The notes under the pieces are model-generated. The model was given only the letters and a program-made list of their open reading frames with translations. It searched no databases and had not been told where the DNA came from. From assembly GCF_014696435.1 (NCBI RefSeq), contig NZ_JACJQG010000039.1, positions 1-64,000 of the forward strand: a stretch of DNA of 64,000 nucleotides, given 5' to 3'. Positions 1-64,000 of the stretch are shown in pieces. Positions within the stretch are counted from its first letter, which is position 1. Each line of letters begins with the position of its first letter. The stretch is from Calothrix anomala FACHB-343 (lineage in GTDB: Bacteria > Cyanobacteriota > Cyanobacteriia > Cyanobacteriales > Nostocaceae). The position numbers and the translations under genes are program-made.

Positions 1-111
1 ATTAACAATTTATTGGGGTGAGAAAGCGATTGTTATCGGCAACTGCTTTCTCACACTTAAAATGATTATCATTTTAATTACTGTATATTTTATTCTCTGG
101 AAGTCCCTTAA
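1..111. mobile_element. Right end of a MITE-like element (GGGACTTCC family)
   Basis: The stretch ending TCTGGAAGTCCCTTAA (about 96-111) matches the terminal repeats of the elements at 2923-3039, 13613-13893 and 27635-27772. Aldolase homology starts immediately after it at 110. Inside lies a perfect 10-nt inverted repeat (18-27 against 45-54, GTGAGAAAGC). The left end is outside the window, so element size is unknown. Confidence 0.5.
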
Positions 112-694
112 TCCTTTTGGGATTCATTTCAGCCGCGTGCGTGTTTCTGACTTAATCTTGGTGAATGCTCAAGGTGAAGTTGTTCAAGGTAATGGCGCAC
201 TCAATCAAGCAGCTTATGCTATTCACTCCCAAATTCACGAAGCCCGTCCAGATGTAGTAGCGGCGGCTCATGCTCATTCCTTCTATGGCAAAACTTGGTC
301 AGCACTAGGTCGCTTAATCGATCCGATTACTCAAGATTCTGCTGTGTTCTATCAAGATCATGCTTTATTTGATGATTACAAAGGCATTGTGTTGGATACC
401 AGTGAAGGAAAACGCATTGCGGAAGGATTAGGTAATAAAAAAGCGGCAATCCTCCGCAATCATGGATTATTAACAGTAGGACATACTGTAGACGAGGCGG
501 CTTGGTGGTTCATTCGTCTAGAAGATGCGACTAAATCCCAGTTGCTAGCAGAATCCGTAGGTAAACCCATTCCTATTGAGCATGATCTCGCTTTGAGTAT
601 TCAACAACGCAATGGTACTCATGAAGCAGGTTGGCGTGCATTCCAATATTTGTGGGATGAAATTACCCGCGATCAACCAGATTTATTGGAGTAA
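110..694 (+). pseudogene. Class II aldolase/adducin family protein, 5'-truncated
   Basis: From Asn-Pro-Phe-Gly onward the reading frame matches the class II aldolase/adducin fold: a VSDLILVN strand, the metal-site segment AAAHAHSFYGK and a later RNHGLLTVG histidine motif. The family binds a divalent metal through such His residues and acts on sugar phosphates or related hydroxy-acids; the substrate here is unknown. About 195 residues remain, and roughly the first 60 are missing. The frame is open upstream to an ATG at 62, but residues from there to 109 (MIIILITVYFILWKSL) are encoded by the repeat element and are not family sequence. The gene was therefore most likely cut by the element at its 5' side, and activity is doubtful because N-terminal phosphate-binding elements are lost. 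Confidence 0.75.
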
Positions 695-707
695 TACCCT
701 TTCACGT

Positions 708-950
708 TAATTATGATACAAAGACGCTGGTAGAGGCATGGCATTGCCCAGTGGTGTCAACTTAACGTGAAACCCGCTTGGTTGGAAGGTTTCGCCCTCA
801 CCCCCAGCTCCTCTCCCACCAGGAGAGGGGAGCAAGAGATTTAGTTCCCCTTCTCCTGCGGGAGAAGGGGTTAGGGGATGAGGGCGAGAGTTTTTGTACA
901 ACACGCGCCGTATATAGCTTTTAGCTTAAGTTGACACGCCATGCCCTGAA
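708..950. repeat. Nested small inverted repeats
   Basis: TTTCACGTTAA near 709-719 is inverted as TTAACGTGAAA near 762-772. GTGTCAACTTAA (754-765) is inverted as TTAAGTTGACAC (926-937), each next to a GGCATGGC-type block. Between them are C-rich and G-rich halves (about 785-895) of the CTCACCCC/GGAGAGGGG type that can pair with each other. No gene is credible here; this is layered repeat DNA. Confidence 0.5.
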
Positions 951-1027
951 GCGAAATCTATATATATCAGAGTTGAAATGGCATAAAAGGGAACACAAAA
1001 CAGGGTATTTGTTCAGGAGAATTTTTC

Positions 1028-1430
1028 ATGCCAGTAGAGTTTATTGGGTTAATCCGCACCAAACCTGCTTCGGAGTTAAACAGTTTACCGGGTAGTCTAG
1101 TGGTCTGGCAAGTCAACTTTGCTGGGTGAAAAAACGAACCACGAAGGCACGAAGTAATCAAAGAAAGAGGAAAAGAAGAGAACTAGAAAATTTCATGCAC
1201 CTAGCATAGTTCCCTTGTCAGACTACTAGCGGATGATATTATTGACCCCGCCTATGTGCGTGAGTTTGCCCAAGCTCATGAACAAGGGGATTTTGATAAG
1301 GTACTAATCGGCTATAGCTCTAGTAGTCCTGATGGTTTTACCATTGCTACCCATGCAGCTGCGTTTACAGAACGCTTAGGCTTTTTGATTGCTCATCGCC
1401 CAGGCTTTGTTGCACCAACTTTAGCAGCAC
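1028..1430 (+). pseudogene. LLM-class flavin monooxygenase, broken by a MITE and lacking its C-terminus
   Basis: ATG at 1028 has an AGGAG at 1015-1019 and starts MPVEFIGLIRTKPASEL, a typical N-terminus of alkanesulfonate-monooxygenase-like (SsuD/LLM) proteins. Coding sense is interrupted by a MITE (about 1097-1229) that brings a stop, then resumes in the same frame as DDIIDPAYVREFAQAHEQ through AHRPGFVAPTLAARK. At that point the family should continue for another 250 or so residues, but the frame passes directly into an HbpS-like gene. Only about the first 90 residues of a roughly 350-residue enzyme survive, so this is non-functional. It shares the organosulfur theme of the intact paralogue at 1714-2883. 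Confidence 0.8.
1097..1229. mobile_element. 133-bp MITE with about 25-bp terminal inverted repeats
   Basis: The left end (1097-1121, CTAGTGGTCTGGCAAG...) and the reverse complement of the right end (1205-1229, CTAGTAGTCTGACAAG...) match at most positions. The insert carries no coding capacity and splits the monooxygenase gene between residues SELNSLPGS and ADDIIDP. Confidence 0.7.
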
Positions 1431-1693
1431 GCAAAGCGCAAACAGCAGCTTCGATTCGTCGCCCTACAGGAAACTTTGCCGATCATCTGGCTGTGGCGTT
1501 ACCTCTAGCTTCTGGGAATTTATTAACAAATCTCGGTGGAGGTTTACCTATCCGCTTCGGTGGTGTCCATGTAGGAGCCATTGGTGTTGGCGGTGGTATT
1601 GTTGAACAGGATATTGCGTAGACGCGAAGCGGCTTGTCGATAGACATCGCCAAAGCCGCATTAAGTGCGATCGGTGCAGATCCAATAGATTAG
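1431..1693 (+). pseudogene. HbpS/GlcG-family (DUF336) protein, 3' fragment with in-frame stop
   Basis: Residues AQTAASIRRPTGNF, ALPLASGNLLTNLGGGLPI and GVHVGAIGVGGG are characteristic of the GlcG/HbpS family (small heme- or corrinoid-associated proteins). The N-terminal half is gone: the gene is joined in frame to the monooxygenase remnant at AARK|AQTA. A 33-nt insertion (about 1620-1652) adds an in-frame TAG at 1619-1621; after it the original frame resumes as DIAKAALSAIGADPID and ends with TAG at 1691-1693. A single fusion ORF of 121 residues starting at a GTG at 1256 can still be read, but it is most simply a deletion product. Confidence 0.75.
1612..1652 (+). repeat. Short dispersed repeat inserted in the HbpS gene
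   Basis: GATATTGC and GACATCGC, an imperfect 8-nt direct repeat, bracket GTAGACGCGAAGCGGCTTG and a few more bases. Removing one 33-nt unit restores a continuous HbpS reading frame, so this is an insertion and not a family loop. The GACGCGAAGCGGCTTGTCG core resembles the small palindromic repeats known from Nostoc genomes. Confidence 0.6.
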
Positions 1694-1713
1694 TTATCTA
1701 CCCCATTTGAGCG

Positions 1714-2883
1714 ATGATTCTTAGCCATTACCCTGGTTCAATTGTCGGAAGCGATCGCTTTTTGGCTCCGACAGATTTCCCCGACAGCCCCCTCTCTCAA
1801 GCGTTGCAACAGCCTGTATTGTTGGGGTTATTTCTCCCCATCCAAGCAGGCGGTTGGAGTGCTTCTACATTACCACGCACTACTGACTGGAGCTTTGAAT
1901 ATAACAAGGATTTGGTGCTGAAAACTGAGGCGCTGGGCTTTGATTTAGTATTTGCGCTGTCACAGTGGTTACCCAAAGGCGGCTATGGTGGTGTGTTCAA
2001 CGGTCAAGCACTGGATTCTTTTGTGACTACAGCTGCACTCACCAGCGTCACACAGAAGATTATGCTCATCTCTACAATCCATGTGTTGTACGGGCCGATT
2101 CATCCCTTGCACTTAGCTAAATATGGCGCAACACTCGACCATATATCAGGGGGGCGCTGGGGTATTAACGTGGTGACTGGACACCGCGCAGTTGAACATG
2201 AAATGTTTGGTTGGAATCGGATTGAGCATGATCATCGTTATGAACTTGCAGCTGAGTTTATCGAAGTGCTGCAACGTTTATGGGGTGATAATGAAAACTT
2301 CTCATTTGAGGGTAAGTCTTCGTGGAAACTCAATGGTGCTTACGTCACACCTAAGCCGAAATATGGCCGTCCGGTGCTAGTTAATGCTACAGGCTCAGAT
2401 GCGGGTATTTCCTTTGCTGCACGCTATTCTGACATTGTGTTTATCACCAGCCCAGCAGGTTTAGATTTCCAGAGTGCGATCGCAGCATTACCCCCACATA
2501 CTAAAAGAGTCAAGCAAGCTGCACGAGATATCGGGCGCGAAGTACGCACACTTCTCAACCCGATGGTAATTAGCCGCGAAACTGAGCGCGAAACTTGGGA
2601 ATACCACGATGCGATCGTTGCTCATGCTGACCCAGCTGCGCCTTTAGGCTTTAGCAGATTTGATAGTGACGCGCACGCTTGGAAAGGTCGTGTCGGTAGA
2701 GATGAACCAAAGCGGCGGGCTATTGGTGGGAACATCGAGGTCATTGGTACACCTGAGCAGGTAGTCGAGCAGTTTGTCCAGTTGAAAGAGGCTGGTATTG
2801 ATGGCTTGCAGTTGAGCTTTTATGACTTTAAGCCTGATTTGGAATTTTTTGGCGATCGCCTGTGCCAGTTGCGTAAGTCCTGA
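1714..2883 (+). CDS. LLM-class flavin-dependent monooxygenase, SfnG (dimethylsulfone monooxygenase)-like
   Basis: This 389-residue, apparently full-length protein belongs to the bacterial luciferase-like FMN/FADH2-dependent monooxygenases. The strand LLGLFLPIQAGGWSAS, the LAKYGATLDHISGGRWGINVV segment and the GRPVLVNATGSDAGISFAARYSD stretch fit the dimethylsulfone/alkanesulfonate branch, which oxidises C-S bonds with reduced flavin. By analogy it would help scavenge sulfur from organosulfur compounds in the cytoplasm. The first 35 or so residues precede the conserved barrel, so a later start is possible. It lies downstream of a broken paralogue and an HbpS remnant, as if it were the survivor of a larger sulfur-acquisition operon. 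The exact substrate cannot be read from the sequence. Confidence 0.8.
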   Translation: MILSHYPGSIVGSDRFLAPTDFPDSPLSQALQQPVLLGLFLPIQAGGWSASTLPRTTDWSFEYNKDLVLKTEALGFDLVFALSQWLPKGGYGGVFNGQALDSFVTTAALTSVTQKIMLISTIHVLYGPIHPLHLAKYGATLDHISGGRWGINVVTGHRAVEHEMFGWNRIEHDHRYELAAEFIEVLQRLWGDNENFSFEGKSSWKLNGAYVTPKPKYGRPVLVNATGSDAGISFAARYSDIVFITSPAGLDFQSAIAALPPHTKRVKQAARDIGREVRTLLNPMVISRETERETWEYHDAIVAHADPAAPLGFSRFDSDAHAWKGRVGRDEPKRRAIGGNIEVIGTPEQVVEQFVQLKEAGIDGLQLSFYDFKPDLEFFGDRLCQLRKS

Positions 2884-2922
2884 TTACCTAAAAATTGACA
2901 TTTGCAACTGAAAATTTTACCT

Positions 2923-3039
2923 TTAGGGACTTCCAAATAAAAAAATATTCCAATCATTACTTACCAAATCCGCAACTGGTAGGGGCGGGGTTACCCCGCC
3001 CCTACAATTTGGCATAATTTATTTTTTGGAGTTCCCTTA
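2923..3039. mobile_element. 117-bp MITE-like element (GGGACTTCC family)
   Basis: TTAGGGACTTCCA (2923-2935) followed by an A-rich run is inverted as TGGAGTTCCCTTA (3027-3039). The centre holds its own hairpin of GGGGCGGGG / CCCCGCCCC (about 2982-3003). Confidence 0.65.
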
Positions 3040-3603
3040 TTATCCTCATCGAAGTTAGTAATTTTTGTACTAGCCAATCAGGATTTTAATTTAATAATTA
3101 TTTTTCTATTTAATTTTGATAGAAAAATAATTATCAAATTTTTGCCATGTTCCCTAATGCTTGATAGAGGTAAATATTCAATCAAAAATATTTTGATTTT
3201 GGTTGGTATATATGCAATCATAATTTTTAATACCATTAAATCTACTCGCTTATGGTAGTTAAATTAGAAAGAAATTTGACTACCATCTTATTTAATGAAT
3301 TACTATCTAAAATTCATTTATAGACGATTTATCTGGCGGAAGGCATAGCTTTTCGTGCATCATCTGTAAAGAAATATTTGCAATATATTTTACCAAATAA
3401 AATAATTTGCTTAATATTACTTTACCACTGGGTAATTAGTTTTTTAAATATAATTACTCACTCGTCTAGGACTGATCAAACAGCAGCCAAATTGGGATAG
3501 CGCAATTGATACAACGGTAGCTAAAATTTCCCTTTTCTAAAACCTGAATGCGAGCGCCTATGGTTCGTTAAGATTACTTAAAATCGCAAAAACACTCAAG
3601 TTA
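3040..3603. other. AT-rich intergenic region with two hairpins
   Basis: No gene was seen. TAATTATTTTTCTAT (3095-3109) is perfectly inverted at 3119-3133. ATGGTAGT (3252-3259) is inverted at 3279-3286 with imperfectly pairing AT-rich DNA between. These could be terminators or relics of small elements. Confidence 0.4.
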
Positions 3604-4389
3604 TTATGTATGGATAAAGAAATAACTAGTCATCCCAAAACCAGTCACAACAATCAGATACTTAACTAACTGAGGATTAAGCTTTCGAGCATAATAGGCA
3701 CCTACATATCCACCGATAGTTGATCCCAGCATGATGAAAAATGCTTGATTCCAGTTAATAACTCCAACAGGTATAAAAGTTATAGTTGCAGCAATAGTAT
3801 TACAACTCATCAACAGTACCTTCAGCCCATTAATTTGGTGAATTTGCTCCAAACCAAGCAGTCTAAGTACAGCTAAGAGTAGAAAGCTAATGCCTAAACC
3901 GTAAAACCCTCCATAGATAGCAACGAAAAATAGAACCAAAGAGGATGTATGTGGGGACGATCTGCTATTTTGATCCGCTTTAGGAAGAACGGTAGACAAC
4001 CAGGACAATAACGAATCACTGAAAGTAAATAAAAGTGTGGCTAACAGCAATAGATAGGGAACTAGTTCCTTAAGAATTTCGCCAGAAATCCAAAGCACTA
4101 ATAGCGCACCAATAATGCCACCCACAAGACTAACACTACTGAATACCACGCACAAACGTCTGCTATCTTGTAAATCTGCTTGATAAGCTTTGACACTAGC
4201 AATTAATCCTGGTAACGCTGCGACAGTGCTGGTGGCGTTAGCAACAACAGGTGACATACCCGTGATTAGTAGTGCTGGAAACACGATCAATCCACCACCA
4301 CCCGCCACTGAATTTAACACTCCACTGGAGAGAGCAGCGAGAAAGAGAAAGCTAGCTTGTATAAGTGTCATATCCATCAAGGAAATCAC
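3604..4389 (-). CDS. TauE/SafE-family (DUF81) anion/sulfite exporter
   Basis: This 261-residue membrane protein has about eight hydrophobic segments. Near its N-terminus is the glycine-rich AALSSGVLNSVAGGGGLIVF motif that marks TauE/SafE transporters, and the second half repeats the topology (AIYGGFYGLGISFLLLAVLR, then TIGGYVGAYYARKLNP). Members export sulfite, sulfoacetate or related anions, fitting the organosulfur genes nearby. The start could be the Met at 4371 as well as 4389. It stands alone on the minus strand, and its promoter side faces groES. Confidence 0.8.
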   Translation of the reverse strand: MISLMDMTLIQASFLFLAALSSGVLNSVAGGGGLIVFPALLITGMSPVVANATSTVAALPGLIASVKAYQADLQDSRRLCVVFSSVSLVGGIIGALLVLWISGEILKELVPYLLLLATLLFTFSDSLLSWLSTVLPKADQNSRSSPHTSSLVLFFVAIYGGFYGLGISFLLLAVLRLLGLEQIHQINGLKVLLMSCNTIAATITFIPVGVINWNQAFFIMLGSTIGGYVGAYYARKLNPQLVKYLIVVTGFGMTSYFFIHT

Positions 4390-4687
4390 TGCTTGATTTT
4401 TTTTAGTCTTATGACATCATACTTAATATAATACAAACTACGATAATCCGATAAAATTTTAGTAGTTTAACCTCCACTACTAGCAATTTCTCATTTTGCT
4501 CACTATTCATTGGATTAGTTTGATTGGGAAACCTTTCATGCCTACTGTTTAATTTGACAAACACCATGCATGATGAATTGTCCTCTCAATTAAATCTGTG
4601 CAATTGAGCAAACATCTTCCTCGATCAGTTCATAACTGAATTACACCCATTTGTTCACCTTCAAAAAGTTAGTTTAGAGAATTTTGT
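4390..4687. promoter_or_regulatory. Divergent promoter region between tauE-like gene and groES
   Basis: This roughly 300-bp gap must carry promoters for both neighbours. I looked for the HrcA operator CIRCE (TTAGCACTC, 9 nt, GAGTGCTAA), usual before cyanobacterial groESL, and did not see it. CATGCATGATGAATTG-type short repeats are present but not diagnostic. Confidence 0.35.
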
Positions 4688-4999
4688 ATGGCAGCTATAG
4701 CATTAAGCGTATCTACTGTTAAGCCTCTAGGCGATCGCGTTTTCATCAAGGTTAGTGAATCCGAAGAGAAAACAGCAGGAGGTATTCTTCTACCTGATAG
4801 CGCTAAAGAAAAGCCACAGGTAGGTGAAATTGTTGCCGTCGGCCCTGGTAAACGCAATGATAACGGTACTCTTCAAACTATAGATGTTGCCGTTGGTAAT
4901 AAGGTTCTGTTCTCCAAGTATGCAGGTACTGATATCAAACTAGGTACAGAAGAATACGTTCTATTGTCTGAAAAAGACATCTTGGCAGTTGTTGCATAG
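4688..4999 (+). CDS. groES: Co-chaperonin GroES (Cpn10)
   Basis: At 103 residues the protein has the usual Cpn10 length. It shows the landmarks [11 protein letters not shown] near the N-terminus, a mobile-loop segment [31 protein letters not shown] and the C-terminal [17 protein letters not shown]. The heptameric ring caps GroEL and closes the folding chamber in the cytoplasm. groEL follows about 110 bp downstream on the same strand, so the two form the standard groESL operon, although a heptamer repeat array sits between them. Confidence 0.97.
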
Positions 5000-5003
5000 T
5001 TGA

Positions 5004-6752
<1,749 letters not shown>

Positions 6753-6790
6753 TCCTGAATTGGTTGTAAAACAATAGGTTTTGGGTCTTT

Positions 6791-6842
6791 TGTAATCTTC
6801 AGAGGCGATCGTCAAATATTGCGATCGCCTCTGAAGATTACA
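6791..6842 (+). terminator. Long perfect inverted repeat after groEL
   Basis: The 21-nt arm 6791-6811 (TGTAATCTTCAGAGGCGATC...) is perfectly inverted at 6822-6842 with a 10-nt loop. It starts about 40 bp after the groEL stop and probably acts as terminator or 3' stabiliser. HIP1 octamer sequence lies at the stem top. No T-run follows directly. Confidence 0.6.
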
Positions 6843-7157
6843 ATTTCTCTTCCTTAGCGCTCTTCGCGTCTTTGCGGTTCGTTTTTTTATCCATCAAATT
6901 AATTTGCAATATTTAATTTTGAAAAGCTAATAATTAGGGTATCATATTATCTGAAATCATATATTTATCAATACTCTTTGAACTTGCTTGCCGACTTACG
7001 CAACCAAACAAGATGAAAAACTCCACCCACAAGGGTTACGCCGTCAGCGTCAGCCGAACGGGGATGGAGTTTTTGGGCATGGGGAATCGAGCATGGGGGA
7101 GGCAGTGCGTTGCTGGTTTCCAGTGTTGTGCAAACTGCCGTCATGGGAAAGAACATA

Positions 7158-7181
7158 CCAATGCCCAATGCCCAATGCCCC
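7158..7181. repeat. Short AATGCCC heptamer array
   Basis: About three copies of AATGCCC lie just upstream of the flavoprotein gene. The same heptamer forms a larger array at 12433-12489. Confidence 0.6.
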
Positions 7182-7217
7182 AAACAGGGTGCAACTACCA
7201 ACAAGGAGGAAAAACAA

Positions 7218-8858
7218 TTGCTCACAGTCGATAGCGAAACAGAACTACAACTAACCGCCGATGTGCTGGTAATTGGTGGCGGGCCCGCCGCAGCATGGGC
7301 CGCATCAGCAGCAGCCGCCCAAGGTGTAAAAGTCATCATTGCAGATAAAGGCTATTTGGGTACGAGTGGAGCCGCAGCAGCTAGTGGGAATGGCATCATG
7401 GCCCCTTCTCCAGACAATTGGGAGAAAGTTGTATCGGAACGTTACCGCATTGGAAAAAACCTCGCTAACTTACGTTGGATTGAACGTGTCATTGAAAAAA
7501 CTTGGCTAAGTTTGCCCTTAGTGGAAGATTGGGGCTATCGTTTCCCTAAAGAAAATGGGGAATCTGTGCGTCAAAGTTATTATGGCCCGGAATATATGCG
7601 AGTACTCCGCAAACACCTGTTGCGTGTGGGCGTGCAAATTCTTGACCAAAGCCCCGCTTTAGAACTGTTATTAGCTGAAGATGGTTCTGTGGCTGGCGCT
7701 AGAGGTGTACAACGGCAAAATAATCGCACTTATACCGTTCGCGCTGGTGCAGTAGTTCTAGCAAATGGCGGTTGTGCATACTTGAGTAAAGCTTTAGGTT
7801 GCAATACCAATACAGGTGATGGATTGCTGATGGCTGTGGAAGCTGGCGGTGAACTTTCTAGTATGGAAGCTTCTAATCACTATGCTATTTCGACGGCTTT
7901 TAATGCCACAGTGACAAGAGGAGTTCCCTTTGGCTGGGCTAGTTACACCGATGAAGCAGGTAATGATTTAGGTGGCTATATCAATGGTCGTCGCGATCCC
8001 GCATTCCTTCCCAACGCCCTCTTAAAAGGCCCCGTTTATGCTCGTTTGGATCGAGCTACACCTGAAGTTAAAGCAGTAATTGAAAAGTCTCATTTCATCG
8101 CGTATTTACCCTATAAAAAGGCTGGTATTGACCCCTATACAGAACGAGTACCTGTAACACTAGTTTTAGAAGGTACAGTTCGAGGTACTGGTGGAATTCG
8201 GATTATCAATGATAGTTGCGGAACAAAAGTACCTGGACTCTACGCTGCTGGTGATGCTGCATCACGGGAATTTTTAGCAGGTTTAGCTTCTGGGGGTGGT
8301 GGTCCTAATGCTGCTTGGGCAATTTCTACAGGACAATGGGCGGGAGAAGGTGCAGCAGCTTTTGCGAAAAGTTTGGGCGCTCATGCTCATGAAAGGGTTG
8401 TGTATCCTGCTGGACAAGCGGGAATGCGTTCCCAATCCCCCACATCTGAAACATTCGATAGTAACGCGATCGTGCGTGGTGTTCAAGCTGAGGTATTCCC
8501 CTTAGAGAAGAATTACCTGCGTTCTGAGCAGAAACTTCTGGATTCTCTCGCCAAATTAGAAACTTTGTGGCAGCAAGTACAAGAGAACCCGAAACAAGAT
8601 ACCGTGCGCGATATCGAATTTTCTCGCAGAGCTGCTGCGCTGACTGCTGTAGCAAGATGGGGATATTTTAGCGCTTTACATCGCAAAGAAAGCCGCAGCG
8701 AACATATTCGCATAGACTATCCCGAAACTGATCCCAATCAGCGTTATTACCAAGCCACAGGCGGTTTAAATAAGCTGTGGGTAAGACGGGATTGGATTAC
8801 AGATGAGACTACGACATCACCAGTATTAACAACTCAAACTACAGCCTCAGTATCATGA
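7218..8858 (+). CDS. FAD-binding fumarate reductase/AprA-like flavoprotein
   Basis: Start chosen at TTG 7218 because AGGAGG (7204-7209) sits 8 nt before it; longer ATG starts upstream run through repeat DNA. The 546-residue protein begins with a dinucleotide-binding fold (ADVLVIGGGPAAAWAASAAA) and contains NGGCAYLSKALG and the FAD-site segment GLYAAGDAASREFLAGLASG, as in the succinate dehydrogenase/fumarate reductase/adenylylsulfate reductase alpha-subunit superfamily. The next gene, a two-cluster ferredoxin, overlaps it by 4 nt. That pairing resembles the AprA-AprB arrangement, but the substrate is not known and no dissimilatory sulfate pathway is visible. The surrounding sulfur genes make an organosulfur or sulfite-linked redox reaction plausible, as inference only. 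Confidence 0.75.
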   Translation: MLTVDSETELQLTADVLVIGGGPAAAWAASAAAAQGVKVIIADKGYLGTSGAAAASGNGIMAPSPDNWEKVVSERYRIGKNLANLRWIERVIEKTWLSLPLVEDWGYRFPKENGESVRQSYYGPEYMRVLRKHLLRVGVQILDQSPALELLLAEDGSVAGARGVQRQNNRTYTVRAGAVVLANGGCAYLSKALGCNTNTGDGLLMAVEAGGELSSMEASNHYAISTAFNATVTRGVPFGWASYTDEAGNDLGGYINGRRDPAFLPNALLKGPVYARLDRATPEVKAVIEKSHFIAYLPYKKAGIDPYTERVPVTLVLEGTVRGTGGIRIINDSCGTKVPGLYAAGDAASREFLAGLASGGGGPNAAWAISTGQWAGEGAAAFAKSLGAHAHERVVYPAGQAGMRSQSPTSETFDSNAIVRGVQAEVFPLEKNYLRSEQKLLDSLAKLETLWQQVQENPKQDTVRDIEFSRRAAALTAVARWGYFSALHRKESRSEHIRIDYPETDPNQRYYQATGGLNKLWVRRDWITDETTTSPVLTTQTTASVS

Positions 8859-9196
8859 TCGAGCTTGTCAGCCATCAACTCTGCATTAATTGTAATGTCT
8901 GCGTTCAAGTATGCCCTACCAATGTCTTTGACGCAGTTCCTAACCAACCACCTGCGATCGCGCGTCAGGAAGACTGTCAAACTTGCTTTATGTGTGAAGC
9001 ATACTGTCCAGCAGATGCGCTTTATGTTGCACCCCAATCTCATACAAATGTTGCCGTCAACGAGGATGATTTAATTGATAGTGGGATTATGGGTGAATAT
9101 CGTCGCATCTTAGGTTGGGGATATGGTAGAAAAAATAACAGTGAATTAGATACTGCTCATAAATTGCGCCAACTACCACGCCCTTATCAAAGTTAG
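8855..9196 (+). CDS. Two-[4Fe-4S] ferredoxin-type protein, partner of the flavoprotein
   Basis: This 113-residue protein has two cysteine motifs, CINCNVCVQVCP near residue 10 and CQTCFMCEAYCP near residue 40. Each is CxxCxxCxxxCP, predicting two [4Fe-4S] clusters. Its ATG overlaps the stop of the flavoprotein (ATGA), so the two are translationally coupled and probably form one complex in which the ferredoxin carries electrons to or from FAD. The C-terminal tail after residue 60 (MGEYRRILGWGYGRK) is not part of the cluster-binding fold. Confidence 0.85.
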   Translation: MIELVSHQLCINCNVCVQVCPTNVFDAVPNQPPAIARQEDCQTCFMCEAYCPADALYVAPQSHTNVAVNEDDLIDSGIMGEYRRILGWGYGRKNNSELDTAHKLRQLPRPYQS

Positions 9197-9201
9197 TTTA
9201 C

Positions 9202-9250
9202 TGTTGACGGTTGACGGTTGACGGTTGACTGTTAACTGTTAACCGTCAAC
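9202..9250. repeat. Heptamer (TTGACGG) repeat array
   Basis: About six TTGACGG/TTGACTG/TTAACTG units end in an inverted AACCGTCAAC unit, forming a possible hairpin just downstream of the ferredoxin gene. Confidence 0.85.
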
Positions 9251-9410
9251 GATTTGAAACGGAACAATTTCTGGCGTTGCACAATTGCGGAATGATTTAG
9301 CTCACGCAGAGGCGCAAAGACGCAGAGAGAATAAGGAGTTTAAGATTTTAATACATCGAAATTTATCCTCTGATTCAGCAATGCCTAATTTCTTTTGTCG
9401 TTTTTCATAA

Positions 9411-10058
9411 ATGAAGCATCTTTGTGTCATTTTTGATTTGGATGGAACTTTAGTTGATAGTGAAAAGCTTTGTAACCAAGCATTTATAGATTTGCTACCT
9501 TTTATCAATGAATCAGTTGACAGTCTAATTTGTCGATATCGTGGCAGAAAATTAGCTTTAATCTTAGCGGATATAGAAATAAGATATGGTGAAAAGCTGC
9601 CTATGGATTTTGAAACAATATATCGTCAAAAAGTGAATGAATTATTTGAATTTTATTTGCAGCCAGTAACAGGCGTTCCAGAGATGCTACAAAAGCTAGA
9701 ATATCCTGTTTGTGTTGCCTCAAGTGCTCCTATCGCTAAAATTCGTAAGGCTTTAAATGTCACAAATCTATCGCATTATTTTGGCGAACGCTTGTTTAGT
9801 TCTTATGATGTAGGCTCGTGGAAACCCGACCCAGATTTATTTTTATACGCAGCTAATAAAATGGGATTTCCACCCGAATCTTGTGTTGTTATAGAAGATA
9901 GCGATGTCGGAATTCAAGCTGCACATTCATCTGGAATTTATGCTTTGAAATATTCAACAGAGGAGAAAGCAGAGACACAAAATAATGTGTTTTCTAATAT
10001 GAAATCTCTTGCAAAACGGCTGGATAATATTTATGCGCTGAAATGCGATCGCTCATAA
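9411..10058 (+). CDS. HAD-superfamily phosphatase (subfamily IA)
   Basis: The 215-residue protein has all HAD motifs: FDLDGTLVDSE near residue 9 (nucleophile Asp and acid/base Asp), VASSAP (motif II Ser), KPDPDLFLYA (motif III Lys) and VIEDSDVGIQAA (motif IV acids). The alpha-helical cap after motif I puts it in subfamily IA with beta-phosphoglucomutase and sugar-phosphate phosphatases. The substrate cannot be assigned. It stands alone between a repeat array and a region of broken genes and appears intact. Confidence 0.85.
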   Translation: MKHLCVIFDLDGTLVDSEKLCNQAFIDLLPFINESVDSLICRYRGRKLALILADIEIRYGEKLPMDFETIYRQKVNELFEFYLQPVTGVPEMLQKLEYPVCVASSAPIAKIRKALNVTNLSHYFGERLFSSYDVGSWKPDPDLFLYAANKMGFPPESCVVIEDSDVGIQAAHSSGIYALKYSTEEKAETQNNVFSNMKSLAKRLDNIYALKCDRS

Positions 10059-10475
10059 AACAGCACAAGATATCTAATAATTTAATGACTTTTGGCGATA
10101 GGGCATATCGAGAACAGTTGCCTGAATCAGGAATCCTTCTATTGCAATAGTCGATGAGTTGTCAGGCTATATCAATGCCAGCAAACAAAGTTCTTGACTT
10201 ATTTTTGCTTAAGAGGTAGGTTATCAATATTGTCTTAAATCCGGTAAATCTATCAATATATAGTATGATGCAAATTTAAAACAATATAAACTTTTTTAAA
10301 TTAGTGCAAATTCATGGCAATTTTTGATGAATAAAGAATTGCTAATTTTTTGCATACAGCAGATTGTCATCTGGTGAGGTACAAACGATCGTTGATTGTA
10401 GGGGCACTGGCACTGCCATGCCCCGAAGCGCGTACCTCATTTACCTGAAATATGCTGTATTAATTATTAGCAATA
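10059..10475. mobile_element. Intergenic region with a 110-bp MITE-like element (10353-10462)
   Basis: ATACAGCAGATTGTCA at 10354 and the reverse complement of TGAAATATGCTGTATT near 10446-10461 form imperfect terminal inverted repeats. GAGGTAC is inverted as GTACCTC inside them. The remainder (10059-10352) shows no gene. Confidence 0.45.
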
Positions 10476-11102
10476 TTGAGTCTGAATTTTGATTTCTTCT
10501 TGTTAACAGTCAACACCACTGTGTTAAGGAAAAGTTTTTTAGCGCTGTTATTGGTTATAGGAGTAGCAATGTCTACGGCGATTCCTCCCGCTTTTGCTGC
10601 TACCGCTAATCCCTGTCCTCCAGAAATGGTAATGATTCCTGGTGGAACATTTACGATGGGATCGGATAATTCTGGTTATATAGAAGAACTCTCAGCACAA
10701 GAAGTAAAAGTTAGTTCATTTTGTATCGATAAATACGAGGTCACAAATTCCCAGTTTGCAGAATTTGTCAAAGCGACGGGTTATGTCACAGTTGCAGAGC
10801 GTCCTTTATCAAAAGAACAGTTTCCCGACTTACCAGATGAGCAGAGATTACCCGGTTCTTTAGTGTTTGCAATAGTACAACCAGGAGCAAAACCACTGAG
10901 TTGGTGGCATTGGCAAACTGGGGCGAATTGGCGACATCCATTTGGCAAAGAAAGCGGAATTGCCCATCAAGATAACTATCCAGTTGTTCATATTGCTTAC
11001 GAAGATGCTGTAGCTTACGCCCAATGGGTAGGAAAATCACTACCCACCGAAGCCCAATGGGAATATGCTGCCCGTGGTGGGTTAGATGCTGCAACTTATT
11101 AA
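10476..11102 (+). pseudogene. Formylglycine-generating enzyme (SUMF1) family, C-terminus deleted
   Basis: A hydrophobic signal peptide (cleavage near AFAATANPCP) is followed by the SUMF1/FGE fold: MVMIPGGTFTMGS, FCIDKYEVTNSQFAEFV, and the late segment LPTEAQWEYAARGG. FGE converts the active-site Cys or Ser of sulfatases to formylglycine. The normal protein runs about 100 residues further, including the catalytic cysteine region; here the frame stops at GLDAATY and the DNA continues as the middle of a sulfatase gene. One deletion therefore removed the end of this maturase and the start of its likely client. Confidence 0.85.
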
Positions 11103-12387
11103 TGCCGTTGACCAACTTGGTGAACTGGATAACACCTTAGTCATATATGTGGTGGGAGATAACGGTGCTAGTGCCGAAGGCGGTTTAACAGGTAGCGTCA
11201 ATGAACTGCAAGTTTTCAACGCCGTACCCGAAAATCTCCAACAACTGCTAGCTGCTTATGATGATTTAGGTAGCCCCAAAACCTTCAACCATTTTCCAGC
11301 TGCTTGGGCATGGGCAGTCAACACTCCCTTCCAGTGGACAAAGCAAATCGCCTCTCACTTTGGCGGTACTCGCAATCCCTTAGTAATTTCCTGGGGCGCA
11401 AATATCAAAGACCAAGGCAGCATTCGCAGTCAATTCCATCATGTAATTGATATTACACCTACAATTTTAGAAGTAGCGGGAATTACTGTACCGAAAGAAG
11501 TAAATGGTGTGAAGCAACAACCAATTGAAGGTACTAGCCTCGCTTATACATTCAATAATCCTAATGCATCCTCACATCGGGAAACGCAGTATTTCGAGAT
11601 GCTGGGTAACCGAGCTATTTACGATGAAGGTTGGGTAGCTGCGGCGCGTCATGGTCGTCTACCTTGGGAACGAACTGTAAAAGGTAGCTTTGATACAGAT
11701 GAGTGGGAACTGTACAACATTGCCGAAGATTTCAGCGAGGCGAATAATCTAGCCAAGAAAAACCCAGAAAAGTTAGAAAAACTGCAAAAGTTGTTTTTAA
11801 AAGAAGCTAAGAAGCATAACGTCTTACCACTAGACGATCGCATTGCTGAAAGATTTGATGTTAAAATTCGTCCCAGCCTCACCAGAGGACGCACAACATT
11901 CACCTACTATCCAGGTACAGTTGGCATTCCAGAAGGTAGCGCCCCAAATTTGAAAAATCGCTCCTTCACGATTACAGCTAATGTAGAAGTTCCGGAAAAT
12001 GGGGCAGAAGGTGTAATTTTAACCCAAGGCGGTCGCTTTGCGGGTTGGAGCTTTTTCTTAGAGGATGGTAAGCCTACATATATCTACAACTATGCCAACA
12101 CCGCCCGCTATACCATTCAATCACCAGAAAAATTACCCTCTGGTAAATCTACAATCCGGTTCAACTTTGATTATGACGGTGGTGTAGGTGCAGGTGGCAT
12201 CGGCAAATTATTTATTAACGATCAACAAGTAGCTGAAGGTCGAGTTGATAAAACCATTGCTTACCGTTTAGCCCTAGACGAAACCTTTGATGTAGGCAGA
12301 GATACAGGTACTCCTGTAGTTGACACCTACCAAGTACCTTTTAACTTCACTGGTAACTTACAACAAGTCAGCCTGGAGTTGAAGTAA
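11086..12387 (+). pseudogene. Arylsulfatase, N-terminal catalytic half deleted
   Basis: The frame LINAVDQLGELDNTLVIYVVGDNGAS is the middle of an alkaline-phosphatase-fold arylsulfatase. It continues through FGGTRNPLVISWG and HVIDITPTILEVAG to the family-specific C-terminal beta domain (FTYYPGTVGIPEGSAPNLK ... DETFDVGRDTGTPV). The N-terminal roughly 300 residues with the CxPxR formylglycine site are absent, so the product cannot hydrolyse sulfate esters. The ATG at 11086 is fortuitous, inside the FGE remnant. About 425 residues of otherwise undamaged frame suggest the deletion is recent. Confidence 0.85.
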
Positions 12388-12432
12388 TCAATATTGGGGC
12401 AGAGGAAGCAGAGGAAGCATAGGAGAAATAAC

Positions 12433-12489
12433 TATGCCCAATGCCCAATGCCCCATGCCCAATGCCCAATGCCCCATGCCCCATGCCCT
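12433..12489. repeat. ATGCCCA/ATGCCCC heptamer array
   Basis: Eight consecutive heptamers alternate between ATGCCCA and ATGCCCC, ending 8 bp before the BASS-transporter start codon. The unit differs from the TTGACGG family used elsewhere. Confidence 0.85.
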
Positions 12490-12496
12490 ATAAATC

Positions 12497-13375
12497 ATGA
12501 ATGAAATATTAGTAATAATCGACAAACTTGCCCTATTCACATTCATTGTGTTTACTATGTTAGGTGCAGGTTTAGGTTTAACTATCAAACAAATTTGGGA
12601 ACCACTCCGCAGCCCTAGACTTGTGATTTTATCTTTGCTGACAAATTTTGTATTGGTGCCAAGTTTTATCTATCTGCTAGTACAAATAGTGCCTCTAAGT
12701 GAGGCATTAAAAGATGGTTTATTAATCATGGCACTAGCATCAGGCCCCCCAGCTTTGCCTAAACTTGCTCAAATAGTTAAGGGCAATATAGCCTTTTCTG
12801 TGGGATTAATGATGTTGCTGATGTTTGGCACGATTTTTTATATGCCATTACTACTACCTTTAGTTGTGCAAGGGGTACAAATCAATTCTTGGGATATTGG
12901 TAAACCTTTGTTATTGATGATGATTAGCCCATTAGTAATTGGACTATTTATCAAAGCCAAATTTCCTGCGATCGCTCCTGTTCTCCAGCCTATTTTCTTT
13001 AAATTATCTAGTAATGGATTATTGTTAGGTTTAGTAGTCCGATTAATAATTCACACCAACGATATTATTGGCTTATTAAAAACAGGTGCAATCTTTGTTT
13101 GTGCAGTATTTATTATTTTTTCCTTTAGCGTTGGTTATCTTTTAGGCGGGCCTGGTATTGATACTCAAAGAGTGTTAGGAGTAGGAACAGCGCAACGCAA
13201 TTTTGCCGCAGCATTATTAGTAGGAACAAGTAATTTTGACGACCCCAACGTGGTCAGCATTATCATGGTGACAAGTTTATTAATGATGGTGACAGTTTTG
13301 ATTATCGGGCCAAGGTTTATAGAATTAGACCTACCAAAGGATGGAGACATCAAACAGTTAGAGACACTAGGATGA
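12497..13375 (+). CDS. Bile acid:sodium symporter (BASS) family transporter
   Basis: This 292-residue, highly hydrophobic protein has nine or ten membrane segments. The GVGTAQRNFAAALLVG stretch near residue 235 matches the conserved GxxQRN-A segment of BASS/SBF transporters, and ASGPPALPKLAQIVKGN near residue 85 fits the first crossing motif. Members carry organic anions such as pyruvate, bicarbonate-like or sulfated compounds with Na+. The gene follows a sulfatase remnant, so a sulfated or organic-acid substrate is possible but unproven. Confidence 0.75.
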   Translation: MNEILVIIDKLALFTFIVFTMLGAGLGLTIKQIWEPLRSPRLVILSLLTNFVLVPSFIYLLVQIVPLSEALKDGLLIMALASGPPALPKLAQIVKGNIAFSVGLMMLLMFGTIFYMPLLLPLVVQGVQINSWDIGKPLLLMMISPLVIGLFIKAKFPAIAPVLQPIFFKLSSNGLLLGLVVRLIIHTNDIIGLLKTGAIFVCAVFIIFSFSVGYLLGGPGIDTQRVLGVGTAQRNFAAALLVGTSNFDDPNVVSIIMVTSLLMMVTVLIIGPRFIELDLPKDGDIKQLETLG

Positions 13376-13612
13376 ACAAACACATCTGCTCATAAATAAA
13401 GAATAATATATAATTAATTTTATTTATTCATGATGCTGCTCAAAATTATATTTTTTTGAACGCAAAGGTACGCAGAGTTTTTTTGAGTTTTATAAATGAC
13501 GATATGCGCCAGCTTTGTCAATTGTTATAGATCGGGTGATATGTTCGGTGACGCTAGCGAGGGCAGAAAGTAGGGTGAAAGGCTAAAAATTAAAATTAGG
13601 AGGTGAACTTGC
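13376..13612. other. Intergenic region without a gene
   Basis: It holds a fragment of the common ACGCAAAGGTACGCAGAG dispersed repeat (about 13459-13476). No coding sequence or RNA gene was recognised. Confidence 0.4.
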
Positions 13613-13893
13613 TTAACCGACTTCCAGAAAATAAATTATCCAATTTCCGAAAGAAGATATTATTTTTCCCCCTGCCCCTCTGCCTACACAGTGATAGTAT
13701 ATTTTGGCATTGCTGAATTATGGGATGAAATTTAACAGCTTAAAATTTAAAACTCCTTATTCTCTCTGCGCCTCTGTCTTGAAAAGTTCTGATCGGAGGA
13801 AGCCTCCGCTCAGACTTTTCGCTGCGTCTCTGCGTGAAATAAATCATCCCCCATTTATGCAACGCCTATATTTTATTAGTTGGAAGTCCCTAA
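13613..13893. mobile_element. 281-bp MITE-like element (GGGACTTCC family) with nested palindrome
   Basis: TTAACCGACTTCCAGAAA at the left is imperfectly inverted as AGTTGGAAGTCCCTAA at 13878-13893. Inside, a TCTCTGCGCCTCTG/GCGTCTCTGCG repeat is itself split by a palindrome (13781-13820, GAAAAGTTCTGATCGGAGG and its inverted copy). The right end supplies the last base or bases of the pstB-like stop codon. Confidence 0.6.
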
Positions 13894-14615
13894 CCGAAGC
13901 GTCCGCTAATATAGTCTTCGGCTTCTTTGGTTTGCGGCGAGTTGAACATTTGCTCTGTTGGACTAAACTCGACTAATTTTCCGCGACGTTTGCTGTGTTC
14001 GTCTATTTCTGTATTAAAGAAAGCTGTCCAATCGTCAACTCTAGCAGCTTGTTGCATATTAGGAGTTACCATAATAATGGTGTATTGTTCCTTCAATTCT
14101 AAGCAGAGTTCTTCTACTTGGCGGCTAGAAATAGGATCGAGAGCCGAGCATGGTTCATCCATTAATAATACATCGGGCTTCATGGCGATCGCTCTCGCAA
14201 TGCAGAGTCTTTGCTGTTGTCCCCCCGATAAGGCTGTACCCTTTTCTTTGAGTTTGTCTTTCACCTCGCTCCAAATCGCTGCGCGTCTCAGGGAATCTTC
14301 AACTAATTCATCGAGATTACCTTTATAGCCGTTAGAACGGGGGCCAAACGCAATATTTTCGTAAATTGATTTGGGAAAAGGATTCGGACGTTGAAATACC
14401 ATCCCGACTTGACGGCGCAATTTTACAGAATTAATCCGAGGATCGTAAATATTGCGATCGCGGTAATTTAACCTTCCTTCTACTTTAGCACCAGGAATTA
14501 AATCATTCATCCGGTTGAAGCAGCGTAATAGGGTACTTTTACCGCATCCTGAAGGGCCAATAAAAGCCACGATTTGTCTCTCAGGAATTTGTAACCTACA
14601 TTCCGCACTTCAAAT
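13890..14615 (-). pseudogene. pstB: PstB-like phosphate ABC transporter ATPase, N-terminally truncated
   Basis: Coding homology starts at [19 protein letters not shown] and ends with the canonical DYISGRFG. Walker A, Q-loop ([10 protein letters not shown]), signature (LSGGQQQR) and Walker B (VLLMDEP) are intact. A TGA lies just upstream in frame, so the first 30-40 residues (A-loop and first strands) are missing. The first in-frame ATG (14570) would start inside strand 3. The switch histidine is changed: the family has VTHNMQQA, this copy has VTPNMQQA. PstB energises high-affinity phosphate import with PstSCA, none of which is present here. Truncation plus loss of the H-loop His argues for a dead copy. 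It is flanked by a MITE on its 3' side. Confidence 0.8.
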
Positions 14616-14828
14616 TGAAGTACAAAGAGATTACAGCCAAGATAAAAGCAAAAAATCAGGCTAATTAAGACTCATAGTAATGAAGGAATCTGCGGCATGA
14701 AGATAAATAATCCAACAGAAAATATTTGACCTATAAAATAGGTTATGTAAGCAATAAAAATTTGAGGTGCAATTACTGTGCCTCCAGATATTAATAAATT
14801 GTGATTCACTCTCCTAACGTTGTTTAGA
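14616..14828. other. Gap between pstB remnant and IS remnant
   Basis: No gene was seen. A small palindrome (ACTTCAAATTGAAGT, about 14607-14621) marks the point where pstB homology ends, suggesting a repeat-associated break. Confidence 0.3.
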
Positions 14829-15312
14829 TTAAGAAAGCAGATAATATTTTTGGCAAGAGAATGGCAGGCAATTCAAAATAAAATGGCGTTCTGAAGTTAA
14901 ATTAATAATTTGATTAACCCCATTTAAACTCAAAAGATGAATTCCTTGTAAACATTGAAATACCCATCTTAACGTAGGAGATAACGTTAACTTTCCTAAT
15001 TGATTTTTGATTCCGATTTTGATTCTTTTTAAGCTATTCCTCAGTTCCCTCTGACCGAGATTGTAAACTAACAAGCACAGCGACATTAAAAATAACATCG
15101 TTTCTATTCTCTCAAGGTTTTCAACAAAGAAACTATCAGCAAAAAATCAAGGGTCTTTCAAAAATCTAAATCCTCTCTCACAGGACTGTTGATTTTTATA
15201 ATTTTTAATAATTTCTGATGGTTCTAACTTTTCATCATCAACTAAATTAGTAGCTAAAATAAATCTTCCGGCTGATTTTCTTTGTATTTCTATCTCTTCT
15301 GGTTTTTCATTA
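14829..15312 (-). pseudogene. IS1634-type transposase, C-terminal remnant with nonsense codon
   Basis: Reading on the minus strand, EKPEEIEIQRKSAGRFILATN, SCERGFRFLKDP, then a TGA (15147-15149) where the family has Trp, then FFADSFFVENLERIETMLF and finally LRWVFQCLQGIHLL and LNCLPFSCQKYYLLS. These segments match the C-terminal third of IS1634-family DDE transposases. The 5' two-thirds are absent: homology begins exactly where the integrase frame ends. The downstream ATG ORF of 89 residues (15098 to 14829) is only the tail after the nonsense codon. Confidence 0.7.
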
Positions 15313-15781
15313 CCCACTAATTTCGCTACATCCTTCACGTCCATCCCACTCTTCAATGCCAGGGTAATAAAGGTATGTCGAGTCTGATAAAGCTTGCGGT
15401 ATTCAATTCCATCTATCTTTGCCAGGGTTGCTTTCCAACCTCGATTCGTCAAATTGTGAACATCAATCCACATTCCTTCTTTTGAAGGAAACACTTTTGC
15501 ATCATCAGAAACAGTCACAGGTTTAATCGATTTCAGTAGGGTTGCCAGACGAGTGTTGATCGGAAAACTCCGCTTCTTCTGAGTTTTCAAACCCCTCTTG
15601 CAAACTAACCCAGACTCCGACACCACCACAGCTTGTTCAAAACGGATACTACTAAAGTCCAAAGAAATGTGCTTCCATTCCAAAGCAACAGCTTCAGATG
15701 GTCTACAACCTGTCATAAACAAAAATTCAATTAATGAGGCGTAATATTTGTAATAACGACTTTCCTTGAATGCTTGAATAA

Positions 15782-15811
15782 TGCGTTCACGAAGTGACTC
15801 CGAAGGAGTAT
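15782..15811. repeat. Short dispersed repeat, in-frame copy inside integrase
   Basis: GCGTTCACGAAGTGACTCCG followed by AAGGAGTATC is flanked by a duplicated GCGTTC. The 30-nt length keeps the integrase frame open. Confidence 0.7.
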
Positions 15812-16012
15812 CGCGTTCTTCTTGAGTAAATGCGTTAATATCCGTATCTTCCCTTTCACCTTTGGGAATCTTGATATCACCTGCCATATCCTCAAATGGG
15901 TTTTCTTTGATTAACCCAGACTTCACAGCCCAATCGCAACAAGCCGATATTTGGGTCAAAATCCGTTTGCAGGAATTTGGAGTTTTATTAGCAATTAACC
16001 AATCCCGAATTG

Positions 16013-16043
16013 CGTTCACGAAGTGACTCCGATAGGAGTATCG
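16013..16043. repeat. Short dispersed repeat, frame-shifting copy in integrase
   Basis: Nearly identical to the 15782-15811 copy but one base longer (GATAGGAG in place of GAAGGAG). Its 31-nt length shifts the integrase frame; excising it joins VADA to IRDWL. Confidence 0.7.
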
Positions 16044-16108
16044 CATCCGCAACCGACTTCACAGGGAGATTAATATGGTAACTGTTCGATAGCTTAGAGA
16101 ATTAACAA

Positions 16109-16213
16109 ACCAAAGTTGCTCAACTTCTTGCCCAACTGACCCCAGATATTGCTGCTTCTGTGACTGGCTATGATTTCATTTTGGATGCCCTATCTGCCGC
16201 AAACATTTTTTGA
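16109..16213 (+). pseudogene. Possible 3' end of an unidentified gene
   Basis: A short frame reads TKVAQLLAQLTPDIAASVTG, then YDFILDALSAANIF and a stop. It has protein-like composition but no upstream start in the window, because the integrase remnant abuts it. I do not recognise the family. It may be the tail of a gene lost when the mobile elements arrived. Confidence 0.3.
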
Positions 16214-16473
16214 ATTGGTATTATCAAATAATTTTTTGTATCAGAGTTTTTGCAAGATATTTTCGTATACAGTACAAAATTCTGCTTTAAACGCTTGTTG
16301 AAAATTTTCCACAAGCGTTAGCTGATACGAACTCTTGAAAATCAAATAATTATTAAAGTATTTTTATTTGCTGGACTTGCCCATTGATCCTTTCTACAAG
16401 ATAGCAAATTGGCTAGAGTTGGACAGTGCGATCGCCTCTATCATTCAAGAAGCGATCGCATCGGCAGATGAGT
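16214..16473. other. AT-rich intergenic region
   Basis: No gene was seen. AACGCTTGT near 16291 and ACAAGCGTT near 16311 form a hairpin that could terminate transcription. Two HIP1-like GCGATCGC sites lie near 16428 and 16452. Confidence 0.35.
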
Positions 16474-18096
16474 TTAGAACGTAAAAGTAGTACGCACTAC
16501 TCCCACATAGATATTTGGGTTACTGCTGTTACCTTCAGGATTTAAGAGGGTGATGAATCCTGGGGTAATAGCAATGTTGTCATTGAGCTTATATCTATAA
16601 AAGGCCTCTAAATGATAGGTGACATCATCATCTTGGCGACGATTAGTACCACTAACATATTCATTGCTAGCTGCGTAAGGCGGTACACCAAACACAAAAC
16701 CTGCAAAATTGCCTTTCTTTCCTAAGTCAGGAAAGCCTAGCTGAACCGCCCAATTCCAAATCTCTGCATCGCTTCTAGCGACGGCTGTATTTTCAGCTTT
16801 GGCATTGGTATAGCCGCCCCAAGCAGTAAGGGTAAACTGAGGACTGAATTTATAATTGGCAGTCACACTATAGTTATTTACAGAAGTTCGCGCACCGTTG
16901 AATGGATTGTTGGCAAAACCAGTACCAGTGCTACCTGTAACTCCACTACCATCGGTGTAATAAGCGTTGACATAGGTAAAAGCCAAGCTTAATTGTGAGG
17001 CTGGCTGAAAAGTAATTTGCCCTAATGCAGAGTACGTACCATTAAACATACCTCGACCATTACTGGGGTCATTACCAACACCAGATGGCACAACGTAGCC
17101 AGCCGTTAGGGTCAGAGCTTTATTAAACTGATGACTAATGATAATACCAGGCCCTTCTGCTGCTCGATAAATTGGGTTATAGCGCCCAAAGCGAGATAGA
17201 GCACCTGAACCACTAGAATCGAAATTGCGGCTGAGAGGAGGTACTTCATCAATGTATTCCAAGCCTTCTGTGGCTATGCTGGCTATTGTGGAGTTACCTA
17301 TGGGGAAACGGTAAAACAAAGCTGAGACGCTGACATTGTTGGATTCATTACCATCAAACCCTAAACGAGTTTGGTTAGTACCAGTTACAGCACTATTGAA
17401 CGAGGTTATGTTTCTACCTTGTAACCTCACTCTTAGGCGGTCTTTACCAGTGAAGCTAGTATCAAAGTTCAATCGGACGCGATCGGCAAAAATTGCATTT
17501 TCTTCGAGTTTTGGTCTGCTACTACCACGATTTTGGGCATCGGTATTGATTGCTCTATCGGAGCCAAACACACTAGCCAAGGCAAAAATCGCTTCTCCTC
17601 GCAGTTTCGTAGTTGTGGCAAATTGCTGTGATTCTATAGTCGCAGTACGAGCTTCTAGACTATCAACTCGACCCCGCAGAGTTTGTAACTCGGCTGTATA
17701 TTCTTCTTGTAGCTTTTGTAATGTTATTAGGTCTTCTTTATTGACTAAATCGGCTGTACCGCTAGCTATTAGTTGATTTATCTGATTTAAACAAGCATTC
17801 AAACCAGCAGCAAACTCATAACGAGTCAAAGCCCGATTCCCTCGATAGGTTTGGTTAGGATAGCCAGCAATACAGCCGTAGCGCTCAACTAAAGATTGCA
17901 ATGCTGCAAAAGCCCAGTCTGTAGGCTTAACATCTGATAGCTGAGAAACTGAGGTTACTTGTCCCATATCCTCAGGGCTACTCAAACTGGATGCTTGATT
18001 GACAGGTACTTCAGATGCTATTGCTGGTACTGCAACCATCAATAAGTCTAAAATCACTGGGCTAAATAACAAAGAATGCCACCAAAACTTATGCAC
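16474..18096 (-). CDS. Outer-membrane porin with SLH domain (OprB / iron uptake porin family)
   Basis: The 540-residue protein starts with a signal peptide (hydrophobic to about residue 27, AIASEVP). An SLH domain at about residues 50-115 (VKPTDWAFAALQSLVERYGC, then AGYPNQTYRGNRALTRYEFA) anchors it to the cell wall. A coiled coil with DSLEARTATIE follows to about residue 160. The rest is a beta-barrel rich in alternating strands that ends in aromatic TTFTF, the usual outer-membrane assembly signal. Cyanobacterial members pass small solutes and inorganic ions, and some are linked to iron uptake. It is monocistronic, with its 5' region (18097-18774) facing the phn locus. Confidence 0.9.
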   Translation of the reverse strand: MHKFWWHSLLFSPVILDLLMVAVPAIASEVPVNQASSLSSPEDMGQVTSVSQLSDVKPTDWAFAALQSLVERYGCIAGYPNQTYRGNRALTRYEFAAGLNACLNQINQLIASGTADLVNKEDLITLQKLQEEYTAELQTLRGRVDSLEARTATIESQQFATTTKLRGEAIFALASVFGSDRAINTDAQNRGSSRPKLEENAIFADRVRLNFDTSFTGKDRLRVRLQGRNITSFNSAVTGTNQTRLGFDGNESNNVSVSALFYRFPIGNSTIASIATEGLEYIDEVPPLSRNFDSSGSGALSRFGRYNPIYRAAEGPGIIISHQFNKALTLTAGYVVPSGVGNDPSNGRGMFNGTYSALGQITFQPASQLSLAFTYVNAYYTDGSGVTGSTGTGFANNPFNGARTSVNNYSVTANYKFSPQFTLTAWGGYTNAKAENTAVARSDAEIWNWAVQLGFPDLGKKGNFAGFVFGVPPYAASNEYVSGTNRRQDDDVTYHLEAFYRYKLNDNIAITPGFITLLNPEGNSSNPNIYVGVVRTTFTF

Positions 18097-18774
18097 GGAT
18101 TTAACCTCACACCTGGTAGGGATTAGTGAAAAATAATCTTCAATTGTCTGGTAATCGCACCTTTATAGAAGTAAGCAAGATTAACTTACTAACTAATGCC
18201 AGTTGGGAATTAAGCTTTCAATTCCCAGTAATTTCAAGAATTAAATGTTAGGCAGTAAAAAAGTCAATCTTTAGGCAGAAGGTTTTGCTAAATCGACTTT
18301 AACAGTATCAAAGCATAATTACGTAACACAATCCAGAGATTGTCTAAAAAGCAAAATAATTGTTATTTGTTTACCTATTCTTAATTAGATAGATATTTTT
18401 CGTTAAAGTATTTCTGATTTTACACGGACGAAAATAATGGCTAATATTCATGTTGACTGTTGACTGTTGACTGTTGACGGTTGAATGTCAACAAAGCTAG
18501 ATGTAATATTTCATAAATCTTAAACTGATGGCTATTTCAAGAAAACACATTTATCGTAATAAGAATAATTTAGATTTTATTTAATTAATTTTTAACCAAA
18601 TAATGCAGCAGTAGAAATACATGAAAAATCTCTATTATATTGATATATATTTATGATGAACTCGCTCATTAGACTGATAATTAAATAAAAAAACTATAAA
18701 TTATCCTTGCGTTAATTGATTCTTAAACAAACAAGATTATTAAATCTTAGTTAGAGAGATTTAACTGTCAAAAG
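18097..18774. promoter_or_regulatory. Divergent intergenic region between porin and phnC
   Basis: This AT-rich gap of about 680 bp should contain promoters for both. It includes a heptamer repeat array (18451-18492, TTGACTG units). I could not identify a convincing Pho box (tandem CTTAACCT-like repeats). Nothing codes here. Confidence 0.4.
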
Positions 18775-19572
18775 ATGACAAGTAAAGTGGCAATCGAAGT
18801 TAGTAAACTCTCGAAGAGTTTCAAGGGTAAAATAGCGCTTAAAAACGTAAGCTGCACAATTAATGATGGGGAAATGGTTGCCCTTATCGGTGCATCTGGC
18901 TCAGGCAAATCTACGCTCTTACGGCACATGAATGGCTTGCATCTTGGAGATGTGGGCACAGTTTATACTTTTGGCACTGTTCTCCAAAGTAAGGGTAAAT
19001 TACACTCTAGAATTAGAATCTTACGCAGCCAAATCGGCTGCATTTTCCAACAGTTTAACTTGGTAAATCGGCTGACAGTTATTGAAAATGTTCTCGTTGG
19101 TAACTTAGCAAAATTATCTATTTTGCATTCAATATTACATTTATTTACCAAAGAAGAAAAATTTCAAGCTCTCGCGGCACTAGAAAGAGTAGGGATTCTA
19201 GAACAAGCTTACAAACGCGCCTCTCAGCTTTCTGGAGGGCAGCAACAACGAGTGGCGATCGCGCGTTGTTTAGTACAAGGAGCCAAAATTATCCTTGCAG
19301 ACGAACCAATCGCCTCGCTAGATCCCGAATCGGCGCGCAAAGTCATGGAATTACTGGTGCAATTGAATCGCCAAAGCGGAATTACTGTAGTTGTTTCCCT
19401 ACACCAAATTCAGATGGTGCGATGCTATTTTGATCGAGCGATCGCGCTTAGAGATGGCGAAGTCATGTTTGATGGCGCAACTGTAGAACTAGATGACAAG
19501 AAACTCAATGAAATTTACGGCGCAGCTGCAGAAGAACTAGTCATGCGAGGACATGGCGAACTGCTCGTATAA
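18775..19572 (+). CDS. phnC: Phosphonate ABC transporter ATP-binding protein
   Basis: 265 residues with Walker A GASGSGKST near residue 40, Q-loop IGCIFQQFNLVNRLTV, signature [15 protein letters not shown], Walker B IILADEPIASLDP and an H-loop VVSLHQIQM. The IASLDPESARKVM segment and the long Q-loop are typical of PhnC. It drives uptake of phosphonates (or phosphite) with PhnD and PhnE, which follow on the same strand. It is the first gene of the locus. Confidence 0.92.
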   Translation: MTSKVAIEVSKLSKSFKGKIALKNVSCTINDGEMVALIGASGSGKSTLLRHMNGLHLGDVGTVYTFGTVLQSKGKLHSRIRILRSQIGCIFQQFNLVNRLTVIENVLVGNLAKLSILHSILHLFTKEEKFQALAALERVGILEQAYKRASQLSGGQQQRVAIARCLVQGAKIILADEPIASLDPESARKVMELLVQLNRQSGITVVVSLHQIQMVRCYFDRAIALRDGEVMFDGATVELDDKKLNEIYGAAAEELVMRGHGELLV

Positions 19573-19688
19573 TTCTTACCTATTTTCCCATGAATAAATA
19601 CTTAAAAAGTATGACTCCGGAATAAAAATTCTGGATGTTTACAGCTTTTATATTAGCCGCAAACATTTAAGGAACAGAGGAATCAATC

Positions 19689-20711
19689 ATGAACCGCAGA
19701 TTATTTATTCAGCAGGCTTCTTTGTTTACTATAACTTTGGCAAGCGCCAAAATACTTTCAGCTTGTAGTTCTACTAATGCTGATAATAGTAATTCAGCTA
19801 GTAATTCAGCGATTAAAGAAATTAACTTTGGTGTACTGTCTACAGAATCCCAAGCTAATCAAAAACCAATTTGGGAACCTTTTGCTGCTGCTATGTCAAA
19901 GGAAGTTGGGATTCCTATTAAACCCTTTTATGTCACACAATATGCAGCAGTTATAGAAGCCATGCGCTTCGGTAAAGTTCAAGCAGCTTGGTTAGGTGGT
20001 AAATCCTATATTGAAGCCGCAAAAGTTGCTGAAGCAGAAGCTTTTGCTCAAGTTGTGAGTAAAGATGGTACCAGGGGTTACTATTCTCATTTAATTGCTA
20101 ATAAAGATAATCCGATTACTGCAGAAGCTAAAGCAGTAGGTGGCGATCAATATGTGATTAAAAATGCTGCAAATCTTACCTTTGCTTTTAATGAGCCTAA
20201 TTCTACCTCTGGCTTCTTAGTTCCCAGCTACTATATTTTTACCAAAAATAATGTAGACCCGAAAACAGCTTTTAAACGCTTGGTGTTTGCAGGTAATCAT
20301 GAAGCTTGCGCTTTGGCGGTAGCAAATAAACAAGTAGATGTAGCTACTGTTAGTAATGAAGCATTAAATCGTTTGGAAAAAACCAATCCTACTGCTAGAC
20401 AGAAGATTGAAATTATTTGGCAATCACCTTTAATTCCCAGCGATCCAATTGTTTATCGTCAAGACTTACCAGCAGATATCAAGCAGAAGTTGCAAAACTT
20501 TTTCTATAACTATAAAGACGCTAAAATTATAGAACCGTTTGGAATTTCTGGTTTTGTTAAGGCTGAAGATAAAACTTGGCATACAATTCGAGAACTGGAG
20601 ATTGCGAAAAAGATTCAAGAGACTCAAGCTAAAGATAATCTGAGCGAGAAGGAAAAACAGCAAAAAATAGCAGAACTTAATCAGCAACTCAAAGAAATTC
20701 AATTGAATTAA
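19689..20711 (+). CDS. phnD: Phosphonate/phosphite ABC transporter substrate-binding protein
   Basis: 340 residues. The N-terminus has a twin-arginine-like RRLFIQQ and a lipobox-like LSAC near residue 26, so the mature protein is probably a lipid-anchored periplasmic protein. PhnD-family features are NFGVLSTES, the segment ALAVANKQVDVATVSNEAL and IIWQSPLIPSDPIVYRQDLP (residues of the phosphonate pocket region). A lysine/glutamine-rich helix forms the C-terminus. It lies about 115 bp after phnC. The binding specificity (phosphonate against phosphite) cannot be decided from sequence alone. Confidence 0.9.
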   Translation: MNRRLFIQQASLFTITLASAKILSACSSTNADNSNSASNSAIKEINFGVLSTESQANQKPIWEPFAAAMSKEVGIPIKPFYVTQYAAVIEAMRFGKVQAAWLGGKSYIEAAKVAEAEAFAQVVSKDGTRGYYSHLIANKDNPITAEAKAVGGDQYVIKNAANLTFAFNEPNSTSGFLVPSYYIFTKNNVDPKTAFKRLVFAGNHEACALAVANKQVDVATVSNEALNRLEKTNPTARQKIEIIWQSPLIPSDPIVYRQDLPADIKQKLQNFFYNYKDAKIIEPFGISGFVKAEDKTWHTIRELEIAKKIQETQAKDNLSEKEKQQKIAELNQQLKEIQLN

Positions 20712-20865
20712 ATGGTTGATAGTTGACGGTTGACTGTTGACTGTCACAATGGATATTTTATCGAGTTTGTAGGGTGTGTTGGCGACAGCGTAACACACCA
20801 GATATATACTACAAATATCTTTTTTCCAAAAGCAGCTTTTTGTAAGCATATTTAGGTAAAACAAA
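20712..20865. repeat. Heptamer array and hairpin repeat between phnD and phnE
   Basis: TTGACGG/TTGACTG units occupy 20712-20746. A dispersed hairpin repeat follows, GGTGTGTT (20773-20780) inverted as AACACACC (20792-20799), which may attenuate transcription into phnE. Confidence 0.7.
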
Positions 20866-21690
20866 GTGCGATCGCAACATCAAAGAATTACTAACATATC
20901 TCCTGCAGTAGTAGAAATGTTAGAGAAAGAAGCAAAGCTTGTGAGTATTCAAAGAGTTTTGTTTTTTATATTAATTGCTGCTGTATTAATTTTTGCTTAT
21001 CATCAAAGCGAAATGAATTTCCCTGTACTTCTACAACGGGGGGATAATATGGCGGAATATATACGTTCATATTTCCCTCCAGACTTTAATGATTGGCAGT
21101 ATTATTTATCCGAAACATTGATTACTATATCAATGGGAATTTGGGGAACTTTAATGGCCGCGATCGCAGCTGTTCCTCTCTCAATTTTAGCATCTAATAA
21201 TATGTGTCCTGTGTGGATTGTCCAACCCACACGCCGTATTTTAGATGCTATGCGTGCTATTAATGAAATCGTCTTTGCATTAATATTTGTAGTCGCTGTA
21301 GGTTTAGGCCCATTTGCTGGAGTTTTGGCTTTATTTGTTCATACTACAGGCACTTTAGGTAAGCTATTTTCGGAAGCAGTAGAATCAATTGAACCTGGCC
21401 CAGTTGAAGGGATTAGAGCCACAGGTGCAAGTCAAATTCAAGAAGTAATTTATGGCGTAATTCCCCAAGTTATGCCTTTATGGACTTCTTTCACTCTCTA
21501 CAGATTTGAGGCAAATGTGCGTTCTGCTTCTGTGTTAGGAATTGTCGGTGCTGGTGGTATTGGTGTTTCTTTATATCAAAGTTTTGGCGCATTTCAATAC
21601 CAAAAAGTCTGTGCAATTTTGATTATTTTAATTGTTGCTACTGGTACGATTGATGTAGTATCTGCAAAAGTTAGGGAATGGTTGGTTTAG
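20866..21690 (+). CDS. phnE: Phosphonate ABC transporter permease
   Basis: 274 residues starting at GTG 20866, with about six membrane helices and a BPD_transp_1 permease domain. Landmarks are LISISMG-type helix start around residue 85, LDAMRAINEIVFALIFVVAV, and the EAA-loop region GPVEGIRATGASQIQEVIYGVIPQV, which contacts the PhnC ATPase. There is a single permease gene; some cyanobacteria have two. It completes the importer with PhnC and PhnD. Confidence 0.9.
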   Translation: MRSQHQRITNISPAVVEMLEKEAKLVSIQRVLFFILIAAVLIFAYHQSEMNFPVLLQRGDNMAEYIRSYFPPDFNDWQYYLSETLITISMGIWGTLMAAIAAVPLSILASNNMCPVWIVQPTRRILDAMRAINEIVFALIFVVAVGLGPFAGVLALFVHTTGTLGKLFSEAVESIEPGPVEGIRATGASQIQEVIYGVIPQVMPLWTSFTLYRFEANVRSASVLGIVGAGGIGVSLYQSFGAFQYQKVCAILIILIVATGTIDVVSAKVREWLV

Positions 21691-21906
21691 TTGACGGTTG
21701 ACGGGTGACTGATGACGGGTGACTGATGACGGTTGACTGATGACGGTTGACTGATGACGGTTGACTGATAACGGTTGACTGATGACGGTTGACTGATGAC
21801 GGTTGACTGATGACGGTTGACTGATGACGGTTGACTGATGACGGTTGACTGATAACGGTTGACTGATGACGGTTGACTGATAACGGTTGACTGATGACTG
21901 GTGGCT
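21691..21906. repeat. 14-bp composite heptamer array (TTGACTGATGACGG)
   Basis: About 30 heptamers alternate TTGACTG/GTGACTG with ATGACGG/ATAACGG, giving a 14-bp super-period over about 215 bp between convergent phnE and the four-helix-bundle gene. Confidence 0.9.
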
Positions 21907-21907
21907 G

Positions 21908-22276
21908 TTAAATGTTATTGGATTTGCGTTTAAGGGAGTTGAGATAGGCATTTAATTTAGGTGATAATTCATCTATGATTGGTTTAATTTTATCTATTTG
22001 TTCTTGGGTTAATAGTTTACGCTTAAAAGCTAGTCTTAACCAATGTCTTGTCTCATTTAAAGAACCTCTAGCAATTTTTATGAATCTTTGATTATCCTGT
22101 AAATTATAACGACCATTTCCTTCAGCGATATTAGCATCTATACTATCTGCTGATTTGACAATCTGTTTACCAATTGTATCTTTTGCAAAGCTATCCCATT
22201 TATCTACAATAAACCAAATTCCATTTGCGAGATTTTCGGATAATTGATAAACTCGCAAATTTTGAAAGGTTTCCAT
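21908..22276 (-). CDS. Four-helix-bundle (S23/IVS-type) protein
   Basis: 122 residues matching the four-helix-bundle family first seen as 23S rRNA intervening-sequence proteins: NLRVYQLSENLANGIW, KDTIGKQIVKSADSIDANIAEG and GSLNETRHWLRLAFKR. Members form small helical oligomers, and their function is mostly unknown. It is flanked on both sides by heptamer arrays and interrupts the phn locus on the opposite strand, so it is probably a passenger and not part of phosphonate use. Confidence 0.85.
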   Translation of the reverse strand: METFQNLRVYQLSENLANGIWFIVDKWDSFAKDTIGKQIVKSADSIDANIAEGNGRYNLQDNQRFIKIARGSLNETRHWLRLAFKRKLLTQEQIDKIKPIIDELSPKLNAYLNSLKRKSNNI

Positions 22277-22280
22277 AATA

Positions 22281-22407
22281 GTTGACGGTTGACGGTTGAC
22301 AGTTAACTGCTAAACTAACTCAACAAGGTCTTTACCGTCACCAGTAATCAGTCACCAGTCATCAGTCATCAGTCATCAGTCACCAGTCATCAGTCATCAG
22401 TCAACAA
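22281..22407. repeat. Two heptamer arrays of opposite orientation
   Basis: TTGACGG units (about 22281-22314) and a CAGTCAC/CAGTCAT array (about 22336-22407), with a short unique spacer, reach the 3' end of phnF. Confidence 0.85.
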
Positions 22408-23125
22408 ATAATTCATTTTCAAAAAACAATTCCATGCGATCGCCTCGCAATCGCGTTACGCCATATTCAATTACATTACCTGTTTGATCAACATTTACTG
22501 ATTCGGCTAAAAGAATGGGTTGATTGAGGGGTAGCTGTAACCATTTAGCATCTTGCGGCTGAACTAAACGAGCAGAAACGCAGGTACTTCTACGAATATG
22601 ATCGCATCCATATATCTGTTGTAAAAGCTGAGAAATTGATTGTTGTTCTTGCAAAATTTTGATATTTTTTGGCTCTAGAAAATCAGGAAATCGCTTCAGG
22701 GGAAAATACCCAGTTCCTACACTAATGGGTTCTTCATCAGCAAAACCTAAACGTTCAATTAACGCTACAGGTTCGCCATAAGTAATCTCTAATCCTTTGG
22801 CGATCGCATCATCCGCAGGTACTTCTAATATACGCAATAATTGAAACCTCGCTTGCCAACCCTGCGCTTTTAAGGTTTGGTTATAACGCACACGCTTACC
22901 AATGGCATAGCGGATAGTTTTAGCGGCGACAAAAGTCCCTCTTCCCCTATCAACTCGTAATAATCCCTCATTTTTTAAGAGTGCGATCGCTTGTCTAATA
23001 GTATGGCGATTGACTGCAAACTGTTCCGCTAACTTGGTTTCCGTTGGTAATTTTTCACCAACTCGATAAACTCCTTGATGAATATTTTGTCTGATTTGGT
23101 CAGCAATTTGAATATATACAGGCAT
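22397..23125 (-). CDS. phnF: GntR-family transcriptional regulator PhnF
   Basis: 242 residues with an N-terminal winged helix (YIQIADQIRQNIHQGVYRVG, then KLAEQFAVNRHTIRQAIALL) and a C-terminal UTRA effector domain (ALIERLGFADEEPISVGTGY ... RLRGDRMELFFENELF). This is the HutC/PhnF subgroup that represses C-P lyase operons and responds to a phosphonate-pathway ligand. It is divergent from phnG, so its operator is probably within 23126-23358. The final residues NELFVD run into the repeat array, so the stop is supplied by repeat DNA. Confidence 0.88.
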   Translation of the reverse strand: MPVYIQIADQIRQNIHQGVYRVGEKLPTETKLAEQFAVNRHTIRQAIALLKNEGLLRVDRGRGTFVAAKTIRYAIGKRVRYNQTLKAQGWQARFQLLRILEVPADDAIAKGLEITYGEPVALIERLGFADEEPISVGTGYFPLKRFPDFLEPKNIKILQEQQSISQLLQQIYGCDHIRRSTCVSARLVQPQDAKWLQLPLNQPILLAESVNVDQTGNVIEYGVTRLRGDRMELFFENELFVD

Positions 23126-23358
23126 TATTTTTTTTGTTGATGGTTGACGGTTGACGGTTGACTGATGACGGTTGACTGATGATGGTTGACTGATGACGGT
23201 TGACTGATGATGGTTGACGGTGAACTGTTAACAGTCAACCGTCAACAAATTTTTCCTAAGTTAGATTGTCAAGTTGTCCGAATTGCGTTAATGTACTTTC
23301 ATCTAGATGTCTAGACAAGTTAAGAATAGTTTAAAACAAAATACCCTAAACCAACCCT
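23126..23358. promoter_or_regulatory. phnF-phnG divergent region with heptamer array
   Basis: Array 23136-23248 consists of TTGACGG/TTGACTG/ATGACGG units closed by an inverted AACAGTCAACCGTCAAC end. The unique part (23250-23358) should hold the phnG promoter and PhnF operator. TCTAGATGTCTAGA (about 23304-23317), a near-palindrome, is a candidate operator. Confidence 0.45.
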
Positions 23359-23814
23359 ATGCCTACTGTGAGCGAGCGACAAGCATGGATGGGAACATTA
23401 GCAAAGGCTGAGTTAGATCTATTAGAAAAATTGGTCAATAAGTTAGATAATTTGCCTGAATATAGCTTTTTACGCTCTCCAGAGATTGGACTGGCGATGG
23501 TGCGGGGACGTGCTGGCGGTACAGGGGAGGCGTTTAATTTAGGCGAAATCACCATGACTCGCTGCGTTGTGCAATTAGAGAATGCAGGAGAAGAAGCGAT
23601 CGCTGGATTTGGATATGTCGCCGGGCGATCGCACCTTCATGCAGAATTAGCAGCTATATGTGATGCATTACTACAAACTCCACATTGGCGCGATCGCATT
23701 CAAGCTGAAGTCATTCAACCCTTGCAAATAGAAAGCCAAAAGCAGCAAGAACTTCAACAACGCCAAACAGAAGCGACAAAGGTTAATTTCTTCACAATGG
23801 TGAGAGGGGAATAA
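23359..23814 (+). CDS. phnG: C-P lyase subunit PhnG
   Basis: 151 residues, equal to the E. coli subunit. Features are SERQAWMGTLAKAE at the N-terminus, PEIGLAMVRGRAGGTGEAFN and the GFGYVAGRSHLHAELAAICDAL segment. PhnG, H, I and J form the core complex that attaches methylphosphonate to ribose triphosphate and later cleaves C-P. phnH follows after a short heptamer array. Confidence 0.92.
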   Translation: MPTVSERQAWMGTLAKAELDLLEKLVNKLDNLPEYSFLRSPEIGLAMVRGRAGGTGEAFNLGEITMTRCVVQLENAGEEAIAGFGYVAGRSHLHAELAAICDALLQTPHWRDRIQAEVIQPLQIESQKQQELQQRQTEATKVNFFTMVRGE

Positions 23815-23816
23815 AT

Positions 23817-23868
23817 GATGACGGTTGACGGTTGACTGATGACAGTTAATAAATGACAAATGACAAAT
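23817..23868. repeat. Heptamer arrays leading into the phnH start
   Basis: TTGACGG-type units (about 23817-23843) are followed by AATGACA units (about 23850-23868). The phnH ATG at 23867 is part of the last AATGAC unit. Confidence 0.75.
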
Positions 23869-24472
23869 GACTAAAGTTACACAATTACCAGGGTTACAAG
23901 ATTCGATTCATGATGCACAAAGGACGTTTCGGGCGTTGTTGGATGCTCATGCTCGTCCGGGGATAGCTTATCAGATAACAGCACAAATGAGCATACCTGC
24001 AGGTTTAACGGCTGCTTGTGGGGCTGCTTGTTTAACTTTGTTGGATTTGGATGTTGTGGTTTGGTTACAACCTAGTTTTGATGCTCAAGTTAAAGCTTGG
24101 TTGTTGTTTCATAGTGGCTGTCGCTTTACGCAGTACCCAGAGGAAGCTGACTTTGCTTTAATTCAAGATTTAGCAGCGTTACCAGAATTACCTATTTTTA
24201 ATTGGGGAACGGCTGAAAAACCAGAAGCTTCAACAACATTATTAGTACAGGTAGAAAGTTTTGAAATGGGAGAACCTGTAATTTTAACAGGGCCGGGAAT
24301 TTTAGAAGAACGTGTTATTGCACCTACAATTCCTCATGATTTCTGGAATTTCTGGAGACAGAATCACCAAGCCTATCCGCAAGGTGTAGACGTATTTTTA
24401 TTTACAGAAAATGCAGTAATAGGACTACCAAGAACGACAAATTTAAAATTCAAAAATAAAGCACATTCTTGA
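23867..24472 (+). CDS. phnH: C-P lyase subunit PhnH
   Basis: 201 residues, close to the usual 190-200. It carries LPGLQDSIHDAQRTFRALLD, ARPG, AACLTLLDLDVVVWL and TGPGILEERV, all PhnH-like. PhnH is a structural subunit of the PhnGHIJ core. Start ATGACTAAAG overlaps an AATGACA array. A GNAT gene follows. Confidence 0.9.
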   Translation: MTKVTQLPGLQDSIHDAQRTFRALLDAHARPGIAYQITAQMSIPAGLTAACGAACLTLLDLDVVVWLQPSFDAQVKAWLLFHSGCRFTQYPEEADFALIQDLAALPELPIFNWGTAEKPEASTTLLVQVESFEMGEPVILTGPGILEERVIAPTIPHDFWNFWRQNHQAYPQGVDVFLFTENAVIGLPRTTNLKFKNKAHS

Positions 24473-24529
24473 ACAATTTACAAATGACCAATGAGAGCCA
24501 TTACCAATTATTTTTAATTGCGCTTACTT

Positions 24530-24991
24530 ATGAATATTGATATTCGTATTGCGAACCGAGAAGATTTACCTCTCTTAAATCAGTTATATGCTGACATGGA
24601 TGGTCAGCCACCCATACCCAAAGATGATTTAGAAAAAATCTTTGCAGAAATCACACAAGTTCCTAATTATCACATTTATATTGCTGATTTAAATGAGCAA
24701 ACTGTAGGGACTTTTAGCCTTCTTTATGCACCAACAATGATGCATCAGGGATATCACAAATTTGCAGTCCTAGATTCAGTGACAGTCATTTCTTCTATGC
24801 GGGGACAAGGAATAGGTAGCGAAATGGTAAAAGCAGCGCTCAAACTTAGTGCTGAAGCTGGGTGTTATAAAATGATGCTCTCTTCTAATTTAAAACGCGA
24901 TCGCGCCCATCAATTCTATCAATCACTAGGTTTCGAGCAACACGGTTGGAGCTTTAAATGCATACTCCAACCAACCCAAAATTTTGCATAA
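24530..24991 (+). CDS. GNAT-family N-acetyltransferase in the phn operon
   Basis: Using ATG 24530 (TTG at 24518 is the longer option) the product has 153 residues with the acetyl-CoA site VISSMRGQGIGSEMVKAAL (R/Q-x-x-G-x-G/A) and C-terminal YQSLGFEQHGWSF. Position inside a C-P lyase operon parallels PhnO, which acetylates aminoalkylphosphonates in enterobacteria, but sequence does not prove orthology. It may detoxify or prepare aminophosphonates. Gene spacing to phnI is 49 bp, filled by heptamers. Confidence 0.75.
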   Translation: MNIDIRIANREDLPLLNQLYADMDGQPPIPKDDLEKIFAEITQVPNYHIYIADLNEQTVGTFSLLYAPTMMHQGYHKFAVLDSVTVISSMRGQGIGSEMVKAALKLSAEAGCYKMMLSSNLKRDRAHQFYQSLGFEQHGWSFKCILQPTQNFA

Positions 24992-24996
24992 TCCCC

Positions 24997-25034
24997 AATC
25001 AACAGTCAACCGTCATCAGTCAACAGTCAACAAA
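24997..25034. repeat. Heptamer array before phnI
   Basis: CAGTCAA/CCGTCAT units. An upstream ATG at 24984 would translate this array (PQSTVNRHQSTVN) onto PhnI; the ATG at 25041 is preferred. Confidence 0.8.
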
Positions 25035-25040
25035 AAGTAT

Positions 25041-26297
25041 ATGCCATACGTTGCAGTCAAAGGTGGAGAACAAGCAATTCAAAATGCAGAAGCACTTCTC
25101 AAAAGTAGGCGCAGAGGTGATCTGACAATCCCAGAATTGACATTAGACCAGATTGAACAACAGTTAACGCTAGCAGTAGAAAGGGTAATGTGTGAAGGTA
25201 GTTTATATGACCGAGAGTTAGCATCTCTAGCTATTAAACAATCTTGGGGTGATTTAGTCGAAGCAGTTTTCTTATTACGCGCCTATCGGACAACACTCCC
25301 CCGTTTTTACTATAGTCAACCTTTAGACACCAGCAAAATGCAGATTCAACGCCGCATTTCTGCCATTTTTAAAGATGTTCCAGGAGGGCAAAAGTTAGGC
25401 CCTACTTTTGACTATATTCACCGTCTACTAGATTTTAAATTAATAGCAGAAGGACAAGTACCACCAGCACCAGAAGCAGAAGCCATTACAGAACCAATTC
25501 CCCGTGTAATTGACACCCTAGATCGAGAAGGATTGATGCAACCAGAACAGAGCAGGGGAGCAGAAGAAGAATTTCTTAACCTTCAGTCAACAGTCAACAG
25601 TCAACAGTCAACAGTCAACAGTCAACAGTCAACCGTTAACCATCAACAACCCTTTGATTTAACTCGCCAACCATTAACCTTTCCAGCTGGAAGAGATGCG
25701 AGACTGCAAAATTTAGCGCGTGCAGATGAAGGTTTTTTGCTATCTCTGGCTTATTCTACACAACGGGGTTATGGCAGAAACCATCCGTTTGCGGGTGAGA
25801 TTCGTATGGGGGAAGTAGAGGTAGTGATTTGTCCTGAAGAATTGGGATTTGAAATTGCGATCGCAGATATTACTGTCACCGAAGTGCAAATGGTTAATCA
25901 ATTTAAAGGTAGTAAAGAATTACCTGCACAATTTACCCGTGGTTATGGCCTTACCTTTGGTTATAACGAACGTAAAGCTATGTCAATGGCGTTGGTAGAT
26001 AGAGCAATGCGCGCTGAAGAATTAGGAGAAACAATTCAAGGGCCAGCGCAAAATGTTGAATTTGTGCTTTTACACTCCGATAATGTGGAAGCTCAAGGTT
26101 TTGTACAACATCTTAAACTTCCACACTATATTGACTTTCAATCAGAGTTAAATTTAGTAAGAAAAATTCGGCAGCAACAAGTAAATAATCAATCATCAGA
26201 TTTAACAGTTATGCCGGAAGAATCACAGGTTTCAGAAAGTCAGGAATTCAACAAAGAAACTTTTGCTGTTAGTCAAGTTTATAGCAGTCCTAAATGA
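25041..26297 (+). CDS. phnI: C-P lyase nucleosidase subunit PhnI, with a translated heptamer insertion
   Basis: From ATG 25041 (MPYVAVKGGEQAIQNAE) the protein has 418 residues against about 355 in E. coli. Core features are TLDQIEQQLTLAVERVMCEG, QSWGDLVEAVFLLRAYR, the VPGGQKLGPTFDYIHRLLDF segment and HPFAGEIRMGEVEV. PhnI displaces adenine from ATP/GTP with phosphonate to give ribose-triphosphonates. At about residues 182-203 the protein contains QSTVNSQ repeated three times, encoded by a CAGTCAA heptamer array (25583-25650) that stays open in frame. The insertion sits between the N-terminal lid and the LARADEGFLLSLAYS catalytic half. A hydrophilic tail of about 40 residues also extends past the usual C-terminus. 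Confidence 0.92.
   Translation: MPYVAVKGGEQAIQNAEALLKSRRRGDLTIPELTLDQIEQQLTLAVERVMCEGSLYDRELASLAIKQSWGDLVEAVFLLRAYRTTLPRFYYSQPLDTSKMQIQRRISAIFKDVPGGQKLGPTFDYIHRLLDFKLIAEGQVPPAPEAEAITEPIPRVIDTLDREGLMQPEQSRGAEEEFLNLQSTVNSQQSTVNSQQSTVNHQQPFDLTRQPLTFPAGRDARLQNLARADEGFLLSLAYSTQRGYGRNHPFAGEIRMGEVEVVICPEELGFEIAIADITVTEVQMVNQFKGSKELPAQFTRGYGLTFGYNERKAMSMALVDRAMRAEELGETIQGPAQNVEFVLLHSDNVEAQGFVQHLKLPHYIDFQSELNLVRKIRQQQVNNQSSDLTVMPEESQVSESQEFNKETFAVSQVYSSPK
25583..25650 (+). repeat. Heptamer array translated inside phnI
   Basis: About nine to ten CAGTCAA/CCGTTAA heptamers. Three heptamers (21 nt) encode one seven-residue unit, QSTVNSQ. Confidence 0.9.
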
Positions 26298-26320
26298 TTT
26301 GAGAAATATTCGTATGTAGG

Positions 26321-26352
26321 TTTGTTGACAGTCAACAGTCAACAGTCAACAA
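26321..26352. repeat. Heptamer array between phnI and first phnM
   Basis: Four CAGTCAA-type units opened by an inverted TTGACAG. Downstream ATAGGATTGCTATAT (about 26380) recurs as an end of the element at 39377-39469. Confidence 0.8.
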
Positions 26353-26430
26353 CCAAAACCGATATTTTTTACAACTGAAATAGGATTGCTATATGTATTT
26401 TATTAATCAGTCACAAATTGGTGTAAGTCA

Positions 26431-27636
26431 GTGACAACAACACAACCTATTCAATCATTGTCGAAAATAAATAATACAAAAATTGCGATTCAAGGAGTAG
26501 ATGTATTAACTCCTGATGGTTGGGTGAAAGATGCGACAGTTTTAATTGAAGATGGGCAATTTATTAGTATCGATCAGGCAACAAGCCCTAATGGATTTTA
26601 TCTGGTAAATGCTCAAAGTCTCCAAATGCTACCAGGAATTATTGACTTACATGGTGATGCTTTTGAGAGGATGATTTGTCCTCGTCCGGGAGTTAATTTT
26701 CCTCTACCAATAGCGATCGCAGATAATGACCGTAACCTCTTAGCATCTGGTATCACTACTTTTTACTGCTCAATTACCGACTCTTACGAACCAGGGTTAC
26801 GTAGTCGTGATTCTGCTCGTGCTTTAATTGACTTCATCTTAGGGGTAGGTAAAAAAGTTTTACACTGCAATCATCGCATTCATATTAGGCATGAAGAGGC
26901 AAATATAGCAGGACATCAAGAGTTATGTGATTGGATGGTATCTGGTAAAGTACATCTTTTATCTATCAACGATCACCTACCACCCCCAGGTAATCAAAAA
27001 AGATTTAACCGCTATATCAATAGCGTGAAGCAGAGATCGTCCATGTCTCTAGAAGAGATTGAAAAGTTAATCAATCAGGTGACAGCAAAACGACATGAAG
27101 GCGACGCACAAATACAAGAACTGGTGGAATTAGCTCATAAATATAGTATTCCGCTTGCGTCCCATGATGATGATAGCCTCGAAAAAGTCTTACTTAGTCA
27201 ACAGCGCCAAGTTGCGATCGCAGAATTTCCCGCGACTGTAGATTTAGCAGCAAAGTGTCGTGAATATGGTGCAGCCGTCCTCATGGGTGCGCCTAACTTA
27301 GTCCGTGGTGGTTCCCACTTAGGTTTAATGAGTGTAGCTGAGGCGGTAAAAAATAAGGTTATTGATTGTCTTTGCTCAGATTATCATTATCCTTCCTTAT
27401 TTTATGCTCCCTTCAAACTGCAAGAATTAGGCTTAATGTCATTTGAAAAAGCATGGTCATTAGTTTCTAGCCTACCAGCAGAAGCCGCAGGAATTAGCGA
27501 TCGCAAAGGCAAAATCGCCCCAGGTTTAGACGCAGATTTTCTCTTAATATCTCCTAATAATTCCTTACCATCAGCAATTACTGCGATTTCATCTGTATAC
27601 ATAGCCGGACAAGAAGTCGCCCGCTACCAAATTTAA
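26431..27636 (+). CDS. phnM: PhnM-like amidohydrolase, divergent copy
   Basis: 401 residues from GTG 26431. An amidohydrolase fold with MLPGIIDLHGDAFERM near residue 70, HCNHRIHIRHEEAN, SINDHLPPPGNQ, and late SDYHYPSLFYAPFKL. PhnM hydrolyses 5-triphospho-ribosyl phosphonate to the 5-monophosphate plus pyrophosphate. This copy differs from the canonical one at 31368-32504: CPRPGVNFPLPIAIADNDRN in place of the usual block and a CSITDSYEPGLRS insertion. It may serve another step or substrate. Its stop codon touches a MITE-like element. Confidence 0.82.
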   Translation: MTTTQPIQSLSKINNTKIAIQGVDVLTPDGWVKDATVLIEDGQFISIDQATSPNGFYLVNAQSLQMLPGIIDLHGDAFERMICPRPGVNFPLPIAIADNDRNLLASGITTFYCSITDSYEPGLRSRDSARALIDFILGVGKKVLHCNHRIHIRHEEANIAGHQELCDWMVSGKVHLLSINDHLPPPGNQKRFNRYINSVKQRSSMSLEEIEKLINQVTAKRHEGDAQIQELVELAHKYSIPLASHDDDSLEKVLLSQQRQVAIAEFPATVDLAAKCREYGAAVLMGAPNLVRGGSHLGLMSVAEAVKNKVIDCLCSDYHYPSLFYAPFKLQELGLMSFEKAWSLVSSLPAEAAGISDRKGKIAPGLDADFLLISPNNSLPSAITAISSVYIAGQEVARYQI

Positions 27637-27772
27637 TCGGGGACTTCCAAAATATCTTATCGCTGGGGATAGCAGAGGGAGCAGTGGAAGCAGGGGAGCA
27701 GAGGGAGACAAAGAATCTGCTCAATATCTTCCCCCATACTGATTGAATAATTTAATTTCTGGAAGTCCCTAA
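27635..27772. mobile_element. 138-bp MITE-like element (GGGACTTCC family) in the phn operon
   Basis: CGGGGACTTCCAAAATA at the left is inverted as TTTCTGGAAGTCCCTAA at the right (about 27756-27772). The interior is a purine-rich GGAGCAG/GGGAGCAGAGGGAG stretch. Confidence 0.65.
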
Positions 27773-27775
27773 ATA

Positions 27776-27808
27776 CTCAGTCAACCGTCAACCGTCAACC
27801 GTCAACAT
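27776..27808. repeat. Heptamer array before the HD-domain gene
   Basis: CAGTCAA followed by three or four CCGTCAA units, ending seven bases before ATG 27815. Confidence 0.85.
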
Positions 27809-27814
27809 TTATCT

Positions 27815-28375
27815 ATGAACCCTACCATCGAAAACATCATTAACCTATTCACCGAAAAAGGTTCTCAATTGTATGGTGCAGAAGCTGTCAGCCAATTAGA
27901 ACACGCCTTGCAATGTGCTAGCCTCGCTGAACAATCAGGTCAAAGCCATGAATTAATTACCGCTTGTTTACTCCATGATTTAGGACATTTAATCCATGAT
28001 TTAGGCAACGATCCCGCCAGCCAAGGTATAGACGATCATCACGAACATCGCGCTATACCTTTACTAAAGCAGATTTTCAGTTCAGCAGTCACAGAACCAA
28101 TTAGGCTGCATGTCGTCGCCAAACGTTATCTTTGCTCAATCAATCCTGAATACTGGGATAGTCTCTCAGCTGCTTCCAAACGCAGCTTAGAACTGCAAGG
28201 AGGCATATTTTCCCCAGAACAAGCAGAGCAATTTATTCAGCAACCCTACGCCAAAGATGCAGTACAGCTAAGAATTTACGACGACAAAGCCAAAATCCAA
28301 AATCTACCCACACCCGATTTAAACCACTTCACCCAATTTGCGATCGCCTCTCTAAATAAACTGACCTTGCTCTAA
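27815..28375 (+). CDS. PhnZ-like HD-domain phosphonate oxygenase family protein
   Basis: 186 residues. The start YGAEAVSQLEHALQCASLAEQ and the segment ACLLHDLGHLIHDLG, then DDHHEHRAIPLL, contain the histidines and aspartate of the HD fold in the spacing of the phosphonate-operon HD family that includes PhnZ. PhnZ is a mixed-valent di-iron oxygenase that cleaves 2-amino-1-hydroxyethylphosphonate made by PhnY. No phnY is in the window. The gene sits between phnM and phnJ, so the locus may combine an oxidative route with C-P lyase, or this protein may act on another intermediate. Confidence 0.8.
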   Translation: MNPTIENIINLFTEKGSQLYGAEAVSQLEHALQCASLAEQSGQSHELITACLLHDLGHLIHDLGNDPASQGIDDHHEHRAIPLLKQIFSSAVTEPIRLHVVAKRYLCSINPEYWDSLSAASKRSLELQGGIFSPEQAEQFIQQPYAKDAVQLRIYDDKAKIQNLPTPDLNHFTQFAIASLNKLTLL

Positions 28376-28388
28376 GTTGTACAGTTTT

Positions 28389-28440
28389 TTGACAGTCAAC
28401 CGTCAACCGTCATCAGTCATCAGTCAACCGTCAACAATCA
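28389..28440. repeat. Heptamer array before phnJ
   Basis: CAGTCAA, CCGTCAA and CAGTCAT units alternate up to the phnJ ATG at 28442. Confidence 0.85.
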
Positions 28441-28441
28441 A

Positions 28442-29296
28442 ATGAATATTCCTCCCCCATCCCCAGAAACTGGATTTAACTTCGCCTACCTAGACGAACA
28501 AACAAAACGTTCCATTCGCCGTGCTTTGCTGAAAGCTGTGGCGATTCCCGGACATCAAATACCCTTTTCTTCGAGAGAAATGCCCATGTCTTACGGTTGG
28601 GGTACTGGGGGAATTCAGGTAACGGCTGCTGTAATTGGTCAAACTGATGTCCTGAAAGTCATCGATCAAGGTGCAGATGATACGACAAACGCTGTGAATA
28701 TTCGTCGGTTTTTCAAAAAAGTTTGTGGTGTAGAAACAACAGAACACACCCAAGAAGCCACTCTGATTCAGACGCGCCATCGCATACCCGAAACACCACT
28801 CAAAGACGGACAGATTTTAGTTTACCAAGTACCAATTCCCGAACCCTTACGCTGGTTAGAACCCTCGTCTGTAGAAACAGGTAAAATGCACGCTTTAGAA
28901 GAATATGGGGCGATGTACGTCAAACTTTACGAAGATATCACCACACATGGACACATTGCCACATCCTACGATTACCCAGTAATGGTGCATGAACGTTATT
29001 TGATGAGTCCTAGCCCAATCCCCCGCTTTGATAATCCCAAAATGAATATGAGTCCCGCATTGCAATTATTTGGCGCAGGGAGAGAAAAACGTATATATGC
29101 AATTCCACCCTACACCAAAGTCAAAAGCCTAGATTTTGAAGACCATCCTTTCACCGTAGAAAAATGGGATAAAGCCTGTGAGTTATGCGGTTCCACAGAA
29201 AGCTATTTAGATGAAGTTGTGATTGATGACCAAGGCGGACGAATGTGGATTTGTTCAGATACGGATTTTTGTAATAAAAGAAGTGTTGATGGTTGA
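28442..29296 (+). CDS. phnJ: C-P lyase radical SAM subunit PhnJ
   Basis: 284 residues (E. coli 281). The non-classical radical SAM cysteines are in the C-terminal motif CELCGSTESY ... MWICSDTDFCNKR, and the glycyl-radical region MPMSYGWGTGGIQVTAAVIG is near residue 45. PhnJ opens the C-P bond of 5-phospho-ribosyl phosphonate, releasing the alkane (methane from methylphosphonate) and cyclic ribose phosphate. All key cysteines are present. phnK follows 59 bp later. Confidence 0.96.
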   Translation: MNIPPPSPETGFNFAYLDEQTKRSIRRALLKAVAIPGHQIPFSSREMPMSYGWGTGGIQVTAAVIGQTDVLKVIDQGADDTTNAVNIRRFFKKVCGVETTEHTQEATLIQTRHRIPETPLKDGQILVYQVPIPEPLRWLEPSSVETGKMHALEEYGAMYVKLYEDITTHGHIATSYDYPVMVHERYLMSPSPIPRFDNPKMNMSPALQLFGAGREKRIYAIPPYTKVKSLDFEDHPFTVEKWDKACELCGSTESYLDEVVIDDQGGRMWICSDTDFCNKRSVDG

Positions 29297-29358
29297 CTGT
29301 TGACGGTTGACTGTTGACTAATAACAAATGACCAATGACAAATGACAAATGACCAATG
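29289..29358. repeat. Two heptamer families between phnJ and phnK
   Basis: TTGACTG/TTGACGG units reach about 29320 and are followed by AATGACC/AATGACA units that run into the phnK ATG at 29356. Confidence 0.8.
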
Positions 29359-30129
29359 ACTAAACCTCTTTTACAAGTTCATCATTTGAGTAAATCTTAC
29401 GGTGCGATTAAGGCTTGCGATCGCATCTCCTTTAATCTTTATCCTGGCCAAGTTCTCGGAATTGTAGGTGAATCTGGTTCGGGTAAGTCTACTTTGCTGA
29501 GTGCAATTGCCCATCACATCACTGTTGACCAAGGTAATGTTACGTATAAAAACCGTAATGATGAAGACATAGAACTTTTTCAACTTGCGGAAGCTAAACG
29601 ACGGTTATTAATGCGAACTGAATGGGGTTTTGTTCAGCAAAATCCTCGTGATGGGTTGCGAATGCGGGTGAGTGCGGGAGCAAATATCGGTGAACGCCTT
29701 CTAGATGTGGGAGTGCGACACTACGGTAATATTCGAGATGAAGCTGCACATTGGCTACGACAAGTAGAAATTGACCCAACAAGGATAGATGATTTACCAG
29801 TGCAATTTTCTGGAGGGATGCAACAAAGATTACAACTAGCCCGTGTGTTGGTGACACGTCCTCGGTTGATTTTGATGGATGAACCGACAGGTGGGTTGGA
29901 TGTTTCGGTACAAGCGAGGTTATTGGATTTATTGCGATCGCTTGTCCGCAATTTTCGTCTTAGCGTCATTATAGTGACTCACGATATCGGCGTAGTCAGG
30001 CTACTAGCGCACAGATTACTAGTCATGCAACAAGGACAAGTAGTGGAATCAGGCTTAACCGATCAAGTACTTGATGATCCACAACATCCTTACACCCAAC
30101 TATTAGTCAGCGCGGCTTTAACACCATGA
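29356..30129 (+). CDS. phnK: C-P lyase ABC-type ATPase PhnK
   Basis: 257 residues with Walker A GESGSGKST, the Q-loop EWGFVQQNPRDGLRMRVSAG, signature FSGGMQQRLQLARVL, Walker B LILMDEPTGGLDVSVQARLL and H-loop VTHD. RMRVSAGANIGERLL is typical of PhnK. It binds the PhnGHIJ core as a dimer and is not a transporter. The start codon is inside an AATGAC repeat. Confidence 0.94.
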   Translation: MTKPLLQVHHLSKSYGAIKACDRISFNLYPGQVLGIVGESGSGKSTLLSAIAHHITVDQGNVTYKNRNDEDIELFQLAEAKRRLLMRTEWGFVQQNPRDGLRMRVSAGANIGERLLDVGVRHYGNIRDEAAHWLRQVEIDPTRIDDLPVQFSGGMQQRLQLARVLVTRPRLILMDEPTGGLDVSVQARLLDLLRSLVRNFRLSVIIVTHDIGVVRLLAHRLLVMQQGQVVESGLTDQVLDDPQHPYTQLLVSAALTP

Positions 30130-30131
30130 TT

Positions 30132-30175
30132 TGTTGACGGTTGACGGTTGACGGTTGACTGATGACTGATGACTG
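30132..30175. repeat. Heptamer array between phnK and phnL
   Basis: TTGACGG and ATGACTG units. An in-frame ATG at 30169 lies in the array; the phnL ATG at 30199 is preferred. Confidence 0.85.
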
Positions 30176-30198
30176 TTCTTTATTGGCACTTTTTAACC

Positions 30199-30924
30199 AT
30201 GCAATCATTAACTCTTAACCATCGATCAGTAGAATTTCCTAGCCAAGTACTTTTGCAAGTAGAAAACTTACGCAAAAGTTTTACTTTGCATCAGCAAGGA
30301 GGAATGCAACTTTCTGTTTTAGAAGGAGTTTCTTTGACAGTTAATGCAGGAGAATGTATCGCTCTTTCTGGAGCATCTGGTACTGGGAAATCTACATTTA
30401 TGCGCTGTTTATATGCAAATTATCGCGTTGATAGTGGTTCAGTTTGGGTGAAACATGAAGAATCCTGGCTTGATTTATGCCAACTCGCACCCCACGAAAT
30501 TTTAGCAGTTCGCCAGAAAACTATGGGATATGTCAGCCAATTTCTAAGAGTAATTCCTAGAGTACCAGCGTTAGATGTAGCTGCCGAACCACTATTAGAA
30601 TTAGGCGTAAATATAGATATTGCATATAACAAAGTTAAATACTTATTTCGTTGCCTCAATCTTGCAGAAAGATTATGGCAGCTTTCCCCTACAACTTTTT
30701 CTGGTGGTGAAAAACAACGGGTAAATATTGCCAGAGCATTAGTAGTTGATTATCCAATTTTACTACTAGATGAACCAACCTCAGCCCTAGATGCTAGTAA
30801 TCGTCAAGTAGTGATTGAACTATTACAAGAACGCAAAAATCAAGGCTGTTCATTAATTGGAATTTTTCATGATGAAGAAGTGCGATCGCAACTCTGCAAC
30901 CGCGAATTAATTTTTAATAGTTGA
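30199..30924 (+). CDS. phnL: C-P lyase ABC-type ATPase PhnL
   Basis: From ATG 30199 there are 241 residues. Walker A SGASGTGKST, LAPHEILAVRQKTMGYVSQF (Q-loop), signature FSGGEKQRVNIARAL, Walker B ILLLDEPTSALD and H-loop IFHDEE are seen. The IRVIPRVPALDVAAEPLLE stretch is PhnL-like. It joins PhnK on the C-P lyase core. The stop is followed directly by heptamer repeats. Confidence 0.93.
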   Translation: MQSLTLNHRSVEFPSQVLLQVENLRKSFTLHQQGGMQLSVLEGVSLTVNAGECIALSGASGTGKSTFMRCLYANYRVDSGSVWVKHEESWLDLCQLAPHEILAVRQKTMGYVSQFLRVIPRVPALDVAAEPLLELGVNIDIAYNKVKYLFRCLNLAERLWQLSPTTFSGGEKQRVNIARALVVDYPILLLDEPTSALDASNRQVVIELLQERKNQGCSLIGIFHDEEVRSQLCNRELIFNS

Positions 30925-31367
30925 CGGTTGACGGTTGACGGTTAACAGTTAACAGTTGACGGTTGACAGTTGACAGTTAACAGTTGATTTCTTAACTATC
31001 CCAACAAAGCATTTACCATTCCCAGTCACCAGTCATCAGTCACCAGTCATCAGTCATCAGTCACCAGTCACCAGTCATCAGTCACCAGTCACCAGTCATC
31101 AGTCATCAGTCACCAGTCACCAGTCACCAGTCACCAGTCATCAGTCATCAGTCACCAGTCACCAGTCACCAGTCACCAGTCATCAGTCACCAGTCATCAG
31201 TCATCAGTCATCAGTCACCAGTCATCAGTCACCAGTCACCAGTCACCAGTCACCAGTCACCAGTCATCAGTCATCAGTCATCAGTCACCAGTCATCAGTC
31301 ACCAGTCACCAGTCACCAGTCACCAGTCACCAGTCACCAGTCATCAGTCATCAGTCAACAAATTATT
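30925..31367. repeat. Large heptamer array (CAGTCAC/CAGTCAT) between phnL and second phnM
   Basis: TTGACGG-type units cover about 30920-30988. A long, nearly pure array from about 31023 to 31362 then has some 48 heptamers differing only in C or T at the last position (CAGTCAC or CAGTCAT). It ends with CAGTCAACAA just before the phnM ATG at 31368. Confidence 0.95.
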
Positions 31368-32504
31368 ATGAACGAGCAGATTTACACTAACTATCGTCTG
31401 CAACTACCAAATCAAGAAATACTAGGTACTTTAGTAGTCAGAGAGGGATTGATTGCTGATATTCAACCAGGAGTTGTGAGTCAGGGACAAAATGGTGAGG
31501 GAGATTATCTTTTACCAGGATTGATTGAGTTACACACCGACAATTTAGAACGCTGTATGTCTCCTCGTCCTGGTATTCGCTGGCCTTTAGAAGCCGCAGC
31601 AGTGTATCACGATCGCGATTTAGCCAGCGCTGGAGTCACAACAGTATGTGATGCGATCGCAATTGGTGATGTAGCAGCTGGTTCTCCGCGCTTAATTAAC
31701 TATGCACCGATGATTGATGTTGTTTCTCAAGGACAAATAGCCGGACGCTTTTGTGTGGAACATCGCCTGCATTTACGTTGTGAATTAGCTTATGAACAGG
31801 TCTATGAAATTACAGCACAATATATCAATCATCCTCTGTTATCGATGATTTCATTGATGGATCACACCCCAGGACAACGCCAGTTTATTCGGTTGGATAA
31901 ATTTAAAGAATATTACATGGGTAAACATGGCGTGACTGCTGATCAAATGGATGAATTTATTTCAACTCGTCAGCAAAAACAAGAAATATATGCACAGAAA
32001 AATCGTACAGCTTTAGTAGAACTCGCCAAAAATCAAGGTATTTCCTTAGCAAGCCATGATGATGCTACTGTGGAACACGTTAAAGAAGCAGTGCAAGATG
32101 GTGCAGTATTAGCTGAGTTCCCCACTACCTTAGAAGCAGCTAAAGCAGCGCATAGTTTAGGATTACAAGTATTAATGGGTGCGCCTAATTTAGTGTTGGG
32201 TGGTTCTCATTCTGGTAATGTTTCTGCAATGGAATTAGTATTGCAAAATCTAGTGGATGTAATTTCTTCTGATTACGTTCCTCAAAGCTTATTGCAATCA
32301 ATTTTTATGATTGCACAGAAAACAGAAAAGCCAATTTACGAAGCGATGCAATTATTTACCAGTAACCCAGCCAAAGCCATTAATGTATTTAGCGATCGCG
32401 GTAGTTTAGAAATCGGCAAAAGAGCCGATTTTATCACTGTTTATGATGATGGGATAGTACCTCGTTTAACTACAACTATCTGCCAAGGCGATCGCGTTGC
32501 TTAA
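31368..32504 (+). CDS. phnM: C-P lyase pathway hydrolase PhnM
   Basis: 378 residues, identical in length to E. coli PhnM. Canonical motifs are LLPGLIELHTDNLERCMSPR near residue 48, GVTTVCDAIAIGDV, EHRLHLRCELAYE, SLMDHTPGQRQF and ASHDDATVEHV, all carrying metal-binding His/Asp residues of the amidohydrolase fold. It hydrolyses ribosyl-phosphonate triphosphate to monophosphate. It is a clearer orthologue than the copy at 26431-27636. Confidence 0.95.
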   Translation: MNEQIYTNYRLQLPNQEILGTLVVREGLIADIQPGVVSQGQNGEGDYLLPGLIELHTDNLERCMSPRPGIRWPLEAAAVYHDRDLASAGVTTVCDAIAIGDVAAGSPRLINYAPMIDVVSQGQIAGRFCVEHRLHLRCELAYEQVYEITAQYINHPLLSMISLMDHTPGQRQFIRLDKFKEYYMGKHGVTADQMDEFISTRQQKQEIYAQKNRTALVELAKNQGISLASHDDATVEHVKEAVQDGAVLAEFPTTLEAAKAAHSLGLQVLMGAPNLVLGGSHSGNVSAMELVLQNLVDVISSDYVPQSLLQSIFMIAQKTEKPIYEAMQLFTSNPAKAINVFSDRGSLEIGKRADFITVYDDGIVPRLTTTICQGDRVA

Positions 32505-32547
32505 TCTATGGAAGTTAAAAAAATACCATTGCAGATTGCTATATTGT

Positions 32548-32590
32548 TCACAGTCACCAGTCAACAGTCAACCGTCACCAGTCACCAAGT
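32548..32590. repeat. Heptamer array after phnM
   Basis: CAGTCAC, CAGTCAA and CCGTCAC units lie just before the truncated ligase. Confidence 0.8.
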
Positions 32591-32602
32591 TGGTAAATAA
32601 CA

Positions 32603-33067
32603 GTGAATCTCCCTTTAATTACTCTTGCTCAAGAGCATAACGAGAAAATAGCAATTGTTACAACTGATAAAGCATTTACCTACAGAGATTTGCTGCAAAC
32701 TTCCAGTCGAATAGCAGCAAATTTGCTTCAAGATGCAGAAGATTTACAGGAGGTGCGAGTTGCTTTTCTGATACCGCCTGGGTTTGAGTATGTCGCTACT
32801 CAATGGGGGATTTGGCGTGCTGGTGGAATAGCTGTACCGCTTTGTATTTCTCACCCACGACCAGAATTAGAGTATGTAATTACAAATTCCGGAGCATCGA
32901 TTATTGTTGCTCATCCCAATTTTGAAGCAATATTGCGAGCGATCGCTACTGAACACAATTTACGATTTATTCTCACCTCAGAAACACTTCCAGATCCTGT
33001 TGATCGCCTTGTGGAAGTAGATATCGATTCGTTTGATTTCCTTACCCCAGAAATTATAGCCAAATAA
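32603..33067 (+). pseudogene. AMP-dependent acyl-CoA synthetase/ligase, N-terminal fragment
   Basis: GTG 32603 starts a 154-residue frame matching the N-terminus of ANL-superfamily ligases: KAFTYRDLLQTSSRIAANLL, then VAFLIPPGFEYVATQWGIWR and GGIAVPLCISHPRPELEYVI. The family needs about 500 residues. The P-loop-like TSGTTG motif, the adenylation core and the C-terminal lid are absent, so no activity is expected. DNA after the stop up to 33150 has protein-like short frames (IGVGIEQVIAHNLEALF) that may be another debris fragment. Confidence 0.8.
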
Positions 33068-33276
33068 TGGCCAATAAAATTATTGCACAGGTGTTGGCAT
33101 CGAGCAAGTGATTGCTCACAATTTAGAAGCTTTATTTCCTGGGATAAAATAACATTCCTTAGGCTACTAAATTAGAAAACTCTGGTGTGTAGTCTATTGA
33201 CTAGGATGACTCAAGACGCAAACTAACATTATATTGCTGATTTTATTTATTCATTTAATTAAAACATAAAGTTGAT
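33068..33276. other. Intergenic region with possible gene debris
   Basis: Only the short frame mentioned for the ligase fragment was seen; no RNA or repeat was recognised. Confidence 0.3.
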
Positions 33277-33636
33277 TTAAACAAGCGAGTAAATAACATA
33301 GTTCCATATTTTGATTTTATTACTACCACTGGCGAGAATTTTGCCATCAGGACTGATTGCTATACAATTAACTGGTTTTTGATTTCCTAACAATGTATGG
33401 ATGAGTTTACCAGAATTGAGATTCCAGACTTTGACATTACCTCTAGGATGTTGACAGCTACCAACGGCGAGAAAATTTCCATCGTAACTAATCGCCACAG
33501 AAGAAATTTCGCCTAAATCTTCTGTAAAAGTGCAATCCTGTTTTATGAAAATAACAAAGGCGCGATCGCTCAAGTTAACGACGCTTGGCAAGAGATTGTA
33601 GCAGAGCTTCAACCAATTTTCCTTTTGGTTATCCAT
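33277..33636 (-). pseudogene. WD40-repeat protein fragment
   Basis: 119 residues with about two WD40 blades: EISSVAISYDGNFLAVGSCQ ... VKVWNLNSGKLIHTLLGN and PVNCIAISPDGKILASGS ... IKIWN. WD40 propellers need six to eight blades, and cyanobacterial members usually exceed 500 residues, so this is a piece. Its N-terminus (NLSDRAFVIFIKQDCTF) is not a blade. Confidence 0.7.
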
Positions 33637-33962
33637 TCTAACTACTCAGTAAGTTCTATGTCAGATTCCAGCTATGCTTTATGTAGCATAGTTTATCTTA
33701 ATAATTAACAAAATTTAATTATCTCCTCCCTGCGATATAATTTTTGAGATAATTTTCAATTATTAATTTTTTTGAAAAATTTTAGTTAAAATTCACATTT
33801 CTACTAACTTTCTGATTCACCAATTTCCAGTTTCTTACAGTTTTAGATATTTTGAAATGTGTTGATTGTTTTTACAAAAAGCTGATTGGGTTGATGAGTA
33901 GATGTTGCAGTTGCAGAAACTGTATGGCTATGATCTCCGTCAAAGAGTCTACAGATGAGTTT
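33637..33962. other. AT-rich intergenic region
   Basis: No gene, hairpin of note or heptamer array was recognised. Confidence 0.35.
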
Positions 33963-35879
33963 TTAAATTTGTGTTTTAATCGGTAACAAAATTGCAAACT
34001 CTGTTCCTTTCCCAACTTCTGAAGCTAATTCTATTCTACCTTTATGCTTGTCGATTATTTGATAGCAGATGCTTAGACCTAGACCGGTACCTTTACCGAC
34101 TGGTTTAGTTGTGAAGAAAGGGTCAAATAACTTATTTCTAATCTCTGGCGGTATTCCAGGTCCATTATCTCTAATCCCTACCTTAATATAAGTATCATCT
34201 AACTTCGATGTTTCTATAAAAATTTGTTTAGTAGTTTGAGATTCTAATTCTAATAAAGCATCTATTGCATTACTCAAAATATTCATAAATACCTGATTTA
34301 TTTGAGCAGGATAGCATTCAACTAAAGGTAAATCTCTATAGTTTGTTAAAACTGTAATATCTGATTTAATTCTGTGAGACAAAATTAATAGTGTATTGTC
34401 AATACCTTCATGAATATCTACTTCTTTAATATCGGCTTCATCTAATCGAGAAAAATTACGCAAAGATAAGACAATTTCTCGAATACGTTCAGCACCTATT
34501 TTCATAGAATCTAGTAACTTCAGTAAGTCTTTTTTGAGGAAATTAAAATCAATATCTTCTATTCTCTCTTCTATAATGCAGTTGGATTCTGGATATTGTT
34601 GCTCGTATAAATTTATGAGATTGAGTAAGTCTTGAATATACTCATCTGCACATCGAATATTTCCATAAATAAAATTAATGGGATTATTAATTTCATGTGC
34701 TATACCTGCAACCATTTGTCCCAAAGAAGACATCTTTTCTGTTTGAATTAATTGTGCCTGAGTTGCTTTTAAGTCTTGGAGAGCTTGTTTTAATTCCTGA
34801 GTTCGTTCTTCTACTCTTTGTTCTAAAGTTTGGTATGAATGTTGAAGTTCTTGAGTTCGTTCTTTTACTCTTTGCTCTAAATGTTGACGAGCTAGCTCTA
34901 ATTCCTGAGTGTAATCTCCTACCCATTCTACTAATTGATTAAGTGAGGTAGCTAATGTTCCTACTTCATCTTTGCTAGTGACATTAGCTCTTAGTTGAAA
35001 ATTAGACTCTTGGATAATTTTTCTAGCAACTTTAGTAACTACTTCTAAAGGATGGGCAATTAACTTACTAGTATATATTGCAAGTGCCGCTGCGATCGCA
35101 GATGACAAAATCATACTGCCAAAAATAACTTTCATCCGCAGGTTTTTAACATTCTCAAAGCTAGTATTGGCTTCCTGTTTTTGAATTTCAGCTTGTCCTA
35201 TAAGCCGAATCAACTCGTCTGAAAGTTGCTCAAATTTTACAGAGAGGTTAACTTTTTTCTCCTCTTTAAATAAAAAAAATAATTGTTCTTGGTAATCAGA
35301 TTTTGCTTTCGGCGATAATTGTTTTTTTTCAATTTGCTGCCAGTAAAACTGGACTATCTGATTGTATATCTCTATGTTTTTCTGATAATTCTTCAATAAA
35401 TTTAAAATTTCTGCACTGTTTAATGCTAAGTCATTAGGATAAGCATTGATAAACTTTTCTATCTCCAATAACTGTTGATTAACTTGACTAAGTTCATCGA
35501 GAAACTTATTTTTTTCAAATTCTAACCAGACAGAATTATCTAATACAGTAACTAATCTTTGCGGATGTAATCTGATTCTCGTTACTGCATTTTCTAAATC
35601 TTTGAGTAAATATTGCTGCTGATAGGATAAATTTAACTGCTTTTGGGCATTTGTTTCATATTGTGTTGCATGTAACAAACCAATTATTGTTCCAACAAAA
35701 GCAATGCTAATAGCTACAGTATAACCATAACTAATCTTTTGAGCAATATCCCAGCTATTACTTAAATTACTAAACCAGAGAAAAATTCTTTTAACAGGCT
35801 TTCTTTTAATAACTGCCATTAATTTAGCATCAATACTCTTATAAAAAGCTTCCTTGTCCAATTTTTTGATAAACTTCAC
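33963..35879 (-). CDS. Membrane sensor histidine kinase (HAMP, HisKA, HATPase)
   Basis: 638 residues. Membrane helices lie at about 49-71 ([19 protein letters not shown]) and 253-273 ([19 protein letters not shown]), enclosing an all-helical periplasmic domain of about 180 residues. A HAMP domain follows, then a coiled coil with repeats of [12 protein letters not shown]. The phosphoacceptor His is in [19 protein letters not shown] near residue 393, and the ATPase has [25 protein letters not shown] and [14 protein letters not shown]. Its start lies inside the 3' end of the PhnD-like lipoprotein gene (41-nt overlap), so the two are cotranslated and probably work together. No response regulator is adjacent. 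Confidence 0.92.
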
Positions 35880-36726
35880 GAATCATATTATAGTCAGAAT
35901 CATTTGCTGAAATAAATTTACCATCTTTATACTTTTGGTTCGCTTTAGCTGTTAAAAGGCTTTGGATTAGTTTATCTTGATGCTCAAACATACGCGCTCG
36001 TACATCTTCTACAAAGCTAGATGCCAGTAGGTTACTAGCAACAAATATATCATTTGGGAGTAATGGGCCTTTTAAGATGATAGAAAAATCCTTTTCCAAC
36101 AACCCTTCAGCTTCTAAGATATTATGGTATCGATCAAATGAGGTTGCCCAAGCATCCACCTCACCTTTTTTTAAAGCTTTTGCTCCTTGATCGTCCAACA
36201 TGATAATTTTTAAGTCAGTATTTGGATTCAACCCAGCATCTATTAGTAGTTTTGTAGGAGCAATATGGCCAGAGGTTGAGCCAATTTTTCGCATAGCAAT
36301 TGTTTTACCTCTCAATTGAGCTAATGATTTAATTTTGCTATCTGCACGAACGACAAAAATGGAATGATAGTTACTACGCCTGATAGCAATTATAGGGATA
36401 GCCTTAGCTCTAGAATTTAAAATTAAGTATTCTGAAGGGCCTGCAAATACAATGTCTACCTTTCCTGAAAGTAATGCAGGCGCTGCCGCCGTAGGATTTT
36501 CTACAGGAAAAAAATCAATTTTTATGCCTAATATTTCTTCTAGTACAGCCCGAAATGCTCCATAATCTTGTTGTAAATCTTCAATTCCAGCAACATCGGT
36601 AACTGTAAAATTTAATTTTTTAGGTGATGATATTGCCAATTTATCTGAGTTATTTTTTGGATTAGTACCTGTTGTACAGCCAGCAATAAATAATAGCGAA
36701 TACCAAAGTATATTTCGCCGTTTCAT
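35839..36726 (-). CDS. PhnD-like phosphate/phosphonate-type binding lipoprotein
   Basis: 295 residues. A signal peptide ends in lipobox IAGC with the Cys at residue 17, so the mature protein is a lipid-anchored periplasmic protein. TVTDVAGIEDLQQDYGAFRA, LLSGKVDIVFAGPSEYLIL, TIAMRKIGSTSGHIAPTKLL and VDAWATSFDRY match the PhnD/SBP_bac family that binds phosphonate, phosphite or related oxyanions. No permease or ATPase genes lie beside it; instead it overlaps a histidine kinase. It is therefore a candidate receptor subunit and not a transporter subunit. Confidence 0.88.
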   Translation of the reverse strand: MKRRNILWYSLLFIAGCTTGTNPKNNSDKLAISSPKKLNFTVTDVAGIEDLQQDYGAFRAVLEEILGIKIDFFPVENPTAAAPALLSGKVDIVFAGPSEYLILNSRAKAIPIIAIRRSNYHSIFVVRADSKIKSLAQLRGKTIAMRKIGSTSGHIAPTKLLIDAGLNPNTDLKIIMLDDQGAKALKKGEVDAWATSFDRYHNILEAEGLLEKDFSIILKGPLLPNDIFVASNLLASSFVEDVRARMFEHQDKLIQSLLTAKANQKYKDGKFISANDSDYNMIREVYQKIGQGSFL

Positions 36727-37436
36727 ATATTTTGAAAACTATTATAATGAAGGAAAATAATATCAAGCATTTCACTCGTTAAGTATATTGTTTTTTTATA
36801 GCTATAACTTCTGTAGATATACGCAAATTAATTATATTTTTGTAGAAATGTTCTAAATATAAAAAATGCTTTTATTATTCGGTTTATGTATTTATATAAC
36901 TTTGCAAGATTAAGGAAAGGTTATTCAGTGAATACTTAAATTTCCATAAATAAAAAAGTAAAAAACAGTAAAGCACCTGTTACTACTTAGCGAACGAGAA
37001 TAACTTCACACAACTAACCTTTGATAATGAATTAGAGACAAATATTATGTAAAATTGTGTCAACTGAGAAATATGTCTTACCTATCAACTTTTTTACTAA
37101 TTAAAGGTTAGGTTAAGGGATGACTTAGTTTAAATTTAGGTAATCAAGAGATTAAATTAGCTAAACATCAGTACTTTTCATCCAATTTTTAAGCTGGAAA
37201 TATAAAAATTTTAGAACATAAATATTTTATTATTGTTCAATAAAAAGCGACAACTAACGCTGCAATACTTGGCTTATACTCTAAAATCAACAGATAAGCT
37301 GTTCCACATAAAACTTGGATAATATTGTTGATTTTGTTGATTGTTGACTGTTAACGGTTAACAAATTATACAATTTATAATGCAAGGAATATGTGTTTTA
37401 GCTGATTAGTTAATGATGCTTCCAAGGAAAAATTAC
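36727..37436. promoter_or_regulatory. AT-rich region upstream of the peptide island
   Basis: About 700 bp without a gene. A short heptamer array (TTGACTG, TTAACGG; about 37343-37366) lies 70 bp before the first precursor. Promoters for both the minus-strand receptor gene and the plus-strand peptide genes must be here. Confidence 0.4.
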
Positions 37437-37679
37437 ATGGAAAAGCGAAAAAGCAATTACGACAGTCATTTAGAAATTAACAGCTTAATTGATGATGCTG
37501 TCAATAATGCGATCGCTCGCCGGAATCAAGAGTTAGATTCTGAAGATGCTTTGTTAGATGTATCTGATACAGAAGCTAGAAATATCGCAGGGGGTCTAGC
37601 ATCTGTGAAAACAACAGGTTTAATTTTTAAACCTCCTATTATTGTTGGCATCATCATTGCCCCAATTGAAACTATTTAG
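37437..37679 (+). CDS. Candidate RiPP precursor with double-glycine leader (not Nif11)
   Basis: From ATG 37437 (AAGGA at 37423-37427) the product has 80 residues; ATG 37413 would add eight. The N-terminal half is charged and helical (INSLIDDAVNNAIARRNQE), followed by the processing-like site ARNIAGG and a hydrophobic tail LASVKTTGLIFKPPIIVGII ending APIETI. That layout (acidic leader, GG, 25-30-residue core) is what C39 exporters cleave. I do not recognise the leader family. It starts the run of genes leading to the Nif11 precursors. Confidence 0.6.
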   Translation: MEKRKSNYDSHLEINSLIDDAVNNAIARRNQELDSEDALLDVSDTEARNIAGGLASVKTTGLIFKPPIIVGIIIAPIETI

Positions 37680-37710
37680 CCGTAAGATTCTCTTTGCCGA
37701 GGCTTAATGC

Positions 37711-38148
37711 ATGGAAAATATTGCTGCTGAAAAAACTACACTTTGCCCCAGTGCTAGACCTGAATCTGAGGATAGTGTAATTTTCGGCATCATCAGTGGA
37801 ACAGTGGCAGAACCCCGTGTGGCTTATTTAAAACAGCCACAAAAACTCACAAATGAACTGATAGCTAAAGCTAGCCCCATTACACCAGCTGAAATTTTTC
37901 GTACAGCTGCACCTTGTGCTACAAAAGGTTGTCAGCATTTTGATGGACAAGATTGTCGTTTAGCTACACGCATTGTCCAAAAATTACCTGCGATCGCCCA
38001 AGAATTACCCCCTTGTGCTATCCGCCGAGATTGTCGCTGGTGGAAGCAGGAAGGTAAAGCAGCTTGTATGCGTTGTCCTCAAGTAATTACAGATAACTAT
38101 AATCCCTCTGAGCTAGCAATTGAAGTAGCAACACCAACTGTTAGTTAA
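37711..38148 (+). CDS. Cysteine-rich protein of unknown function in the peptide cluster
   Basis: 145 residues, not recognised. It has eight cysteines, at about residues 12, 69, 74, 82, 102, 108, 119 and 122. Seven of them are packed in a region reading APCATKGCQHFDGQDCRL, then LPPCAIRRDCRWWKQEG and ACMRCPQV. The spacing suggests a metal site (zinc or iron-sulfur). No signal peptide is seen. Being 31 bp after a GG-type peptide gene and 88 bp before the first Nif11 precursor, it could be an electron donor, chaperone or modifying factor for one of these peptides. Confidence 0.6.
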   Translation: MENIAAEKTTLCPSARPESEDSVIFGIISGTVAEPRVAYLKQPQKLTNELIAKASPITPAEIFRTAAPCATKGCQHFDGQDCRLATRIVQKLPAIAQELPPCAIRRDCRWWKQEGKAACMRCPQVITDNYNPSELAIEVATPTVS

Positions 38149-38236
38149 GCAAATCTATAGGTATGAGTTTGACTTTTGCAACAAAAATGTCCTCATCCTC
38201 ATAGAAATAGTAATTCAGTGATTTTAGGAGCAGATT

Positions 38237-38557
38237 ATGTCATTAGAAAATGTTAGAGCTTTCTACGAAAGACTAGCATCTGATGAAGCTTTCCGTAGCC
38301 AAATTCAAGGTATTGACAGCAAAGAAGCAGGCAGAGAACTTTTGCAGAACTCCGGTCTTAATTTTAGCCAAGCAGAATTTGAAGAATATACAGAATATTT
38401 GTTAGAAACAAATGCGGCTACTGATGAAGATTTAAAAGACTTAGATGCCAACGAATTAGAAGCTGTATTTGGTGGAGCTATACCTGTGATTTTCCCTGGT
38501 ATACTGCCAATTTTGATGTATGGAGTTGTCATCAGCAGAATTGGGTTAACTTTCTAA
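38237..38557 (+). CDS. Nif11-leader precursor peptide 1 (MYG core)
   Basis: 106 residues. Leader SLENVRAFYERLASDEAFRS through LEAVFGG is the Nif11-like leader (TIGR03798 type) with a double-glycine cleavage site near residue 80. The core AIPVIFPGILPILMYGVVIS plus RIGLTF holds one Met-Tyr-Gly site, the kind of X-Y-G motif processed by spliceases. The ribosome site TTAGGAGCAG precedes the ATG. The upstream 60 bases and the leader are nearly identical to precursor 2, showing recent duplication. Confidence 0.88.
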   Translation: MSLENVRAFYERLASDEAFRSQIQGIDSKEAGRELLQNSGLNFSQAEFEEYTEYLLETNAATDEDLKDLDANELEAVFGGAIPVIFPGILPILMYGVVISRIGLTF

Positions 38558-38577
38558 TTTTTTATTAGGAGCAGATT

Positions 38578-38883
38578 ATGTCATTAGAAAACGTCAGAGC
38601 TTTCTACGAAAGGCTAGCATCTGATGACGCTTTCCGCGTGCTTCTTCAAAGCTTTGATACCCAAGATGCAGGTAGAGAAATTCTGCAAAATGCAGGTTTT
38701 AACTTCACCAAAGAAGAATTTGAAGAATATACTGCTCAATTATTAGATTCTGAGAATGAACTTCAAGATATAGATGCAGCAGAACTAGCATCTGTAGTTG
38801 GTGGATTAGTTGGATTTTATCCCAGACTTTACTTGATTTATGGAGCGCCAAGTCCTCTTTGGGATCACACAAACCTCTTCTAA
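38578..38883 (+). CDS. Nif11-leader precursor peptide 2 (IYG core)
   Basis: 101 residues. The leader is almost the same as precursor 1 up to ELASVVGG, then a different core LVGFYPRLYLIYGAPSPLWD plus HTNLF. One Ile-Tyr-Gly site is present. It is only 20 bp after precursor 1, with the same TTAGGAGCAG ribosome site. Conserved leader with hypervariable core is the hallmark of a RiPP family. Confidence 0.87.
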   Translation: MSLENVRAFYERLASDDAFRVLLQSFDTQDAGREILQNAGFNFTKEEFEEYTAQLLDSENELQDIDAAELASVVGGLVGFYPRLYLIYGAPSPLWDHTNLF

Positions 38884-38936
38884 TCAAGAGTTCAGTTATT
38901 ACACATTCGACTGAGACAATCACTTATAAATCTTGC

Positions 38937-38970
38937 TGACAGTCAACAGTCAACCGTCAACCGTCAACAA
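38937..38970. repeat. Heptamer array between precursors 2 and 3
   Basis: CAGTCAA and CCGTCAA units after an inverted TGACAGTCAA. It separates the closely spaced first pair from precursor 3. Confidence 0.85.
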
Positions 38971-38985
38971 TCCAGGAGTTATTTT

Positions 38986-39336
38986 ATGTCCTTAGAACAT
39001 GTAAAAGAATTTTACCAAAAGCTAGCAAATGATGAGGCTTTCCGTAATCAAATGCAAGCTGTTGAAACCAAGGATGAATGTAGCCAAGTTGTCAAAAGTG
39101 CTGGCTTGAATTTCACTCAAGAAGAATTTGAAGAATATACAACTCAATTACTAGAATCCAATGCTGACAGTGAACTCCAAGATTTAGGAGAAAAAGAACT
39201 AGAAGCAGTTTTTGGTGGCTTTTTAGGCAAGCCTATAATCCGCCCTCTATATGGAGTTGTTGTCTGGCCTCCTATTAAATGGCCCCCTATTTATCCTCAG
39301 CCCTTATATGGAGTTGTCATAAATGATGAAATTTAA
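38986..39336 (+). CDS. Nif11-leader precursor peptide 3 (two LYG sites)
   Basis: 116 residues. Leader SLEHVKEFYQKLANDEAFRN ends LEAVFGG. The core is the longest of the three: FLGKPIIRPLYGVVVWPPIK, then WPPIYPQPLYGVVINDEI. It is Pro- and Trp-rich, with the block PLYGVV present twice, 20 residues apart. Two processing sites in one core would give a peptide with two modified residues. The radical SAM gene follows 175 bp downstream. Confidence 0.88.
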   Translation: MSLEHVKEFYQKLANDEAFRNQMQAVETKDECSQVVKSAGLNFTQEEFEEYTTQLLESNADSELQDLGEKELEAVFGGFLGKPIIRPLYGVVVWPPIKWPPIYPQPLYGVVINDEI

Positions 39337-39376
39337 CAAGGCTAAATAAAAAGCTGATATTTACCGAAAAGAAAAA

Positions 39377-39469
39377 ATATAGCAATCCTAAATAATTTTT
39401 GAAATTTTGCCAGCTTTGACAGTCAACAGTTAACAGTCAACAATCACAACAAAAATAGGATTGCTATAT
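39377..39469. mobile_element. Small inverted-repeat element carrying heptamers
   Basis: ATATAGCAATCCTA (39377-39390) is perfectly inverted as TAGGATTGCTATAT (39456-39469). CAGTCAA/CAGTTAA units lie between. A single copy of the same end occurs near 26380-26395. Confidence 0.6.
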
Positions 39470-39511
39470 TTATTTCCCCTTTAGAGAAATTGATTGAGGG
39501 AGTTAACGCTA

Positions 39512-40768
39512 ATGACCTATCGCAGAATTAGTTATGCGGTTTGGGAAATCACTTTAAAATGTAATCTTGCTTGTCAGCACTGTGGTTCTCGCGCCGGTCA
39601 TACAAGAACTAAAGAACTATCCACCGCCGAAGCCCTAGATTTAGTCAAACAAATGGCGGAAGTTGGAATTACAGAAGTAACAATAATTGGTGGTGAGGCT
39701 TTTCTGCGTCCCGATTGGCTAGAGATAGCCCAAGCAATTACCAAAGCGGGAATGCTTTGTGGTATGACTACTGGGGGCTATGGTATCACTCTAGACACAG
39801 CCCACAAAATGAAGGAAGCTGGAATTAATGTAGTTTCTGTGTCTGTTGATGGCTTAGAAGCAACCCACGATCGCATTCGTGGTAAACAAGGTTCATGGCA
39901 ATGGGCATTTAAAACCATGAGCCATCTTAAACAAGCCGGAATTCCCTTTGGCTGCAATACCCAAATTAATCGCCTATCTGCACCAGAATTTCCCCTAATT
40001 TATGAGCATCTACGCGACGCGGGAATCTTTGCTTGGCAAATTCAATTGACTGTACCGATGGGGAATGCAGCCGATAATAGCGAGATTCTGCTGCAACCTT
40101 ATGAACTCCTAGATGTATACCCGATGATAGCGCGTGTTGCGCAACGAGCTAAACAAGAAGGCGTACACTTACAGCCAGGAAATAACATCGGCTACTACGG
40201 CCCTTATGAACGCTTTTTACGGGGTGGCGATGCTTGGTCTTTTTGGCAAGGTTGCAGTGCAGGATTGGCGGCTTTAGGAATTGAAGCTGATGGCGCGATT
40301 AAAGGTTGTCCTTCATTGCCAACTACAGCATACACCGGTGGAAATATCCGCGATCGCTCTTTGCGCAGTATCATCGAAGAAACCGAAGAACTGCGGTTTA
40401 ATCTCGGCGCTGGTACACCCAAAGGTACAGAACATTTGTGGGGTTTCTGCAAAACTTGCGAATTTGCAGAACTATGTCGAGGTGGTTGCAGTTGGACTGC
40501 ACATGTCTTTTTTGACAAACGAGGTAACAATCCCTACTGTCATCATCGCGCCCTGACTCAAGAAAAACAAGGCATCCGCGAACGAGTATTTTTGCAACGT
40601 CAAGCCAATGGCGAGCCTTTTGATAATGGGGAGTTTGCATTGATTGAGGAACCGATTAATGCACCTTGGCCAGAAAACGATCCCCTCCACTTTACTGCTG
40701 ACTGCATTCAATGGCCAGAAGGTTGGCAAGCAGAATTAGAACTCGTTCCATCTTTAGTAAAAATTTGA
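39512..40768 (+). CDS. plpX: Radical SAM/SPASM enzyme, splicease (PlpX)-like
   Basis: From ATG 39512 (GAGGGAG at 39496-39502) the protein has 418 residues. The radical SAM motif is CNLACQHC (CxxxCxxC) near residue 20, followed by GGEAFLRPDW and the beta-strand VVSVSVDGLEATHDRIRG. A C-terminal SPASM region supplies cysteines for auxiliary [4Fe-4S] clusters (GCSAGLAALGIEADGAIKGC ... GFCKTCEFAELCRGGCSW ... NPYCHH). In Pleurocapsa, PlpX with PlpY excises tyramine from X-Tyr-Gly of Nif11-type precursors, leaving an alpha-keto-beta-amino acid. Three Nif11 precursors with Tyr-Gly cores directly upstream and a small protein directly downstream give the same arrangement, so that reaction is inferred here. 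Confidence 0.8.
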   Translation: MTYRRISYAVWEITLKCNLACQHCGSRAGHTRTKELSTAEALDLVKQMAEVGITEVTIIGGEAFLRPDWLEIAQAITKAGMLCGMTTGGYGITLDTAHKMKEAGINVVSVSVDGLEATHDRIRGKQGSWQWAFKTMSHLKQAGIPFGCNTQINRLSAPEFPLIYEHLRDAGIFAWQIQLTVPMGNAADNSEILLQPYELLDVYPMIARVAQRAKQEGVHLQPGNNIGYYGPYERFLRGGDAWSFWQGCSAGLAALGIEADGAIKGCPSLPTTAYTGGNIRDRSLRSIIEETEELRFNLGAGTPKGTEHLWGFCKTCEFAELCRGGCSWTAHVFFDKRGNNPYCHHRALTQEKQGIRERVFLQRQANGEPFDNGEFALIEEPINAPWPENDPLHFTADCIQWPEGWQAELELVPSLVKI

Positions 40769-40782
40769 TTTATCAGCATAAT

Positions 40783-40974
40783 ATGCCCAGTGATTATATA
40801 CCTCCAGTAGAATCATCTATTAATCAATCTCCAATTGAGTTAGACTCTCAAGAACCGTTGTTACCTCGTTTAGCTTGGAATAGTCAAATAGCTTATTTGC
40901 GAGTAATCTTCAAAGCCAAAAAAGCTTTAGACCGTATTGAAAAAGAAGCAGGTTTTACGCCAATATCTAACTAA
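40783..40974 (+). CDS. plpY: Small accessory protein, PlpY-like
   Basis: ATG 40783 gives 63 residues, PPVESSINQSPIELDSQEPL followed by LPRLAWNSQIAYLRVIFKAK and ALDRIEKEAGF. It starts 14 bp after the radical SAM stop, so it is in the same operon. A small partner of this size and position is needed by PlpX for activity in the Pleurocapsa system. Orthology rests on position and size more than on a motif I can verify. Confidence 0.6.
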   Translation: MPSDYIPPVESSINQSPIELDSQEPLLPRLAWNSQIAYLRVIFKAKKALDRIEKEAGFTPISN

Positions 40975-41301
40975 TTTTTAAATGAATACTCTAAATTCAA
41001 TAAACATCAAAAATTAGTTAATTCCAGATAAAGGATGGGTTAACTTTTGATTTAAAAACTTGAGGGTATGTAGAGCGATCGCATACCCCACAAGCCTTGT
41101 AATGCAGTATTTTTAGCTAAGTTTATGTACTTTTAAATCTAAAAATAAAAACGAATTTTTTTGAATTTAAAAGTTTTATTGTTTGCTGCTTTATATAAGG
41201 TAAAATATATAAAGTTTTCTTGAAGTTTTCCCAAAGCCGTAAAAATACAGATGTTAATAATGGTAAGAATAATCATCAGGAATGATTACCTTATTTAAGC
41301 C
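40975..41301. other. AT-rich intergenic region
   Basis: No gene was recognised. A promoter for the PEP-CTERM gene is expected near its 3' end (AATAATCATCAGGAATGATTACC has small dyad symmetry, about 41269-41290). Confidence 0.35.
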
Positions 41302-41916
41302 ATGAAAGCTACAACTATAGGCTCGTTAATTTCAAGTACATTAGGTGGATTTTTGCTCTCATTATCCCCCGCTAGTGCTGTTACATTAGTCGAACCAATC
41401 GTGACAACACCTATCACCAATTTTCCTGATGGCATAAAAGTCACAGATGCGCTGAAACCAAGTGAATTAAGATTTTGGAACGCCCCTGACACTACTGGAG
41501 AACAAAATTTCGTTAATGATACAGGCTTTACTATCAATCAATTTTCTTTCTTAGTATTTCCTGATTTTGATACTCTGGCTGATGATGTAATCTGGGGAGA
41601 TGTAGATGGAGATGGTAAAGTTGGTTTCTCTAACATCTTTTCCAACATTACTATTTCTCCCGATTTTCTAGTTGAAAATTTCCGTGCGCCACGCTTGAAT
41701 ATGACCGGAGGATCAATTTTCAACGGGAATTCCTTTGCCGTTCAATTTATTACAAAACCAGATTTAAGACCAGCGCAACCAGGAGACAATGGGCCTTTGG
41801 TAATAGGTGGTGCTTACGACATTGCTAAACAAGTACCTGAACCATCAACTATTCTGAGTACAGCTTTAGTTTTTGGGCTAGGAAGCTGCTTAAGAAAGTA
41901 TAAATCAGCTAGATAA
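41302..41916 (+). CDS. PEP-CTERM sorted exported protein
   Basis: 204 residues with signal peptide (cleavage after SPASA, about residue 26) and a C-terminal sorting tag: PEPSTI, a hydrophobic helix LSTALVFGLGSCL and basic RKYKSAR. An acidic loop GDVDGDGKVGF resembles an EF-hand/dockerin calcium loop. Such proteins are exported and processed by exosortase-type systems in some cyanobacteria. The function is unknown. No exosortase is in the window. Confidence 0.85.
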   Translation: MKATTIGSLISSTLGGFLLSLSPASAVTLVEPIVTTPITNFPDGIKVTDALKPSELRFWNAPDTTGEQNFVNDTGFTINQFSFLVFPDFDTLADDVIWGDVDGDGKVGFSNIFSNITISPDFLVENFRAPRLNMTGGSIFNGNSFAVQFITKPDLRPAQPGDNGPLVIGGAYDIAKQVPEPSTILSTALVFGLGSCLRKYKSAR

Positions 41917-41947
41917 GTAGGTAATTAAAATTCACCACTCTCAAACA

Positions 41948-41985
41948 AAGTTCCGAATGAAGTTTTTCTTCCTTCGGGACTTTTT
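41948..41985 (+). terminator. Rho-independent terminator after PEP-CTERM gene
   Basis: AAGTTCCGAATGAAG (41948-41962) pairs with CTTCCTTCGGGACTT (41968-41982), with one mismatch, and is followed by T residues. Confidence 0.75.
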
Positions 41986-42082
41986 ACTAATTTAATGACG
42001 ATAACTTATAAATTAGTTATCAAAAATATCGATTCAGCAAATAACCTAATGTGTGCCTAAATTCTAGAACTACTAATAATAG

Positions 42083-42113
42083 CTGTCAACAGTCAACAGT
42101 CAACAGTCAACTG
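42083..42113. repeat. Heptamer array before the two-peptide units
   Basis: Four CAGTCAA-type units. Confidence 0.8.
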
Positions 42114-42222
42114 CAACTAAACAGCAGAATAGCTAATACATTAATAACTGTACCTATTTTGTTCAATCACATATCACTAAGATATTGACCAGATAAAACA
42201 GCTAAGAGAATAATACATACGG

Positions 42223-42285
42223 ATGAAAAAACTATCATCTTCGACCAAGAAATTAACGCAAGAAGGAGAAATTACAAATGGCTAA
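42223..42285 (+). other. Conserved 20-codon upstream ORF, copy 1
   Basis: MKKLSSSTKKLTQEGEITNG, stop TAA. It contains the AGAAGGAGA ribosome site of the next gene, and its stop overlaps that gene's start codon region (ATGGCTAA). A second copy with the same length and geometry lies at 43057-43119. It could be a translational-coupling leader or coincidence of duplication. Confidence 0.35.
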
Positions 42286-42433
42286 CATCACAATTCAAAA
42301 CCTAGATGCTCAGAATCTGGCAATTGTTGAATTGGATAACAATCAACTTAACGAAGTTAAGGGCGGTTGTCCTATCTGTATTCCTGTATTATTTGGTATT
42401 GGTCTAGCTGCTGGCTATCTTCTCAACAGATAA
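42278..42433 (+). CDS. Double-glycine peptide A1 (bacteriocin-like)
   Basis: 51 residues: leader ANITIQNLDAQNLAIVELDN and NQLNEVKGG, then core CPICIPVLFGIGLAAGYLLN plus R. The LNEVKGG ending is a classic GG-type processing site read by C39 peptidases. The core is short, hydrophobic, glycine-containing and starts CPIC, allowing a disulfide or thiol modification. An AGAAGGAGA ribosome site is 6-10 bases upstream. Peptide B1 follows 43 bp later. A nearly identical copy is at 43112-43264. Confidence 0.8.
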   Translation: MANITIQNLDAQNLAIVELDNNQLNEVKGGCPICIPVLFGIGLAAGYLLNR

Positions 42434-42476
42434 TTCTGAACTTATCTACTACCATTTTTGAATTGTAGGACTTACC

Positions 42477-42635
42477 ATGACAGTAATTACCATTAACGAC
42501 ATCAACCGTAGCAATTATCTGGTTGATTTAACAGATAACGAGACTGATGCAACCCGTGGTGGCTTTATACAATTTGTTGCTGCTTTTTGGCTGGGTTATA
42601 AAATAGGCAAAGAAATTGCCCGATTAACTGAGTAA
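42477..42635 (+). CDS. Double-glycine peptide B1 (bacteriocin-like)
   Basis: 52 residues: leader TVITINDINRSNYLVDLTDN and ETDATRGG, then core FIQFVAAFWLGYKIGKEIAR plus LTE. The core is an amphipathic helix with a WLGYxIG motif. Leader and core are unrelated to peptide A, as in two-component bacteriocins where both peptides act together. The TGTAGGACTTACC ribosome site is conserved in copies B2 and B3. Confidence 0.8.
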   Translation: MTVITINDINRSNYLVDLTDNETDATRGGFIQFVAAFWLGYKIGKEIARLTE

Positions 42636-42720
42636 TATTAAATTAAATACAGACATAGTAAAGTTGCCAGTATTACTAAGCTTTTTTGCTTTTAGGTCTA
42701 CTTTCATTGTCTAAATTAAT

Positions 42721-42752
42721 AAAACCCTCTGAAAATTTTCGAGGGTTTTTTC
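42721..42752 (+). terminator. Terminator after the first peptide unit
   Basis: AAAACCCTC (42721-42729) is inverted as GAGGGTTTT (42741-42749), followed by T residues. It separates unit 1 from unit 2. Confidence 0.8.
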
Positions 42753-43056
42753 ATGAAGAATTAAGTTTGTTTTAATATGAAAAGCTGCGAAACAATGATT
42801 ATGCAGTATTGTAGATAAGTTGAAAGCGGAATATACAAAATTAGGGCTTATGCCACTGGTGCATATCATCTAGTCGGCAAAGGAAGGCTTTATAATTAGA
42901 GCCAGTGGCTTGCAGAAAAAAGGCTTAATGTGCAGCCTCACAGAGAATTAGTATCAGCCATAAAAACATTAAATTAATAACTGTACCTATTTTGTTCCAT
43001 GATGTATTACCTAAAATATTGACCAGATAAAACAACTAAGAGAATAATACATACGG
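42753..43056. other. Intergenic region upstream of the second peptide unit
   Basis: No gene. The last 95 bases repeat the region before unit 1 (TAATAACTGTACCTATTTTG near 42143 and 42975), so each unit carries its own copied promoter segment. GTGCAGCCTCACAGAG near 42930 resembles the right end of the element at 43841-44026. Confidence 0.5.
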
Positions 43057-43119
43057 ATGAACAAAATATCATCTTCGACAAAGAATTTAACCCAAGAAGG
43101 AGAAATTACAAATGGCTAA
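43057..43119 (+). other. Conserved 20-codon upstream ORF, copy 2
   Basis: MNKISSSTKNLTQEGEITNG, stop TAA, with the same overlap with the next ATG as copy 1. Several codons differ from copy 1 while the frame and length are kept. Confidence 0.35.
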
Positions 43120-43264
43120 TATCACAATTCAAAACCTAGATGCTCAGAACCTATCAATTGTTGAATTGGATAACAATCAACTGAACGAAGTTAAGGGCGG
43201 TTGTCCTATCTGTATTCCTCTATTATTTGGTATTGGTCTAGCTGCTGGTTATCTTCTTAACTGA
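43112..43264 (+). CDS. Double-glycine peptide A2
   Basis: 50 residues, differing from A1 only at a few positions (LSIVEL in the leader, CIPLLFG in the core, no final Arg). The leader again ends LNEVKGG. Same ribosome site and spacing. Confidence 0.8.
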   Translation: MANITIQNLDAQNLSIVELDNNQLNEVKGGCPICIPLLFGIGLAAGYLLN

Positions 43265-43310
43265 TAATTCTGAACTGATCTACTACCATTTTTGAATTGT
43301 AGGACTTACC

Positions 43311-43475
43311 ATGACAGTAATTACCATTAACGATATCAACCGTGCCAATTATCTGGTTGATTTAACAGATAACGAAACTGATGCAACTCGTGGGGGTTTT
43401 ATACAATTTGTTGCAGCTGTTTGGCTGGGTTATGAAATAGGCAGAGAAATTGCAATTCTGACTAAAAGAAGATAG
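43311..43475 (+). CDS. Double-glycine peptide B2
   Basis: 54 residues. Leader as B1 (INRANYLVDLTDNETDATRGG-type), core FIQFVAAVWLGYEIGREIAI plus LTKRR. Charge differs from B1 at the C-terminus (KRR), and E replaces K after WLGY. Confidence 0.8.
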   Translation: MTVITINDINRANYLVDLTDNETDATRGGFIQFVAAVWLGYEIGREIAILTKRR

Positions 43476-43490
43476 TGCTGTCTGGCAATA

Positions 43491-43601
43491 ATTTTTGAAT
43501 TAAATAACAATCAACTAGAGGAATTTAAGGGTATTTATTCAATCTGTATTCCTCTATTATTTGCCGTTGGTCTAGTTGCTTGCTATTTTCTTAAGCAATA
43601 A
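43491..43601 (+). pseudogene. Decayed peptide A3
   Basis: The frame reads ELNNNQLEEFKGIYSICIPL, then LFAVGLVACYFLKQ and a stop. It aligns with the last part of A1/A2 but lacks the start and first 15 residues, and the processing site GG is changed to GI. It occupies the position expected for an A gene before B3. Confidence 0.75.
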
Positions 43602-43643
43602 TTCTGAACTTATCTATTACCATTTTTGAATGGAGGATTTACC

Positions 43644-43805
43644 ATGACATTAATTACCATTAGCGATATCAACCGTGCTAACTATCTGGTTGATTTAACA
43701 GATAACGAAACTGATGCAACTCGTGGTGGTTTCATCCAAGCAATTGCAGCGCTTTGGCTTGGTTATGAAATAGGTAAAGAAATTGCAACACTGCTCAAAA
43801 GATAG
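43644..43805 (+). CDS. Double-glycine peptide B3
   Basis: 53 residues. Leader TLITISDINRANYLVDLTDN and ETDATRGG, then core FIQAIAALWLGYEIGKEIAT plus LLKR. More diverged in the core than B1/B2 while the leader is kept. Its partner A3 is decayed, so it may pair with A1 or A2. Confidence 0.8.
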   Translation: MTLITISDINRANYLVDLTDNETDATRGGFIQAIAALWLGYEIGKEIATLLKR

Positions 43806-43840
43806 TAGTCTGAAATTACAATTAAGCAGTTTTCGCTTTT

Positions 43841-44026
43841 ATACCAATTTAATATGAAGTTGCATATATCTAGATTCCCCTAAATCCCCCTTAAAAAGGG
43901 GAGGCAGTGCGTTGGGCGGGTTTCCCGACTTGAAGCAACTGCCGTGGACTTTGATTCTTTTTCCCCCTTTTTTAAGGGGGGCTAGGGGGGATCGAATTCT
44001 ATGCAGCCTCATAAAAAATTGGTATT
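43841..44026. mobile_element. 186-bp MITE-like element
   Basis: ATACCAATTTAATATGAAGT at the left is imperfectly inverted as CATAAAAAATTGGTAT at the right (about 44010-44025), each with a TGCA block inside. The interior holds CCCCCTTAAAAAGGGG and CCCCTTTTTTAAGGGG hairpins. Confidence 0.65.
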
Positions 44027-44050
44027 AGCTCAACATTCATTATCTGATAA

Positions 44051-44077
44051 AAAACCTCTGAAGATTTCAGAGGTTTT
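44051..44077. terminator. Bidirectional terminator between peptide B3 and the isomerase gene
   Basis: AAAACCTCTGAA (44051-44062) is perfectly inverted at 44066-44077 with a 3-nt loop; A- and T-rich flanks suit both convergent transcripts. Confidence 0.8.
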
Positions 44078-44084
44078 CTATAAT

Positions 44085-44822
44085 TTAGTCTAATATTAGT
44101 TCAATTTCAAATTGGTCAATTTGTTTCTTGAGCCATTCTGCAAACAACTCTGTAATAATCTTGTAACGCAACTTATCATCTAAAATTGGTTGAATAATTT
44201 CTTCTACAAGAATTAAGTGGTATCCCTGAGAATTGACAATTGGCTTGAGGATTTGTGGTGGATTAGCAGCAAAAACAGCAGCAGAAATTTCCGGTTTCAT
44301 GTCCTTCCGTCTGACTATTCCTTGATATCCGCCAGAGCGTTTTAATTCAACATCTTGGATATATTTGTGAGCTACATCATGGAAGCTAATTTCATCTTCT
44401 TTAATGGCGTAAAAAAGTTCCAGTGCTAAATCTTCACTATCCAAGATGACTTGGTACATAACTGCGGCAGAATAATCTAATTGATGTTCAAAAAAGTAAG
44501 GCTCCACTTGCTCGCTAAATAAATGAGCAGCTAACTTTCCAGAAATGAGGCTGCTGTAAACTATGTTTTCAAAATCTTCTAAAGATAAACTATGTTTTTC
44601 TAACCACTTCCATGTATCATCAGCGCTATCAAGGTTATTAACTAAACGTATTTGATCTGCTGCGTGCTGAAGTTCTTTTGGTTCAATTGTAATACCAGCT
44701 TCTACTGCGCTAGATATAATTACTTTCCGACTAATAATTTGCTCAATTACTTCAGGAATCTTGCATGATAACTTAATTTCACGCAGAATATCTTCCTTGA
44801 TAATGGTGATATTTTGTGACAT
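44085..44822 (-). CDS. Parvulin-type peptidyl-prolyl isomerase of the export cluster
   Basis: 245 residues. The C-terminal half holds a PpiC rotamase domain (MYQVILDSEDLALELFYAIK ... KRSGGYQGIV ... NSQGYHLILVEEI); the N-terminal half is a helical SurA/PpiC-type chaperone part. No signal peptide was recognised, so it probably acts in the cytoplasm or at the inner face of the exporter. It is the last gene of an operon with HlyD and the C39 ABC exporter, where it may keep the precursor in an exportable shape. Confidence 0.85.
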   Translation of the reverse strand: MSQNITIIKEDILREIKLSCKIPEVIEQIISRKVIISSAVEAGITIEPKELQHAADQIRLVNNLDSADDTWKWLEKHSLSLEDFENIVYSSLISGKLAAHLFSEQVEPYFFEHQLDYSAAVMYQVILDSEDLALELFYAIKEDEISFHDVAHKYIQDVELKRSGGYQGIVRRKDMKPEISAAVFAANPPQILKPIVNSQGYHLILVEEIIQPILDDKLRYKIITELFAEWLKKQIDQFEIELILD

Positions 44823-44886
44823 TTAAGCGCTCCTCAATGATAAATTTATAACTGCATAATTACAAGAAACTTACAACCTAAAACTA

Positions 44887-46410
44887 CTATAGTTTTAAGC
44901 CACCTTGTTGCAATTTTTTAAACGGATCGAGTAGAAAATCACTAATCCGGCGTTGGCGGACAATAACTTCGGCTGTTGCTGTATCTCCTGGATTTAAGGG
45001 AATACATTTATTACCAGAAGAAATACAATTTTGTTTTAAACTAATTTCTAAGTTATAGGCTGCAACTTTACCATTAGGTGTATCCACCTCTGTAGTAGTA
45101 GGCGAAATTTTAATTAATTCCCCCGATACAACACCATAATCCTGAAATGGGTAAGCATCAAATTTTAATTTAACTGGCAATCCTTTTTGTAAAAAACCAC
45201 TTTCGGTAGTTGCCATTTGTGCCCGGATAATTAAAGGTGAATCTAAAGGTGCAATTTCTGCCATCATTGTTCCTGATTGCACTACAGAGCCAGCTTTTTG
45301 AATTGGCAACTGAAACAGTTTACCATTCACAGTTGCTTTAATTTCTCGTTGTCCTAATTGAAATTTTAATGATGTAATCTGACTTTTGGTTTGAGCAATT
45401 TCTGCTTGGAGAGAAGCAATTTCTGTATCTAAGTTCTTTTGCTGTTCTGTAATTTTTAACACAGCTAACTTACCGGAACGCATTAAGGTTTGATAACCTC
45501 TTTCTTGTTCTTTGAGTCGCAATTCTGCTTGTTCAATATCTGCACTAATTTGGCGAATATTGCGCTCATAGCTACTCTGCTGTTCTGTTAAACGTAACTT
45601 AGCTTGTGCGATATCTGATTTACTTTGTTCGTATAATTTTTGCTTGTCTTTTGCTAAATCTTGCTTTTCTACAAGGTTAATTTCGGGAATAATTCCTTGT
45701 TGTTTTAGCTTGTTATAACGTTCCACCTCTCGCTGAGTACTAGATAAAGTACTCTCCATCAAATTACTTACAATTCGGCTGTGTTCAAGAGTTTGTCGCG
45801 CTTGATTAACTTGAGCTAATCTCTCGTCTTTCTGTAATGTATAGGCATTTTTTAATGTAAGAATATTTTGTCTTGCTTGGTCAACTTGAGCTTGTTTTTC
45901 TAACTGTTGCGATTGGTTTTGTTGTTGTTGAGTTGTTAAAGATACAATTAACTGATGTTTAGCAGAATTTAACTGCGAAAGTCGATTTAATTGTCCTTCT
46001 AATTTATCTTGAACCTGGCGTAGTTCAGCTTTAACTAATTCTGATTCTAATAATAATAAAGTTTGTCCAGATTTAACTAATTCACCCTCTTTAACTCGAA
46101 TTTCGGCAACAGTTCCAGCCACAGGAGCATCGAGTTTAATTGTCTGATCTTGAGGCTCAATACGCCCTCTAGCTGTGCCAGTTTCATCAACTTTAGATAA
46201 TACTGCCCAAGGTAAAATTATTGAGACAAAAATGACTAAAAAATATAACAATCCTCTTGTCCAAACTTGGGGAAGGCTTTCGAGAGATTCTTTTGTAATT
46301 TCAGCCCAGTCATCTCTTTTGATTACTGGAGATGGTGTTACTAAAGTTTCTGTATGGGGTTTATCTGTTATTATGGAATTTTTGACCCTACCATTTAATA
46401 CATCTGTCAT
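44887..46410 (-). CDS. HlyD-family membrane fusion protein
   Basis: 507 residues. One membrane helix at about 53-75 (GLLYFLVIFVSIILPWAVL), then barrel-sandwich strands with GRIEPQDQTIKLDAPVAGTV and GELVKSGQTLLLLES, a long coiled coil rich in Gln (about 120-340) and the second half of the barrel. It links the inner-membrane ABC exporter to an outer-membrane channel of TolC type, which is not in the window. Its stop-to-start distance to the isomerase is 64 bp, and the exporter is 112 bp upstream in the same direction. Confidence 0.92.
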   Translation of the reverse strand: MTDVLNGRVKNSIITDKPHTETLVTPSPVIKRDDWAEITKESLESLPQVWTRGLLYFLVIFVSIILPWAVLSKVDETGTARGRIEPQDQTIKLDAPVAGTVAEIRVKEGELVKSGQTLLLLESELVKAELRQVQDKLEGQLNRLSQLNSAKHQLIVSLTTQQQQNQSQQLEKQAQVDQARQNILTLKNAYTLQKDERLAQVNQARQTLEHSRIVSNLMESTLSSTQREVERYNKLKQQGIIPEINLVEKQDLAKDKQKLYEQSKSDIAQAKLRLTEQQSSYERNIRQISADIEQAELRLKEQERGYQTLMRSGKLAVLKITEQQKNLDTEIASLQAEIAQTKSQITSLKFQLGQREIKATVNGKLFQLPIQKAGSVVQSGTMMAEIAPLDSPLIIRAQMATTESGFLQKGLPVKLKFDAYPFQDYGVVSGELIKISPTTTEVDTPNGKVAAYNLEISLKQNCISSGNKCIPLNPGDTATAEVIVRQRRISDFLLDPFKKLQQGGLKL

Positions 46411-46522
46411 GAATCTTCCTTGATTTTAATTTTAAATTAAGCTCTTAATTACAAGATGAAATTAAATTCAGATTTAATTGGGGCAAAACATCTAGGGTGA
46501 GTATCTCCCACCCTAATTTAAT

Positions 46523-49273
46523 CTAGTTTAATCCTTGAAATTGCTGTTGATTGAGGTAAAAATAATGCCCGCGTTTCACCATTAATTCTGCATGGGTTCC
46601 ACTCTCGATCAATACGCCTTTGTCTAGTACCAAAATCATATCGGCATTTTGTACAGTAGAGAGTCGATGAGCAATCACTAAGGTAGTTCTTCCCTTAAGA
46701 ATAGTGTTTAAGTTTTGCTGAATAATTTTTTCTGACTCTGTGTCTAAGTGGGAAGTAGCCTCATCTAAAATAAGCAAGCGAGGATTACCTAATAAGGCTC
46801 TAGCTATAGCTATGCGCTGTCGTTGTCCGCCAGATAATAACCCACCACCTTCACCAATTTGGGTTTCATATCCCATTGGTAATTTTTTAATAAACTCATC
46901 AGCACCCGCTAATTTTGCTGCTTCGATCACTTCGCTTAAAGGTGCGCCGGGATGTCCTAAGCTAATATTTTCGCGAATGGTTCCACCAAATAAAAATGTA
47001 TCTTGGTCAACTACGCCTACTTCTTGGCGTAAGGAACGCAGGGAAATACTAGTAATATCTTGTCCATCAATGAAGACTTTGCCATCTGTAGGGGGATATA
47101 AGCCTAAAACTAGCTTAGAAATAGTAGTTTTTCCAGAGCCGCTACGCCCTACCAGTGCTACCATTTGTCCAGTTTTGATTTCAAAAGTGAGATTTTCTAA
47201 GATATTAATATCACTTTCTGGGTGATAGCGGAATGTAACATTTTCAAAGCGAATATTGCCTTGAATATATGGTAAATTCTGTCGTGCTTGGTGTTGTAAA
47301 TCTTCCTCTGGTTCTGTATCCAGAACATCATTAATCCGTTCTACAGCAATCACTACTTCTTGCAATTGATTCCACAAGACAATTAAGCGTTGGAAAGGGG
47401 TAATAATATTGCCTAAAAGCATATTAAAAGCTACCAACTGCCCAATAGTTAGCTGGTTTTCAATTACCAAATGTGCCCCAAACCATAGCAAGGCGGTTGT
47501 AACTATTGCTTCAATGGCATTGCTGAAAATTTGCAGGCGATTACTGATAACTTGTCCAGAAAAGTTAGTTTTTATTTCTTTATTTAATAACTCTTCCCAA
47601 TGCCAACGAACTGTATGCTCTACTGCTGTAGCTTTCACAGTTCTAACACCAGTTAGAGCTTCGATTAAGTAACTGCTTTCATTGGCTACAGCATTAAAGA
47701 TTTCGCGGGAAATTCTTTGTAAAAAAGGCGTGGCAATTAATGCTAATAAAGCAAACGGCGGTACAATTACCAACACTAGCAACGCCATTTTCCAACTGTA
47801 CCAAAACATTAATCCTACATAGATAAATACTGTGAGTAAATCTAGGAGGATAGATAATGCTTCACCGGAAAGGAAGCGTTGAATTTTACGGTTTTCTTGA
47901 ACGCGCGAGATTATATCCCCTACATAACGGGACTCAAAAAAACTCAAGGGTAAACGTAAGGTATGGCGGATAAAACCAACGATTAGTGCCAAGTCTATAC
48001 GATTGGCTGTGTGGTCTAGCAGATATTGCCGCAAACCTGTCATTGCTACTCGAAACAGGCTAAAAATCAGCAATCCGATACCAACAGCAGTTAAGGTGAG
48101 TTGCGATCGCTGTACAACTACTCGGTCTAAAATTAACTGGGTAAATAGGGGTGTAATCAGCCCAAATATCTGGATAAATACCGAAGCAATCAATACTTCC
48201 AGCATTACCAAACCGTGAGGCTTGAGTAACTCAAAGAATTGCCAAAAGGGGGTAGAGGTTTCTTTGGCATCTTTAAGCATAGCTGTAGGTTGCAGCAGCA
48301 ATGTATAACCAGTCCAGCCTGCTTGGAACTCTGCATGAGTGAGGGTGCGTTGTCCAATACCAGGGTCGGCAACTATGACATGTTTCTGGGTAATTTCGTA
48401 GACTACAATGTAATGTTTGCCTTCCCAATGGACAATTGCAGGTAATTTTTGCTTGGCTAACTGATTCAGACTCGCCTTGACAGGTCTGGTTGCAAAACCT
48501 AAACTTTCCGCCGTCGTTAACAAACCCCGCAATGATGCGCCATTACGGTCTACATTGGCGATATCCCGCAACCGATTGACGCTAAAGCGTTTACCCCAAT
48601 AGCGAGACACCATCACTAAACAAGCTGCACCGCAGTCTGATGCACTTTGCTGGGCAAAAAATGGATAGCGGCGAGTCACTCTTTGCCATAAATGCCCAAC
48701 TTGCTGAGTAGGTTTGGGAAAATAGGCTTTACTAATCTTTTTTTGTGGTGGTTCTGGAGTAGAGATTGCAGAAATAGCTGTTTGATGATTTGGAGTTGAT
48801 GGGTAGGCGTAGCCAGTCGTGGACATCGCAGTTACAGGTGAGTTATCTGTGTCTTCTTGAAGAGAATTGCGAGATAACGCTGTTTGCCACAAATGCTGCC
48901 TAATTTCAGGATAATTAGCCATCAATGGTTGCAACAACTCACCAGGAATAAAGCACAACTGCAAATTTATCGAAGCCCTAGCAGCATAAGGTTTTAACTC
49001 AGCCTCCGGAAACAAAGTAAATTCCCCAAATGAATTTCCGGACTCCAAAGTGGTGATTAACTCACCTACATTGTCAAGCAACCTCACCTTACCGGCAATC
49101 ACAATATAGATACCTGGTTCAGCGTCAGTTCCTTGCCAAAACTTACCAACTTTGGGGTTGAGAAATTTAACTTGTTGCAAACATTGTTGAAATTCTGTCT
49201 CGGAAAGTGAGTACCCCAAAATATTGCTGAATTGTTCCAGAGACACTAACAGATCTGATAGATTTTGCACCAT
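46523..49273 (-). CDS. C39-peptidase ABC exporter with N-terminal cyclic-nucleotide-binding-like domain
   Basis: 916 residues. Residues 1-130 form a cNMP-binding-like domain (GIYIVIAGKVRLLD, LESGNSFGEFTLFPE). Residues about 205-330 are a C39 peptidase with catalytic Cys in QQSASDCGAACLVMV, His in WEGKHYIVVYE and Asp in VADPGIG. Six membrane helices follow, then the ATPase with GRSGSGKTT, LLSGGQRQRIAIARALLG and LLILDEATSHLD. Such transporters cut leaders after Gly-Gly and export the core. It can serve the A/B peptides and possibly the Nif11 precursors nearby. The first 36 codons overlap the 3' end of the upstream HTH gene. Confidence 0.93.
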   Translation of the reverse strand: MVQNLSDLLVSLEQFSNILGYSLSETEFQQCLQQVKFLNPKVGKFWQGTDAEPGIYIVIAGKVRLLDNVGELITTLESGNSFGEFTLFPEAELKPYAARASINLQLCFIPGELLQPLMANYPEIRQHLWQTALSRNSLQEDTDNSPVTAMSTTGYAYPSTPNHQTAISAISTPEPPQKKISKAYFPKPTQQVGHLWQRVTRRYPFFAQQSASDCGAACLVMVSRYWGKRFSVNRLRDIANVDRNGASLRGLLTTAESLGFATRPVKASLNQLAKQKLPAIVHWEGKHYIVVYEITQKHVIVADPGIGQRTLTHAEFQAGWTGYTLLLQPTAMLKDAKETSTPFWQFFELLKPHGLVMLEVLIASVFIQIFGLITPLFTQLILDRVVVQRSQLTLTAVGIGLLIFSLFRVAMTGLRQYLLDHTANRIDLALIVGFIRHTLRLPLSFFESRYVGDIISRVQENRKIQRFLSGEALSILLDLLTVFIYVGLMFWYSWKMALLVLVIVPPFALLALIATPFLQRISREIFNAVANESSYLIEALTGVRTVKATAVEHTVRWHWEELLNKEIKTNFSGQVISNRLQIFSNAIEAIVTTALLWFGAHLVIENQLTIGQLVAFNMLLGNIITPFQRLIVLWNQLQEVVIAVERINDVLDTEPEEDLQHQARQNLPYIQGNIRFENVTFRYHPESDINILENLTFEIKTGQMVALVGRSGSGKTTISKLVLGLYPPTDGKVFIDGQDITSISLRSLRQEVGVVDQDTFLFGGTIRENISLGHPGAPLSEVIEAAKLAGADEFIKKLPMGYETQIGEGGGLLSGGQRQRIAIARALLGNPRLLILDEATSHLDTESEKIIQQNLNTILKGRTTLVIAHRLSTVQNADMILVLDKGVLIESGTHAELMVKRGHYFYLNQQQFQGLN

Positions 49274-49892
49274 GAATCCCTGAGTCTGTTCCTAATTTTG
49301 CTAAATGAATCGGCAAAAATTCATTATTATCTAACGTATTGCTTGATTTAAGGTCGCTAATTAAAATTTGCGCACCATTAGCTTTTTCTAAGGTTTTTTC
49401 TTCAACAGTTATGGCTTTTCCTCTAATCGATAGCCCCATTTGCTTCAGCAGTCGATTGATGTGATGACCGCTAACTTTAATTCCTAATTCTTTCGCTAAC
49501 TGTTGACTCAACCAGTTACCTGTCCAACGCCGAAAAGAATAGCCGTAATCACGAGGACTGTTACCGACAAGTTCTTTTAAACGTTCTAAAAATTCTTCAT
49601 TTACTGCTTTAGGACGACCAATTGCACAATCTTGCCATTGATGAGCCATCCCAGTACGTGCTATGTGCATCCAATGCCTAGCGGTTGCTGGACAGCACCC
49701 CAATGTCTGACAAATTGTGGTTTGAGATTTTCCTTCATCTGTCAGCAACATAATTTCAATGCGCTGACGGTAAGATTCAGCTAGATTTTCTTGTAAACTC
49801 TTTTGCAGAATTTTGCGCTGAAAAGCTGTTAAACATTTACCATCAACTTTACTTGAATATTTAGTGCCAGTTTCTGTTTGGTAGTACATCAT
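49167..49892 (-). CDS. Helix-turn-helix protein, IS630-transposase-like DNA-binding domains only
   Basis: 241 residues. Two HTH units resemble the N-terminal part of IS630 transposases: RIEIMLLTDEGKSQTTICQT with ATARHWMHIA, and GNWLSQQLAKELGIKVSGHH with INRLLKQMGLS. The DDE catalytic domain is absent. A stand-alone protein of this type at the head of a C39-exporter operon is more likely a regulator than a mobile element. The last 36 residues (from about SGIHGAKSIRSVS) are read in a different frame from the exporter's N-terminus, a 107-nt overlap. The overlap may reflect a frameshift in either gene, or real coupling. Confidence 0.75.
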   Translation of the reverse strand: MMYYQTETGTKYSSKVDGKCLTAFQRKILQKSLQENLAESYRQRIEIMLLTDEGKSQTTICQTLGCCPATARHWMHIARTGMAHQWQDCAIGRPKAVNEEFLERLKELVGNSPRDYGYSFRRWTGNWLSQQLAKELGIKVSGHHINRLLKQMGLSIRGKAITVEEKTLEKANGAQILISDLKSSNTLDNNEFLPIHLAKLGTDSGIHGAKSIRSVSVSGTIQQYFGVLTFRDRISTMFATS

Positions 49893-50341
49893 ATCTAACT
49901 AGCTATCTTCTAAGTTTCTCGGTGAGTTAATCGAGTTCGATTATCGTCCATTCATAAATCAATCAAGATTTAAAAGAGCCTTATTCTGGCAAAATTGTTT
50001 GATAATTACTAGCTAAATCCAGATTATTGCATATTGATGACAATCTTAATTTACATCTTTCAAGCATTACTTTTAAGGAACGTATAAATCCAGCATTGAC
50101 AGTTCATCATAAAAGCCATTTAACTATGCACTCCTGTCATATATAAGATTCTTAATATATGAATAATTAGAACTACGATAAAGTAAAGATATGGTTAAAA
50201 ACTAGTTGTTGCGTGTTTAAAAATTTGTTTTTATATTTAAATCAATGAATATAAAAAATAGTTAATAATCCTAAATGTTCAGTATTTTTTAAGATATCTT
50301 TAAAAGGAATTATAAAATAATTGTGAAATTTGAAGAGGCTG
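49893..50341. promoter_or_regulatory. Upstream region of the HTH-exporter operon
   Basis: AT-rich, no gene recognised. Promoters for the minus-strand operon should lie near 49893-50050. The distal part is the 3' flank of the giant gene. Confidence 0.35.
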
Positions 50342-50343
50342 TT

Positions 50344-50376
50344 CCCGGATTTCTCACATGTGAGAAATTCGGGAAA
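50344..50376 (-). terminator. Hairpin downstream of the giant gene
   Basis: TTCCCG followed by GATTTCTCAC (from about 50342) is inverted through GTGAGAAATTCGGGAA to about 50374, meeting at the centre ACATGT. No long T-run is present on the minus strand side. Confidence 0.55.
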
Positions 50377-50405
50377 ATTGCTTTGCACTTTTAACAGATA
50401 ATTTT

Positions 50406-50429
50406 AGGGGCACAAAATCTTGTGCCCCT
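50406..50429 (-). terminator. Second hairpin downstream of the giant gene
   Basis: AGGGGCACAA (50406-50415) is perfectly inverted as TTGTGCCCCT (50420-50429) with a 4-nt loop. It is 97 bp past the stop codon of the giant gene. Confidence 0.6.
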
Positions 50430-50525
50430 GGCTTCGTAGTCTATTTAAATTTTGTCAGCCTTGTTGCTACCTCCAAAAAATAATACATTTTTGCTGCAAT
50501 TGCTGCGGTGATGCGAGGAATGGTC

Positions 50526-53500
50526 TTAGGTTAAGGGAAGACCTGTAGCGCGATCGTCTTCTGGTGCGCCTTGGGTGTCCTGTTGCCCATTGAACTTAAT
50601 ATTTTGGGGATCGCGTGGAGAACCATTTTCGCCTGAGGTGGTTAAACCAAGTTCACCATTTGGCTCAGTTAAAGTTTGATCGGCACCGCTTGATTTACCC
50701 AAAGCGAGCAGGAATTGCTGGATAGCGGGAGACGGCGATCGCACAACGGTAGGATTACCAAAGTTTTTAAATGGTACCCAGTAGCTATTGTATTCGCCAT
50801 TCCAATCAAACAAGCGATCGCCGCCTGTGTTAGCAATCAGTACATCTAATCCGCCACCACCAAAGGCAAAGTCGCGATCGGCAAATGCTGGCGCATCAGG
50901 TTGATCGTTTAAACCACCATTTGTATCAAGATTGTCATCGGCGTTGATGACATCATCACCCAAACCACCGAAGAGACGGTCATTTTGAGTGCCACTGACT
51001 AACCAGTCATTGCCCCAATCGCCAAAGATGTTGTCTTTACCGTCGTTAATTTTGTTACCCGCAGCATCAACAGCATCAAAGTTGAGGAAGAAGTTAGCAA
51101 TTTTCGCCACTGGATTGTTGGCATCATAAGCAGCCAGTTTCCGGGTTACTGGATCGTAGCCTAGTGTATTGGTATTGGTAACTGGATTGCTGTTGTAGAA
51201 AGCAGCTTGTGCTTCTGCACCAGAAATACCATCGTCCCCTGCACCACCGTGGAGGAAGTCATCACCTAAACCACCGTAGATAGTATCATTACCGCCTAAA
51301 GTCTCCGCCGCTAAATCAACTGTCTTATGTAAGCGACCAGTGATGTAAACCCAAGCACCTGTGAATTGTCCAGAAATGCTGATGTTGGTTTGGGCGTTGA
51401 TGGTGTTAATACCGTAGAGAGTTTCGGTTAATCCATTGCGGCTGGTAAAGATTTTGCCATCATCACCGAGGATACCGTCTTCGCCAGCACCGCCATAAAT
51501 GCGATCGCTTCCTGTACCGCCGTAGATATCATCATCTTGTCCTTCACCAAAGATGACATCGTTACCCGTCATACCGTGAATCACATCATCACCGGATTCA
51601 CCGTGCAACACATCAGCCGTACCGCGATCGCTAGTTGCACCACCTTGAGTGTAATCCAGCAATTGTATCGCCCGGGGAATTAGCTTCAGGGAACCATAGA
51701 AGTCATAGCTGAAGGTGAGGAATTGACCGTTATTGCCAACTAAACGCAGGATATTACCGTTATCACCGAGGATGTAATCTGCATCGCGGGCATGACCGTT
51801 GGCTGATTGATCGCCCAAGTCATTGCGGGCAATGTCAGTACCAGCACCACCAAAGATAGTATCAGCGTCATCTGGTCGCTGGGTTGGCGCAGTCAAGCTA
51901 AACAGGTTAGAACTGCCGCCGACAATATCATCTTGACCCAGGTTACCGAAGATTAAATCTTTACCGCCATTACCTTCGATGTAGTCGTCGCCATCAGTAC
52001 CAACACCAGCGAAATCTTCTACAGAGGCGGTAGTTGTGTTCAGGGAAACTGCACCATCACCTTGAATGGTATCGTCGCCCAGTTGACCGAAGATGACATC
52101 ATGTTGTGCGCCACCTGCAATGCTGTCATTACCAAAGGTGTTGGCAACTGGGGTGTCGGAGTGATCAAACAGTGTAATTGTCCGTTCTTCCACACCTGTG
52201 GGGTTGATTTGTGAACTGCCGTTGACTTGGGCTGTACCATTAGCATCATAGATGACTTGACCGTTGAGGGTGCGGATACGCGGACTGAGGGCATCACCAC
52301 GGCGGAGAATTGAGGCGTTATCACCTGCGATCGCATCGTTACCTGTACCACCATCTAGGATGTCATTACCATCATTTCCGCCAGCTACATTGTGTCCGCC
52401 AATGATGTCATCATCACCTGCTTCACCGGAGACTGTATCATTGCCTTGACCAGCGATCGCAATATCCTTACCAGCCCCAGCCAAGATGCTGTCATTTCCA
52501 CCCAAGGAATTTCCGGCTGCATCTGTGTTGGCGGTGTCGATGGAAGTAAAGGTAAATGGTTTAGTCAGTGTGGAGAGTGGTAGGAAATTGGCGTTAACGT
52601 CACCTTCAACCACACCGTTATCACCAAATATTAGGTCGTTGTCATCGCCTGCATTAATTTGGTCATTGCCAACACCACCGAAGACAAAATCATTGCCAGC
52701 ACCAGAGTTAATGGTATCGTTACCGCCATCCTTGACATTGGTTGTCTTAATGCGGTCTATATCGGCTGGGTCATTATCAGTTTCTACGTAGCTAACGTAG
52801 CCGTTGTCACCAAGAACAATATCATTACCTGTGCCTGTGGTAATGTTGTCGCTAGCAAAGCCGCCGAGAACAATATCTTCACCGCTTCCTGTGGTAATTG
52901 TGTCACCGCCGCCAAGATTGCTATCAGTAGTTTCAATGCGATGGACATTACCAGCAGGAATTGTTACTTTCCCACTGTCACCGATGACGATGTTATTACC
53001 ATCACCAGCATTTACGGTGTCGTTACCATTACCGCCGAGAACAATATCTTCACCAGTGCCTGTAGCAATTGTGTCATTGCCACCACTGGCGGAATTAGCA
53101 GTTTCTACCTGGATGACATTGCCAGTATTAAGGATTCTGGATGTTCCTGTTGTTTGAGTAATAATACCGTAGTCGCCCAAGATAATGTTGTCGCCGCTAC
53201 CGCCATCAATACTGTCATTGCCGACTGTGAGGGCATCGCGGGAGGTGTTAACGCTAGAATTGACGTTTGGCACAGTTAATTCCCTGGTGGCGGTATCAAG
53301 GTTGAAACCAGCATCACCGTAGATGTGGTCAGCGCCGCCTTGGCCGTTGATGTTGTCATCGCCGGAACCGCCTGCAATTTGGTCACCTGCTTGACTACCT
53401 GTAATGCTGTCATTACCTGCACCACCGTAGATGCTGACATTCTTTGTGGAAACTGAGGCGTTGATAATATCGTTACCTGGGTTGCTGAAACTGTAAGCAA

Positions 53501-56500
53501 AGCCTGGGTTAACTTGGTTTGCTGTGTCGGTGTAACGACTACCATCTTGAGTGGTATCGCCAAAGATAGCCAGTGGTGCATCCTTTCCTCTGGAATCGAG
53601 TCCACCGCGATCGCTCACCGTAATGGTGTCATCACCACCGCCACCGTGAATGGCGGTCATTGCGCCGTCTGCTGTTTTCGCAACTGTTAATTGGTCGTTA
53701 CCTTGACCAAGCAGTACTTCTACAACCTCAAAGTTGTTGTAAGTTACTCCAGTTGCACCCATTCCCAGTCCAGTGAGGGTATTTGCTGTCAAGTTGCCGG
53801 AAGTATTGGCAGTGCTGCCATCATTGAATGCAGTCACCACATCCAAGGTTTCATCTTCATTGACGAAGAAATTAGGTGACAGATTGTTGATGGCATATTC
53901 AGTGTTAGCATCGGGTGTTCCCCAACTTGGGTCAGGTAGTGAGGGGTTTTGCAGCGTTAGTACAGTTTGATCGCTGTTTTGAGTTACACCAATAATCCGC
54001 CAGAATCGCCGTAGTCCATTACCTCGGCTGATTTCTAAAGTTTTGCCAATTAAGTCATTCAGGAGACTGAGTACATCTGCTGTCGCCACAGTCATGGTGT
54101 TATTAGCGGCTGAGTAAGCAATTACCTTTCCTGTAGAAGCGAGTAAATTCGTTTCATTGGGAAGCAGTACAGGTTCAGCCAAGGAGGTTGACCCTTCGCC
54201 ACCGTAGCCGTCAATAATTAGTTGACCTTGGATACCATCAACTTTGTGAGAACCTTCTTGCGCTGGTAACGAGTTAGTTCCAGCCGCGACTGTTGGCGCA
54301 TCGCCACCCAAGCTGAAGCGATCGCTACCCAGTCCGCCGAATAGCTTGGTGACAACTCCTGTATTGGTAGACAGAACATAGAATTCGTCGTCACCTTCCG
54401 CACCGTCAATAATTACCGTCTCAATATTCGTGTAATTAACTGTCCGTCCCGCGCCAGAGATAGCGTTAGCTGTTACCACAAATTTGTCAGCAAATTCTGT
54501 ACCGATAACCTTCAGGGTATCATTACCATCACCGCCGTTGAGGTTAACTGGGGCATTGACAACGTATTGAATATTGTCTACGCCCTGACCAGCCGTGACA
54601 TTATTATCACTAGAACCTTCTTCCGCAAAGGCGCGAATCACAAACAGGTCATCATTATCGCCGCCATTGAGGTTGAGTACTGCTTTGTTGCGGTAGACAG
54701 TAAATGTATCATTACCCGCATCCCCATCCAGGGTAGTAGTAAAGCTGACACCGTTACTTAAGTAGCCGCGAGTTGTTTGAACTGTCTCAAATACATCTTT
54801 GGCAGCGACTCCGGCGGCAGCATCTCGTTGCGACTTGAAGATTTGTCCGACTTGGAAGTTGTCGTTACCGCTACCACCACTGATAGTAGTTTCTGCCCAG
54901 TTATCATCTAAGGTGACGGTATCATCGCCATCCTGGGTGTTAACGTTGAGTTTTTCTAGTTTCAGGGTGTAATTGATTCGTTCCACATCAACAAATGGAT
55001 TTCCGTGGAGCGCGGCGACAAAAGCAACACCATTTACTCTATCTTCCGCCGCCCGCAGGAGGAAATTATCTGCAACGCTGGTACCGAAGACAGTCAATTT
55101 ATCCTCAAGCGTATCAGCACCAGTGTCGAAGACATTAATAATGTAGTCGGTATCACTGCCTGTAATGTTGACGGTGTAATTATCGCTGCCTGCTTGACCA
55201 TCCAGAGTAAGGTTGTTTCGGCTGCTTTGATCGCGGCGGGTTTTATCTAGGGATGGCAGGCGGTCTACAATTATCTGGTCGTTGCCGTTACCGCCAAGTA
55301 CCGAAGTATTACCGACTAATTCTTGGAGACGCAGAGTAATTGAATCTGCATTAGCTTCACCTTGAATTAAGACGTTGGCAGCGATAATTTGACCATTCAA
55401 GCTAACAGTAGTTCCGACTGTGTCAGCATTGCTGTAATCACCAAGGATAGTGATATTTTGCTGGGCAGAAATCAGGCTATTAGCATCAGTCGTGATGTTA
55501 TCGCCAACCCGCAGGATGACAGAACCATTGGCGGCGGTGACTTGGGCAGTACCATCAAGGAGTAAGTCTTCACCTGTGGCGGCGGTTTCCTTGACAGTTA
55601 GACGAACATCACCTTGGGCAGCATCTACACTGTTAATATTCAGTCCGCTAACAATTTCCGTGATGTAGATATTGTTGGTTGCTGTGGCTTTGAGTTTACC
55701 ATCTGTTGGTTTTGCGGAATCGATTTCTAAATCGTTGGTGACTTCGCCAATGCTGCCAGCTGTAGCAGTGAGGTTGATGTTGACACCCTCAATATTAACT
55801 GCATCACCGTTAGCATCCAGAATTGAGCCATTCTTAGCTAAGAGTGTGACATCTGCGGTTTGGGACTTGATCGAGTCAACTCGCAGATCGCCGTCGGTTT
55901 CAATTAAGTAAACTCCACCGTTGGCTGTAGCTGTAACAGTTCCCGGTGTAGCATTGGATGAATCAATATCAAAGGGGTTAGCTGCACTAGCGATCGCGCC
56001 ACCAGCCGTCAACTTGATACTCACAGCATTAATTTCGCTGTTGTCATCATCCAGGGCATCAATTATTGAGCCATCGGCATTAATTGTGACTGTACCGCTT
56101 GTGGCTGTAATTGGGTCAATCTTCACATCCCCATCCACATCTAAGTTGACATCACCAGCAGTAGAGACGATATCGGCAACATTTAGAGAAGCAACACTGT
56201 GTAAGAAGACATCGTTACCAACGGATGCGCTAAAGTTACCAGCTTTAATTTCTACATCAAGGAAGTTACCGCTAGTACCAATATCTCCGCCTGCTTGCAG
56301 GTAAACATTACCCGTTGCTGGTGCAGTTACATTACCAGTAAAGATATTAACTACCGTAGCATTGGTATCATTAAAGGCATCGAAAATATCACTCTGCGCT
56401 CTCAGGTCTACAGAATTACCCGCAGACACCTTACCAACAGTCATATCCCCTTCTGCTACCTGAATAGAAACACTACCACCAGCAGTCACTCTCGATACAT

Positions 56501-59500
56501 ACAGGTCAGAAATAGTTTGAGATTGATTATTAATGGTGGCATCTGTAGCTACCTGTTGGATGTTAATATCACCCACAGCTTCAGCACTCAATCTACCAGA
56601 TGAGGCAACTTGGATGCGTAAGGGGTTGGTTGTTGTGCTATTAATTGCTCCCTCAGATTTGAGAACCAAGTCACCAAAGCTAGTAATTGCCGCAGTAGCA
56701 TCTGTATTCAGGTCAGTAATTGCCCCAGCTACTTGTAAACTGACATCGCCGCCAGATTTAACATGATTGATTTGCAATGTCCCAGTAGCTTCAACAGCAA
56801 CACCCTTACCAGCATCAATGGTAACTGCATCAGTAGCTTGTAGGTTGACATCATCTCGGAGTTGGACTGTTAAATGAGTGACGTTAAATCTATCTTCTAC
56901 CAATTGACCAGTGAGCAAGGTCTTATTCTGGTTGCGGAAGTTACTTTCAAAGCGATTTTGGCTGGTATTTTGAACAAAGTTTTCGATTAATTCAAAAGTA
57001 TTGTCAACTTGCCAATCAGGATTATTAGCATAGTTCACCGCTGATGGTTTCAGATTGACTTTACTAGAGCCGACATAGCGGTAAATAGTATTACCATCTC
57101 GAACCAAGGTGACGTTAGGAATTACTTCAACAACCGTTGTATAGCTACTATCAAAACGATTTTCATTGGCGTTTTGGCTGAAGGTAATATCTTGCCAATT
57201 ACTATCGTTGGCGTAATCTCTTCCCAAGAGATTAACACCTGTAGTAGTTGCACCTACATAGCGGTAAATAAAATTCCTATCTCTAACAACTGTGGTGTTA
57301 GGAATTACTTGTAAAGCTGTCCCGTTATCGTTAGTGGCGTGGCTTGTAGTTACCTTTTGCCACAAACTAGGTGTTTCATAGCTTTGATTAGCTAAATCTA
57401 AAGTCGCTGTAGAACCAATATATTTATAGAGTCCGTAGTCTTGATCAGCGTACTGTACTAAAACAGTTTTGCCATTACTAATTTGAACAGATTGGGGAGA
57501 AGTGCGTGTACTTTGGGTAATAAAGTCAGGTGTCAGTTTCTTCCATAAATTATTGTTGCTGAAGTTGCCTTGAGATATATCTACACCTGTGGCGTTGCTA
57601 CCAATGTATTCATAAATTTGGTAGGTAACACCAGCTACATCTTCAGCAGTAGCGATGGAAAGTAATTGTTTCTGGCTATCTACTAACTGTGCATAACCTT
57701 GGGTTAAATCGATGGTTACAGCACTAGAAATTTGTCCCAATTGACCATTATTACCACCAGCTACCAGCGTTACTTTATCAGCAATGATATTTGCTGTTTC
57801 TGCTGCTGAGGAATTTTGTGTAAATCCTAAGAAGTCTGTATCAGGATAGAGGAATTGGCGTAAACCTGGGGACATTAAATATTGGTAATTAGGACTGCTG
57901 GCTACTGTAGTGGTGGAGAATAGTTCATAAATTCCATCCAGAATTGAACCATTCACTGTTTCTAGCCGCACATCACCATTTACAGATTCAATTGCTGCGT
58001 CTCCATCCCAAGATGTAGCTTCTACCAACTTCAAGTCGCCAGTTGTTTCGGTGATGTAAATGTTATCATCGGCTTTCGCAGCTAAACCACCAGAATTAGC
58101 ATTACTATCAACTCGAATTGTTTGCGATGCACTACCAATAGCACCATCTTCAGCAATTAGCTCAACTTTATTTCCCTTAATTAGAGAAGTGTTATCTTTA
58201 GCTGTAATTCCGTCGGCGGCGTTAATAGTGACATTACCGTTAGTGGAAGTAATGTTACCAACAACCAAACTATTACTATTGTTATCTTCCGAAACTACCG
58301 TTAATTCAATATCTCCGTCGGCGGTAATATTAATTGGTGTTTGAGTTCCGCCTTGAATCTGTGCTTTGAAATCACCGCTAACTTTGATATTAGTGACAGC
58401 ACCGAAAATTGCATTATTGTTGGCACTAGTAATTGAACCGTTGTCGGATTCTAGCTCAACTGTGCCGTTATCAGGTGATTCAATATTACCCTGTAAATAA
58501 ATATCACCTTCAGACTCAATGGATATATTTGGTGTATTTGTTCCTTGAATGAAGTCAATATCAATTGGGTTATCAGCTTTGAGTTTATGGGTGTAAAAGT
58601 CTTTTAGTCCGGTAGTAGTTGTGGTTTTGGTGTGATAGGTTTTCTTCCTTAACCAACCACCGCCGGTTGTCCAATTTTCAACTACTCTAGTGTAGTTGAT
58701 AAAATTGCTATCAAATTTATTTTCTGCTCGGTCGGTAATGCTGGTGGTGCTAGTAGTGCCAGTATCTTGCCATTTATTAGTATCCGCAAAGTTTTGATAC
58801 AAGATGACGCTGGCATTATCACCTTTGTAGCGATATATCTTGTTACTAGCAATATCTCTAATCTGTGTGGTGTCTTTAACTAAGTTGACAGTATCGACAA
58901 AATTGCTGTCAAATTTATTGTTGGCTTGATTTGTAATACTGGTGGTGCTAGTAGTACCAGTATCTTCCCATTTAGTGATATCTGCAAAATCTGTGTACAA
59001 GGGTATATCTGCATTATCACCTTTGTAGCGATATATCTTGTTAGTGGCAATATCTCTGACCAGTGAGATGTCTTTAATTAAGTCTACGGTGTTATCAGTT
59101 TTTTGTTCGTAACTGATAGTGTAAAGGATATCTGAGTCAAACTTGTTGTTTGCTGGATCTGTAATGCTGGTGATGCTAGTAGTGTTAGTATCTTGCCATT
59201 TAGTAGTATCAGCAAAGTTTTGGGTAGACAGTAATACGTTGCTGGCATTATCGCCTATGTAGCGGTATATCTTGTTATTAGCAATATTCCTCACTTGGGA
59301 GGTATCTTTAATTAAGTTGACCAGGTTGTTGCTGGTTAGAGATTCTGACTCAAGTAAGGGTTGATCGTCACGGAAAGTGGTTTCTGTTGTATCTGGTGGA
59401 ATGCCATCAGCCGATAATTCATCCCAATCAAAACCAAGGAGGTTAAAGCTATTTTGCTCGTATTTGTTGATGACAACTCTGGTTTTCTCTTGTCCTTCTG

Positions 59501-62500
59501 TCCAGGTATATTGTAATCCTGGTGTGGGTTGATACTTAATATCACTACTAAAGGTATGGGAAATTGCCGAACCTACAGGGGTATAGTTAATGGTGGAAAT
59601 ATTACCGTTAGCGGCGGGAACTAATGTTCCTGTGTAGGTTGTTTCTTGAATGTTATTACCATTGACTTTGTACTCTACTTTTTTCGGGTTAGCTTTATTG
59701 TAGGTGTCAACGATCGTAATTGTTCCTTCTCTATTGGTAGAGTTATCTATGCGATTGACAATGAGTTTGTAATTACTTTGGTTATTAATGTCTACATTGG
59801 CATAACCATTAGCAACTTTCAGTTTACCGTTACCTGTGCTGAAAATTTGTCCTGCTAAAGTAATTTTGCCACCTTGAGGAACGATATCTTCAATAACGAT
59901 CGCGTTTTCTGCGGCGTCAAAGTAACCATTTACAGGTACATTCTCTGTTCCGAAGCTAATACCTGCTAGCACATTGCCATCATCATCAACAAAGCTTTGG
60001 GTGTTTGTACCAGGGTTAAAGTTAGCAGCGATATTCAGTGTCACGGTGCTGACACCACTTTGAATTAAGCCGTTAACGTTGAGGTAGCGTGCGGTAACGG
60101 AAATTGCGCCTTGAGCTAAAATTGATGATTTATTGCGGTTGATGGCTGTATTCAGGTTTTGTCCGCCAACATTGGCTGTATCGCTGTAAGTTTCGGAATC
60201 TGCATTGCCACCAGTGTTAAATACTGCGCTTCTTGCACCATCATAATCAATGTACTGGCGGGGATCTTGATTAGTGTGGAACCAGTCTTCGCTGTTGAGG
60301 TTAAAGTCTCTAGCTGCCTGAATGGTGACGTTTTCGGCTCTAATTTCCCCGGAAACGTTAATACTGCCTTCTTTGTTATTAATGTACAAATCACCAGCTT
60401 CATTGACTACATCGCCGATGATGTACATATCTTGATCGATGGATGGTAAAACGATTGTGCCTGTATCGTAAGCACTATCAGCAAAGGAATCTTGAATAAT
60501 GCTGATAATTTTGCGTTCTACGATATATTTATTTGTCCCCTCGACAAAGGTACTAGCATCTGTAGTGCTAACTTCCCAATTATTATCTGTGTCGTAACTA
60601 ATTTCTGAGAGAGCTAATTTTGTGGTTTCAGTTCCCTTATAGCGATAGACTGTATCACCATATTTCACCTCTGTAACATTGGGTGTAACACTAACGCTTT
60701 CACCACCCGCCAGCACGTTGTTAACATAAACATTTCCTGGTTGCAGAACGGTGTACTTACCATCAACTACGGTGACTCGTTTGTTATCGCGGATAATGGT
60801 GTCATTAACGTTAATAGCAAAGGGTGACTGGTTGAGGATGTCAATTTCTGCGCCTGCTTTGGCTTTGAGTGTGCTACCGACTAAGCTAGTGAAATTACTA
60901 GCTGTCATGCTGTCGGCTTCGATAAAGATACCACCGGGAGCAGCGTAAATATTTGGCAGGTTAACAGAGATAATATCTAATTCCTTCTTGACAGCCTTGA
61001 CAGTTTGCCCATTCACCTGAATTGTCTCAAACAGACCTAATTCTTGGAGTGTGGCTTCTACTTCTGCTAACTGTACTTGATAACGAGCGATCGCTTCCGC
61101 ATTACCTGCATGATTGTCTATCCAAGCCAGGATTTTCTCTCTTTGCTCTAATAACAGATTGCCAGCATTAGCATAGGACAAGCTGATTTTATCTAGGTCT
61201 TTGGGTTTGATCGCGTAGAATTTATCTTTGAGTTGATCTTTTAAGGTAATCGTGACATCACTGCGATAAACTGCTAGTTCTGCTTCCTGTTCTGCGGTGA
61301 GAGTTGTACCCAAATTCGTCCATCTGGCAGTATTAGAAAAGTCTTCATCTTGGAGAACAATGTCATCGGCTGCCCCTGTCGTTGGGAGTTTATATTGATA
61401 GTAATGACCGACGGTACCACCTTTATTGGCATTGGCGATCGCTTGTACAACCGTACCTGTGGAAATGCTAAAGACAATTTTATCCAAATCTAACCGGCTG
61501 TACTCATAAGCCGCATCTTCTGGTAATCCTAGAGCGATTTTCTCAGCTTCAGTTAGTAGTGTTCCCAGTTTAGAATCAGGTAATTGTTCTACTAAAGTGC
61601 CACTACTATTTCTCAAATCCAAAGGCTTAATGTGGACTAATGCCTTGTTATTAATTCCGGCTTCAATGCTAGTAGTCGTATCAATGTTGACTTGACTGAT
61701 GCTATTATCACTTGCCTTAATAGTCGGTCTGGAAGCATCAGGAGTAAGTGGGAAACCGTAGGGAGGAATCGCTAAATTCACCACCAATCCATCAGTTCTG
61801 GCTCTTTGACCAGAACCCGCACCAACACCTTTTTTAGCAACTAGGTTAACATCTTCCAAGGCGAGAAGTTGAGTTGTGCCTGTAATATCTACCTTGTTAG
61901 TTTCGTTAATGGTTGCATTTAAGACTGGAATACTAATACCAAAGCCAAGACTTGCGGTGGTAATTTCGGCATTAGCGAAACTGTCTATGAGGTTGGAAAC
62001 TGCAAAGCTATCGCGTCCCGCATAGAGACGGATATCACTAGCTTTAATTATTGAATCATCAACTTTGATTTGATTGCTAGCATTAGTAGTGGTTTTGGCA
62101 TCTCCAGCATTAACGGCTGCGGAAACCAAAGGTAAGCCCACCCCTAAGATAAACAGATTCGCACTAGGATTCAGGCTGGAATCGGTACGAGAGGTGAGGT
62201 AAACATCCCCAGTTTTATTTTCTAAAGTCGCTCCATCTAAATTCACCCCAGCTTTAGTATTAGCATCTATTCTCGATAAACCCACACCCATTGCATATAC
62301 ACCAGCACTTTCCACTATGACTAAATCATAGGCGGTAACTTCATTCAGGGTTTCAATTCGCAGCGTACCTGGATTAGCATTTGTACCATTAACGGTAATA
62401 TTAGTGCTGTTGCCAATATTGACTAAAGCCTCAAAGGGATTAGTGGATGTACCGATATCTGTGCCACTTTCTAGAACTGTCAGCACTCCTCCACCAGCCG

Positions 62501-64000
62501 AGCCTGATTTCAAGTTGGCTGAATTGACTAGTCCGATGGGGCCGAGTTGTTGGTTTTGAGGATTAACAAATTTATCTTTGTTCAGTCGGTTGATAGCGTT
62601 GATGATGACGGTATCAGCAGTGACGCTACTGTTAGTACCAATATCGACATTGGCTTTAGAAGTAATGTCATTATCTACACCTGCACCATTACCAACTCCC
62701 ACACCATAGCTAAAGCTGTCGGCGGCGGAATCAACATCTTGGGTATGTTTGGAGAGAATGGAGAGGTTTTGAACTGTGATTTGGGTATTGTCGCCAATTT
62801 GACCAATGGTGGCATAATCACTGTTGAGGGTAGATTTTGCTCCTCCGGCTGCTACTAAACCTGCACCGGCGGCGACGCTTTCGGCTAACAAGTCATCGGT
62901 GCTGGTGGCGGTAATTTTCAAGTTTTTGGCTGTTACTTGTGTACCGTCTCCCAGAATTGCTTCTAATTCGTTGACATCATTTCCTTTACCCAAGTTGACG
63001 TGGGAAACCATCGCCGTTACAGCTAATCCACCCGCTGCACCGCCATTTGCAGAACTTCTGGCGCGGTTGTTGGCTGTAGACTTGATTTCCACATCACCAG
63101 TTGATGCCAGTTTTGTACCTTCAACAAAGGCTTTGACTGCTGTTTGAATATTGGCTTCGGATTCGTTTCCGGCTATACCGACAGTTGCAGCAGAAACACC
63201 TGCGGTTAAGGTTTTATCAATGTTGGCAACTGAATCTGCGTGGACTGTGGTGTTAACTGAGTTGATGATGGTTGTCAGTGGTGTAGCTGGGTTTGTTGGT
63301 TGCCAAGCTGTAGCATTATCATTATCAACCCAGGCTTGAATTGTGCTGTTAATTTTGTTTTCAACTATAGCTACGCCTAAAGCAGCACTGATCAGGGATA
63401 CGGCAACGGTAATGACAGTAGCATCACTGGAAAGGAAAGCGTCTTCGCTAGCTAGAACATTAACATTTCCCTTGGTGGCATTGACAGTCACAGGGCCAGT
63501 AATGTAGGCATCAACATCATTATTGATTGTGTTGTATAAGCCCACACCACCACCACTGAAGGCAAAGCCACTTAAACTGGTGTCTACAGCAATCGAAGCG
63601 GTGACTGCGGTAACATTGCTAACACGAGCATTAGCAACATCGGCGGAGATTAGGACGTTACCTGTGGTAGCTTGGATAGTTTTCGCAGTACTACTCTTAA
63701 CGTAAGCTTGGACGTTATTTTCAATTTTGTTGACTACATTAGATGCAGCAACAGATATAGCTCCTCCCCCACCAATGACAGCCGCGATCGCAGCTCCTAC
63801 TGTATGGGCTTTAGTAACTTGACTATCAGATGTAGCTTTAACTTCTAAATCAACTCCAGCAGTAGCTTGAGTATTTTCTAAGTAAGCATGGACATTGCTA
63901 GCCATTTTACTGGTTGATTCTGCACCCGCACCGGCAACAGCTAAACCAACTACACCTACAGATATAGCTACCGATCCAGCAAAGGAGACTGTTTCAATCG
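50526..64000 (-). CDS. Giant RTX/beta-helix surface or secreted protein (5' end outside window)
   Basis: One uninterrupted minus-strand frame of about 4490 residues runs off the window edge; codons remain open through 64000, so the Met at 63905 is internal. Residues up to about 1450 (63.9-59.5 kb) are short Gly/Ala/Val/Asn-rich repeats of beta-helix type, alternating strands with NNDVDAYITGPVTVNATKGN. A tyrosine module (IYRYKGDNA ... W) recurs about nine times. Another beta-helix stretch (TTGDLKLVEA, GDVRLETVNGSILDG) covers 58-55.5 kb. The last 1100 residues (about 54-50.9 kb) contain many RTX nonapeptides such as GGAGNDSITG and GGSGDDNINGQGG, which bind Ca2+ on the cell surface. It is probably a type I secreted adhesin or S-layer-like protein. 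No secretion genes of its own are visible here. Confidence 0.88.
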   Translation of the reverse strand, partial: IETVSFAGSVAISVGVVGLAVAGAGAESTSKMASNVHAYLENTQATAGVDLEVKATSDSQVTKAHTVGAAIAAVIGGGGAISVAASNVVNKIENNVQAYVKSSTAKTIQATTGNVLISADVANARVSNVTAVTASIAVDTSLSGFAFSGGGVGLYNTINNDVDAYITGPVTVNATKGNVNVLASEDAFLSSDATVITVAVSLISAALGVAIVENKINSTIQAWVDNDNATAWQPTNPATPLTTIINSVNTTVHADSVANIDKTLTAGVSAATVGIAGNESEANIQTAVKAFVEGTKLASTGDVEIKSTANNRARSSANGGAAGGLAVTAMVSHVNLGKGNDVNELEAILGDGTQVTAKNLKITATSTDDLLAESVAAGAGLVAAGGAKSTLNSDYATIGQIGDNTQITVQNLSILSKHTQDVDSAADSFSYGVGVGNGAGVDNDITSKANVDIGTNSSVTADTVIINAINRLNKDKFVNPQNQQLGPIGLVNSANLKSGSAGGGVLTVLESGTDIGTSTNPFEALVNIGNSTNITVNGTNANPGTLRIETLNEVTAYDLVIVESAGVYAMGVGLSRIDANTKAGVNLDGATLENKTGDVYLTSRTDSSLNPSANLFILGVGLPLVSAAVNAGDAKTTTNASNQIKVDDSIIKASDIRLYAGRDSFAVSNLIDSFANAEITTASLGFGISIPVLNATINETNKVDITGTTQLLALEDVNLVAKKGVGAGSGQRARTDGLVVNLAIPPYGFPLTPDASRPTIKASDNSISQVNIDTTTSIEAGINNKALVHIKPLDLRNSSGTLVEQLPDSKLGTLLTEAEKIALGLPEDAAYEYSRLDLDKIVFSISTGTVVQAIANANKGGTVGHYYQYKLPTTGAADDIVLQDEDFSNTARWTNLGTTLTAEQEAELAVYRSDVTITLKDQLKDKFYAIKPKDLDKISLSYANAGNLLLEQREKILAWIDNHAGNAEAIARYQVQLAEVEATLQELGLFETIQVNGQTVKAVKKELDIISVNLPNIYAAPGGIFIEADSMTASNFTSLVGSTLKAKAGAEIDILNQSPFAINVNDTIIRDNKRVTVVDGKYTVLQPGNVYVNNVLAGGESVSVTPNVTEVKYGDTVYRYKGTETTKLALSEISYDTDNNWEVSTTDASTFVEGTNKYIVERKIISIIQDSFADSAYDTGTIVLPSIDQDMYIIGDVVNEAGDLYINNKEGSINVSGEIRAENVTIQAARDFNLNSEDWFHTNQDPRQYIDYDGARSAVFNTGGNADSETYSDTANVGGQNLNTAINRNKSSILAQGAISVTARYLNVNGLIQSGVSTVTLNIAANFNPGTNTQSFVDDDGNVLAGISFGTENVPVNGYFDAAENAIVIEDIVPQGGKITLAGQIFSTGNGKLKVANGYANVDINNQSNYKLIVNRIDNSTNREGTITIVDTYNKANPKKVEYKVNGNNIQETTYTGTLVPAANGNISTINYTPVGSAISHTFSSDIKYQPTPGLQYTWTEGQEKTRVVINKYEQNSFNLLGFDWDELSADGIPPDTTETTFRDDQPLLESESLTSNNLVNLIKDTSQVRNIANNKIYRYIGDNASNVLLSTQNFADTTKWQDTNTTSITSITDPANNKFDSDILYTISYEQKTDNTVDLIKDISLVRDIATNKIYRYKGDNADIPLYTDFADITKWEDTGTTSTTSITNQANNKFDSNFVDTVNLVKDTTQIRDIASNKIYRYKGDNASVILYQNFADTNKWQDTGTTSTTSITDRAENKFDSNFINYTRVVENWTTGGGWLRKKTYHTKTTTTTGLKDFYTHKLKADNPIDIDFIQGTNTPNISIESEGDIYLQGNIESPDNGTVELESDNGSITSANNNAIFGAVTNIKVSGDFKAQIQGGTQTPINITADGDIELTVVSEDNNSNSLVVGNITSTNGNVTINAADGITAKDNTSLIKGNKVELIAEDGAIGSASQTIRVDSNANSGGLAAKADDNIYITETTGDLKLVEATSWDGDAAIESVNGDVRLETVNGSILDGIYELFSTTTVASSPNYQYLMSPGLRQFLYPDTDFLGFTQNSSAAETANIIADKVTLVAGGNNGQLGQISSAVTIDLTQGYAQLVDSQKQLLSIATAEDVAGVTYQIYEYIGSNATGVDISQGNFSNNNLWKKLTPDFITQSTRTSPQSVQISNGKTVLVQYADQDYGLYKYIGSTATLDLANQSYETPSLWQKVTTSHATNDNGTALQVIPNTTVVRDRNFIYRYVGATTTGVNLLGRDYANDSNWQDITFSQNANENRFDSSYTTVVEVIPNVTLVRDGNTIYRYVGSSKVNLKPSAVNYANNPDWQVDNTFELIENFVQNTSQNRFESNFRNQNKTLLTGQLVEDRFNVTHLTVQLRDDVNLQATDAVTIDAGKGVAVEATGTLQINHVKSGGDVSLQVAGAITDLNTDATAAITSFGDLVLKSEGAINSTTTNPLRIQVASSGRLSAEAVGDINIQQVATDATINNQSQTISDLYVSRVTAGGSVSIQVAEGDMTVGKVSAGNSVDLRAQSDIFDAFNDTNATVVNIFTGNVTAPATGNVYLQAGGDIGTSGNFLDVEIKAGNFSASVGNDVFLHSVASLNVADIVSTAGDVNLDVDGDVKIDPITATSGTVTINADGSIIDALDDDNSEINAVSIKLTAGGAIASAANPFDIDSSNATPGTVTATANGGVYLIETDGDLRVDSIKSQTADVTLLAKNGSILDANGDAVNIEGVNINLTATAGSIGEVTNDLEIDSAKPTDGKLKATATNNIYITEIVSGLNINSVDAAQGDVRLTVKETAATGEDLLLDGTAQVTAANGSVILRVGDNITTDANSLISAQQNITILGDYSNADTVGTTVSLNGQIIAANVLIQGEANADSITLRLQELVGNTSVLGGNGNDQIIVDRLPSLDKTRRDQSSRNNLTLDGQAGSDNYTVNITGSDTDYIINVFDTGADTLEDKLTVFGTSVADNFLLRAAEDRVNGVAFVAALHGNPFVDVERINYTLKLEKLNVNTQDGDDTVTLDDNWAETTISGGSGNDNFQVGQIFKSQRDAAAGVAAKDVFETVQTTRGYLSNGVSFTTTLDGDAGNDTFTVYRNKAVLNLNGGDNDDLFVIRAFAEEGSSDNNVTAGQGVDNIQYVVNAPVNLNGGDGNDTLKVIGTEFADKFVVTANAISGAGRTVNYTNIETVIIDGAEGDDEFYVLSTNTGVVTKLFGGLGSDRFSLGGDAPTVAAGTNSLPAQEGSHKVDGIQGQLIIDGYGGEGSTSLAEPVLLPNETNLLASTGKVIAYSAANNTMTVATADVLSLLNDLIGKTLEISRGNGLRRFWRIIGVTQNSDQTVLTLQNPSLPDPSWGTPDANTEYAINNLSPNFFVNEDETLDVVTAFNDGSTANTSGNLTANTLTGLGMGATGVTYNNFEVVEVLLGQGNDQLTVAKTADGAMTAIHGGGGDDTITVSDRGGLDSRGKDAPLAIFGDTTQDGSRYTDTANQVNPGFAYSFSNPGNDIINASVSTKNVSIYGGAGNDSITGSQAGDQIAGGSGDDNINGQGGADHIYGDAGFNLDTATRELTVPNVNSSVNTSRDALTVGNDSIDGGSGDNIILGDYGIITQTTGTSRILNTGNVIQVETANSASGGNDTIATGTGEDIVLGGNGNDTVNAGDGNNIVIGDSGKVTIPAGNVHRIETTDSNLGGGDTITTGSGEDIVLGGFASDNITTGTGNDIVLGDNGYVSYVETDNDPADIDRIKTTNVKDGGNDTINSGAGNDFVFGGVGNDQINAGDDNDLIFGDNGVVEGDVNANFLPLSTLTKPFTFTSIDTANTDAAGNSLGGNDSILAGAGKDIAIAGQGNDTVSGEAGDDDIIGGHNVAGGNDGNDILDGGTGNDAIAGDNASILRRGDALSPRIRTLNGQVIYDANGTAQVNGSSQINPTGVEERTITLFDHSDTPVANTFGNDSIAGGAQHDVIFGQLGDDTIQGDGAVSLNTTTASVEDFAGVGTDGDDYIEGNGGKDLIFGNLGQDDIVGGSSNLFSLTAPTQRPDDADTIFGGAGTDIARNDLGDQSANGHARDADYILGDNGNILRLVGNNGQFLTFSYDFYGSLKLIPRAIQLLDYTQGGATSDRGTADVLHGESGDDVIHGMTGNDVIFGEGQDDDIYGGTGSDRIYGGAGEDGILGDDGKIFTSRNGLTETLYGINTINAQTNISISGQFTGAWVYITGRLHKTVDLAAETLGGNDTIYGGLGDDFLHGGAGDDGISGAEAQAAFYNSNPVTNTNTLGYDPVTRKLAAYDANNPVAKIANFFLNFDAVDAAGNKINDGKDNIFGDWGNDWLVSGTQNDRLFGGLGDDVINADDNLDTNGGLNDQPDAPAFADRDFAFGGGGLDVLIANTGGDRLFDWNGEYNSYWVPFKNFGNPTVVRSPSPAIQQFLLALGKSSGADQTLTEPNGELGLTTSGENGSPRDPQNIKFNGQQDTQGAPEDDRATGLPLT
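58680..59345 (-). repeat. Three tandem coding repeats of about 66 residues in the giant protein
   Basis: Three consecutive units of roughly 195-230 bp share KIYRYxGDNA, a W(Q/E)DT segment, TSITxxANNKFDS and a V(D/N)L(I/V)KD linker. DNA identity between units is high, implying recent duplication. Related single units occur at about 60.5-60.7, 61.3-61.45 and 56.9-57.7 kb. Confidence 0.8.

Follow-up and report, generated by a model that had tools for sequence, protein, structure and literature searches.

Spliceotides have been called a broadly distributed class of RiPP (PMC10373908), and protease inhibition is described for their products (PMC11117315; PMC10373908). A spliceotide rule was introduced in antiSMASH 6 (PMC8262755), and annotations of this kind are reported or used in two later papers (PMC11837572, PMC11264947). 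For the plp system, the natural sites of PlpXY are given as MYG and LYG, and core tags of PlpA2 and PlpA3 have been published (PMC10533398). We sought the plp locus with a TIGR04103 search in 27 genomes of a Hyella genome's family, which led to locus L149 (genome G550). L149 contains PIRPLYGLPI, which is the published PlpA2 tag, and AVAAMYGVVFP, which is the published PlpA3 tag except for Met at core position 5, where the tag has an engineered Gly. It also encodes a PoyD-type epimerase and an NHLP precursor, which the description of plp in PMC11002830 fits. Because both the core tags and the epimerase/NHLP content match plp, the TIGR04103 gene of L149 is taken as PlpX and L149 itself is taken as the plp cluster of Pleurocapsa sp. 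PCC 7319.

Here we analyse a 64,000-nucleotide stretch of the Calothrix anomala FACHB-343 genome (the window), which we consider very likely to hold a spliceotide locus with Nif11 precursors and a splicease, and with predicted cleavage and export at a GG motif. Three precursor genes lie on the forward strand: precursor 1 (positions 38237-38557, 106 aa) has an 80-aa leader and the core AIPVIFPGILPILMYGVVISRIGLTF; precursor 2 (38578-38883, 101 aa) has a 76-aa leader and the core LVGFYPRLYLIYGAPSPLWDHTNLF; and precursor 3 (38986-39336, 116 aa) has a 78-aa leader and the core FLGKPIIRPLYGVVVWPPIKWPPIYPQPLYGVVINDEI. Each leader ends in GG, and each precursor matches both Pfam Nif11 (PF07862; 44.7, 46.7 and 56.8 bits for precursors 1, 2 and 3, cut-off 23.8) and the NCBIfam profile TIGR03798 (42.2, 49.6 and 53.8, cut-off 32.3). 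The open reading frames and profile scores thus agree with the original prediction of three precursors with a Nif11 leader ending in GG and differing cores. Read from the sequence, all on the forward strand, the four X-Tyr-Gly sites that it had named are an MYG in precursor 1 (38516-38524), an IYG in precursor 2 (38836-38844) and two LYG in precursor 3 (39247-39255 and 39304-39312). Outside these sites the three cores are mutually unrelated; that of precursor 3, with 38 residues, is rich in Pro and Trp. None of the three translated cores contains a cysteine, which argues against thioether chemistry.

The expected radical SAM/SPASM gene (39512-40768) and the gene for a 63-residue protein (40783-40974) were both found downstream of the precursors on the same strand. 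The gaps between the five genes are, in order, 20, 102, 175 and 14 bp. That the five genes form one operon, as had been proposed, is plausible from the shared strand and the gaps, but it is left unproven by the 175-bp gap with 7-bp repeats that separates precursor 3 from the enzyme gene. Promoter-like and terminator-like counts were at the level of shuffled sequence (17 versus a mean of 14.3, and 4 versus 2.9, respectively), and an Rfam scan of positions 36500-44500 gave no matches.

To ask how general the Tyr-Gly sites are, we used a scan of named genomes that confirmed 302 stretches, of which the best 80 were kept, giving 79 loci. In these loci, a leader profile recovered 127 Nif11 open reading frames, 124 of them with a core delimited by GG or GA, and 119 of the cores were distinct. 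YG was present in 116 of the 119 distinct cores beside the enzyme, whereas 500 within-core shuffles gave 23.3 such cores on average and at most 36; one of the three exceptions (L115) is a parsing error, as its core does hold a VYG. At least one YG precursor was found by profile in 73 of the 79 loci, with 0 to 7 per locus. Among the six remaining loci, L115 and L107 show YG on inspection, and in L113 and L116 the contig begins just 360 and 154 bases ahead of the enzyme. In L097 and L102 there was no YG precursor within 8 kb of upstream sequence, and these two loci count against the splicease reading.

As a control, we examined Nif11 open reading frames from genomes of the same family that lack the enzyme, using 30 loci and 20 stretches picked from the match list (75 genomes), mostly for their longer open frames. 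YG was found in the core of none of the 24 GG-type open reading frames, two of which have the same core (L253), and after the leader in none of 37 others. The 24 GG-type proteins may be substrates of other enzymes, e.g. lanthionine synthetases. An earlier, weaker control comprised 34 loci: 30 came from genomes lacking the enzyme and four from the genome of the window itself. Two of the 34 yielded no open reading frame; YG occurred after residue 55 in two of the 32 proteins, one being a 506-residue fusion (L004), and one of the 32 was GG-type. With YG in 116 of 119 cores beside the enzyme and in none of the 24 GG-type control cores, the presence of the motif follows that of the enzyme.

The 119 cores from the best 80 of the 302 stretches carry 199 YG sites in total. 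The residue before the Tyr is Leu in 92, Met in 54 and Ile in 17; Pro occupies position -2 relative to the Tyr in 129 sites and Val position +2 in 136, whilst Ala follows YG in only 14. The sites of the window thus lie in a context typical of the family, save the IYG of precursor 2; this is followed by AP, a minority context, and so may splice poorly. Tyramine excision at all four sites is our best prediction. Released after GG, the cores would have calculated monoisotopic masses of 2798.65 (precursor 1), 2951.54 (precursor 2) and 4385.48 (precursor 3), and excision would lower these to 2663.59, 2816.47 and, for precursor 3, 4250.41 with one site used or 4115.34 with two. We give a low but appreciable probability to the splicease using only part of the sites; it might, for instance, act at a single LYG of precursor 3 and leave the IYG of precursor 2 untouched. 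Both Ile before the Tyr and Ala after YG are rare among the 199 sites, and among the FtsZ tag variants tested, splicing is described for only two, indicating that context matters (PMC10533398). Against partial use, cores with two sites are the commonest kind (59 of 119, with 46 having one site, nine three, two four and three none, so that 70 have two or more), and several splicing events per precursor have been reported (PMC10373908).

The assignment of the modifying enzyme as a splicease rests on more than the substrates. The 418-aa protein (ATG start; an alternative TTG start lies at 39494) scored 846 bits against TIGR04103 (cut-off 725), the same NCBIfam equivalog that PlpX of L149 matches with 824 bits, and the two proteins are identical at 310 of 405 aligned positions (77%). 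Thirteen sequences, the window enzyme among them, all keep the CxxxCxxC motif (C17, C21, C24) and the seven SPASM cysteines (C248, C266, C313, C316, C322, C326, C343), as does PlpX. We inferred a tree of 86 sequences, including 77 of the 79 named loci (the other two had no open reading frame that passed the filter), for which the tool gave a long-branch warning for L050-L053. PlpX and the window enzyme are both among 84 sequences that a long branch splits from the two outgroup sequences. Within these, the window enzyme is inside a clade of 63 sequences (support 96/99), with the enzyme of Tolypothrix sp. FACHB-123 as its sister; PlpX is outside this clade, paired with one other sequence, and its position there counts against the splicease reading.

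SPASM enzymes are chemically diverse. The YG could accordingly be a recognition element only, for an enzyme that carries out a different radical SAM/SPASM reaction such as epimerisation, thioether formation or C-C crosslinking. We regard this as very improbable given the equivalog match to the PlpX family, the 77% identity to PlpX and three cores free of cysteine. The next-best family was that of the GDL-motif peptide-associated maturases, TIGR03913: the window enzyme is 46.6-47.7% identical to proteins so annotated on three Azospirillum plasmids but, unlike members of that family, scores under its cut-off (420.3 versus 591.75 bits). Sactipeptide and ranthipeptide maturase profiles scored lower still (StsB 88.8, cut-off 625; PapB 56.1, cut-off 340), and epimerase and sactisynthase readings failed on profile cut-offs, alongside the lack of Cys in the cores. 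Checked in this way, the enzyme did not fall in another SPASM family. A further suggestion is that of a decaying or silent copy without product, which the 7-bp repeats in two intergenic gaps and the differing precursor content of close relatives might favour, and which is likewise very improbable in the face of five intact open reading frames, purine-rich ribosome-binding-like sequence ahead of the starts (judged by eye) and an enzyme that shares 98% identity across its full length with that of FACHB-123.

The splicease reading also draws on the protein encoded directly after the enzyme. The ORF lister gave an 87-aa form starting at an in-frame upstream ATG within the enzyme gene; the 63-residue form begins 14 bp past the enzyme stop. 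It has a variable N-terminus, a conserved LPRxxW and one long helix, and over 35 sequences L27, P28, R29, W32, K46 and L49 are invariant. All 79 loci from the best 80 of 302 stretches have a relative downstream of the enzyme, and in 74 of these it was an ATG-started open reading frame beginning -4 to 430 bp past the enzyme stop. In L149, the 56-aa open reading frame directly after PlpX is such a relative (30% identity over 53 residues, E 1.5e-5 in a search of that one locus) and, from its position, would be PlpY. PlpY is labelled an RRE (RiPP recognition element) protein, or 'truncated RRE', in PMC11002830. An AF2 model of the 63-aa protein, of moderate confidence (mean pLDDT 71.7, pTM 0.42), has helices at residues 29-33 and 35-56 and no strand, and a Foldseek search of the PDB with this model gave no matches; strands could be missing from a truncated RRE as well. 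Taken with the equivalog match and the side of the tree shared with PlpX, the relationship of the 63-aa protein to the open reading frame in the PlpY position bears out the original prediction of a PlpX/PlpY-type splicease locus.

A possible route out of the cell is encoded further downstream on the reverse strand, comprising genes for a PpiC/SurA-type rotamase (44085-44822; PF00639), an HlyD-family adaptor (44887-46410; PF13437) and a C39-peptidase ABC exporter (46523-49273; PF03412, PF00664, PF00005); this nearby cassette may belong to the spliceotide system. Relatives were found in 49, 35 and 25, respectively, of the 79 loci from the best 80 of 302 stretches; these counts are lower bounds because the flanks were at most 8 kb and often shorter. 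C39 exporters (PCATs) are described as serving spliceotides (PMC10885120). The C39 protein may both cleave off GG leaders and export the peptides, and the cassette fits leader removal at GG, a fit that is not particular to these precursors; it may serve other GG peptides of the region.

We infer the following pathway from gene content, family membership and site conservation. The ribosome would make three precursors with a common Nif11 leader, and the splicease pair would act on their cores; very probably the cluster makes small peptides with the backbone cut and rejoined and part of the Tyr lost. Cleavage after GG and secretion of the core would then fall to a C39-peptidase ABC exporter, for which the one encoded at a distance of 6 to 9 kb is a candidate; the core may inhibit proteases as a ketoamide.

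Two genes upstream of precursor 1 on the same strand are neighbours rather than proven parts of the locus. The first, u88 (37413-37679), encodes an 88-aa GG-leader peptide with the core motif PPIIVGIIIAP, and the second, u145 (37711-38148), a 145-aa protein with eight invariant cysteines. Neither matched Pfam at E 0.1. In NCBIfam, u145 had no match and u88 matched only pMurE, far under the cut-off; PHROGs gave one weak match for u145 (E 0.0028), and the structure model of u145 was poor (pLDDT 43.9). Relatives of u88 and u145 occur in 37 and 39, respectively, of the 79 splicease loci from the best 80 of 302 stretches, mostly directly upstream of the Nif11 genes. Each of the best 30 u145 loci, the window's included, has a u88-type peptide at most 1.5 kb away from u145. 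Across 193 genomes, u145 was present in 57 of 77 with a splicease and in 19 of 116 without (Fisher p 5e-16, with genome kinship uncorrected); leaving out nine u145 rows with weaker matches (E 6e-29 to 1.5e-6) meant that 76 genomes with u145 were counted rather than 82. Two of the 19 (G184, G190) carry a splicease fragment no further than approximately 1.2 kb from u145, and the 84 splicease and 80 u145 genes give 45 u145-splicease pairs spaced by 6 kb or less.

The core of u88 has iterated xGxI motifs and is hypervariable, with repeats of the I-x-G-[LI]-I type. The motif [ITVL][ITVLMAC]Gx[IVF], defined post hoc, was found in 56 of 64 u88-type cores compared with 8.6 in shuffles (maximum 15), and YG was found in none of the 64. 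One lead is that u88 and u145 form a secreted-peptide system of their own, frequently found alongside the splicease operon. It is also conceivable, although doubtful, that the locus is composite, with u88/u145 as a second, unrecognised precursor system whose motif glycine would mark where u145, the splicease pair or both make a backbone or side-chain modification of a kind not yet known. The u88/u145 pair is the part of the region that could lead to something undescribed.

Of 193 genomes sampled from the host's family, its own included, 77 have a TIGR04103 match over the cut-off, as do 21 of 386 sampled from the phylum; the Calothrix genome itself has one such match and three weak ones. The locus of FACHB-123 (L062), with the sister enzyme, has a 63-aa protein 98% identical to that of the window and the same upstream pair u88/u145. 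Its core 2 is identical to that of the window and its core 3 differs by one residue; in contrast, no precursor 1 was found there with the leader profile. In the precursor 2 gene of FACHB-123, the first 90 bases are closer to window precursor 1 and the last ~180 closer to window precursor 2. Together with the missing precursor 1, this suggests gain and loss of precursors by recombination within their similar leaders.

A literature search whose reach did not extend to the main survey (Scott et al. 2022) or the 2018 plp paper returned no report on this locus. The products had been expected to be new sequences. This holds for a doubly edited peptide of precursor 3, whose sequence would be new although its sort is known; core 2 is shared with FACHB-123. 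Across its three cores the locus offers four candidate ketoamide sites that are genetically encoded, and the enzyme pair could be tried as an alternative splicease. Compared with plp, the resemblance extends from the Nif11-leader GG precursors and XYG sites (MYG and LYG) to the enzyme and the small LPRxxW protein directly downstream, and to the sites themselves: precursor 1 shares MYGVV with the PlpA3 core of L149, and precursor 3 has the RPLYG context of the PlpA2 core. The differences are that plp additionally encodes a PoyD-type epimerase and an NHLP precursor, whilst the window has three Nif11 precursors, with two sites in one core. A family search found no PoyD-type epimerase in the Calothrix genome, but this does not prove absence because all 14 control genomes also gave no match. 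The locus is an added member, among many, of the spliceotide family already described, rather than an exceptional one.

The splicease-locus precursor of Tolypothrix FACHB-123 at L062:5072-5377 resembles window precursor 1 over its first 90 bases and window precursor 2 over the remainder. Judged from sequence, it looks like a hybrid of these two precursors (window 38237-38883), and this appearance suggests recombination inside the leaders. In Hyella patelloides (L105:4884-7952), seven consecutive precursors, each with one Tyr-Gly site, lie ahead of the splicease. In the window, short 7-bp tandem repeats (ACAGTCA/GTCAACA) occupy two gaps within the operon (38939-38969 and 39419-39446) and one site beyond it (42085-42111).

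Just upstream of the operon, on the forward strand, are genes for a GG-leader peptide with an iterated xGxI motif in its core (u88; 37413-37679) and for u145 (37711-38148), a protein of 145 aa in which eight cysteines are invariant. Pfam and NCBIfam profile searches assigned no family to either. A u88-type peptide accompanied u145 in all of the best 30 u145 loci, the window among them. The pair is linked with splicease loci, and u145 also occurs in 19 genomes that lack an intact splicease.

The stretch that separates the operon from the C39 export cassette holds, also on the forward strand, near-identical copies of two small GG-leader peptides (51 and 52 aa), repeated with a 333-bp unit (42278-43805). 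The two peptides searched had no NCBIfam match; one of them gave a sub-threshold Pfam match to Bacteriocin_IIc (E 0.037).

For the C8H9NO loss we adopted 135.0684, as computed from the formula, versus the 135.0757 Da printed in a figure legend of PMC10533398. Among relatives of the splicease, an enzyme encoded on a Nostoc plasmid and annotated as nif11-class maturase 3 is 74.8% identical to the window enzyme, and three Azospirillum plasmids encode enzymes annotated as GDL-motif maturases (plasmid records for the Nostoc and Azospirillum enzymes: NZ_CP040288.1, NC_013857.1, NZ_CP054616.1 and NC_016623.1).
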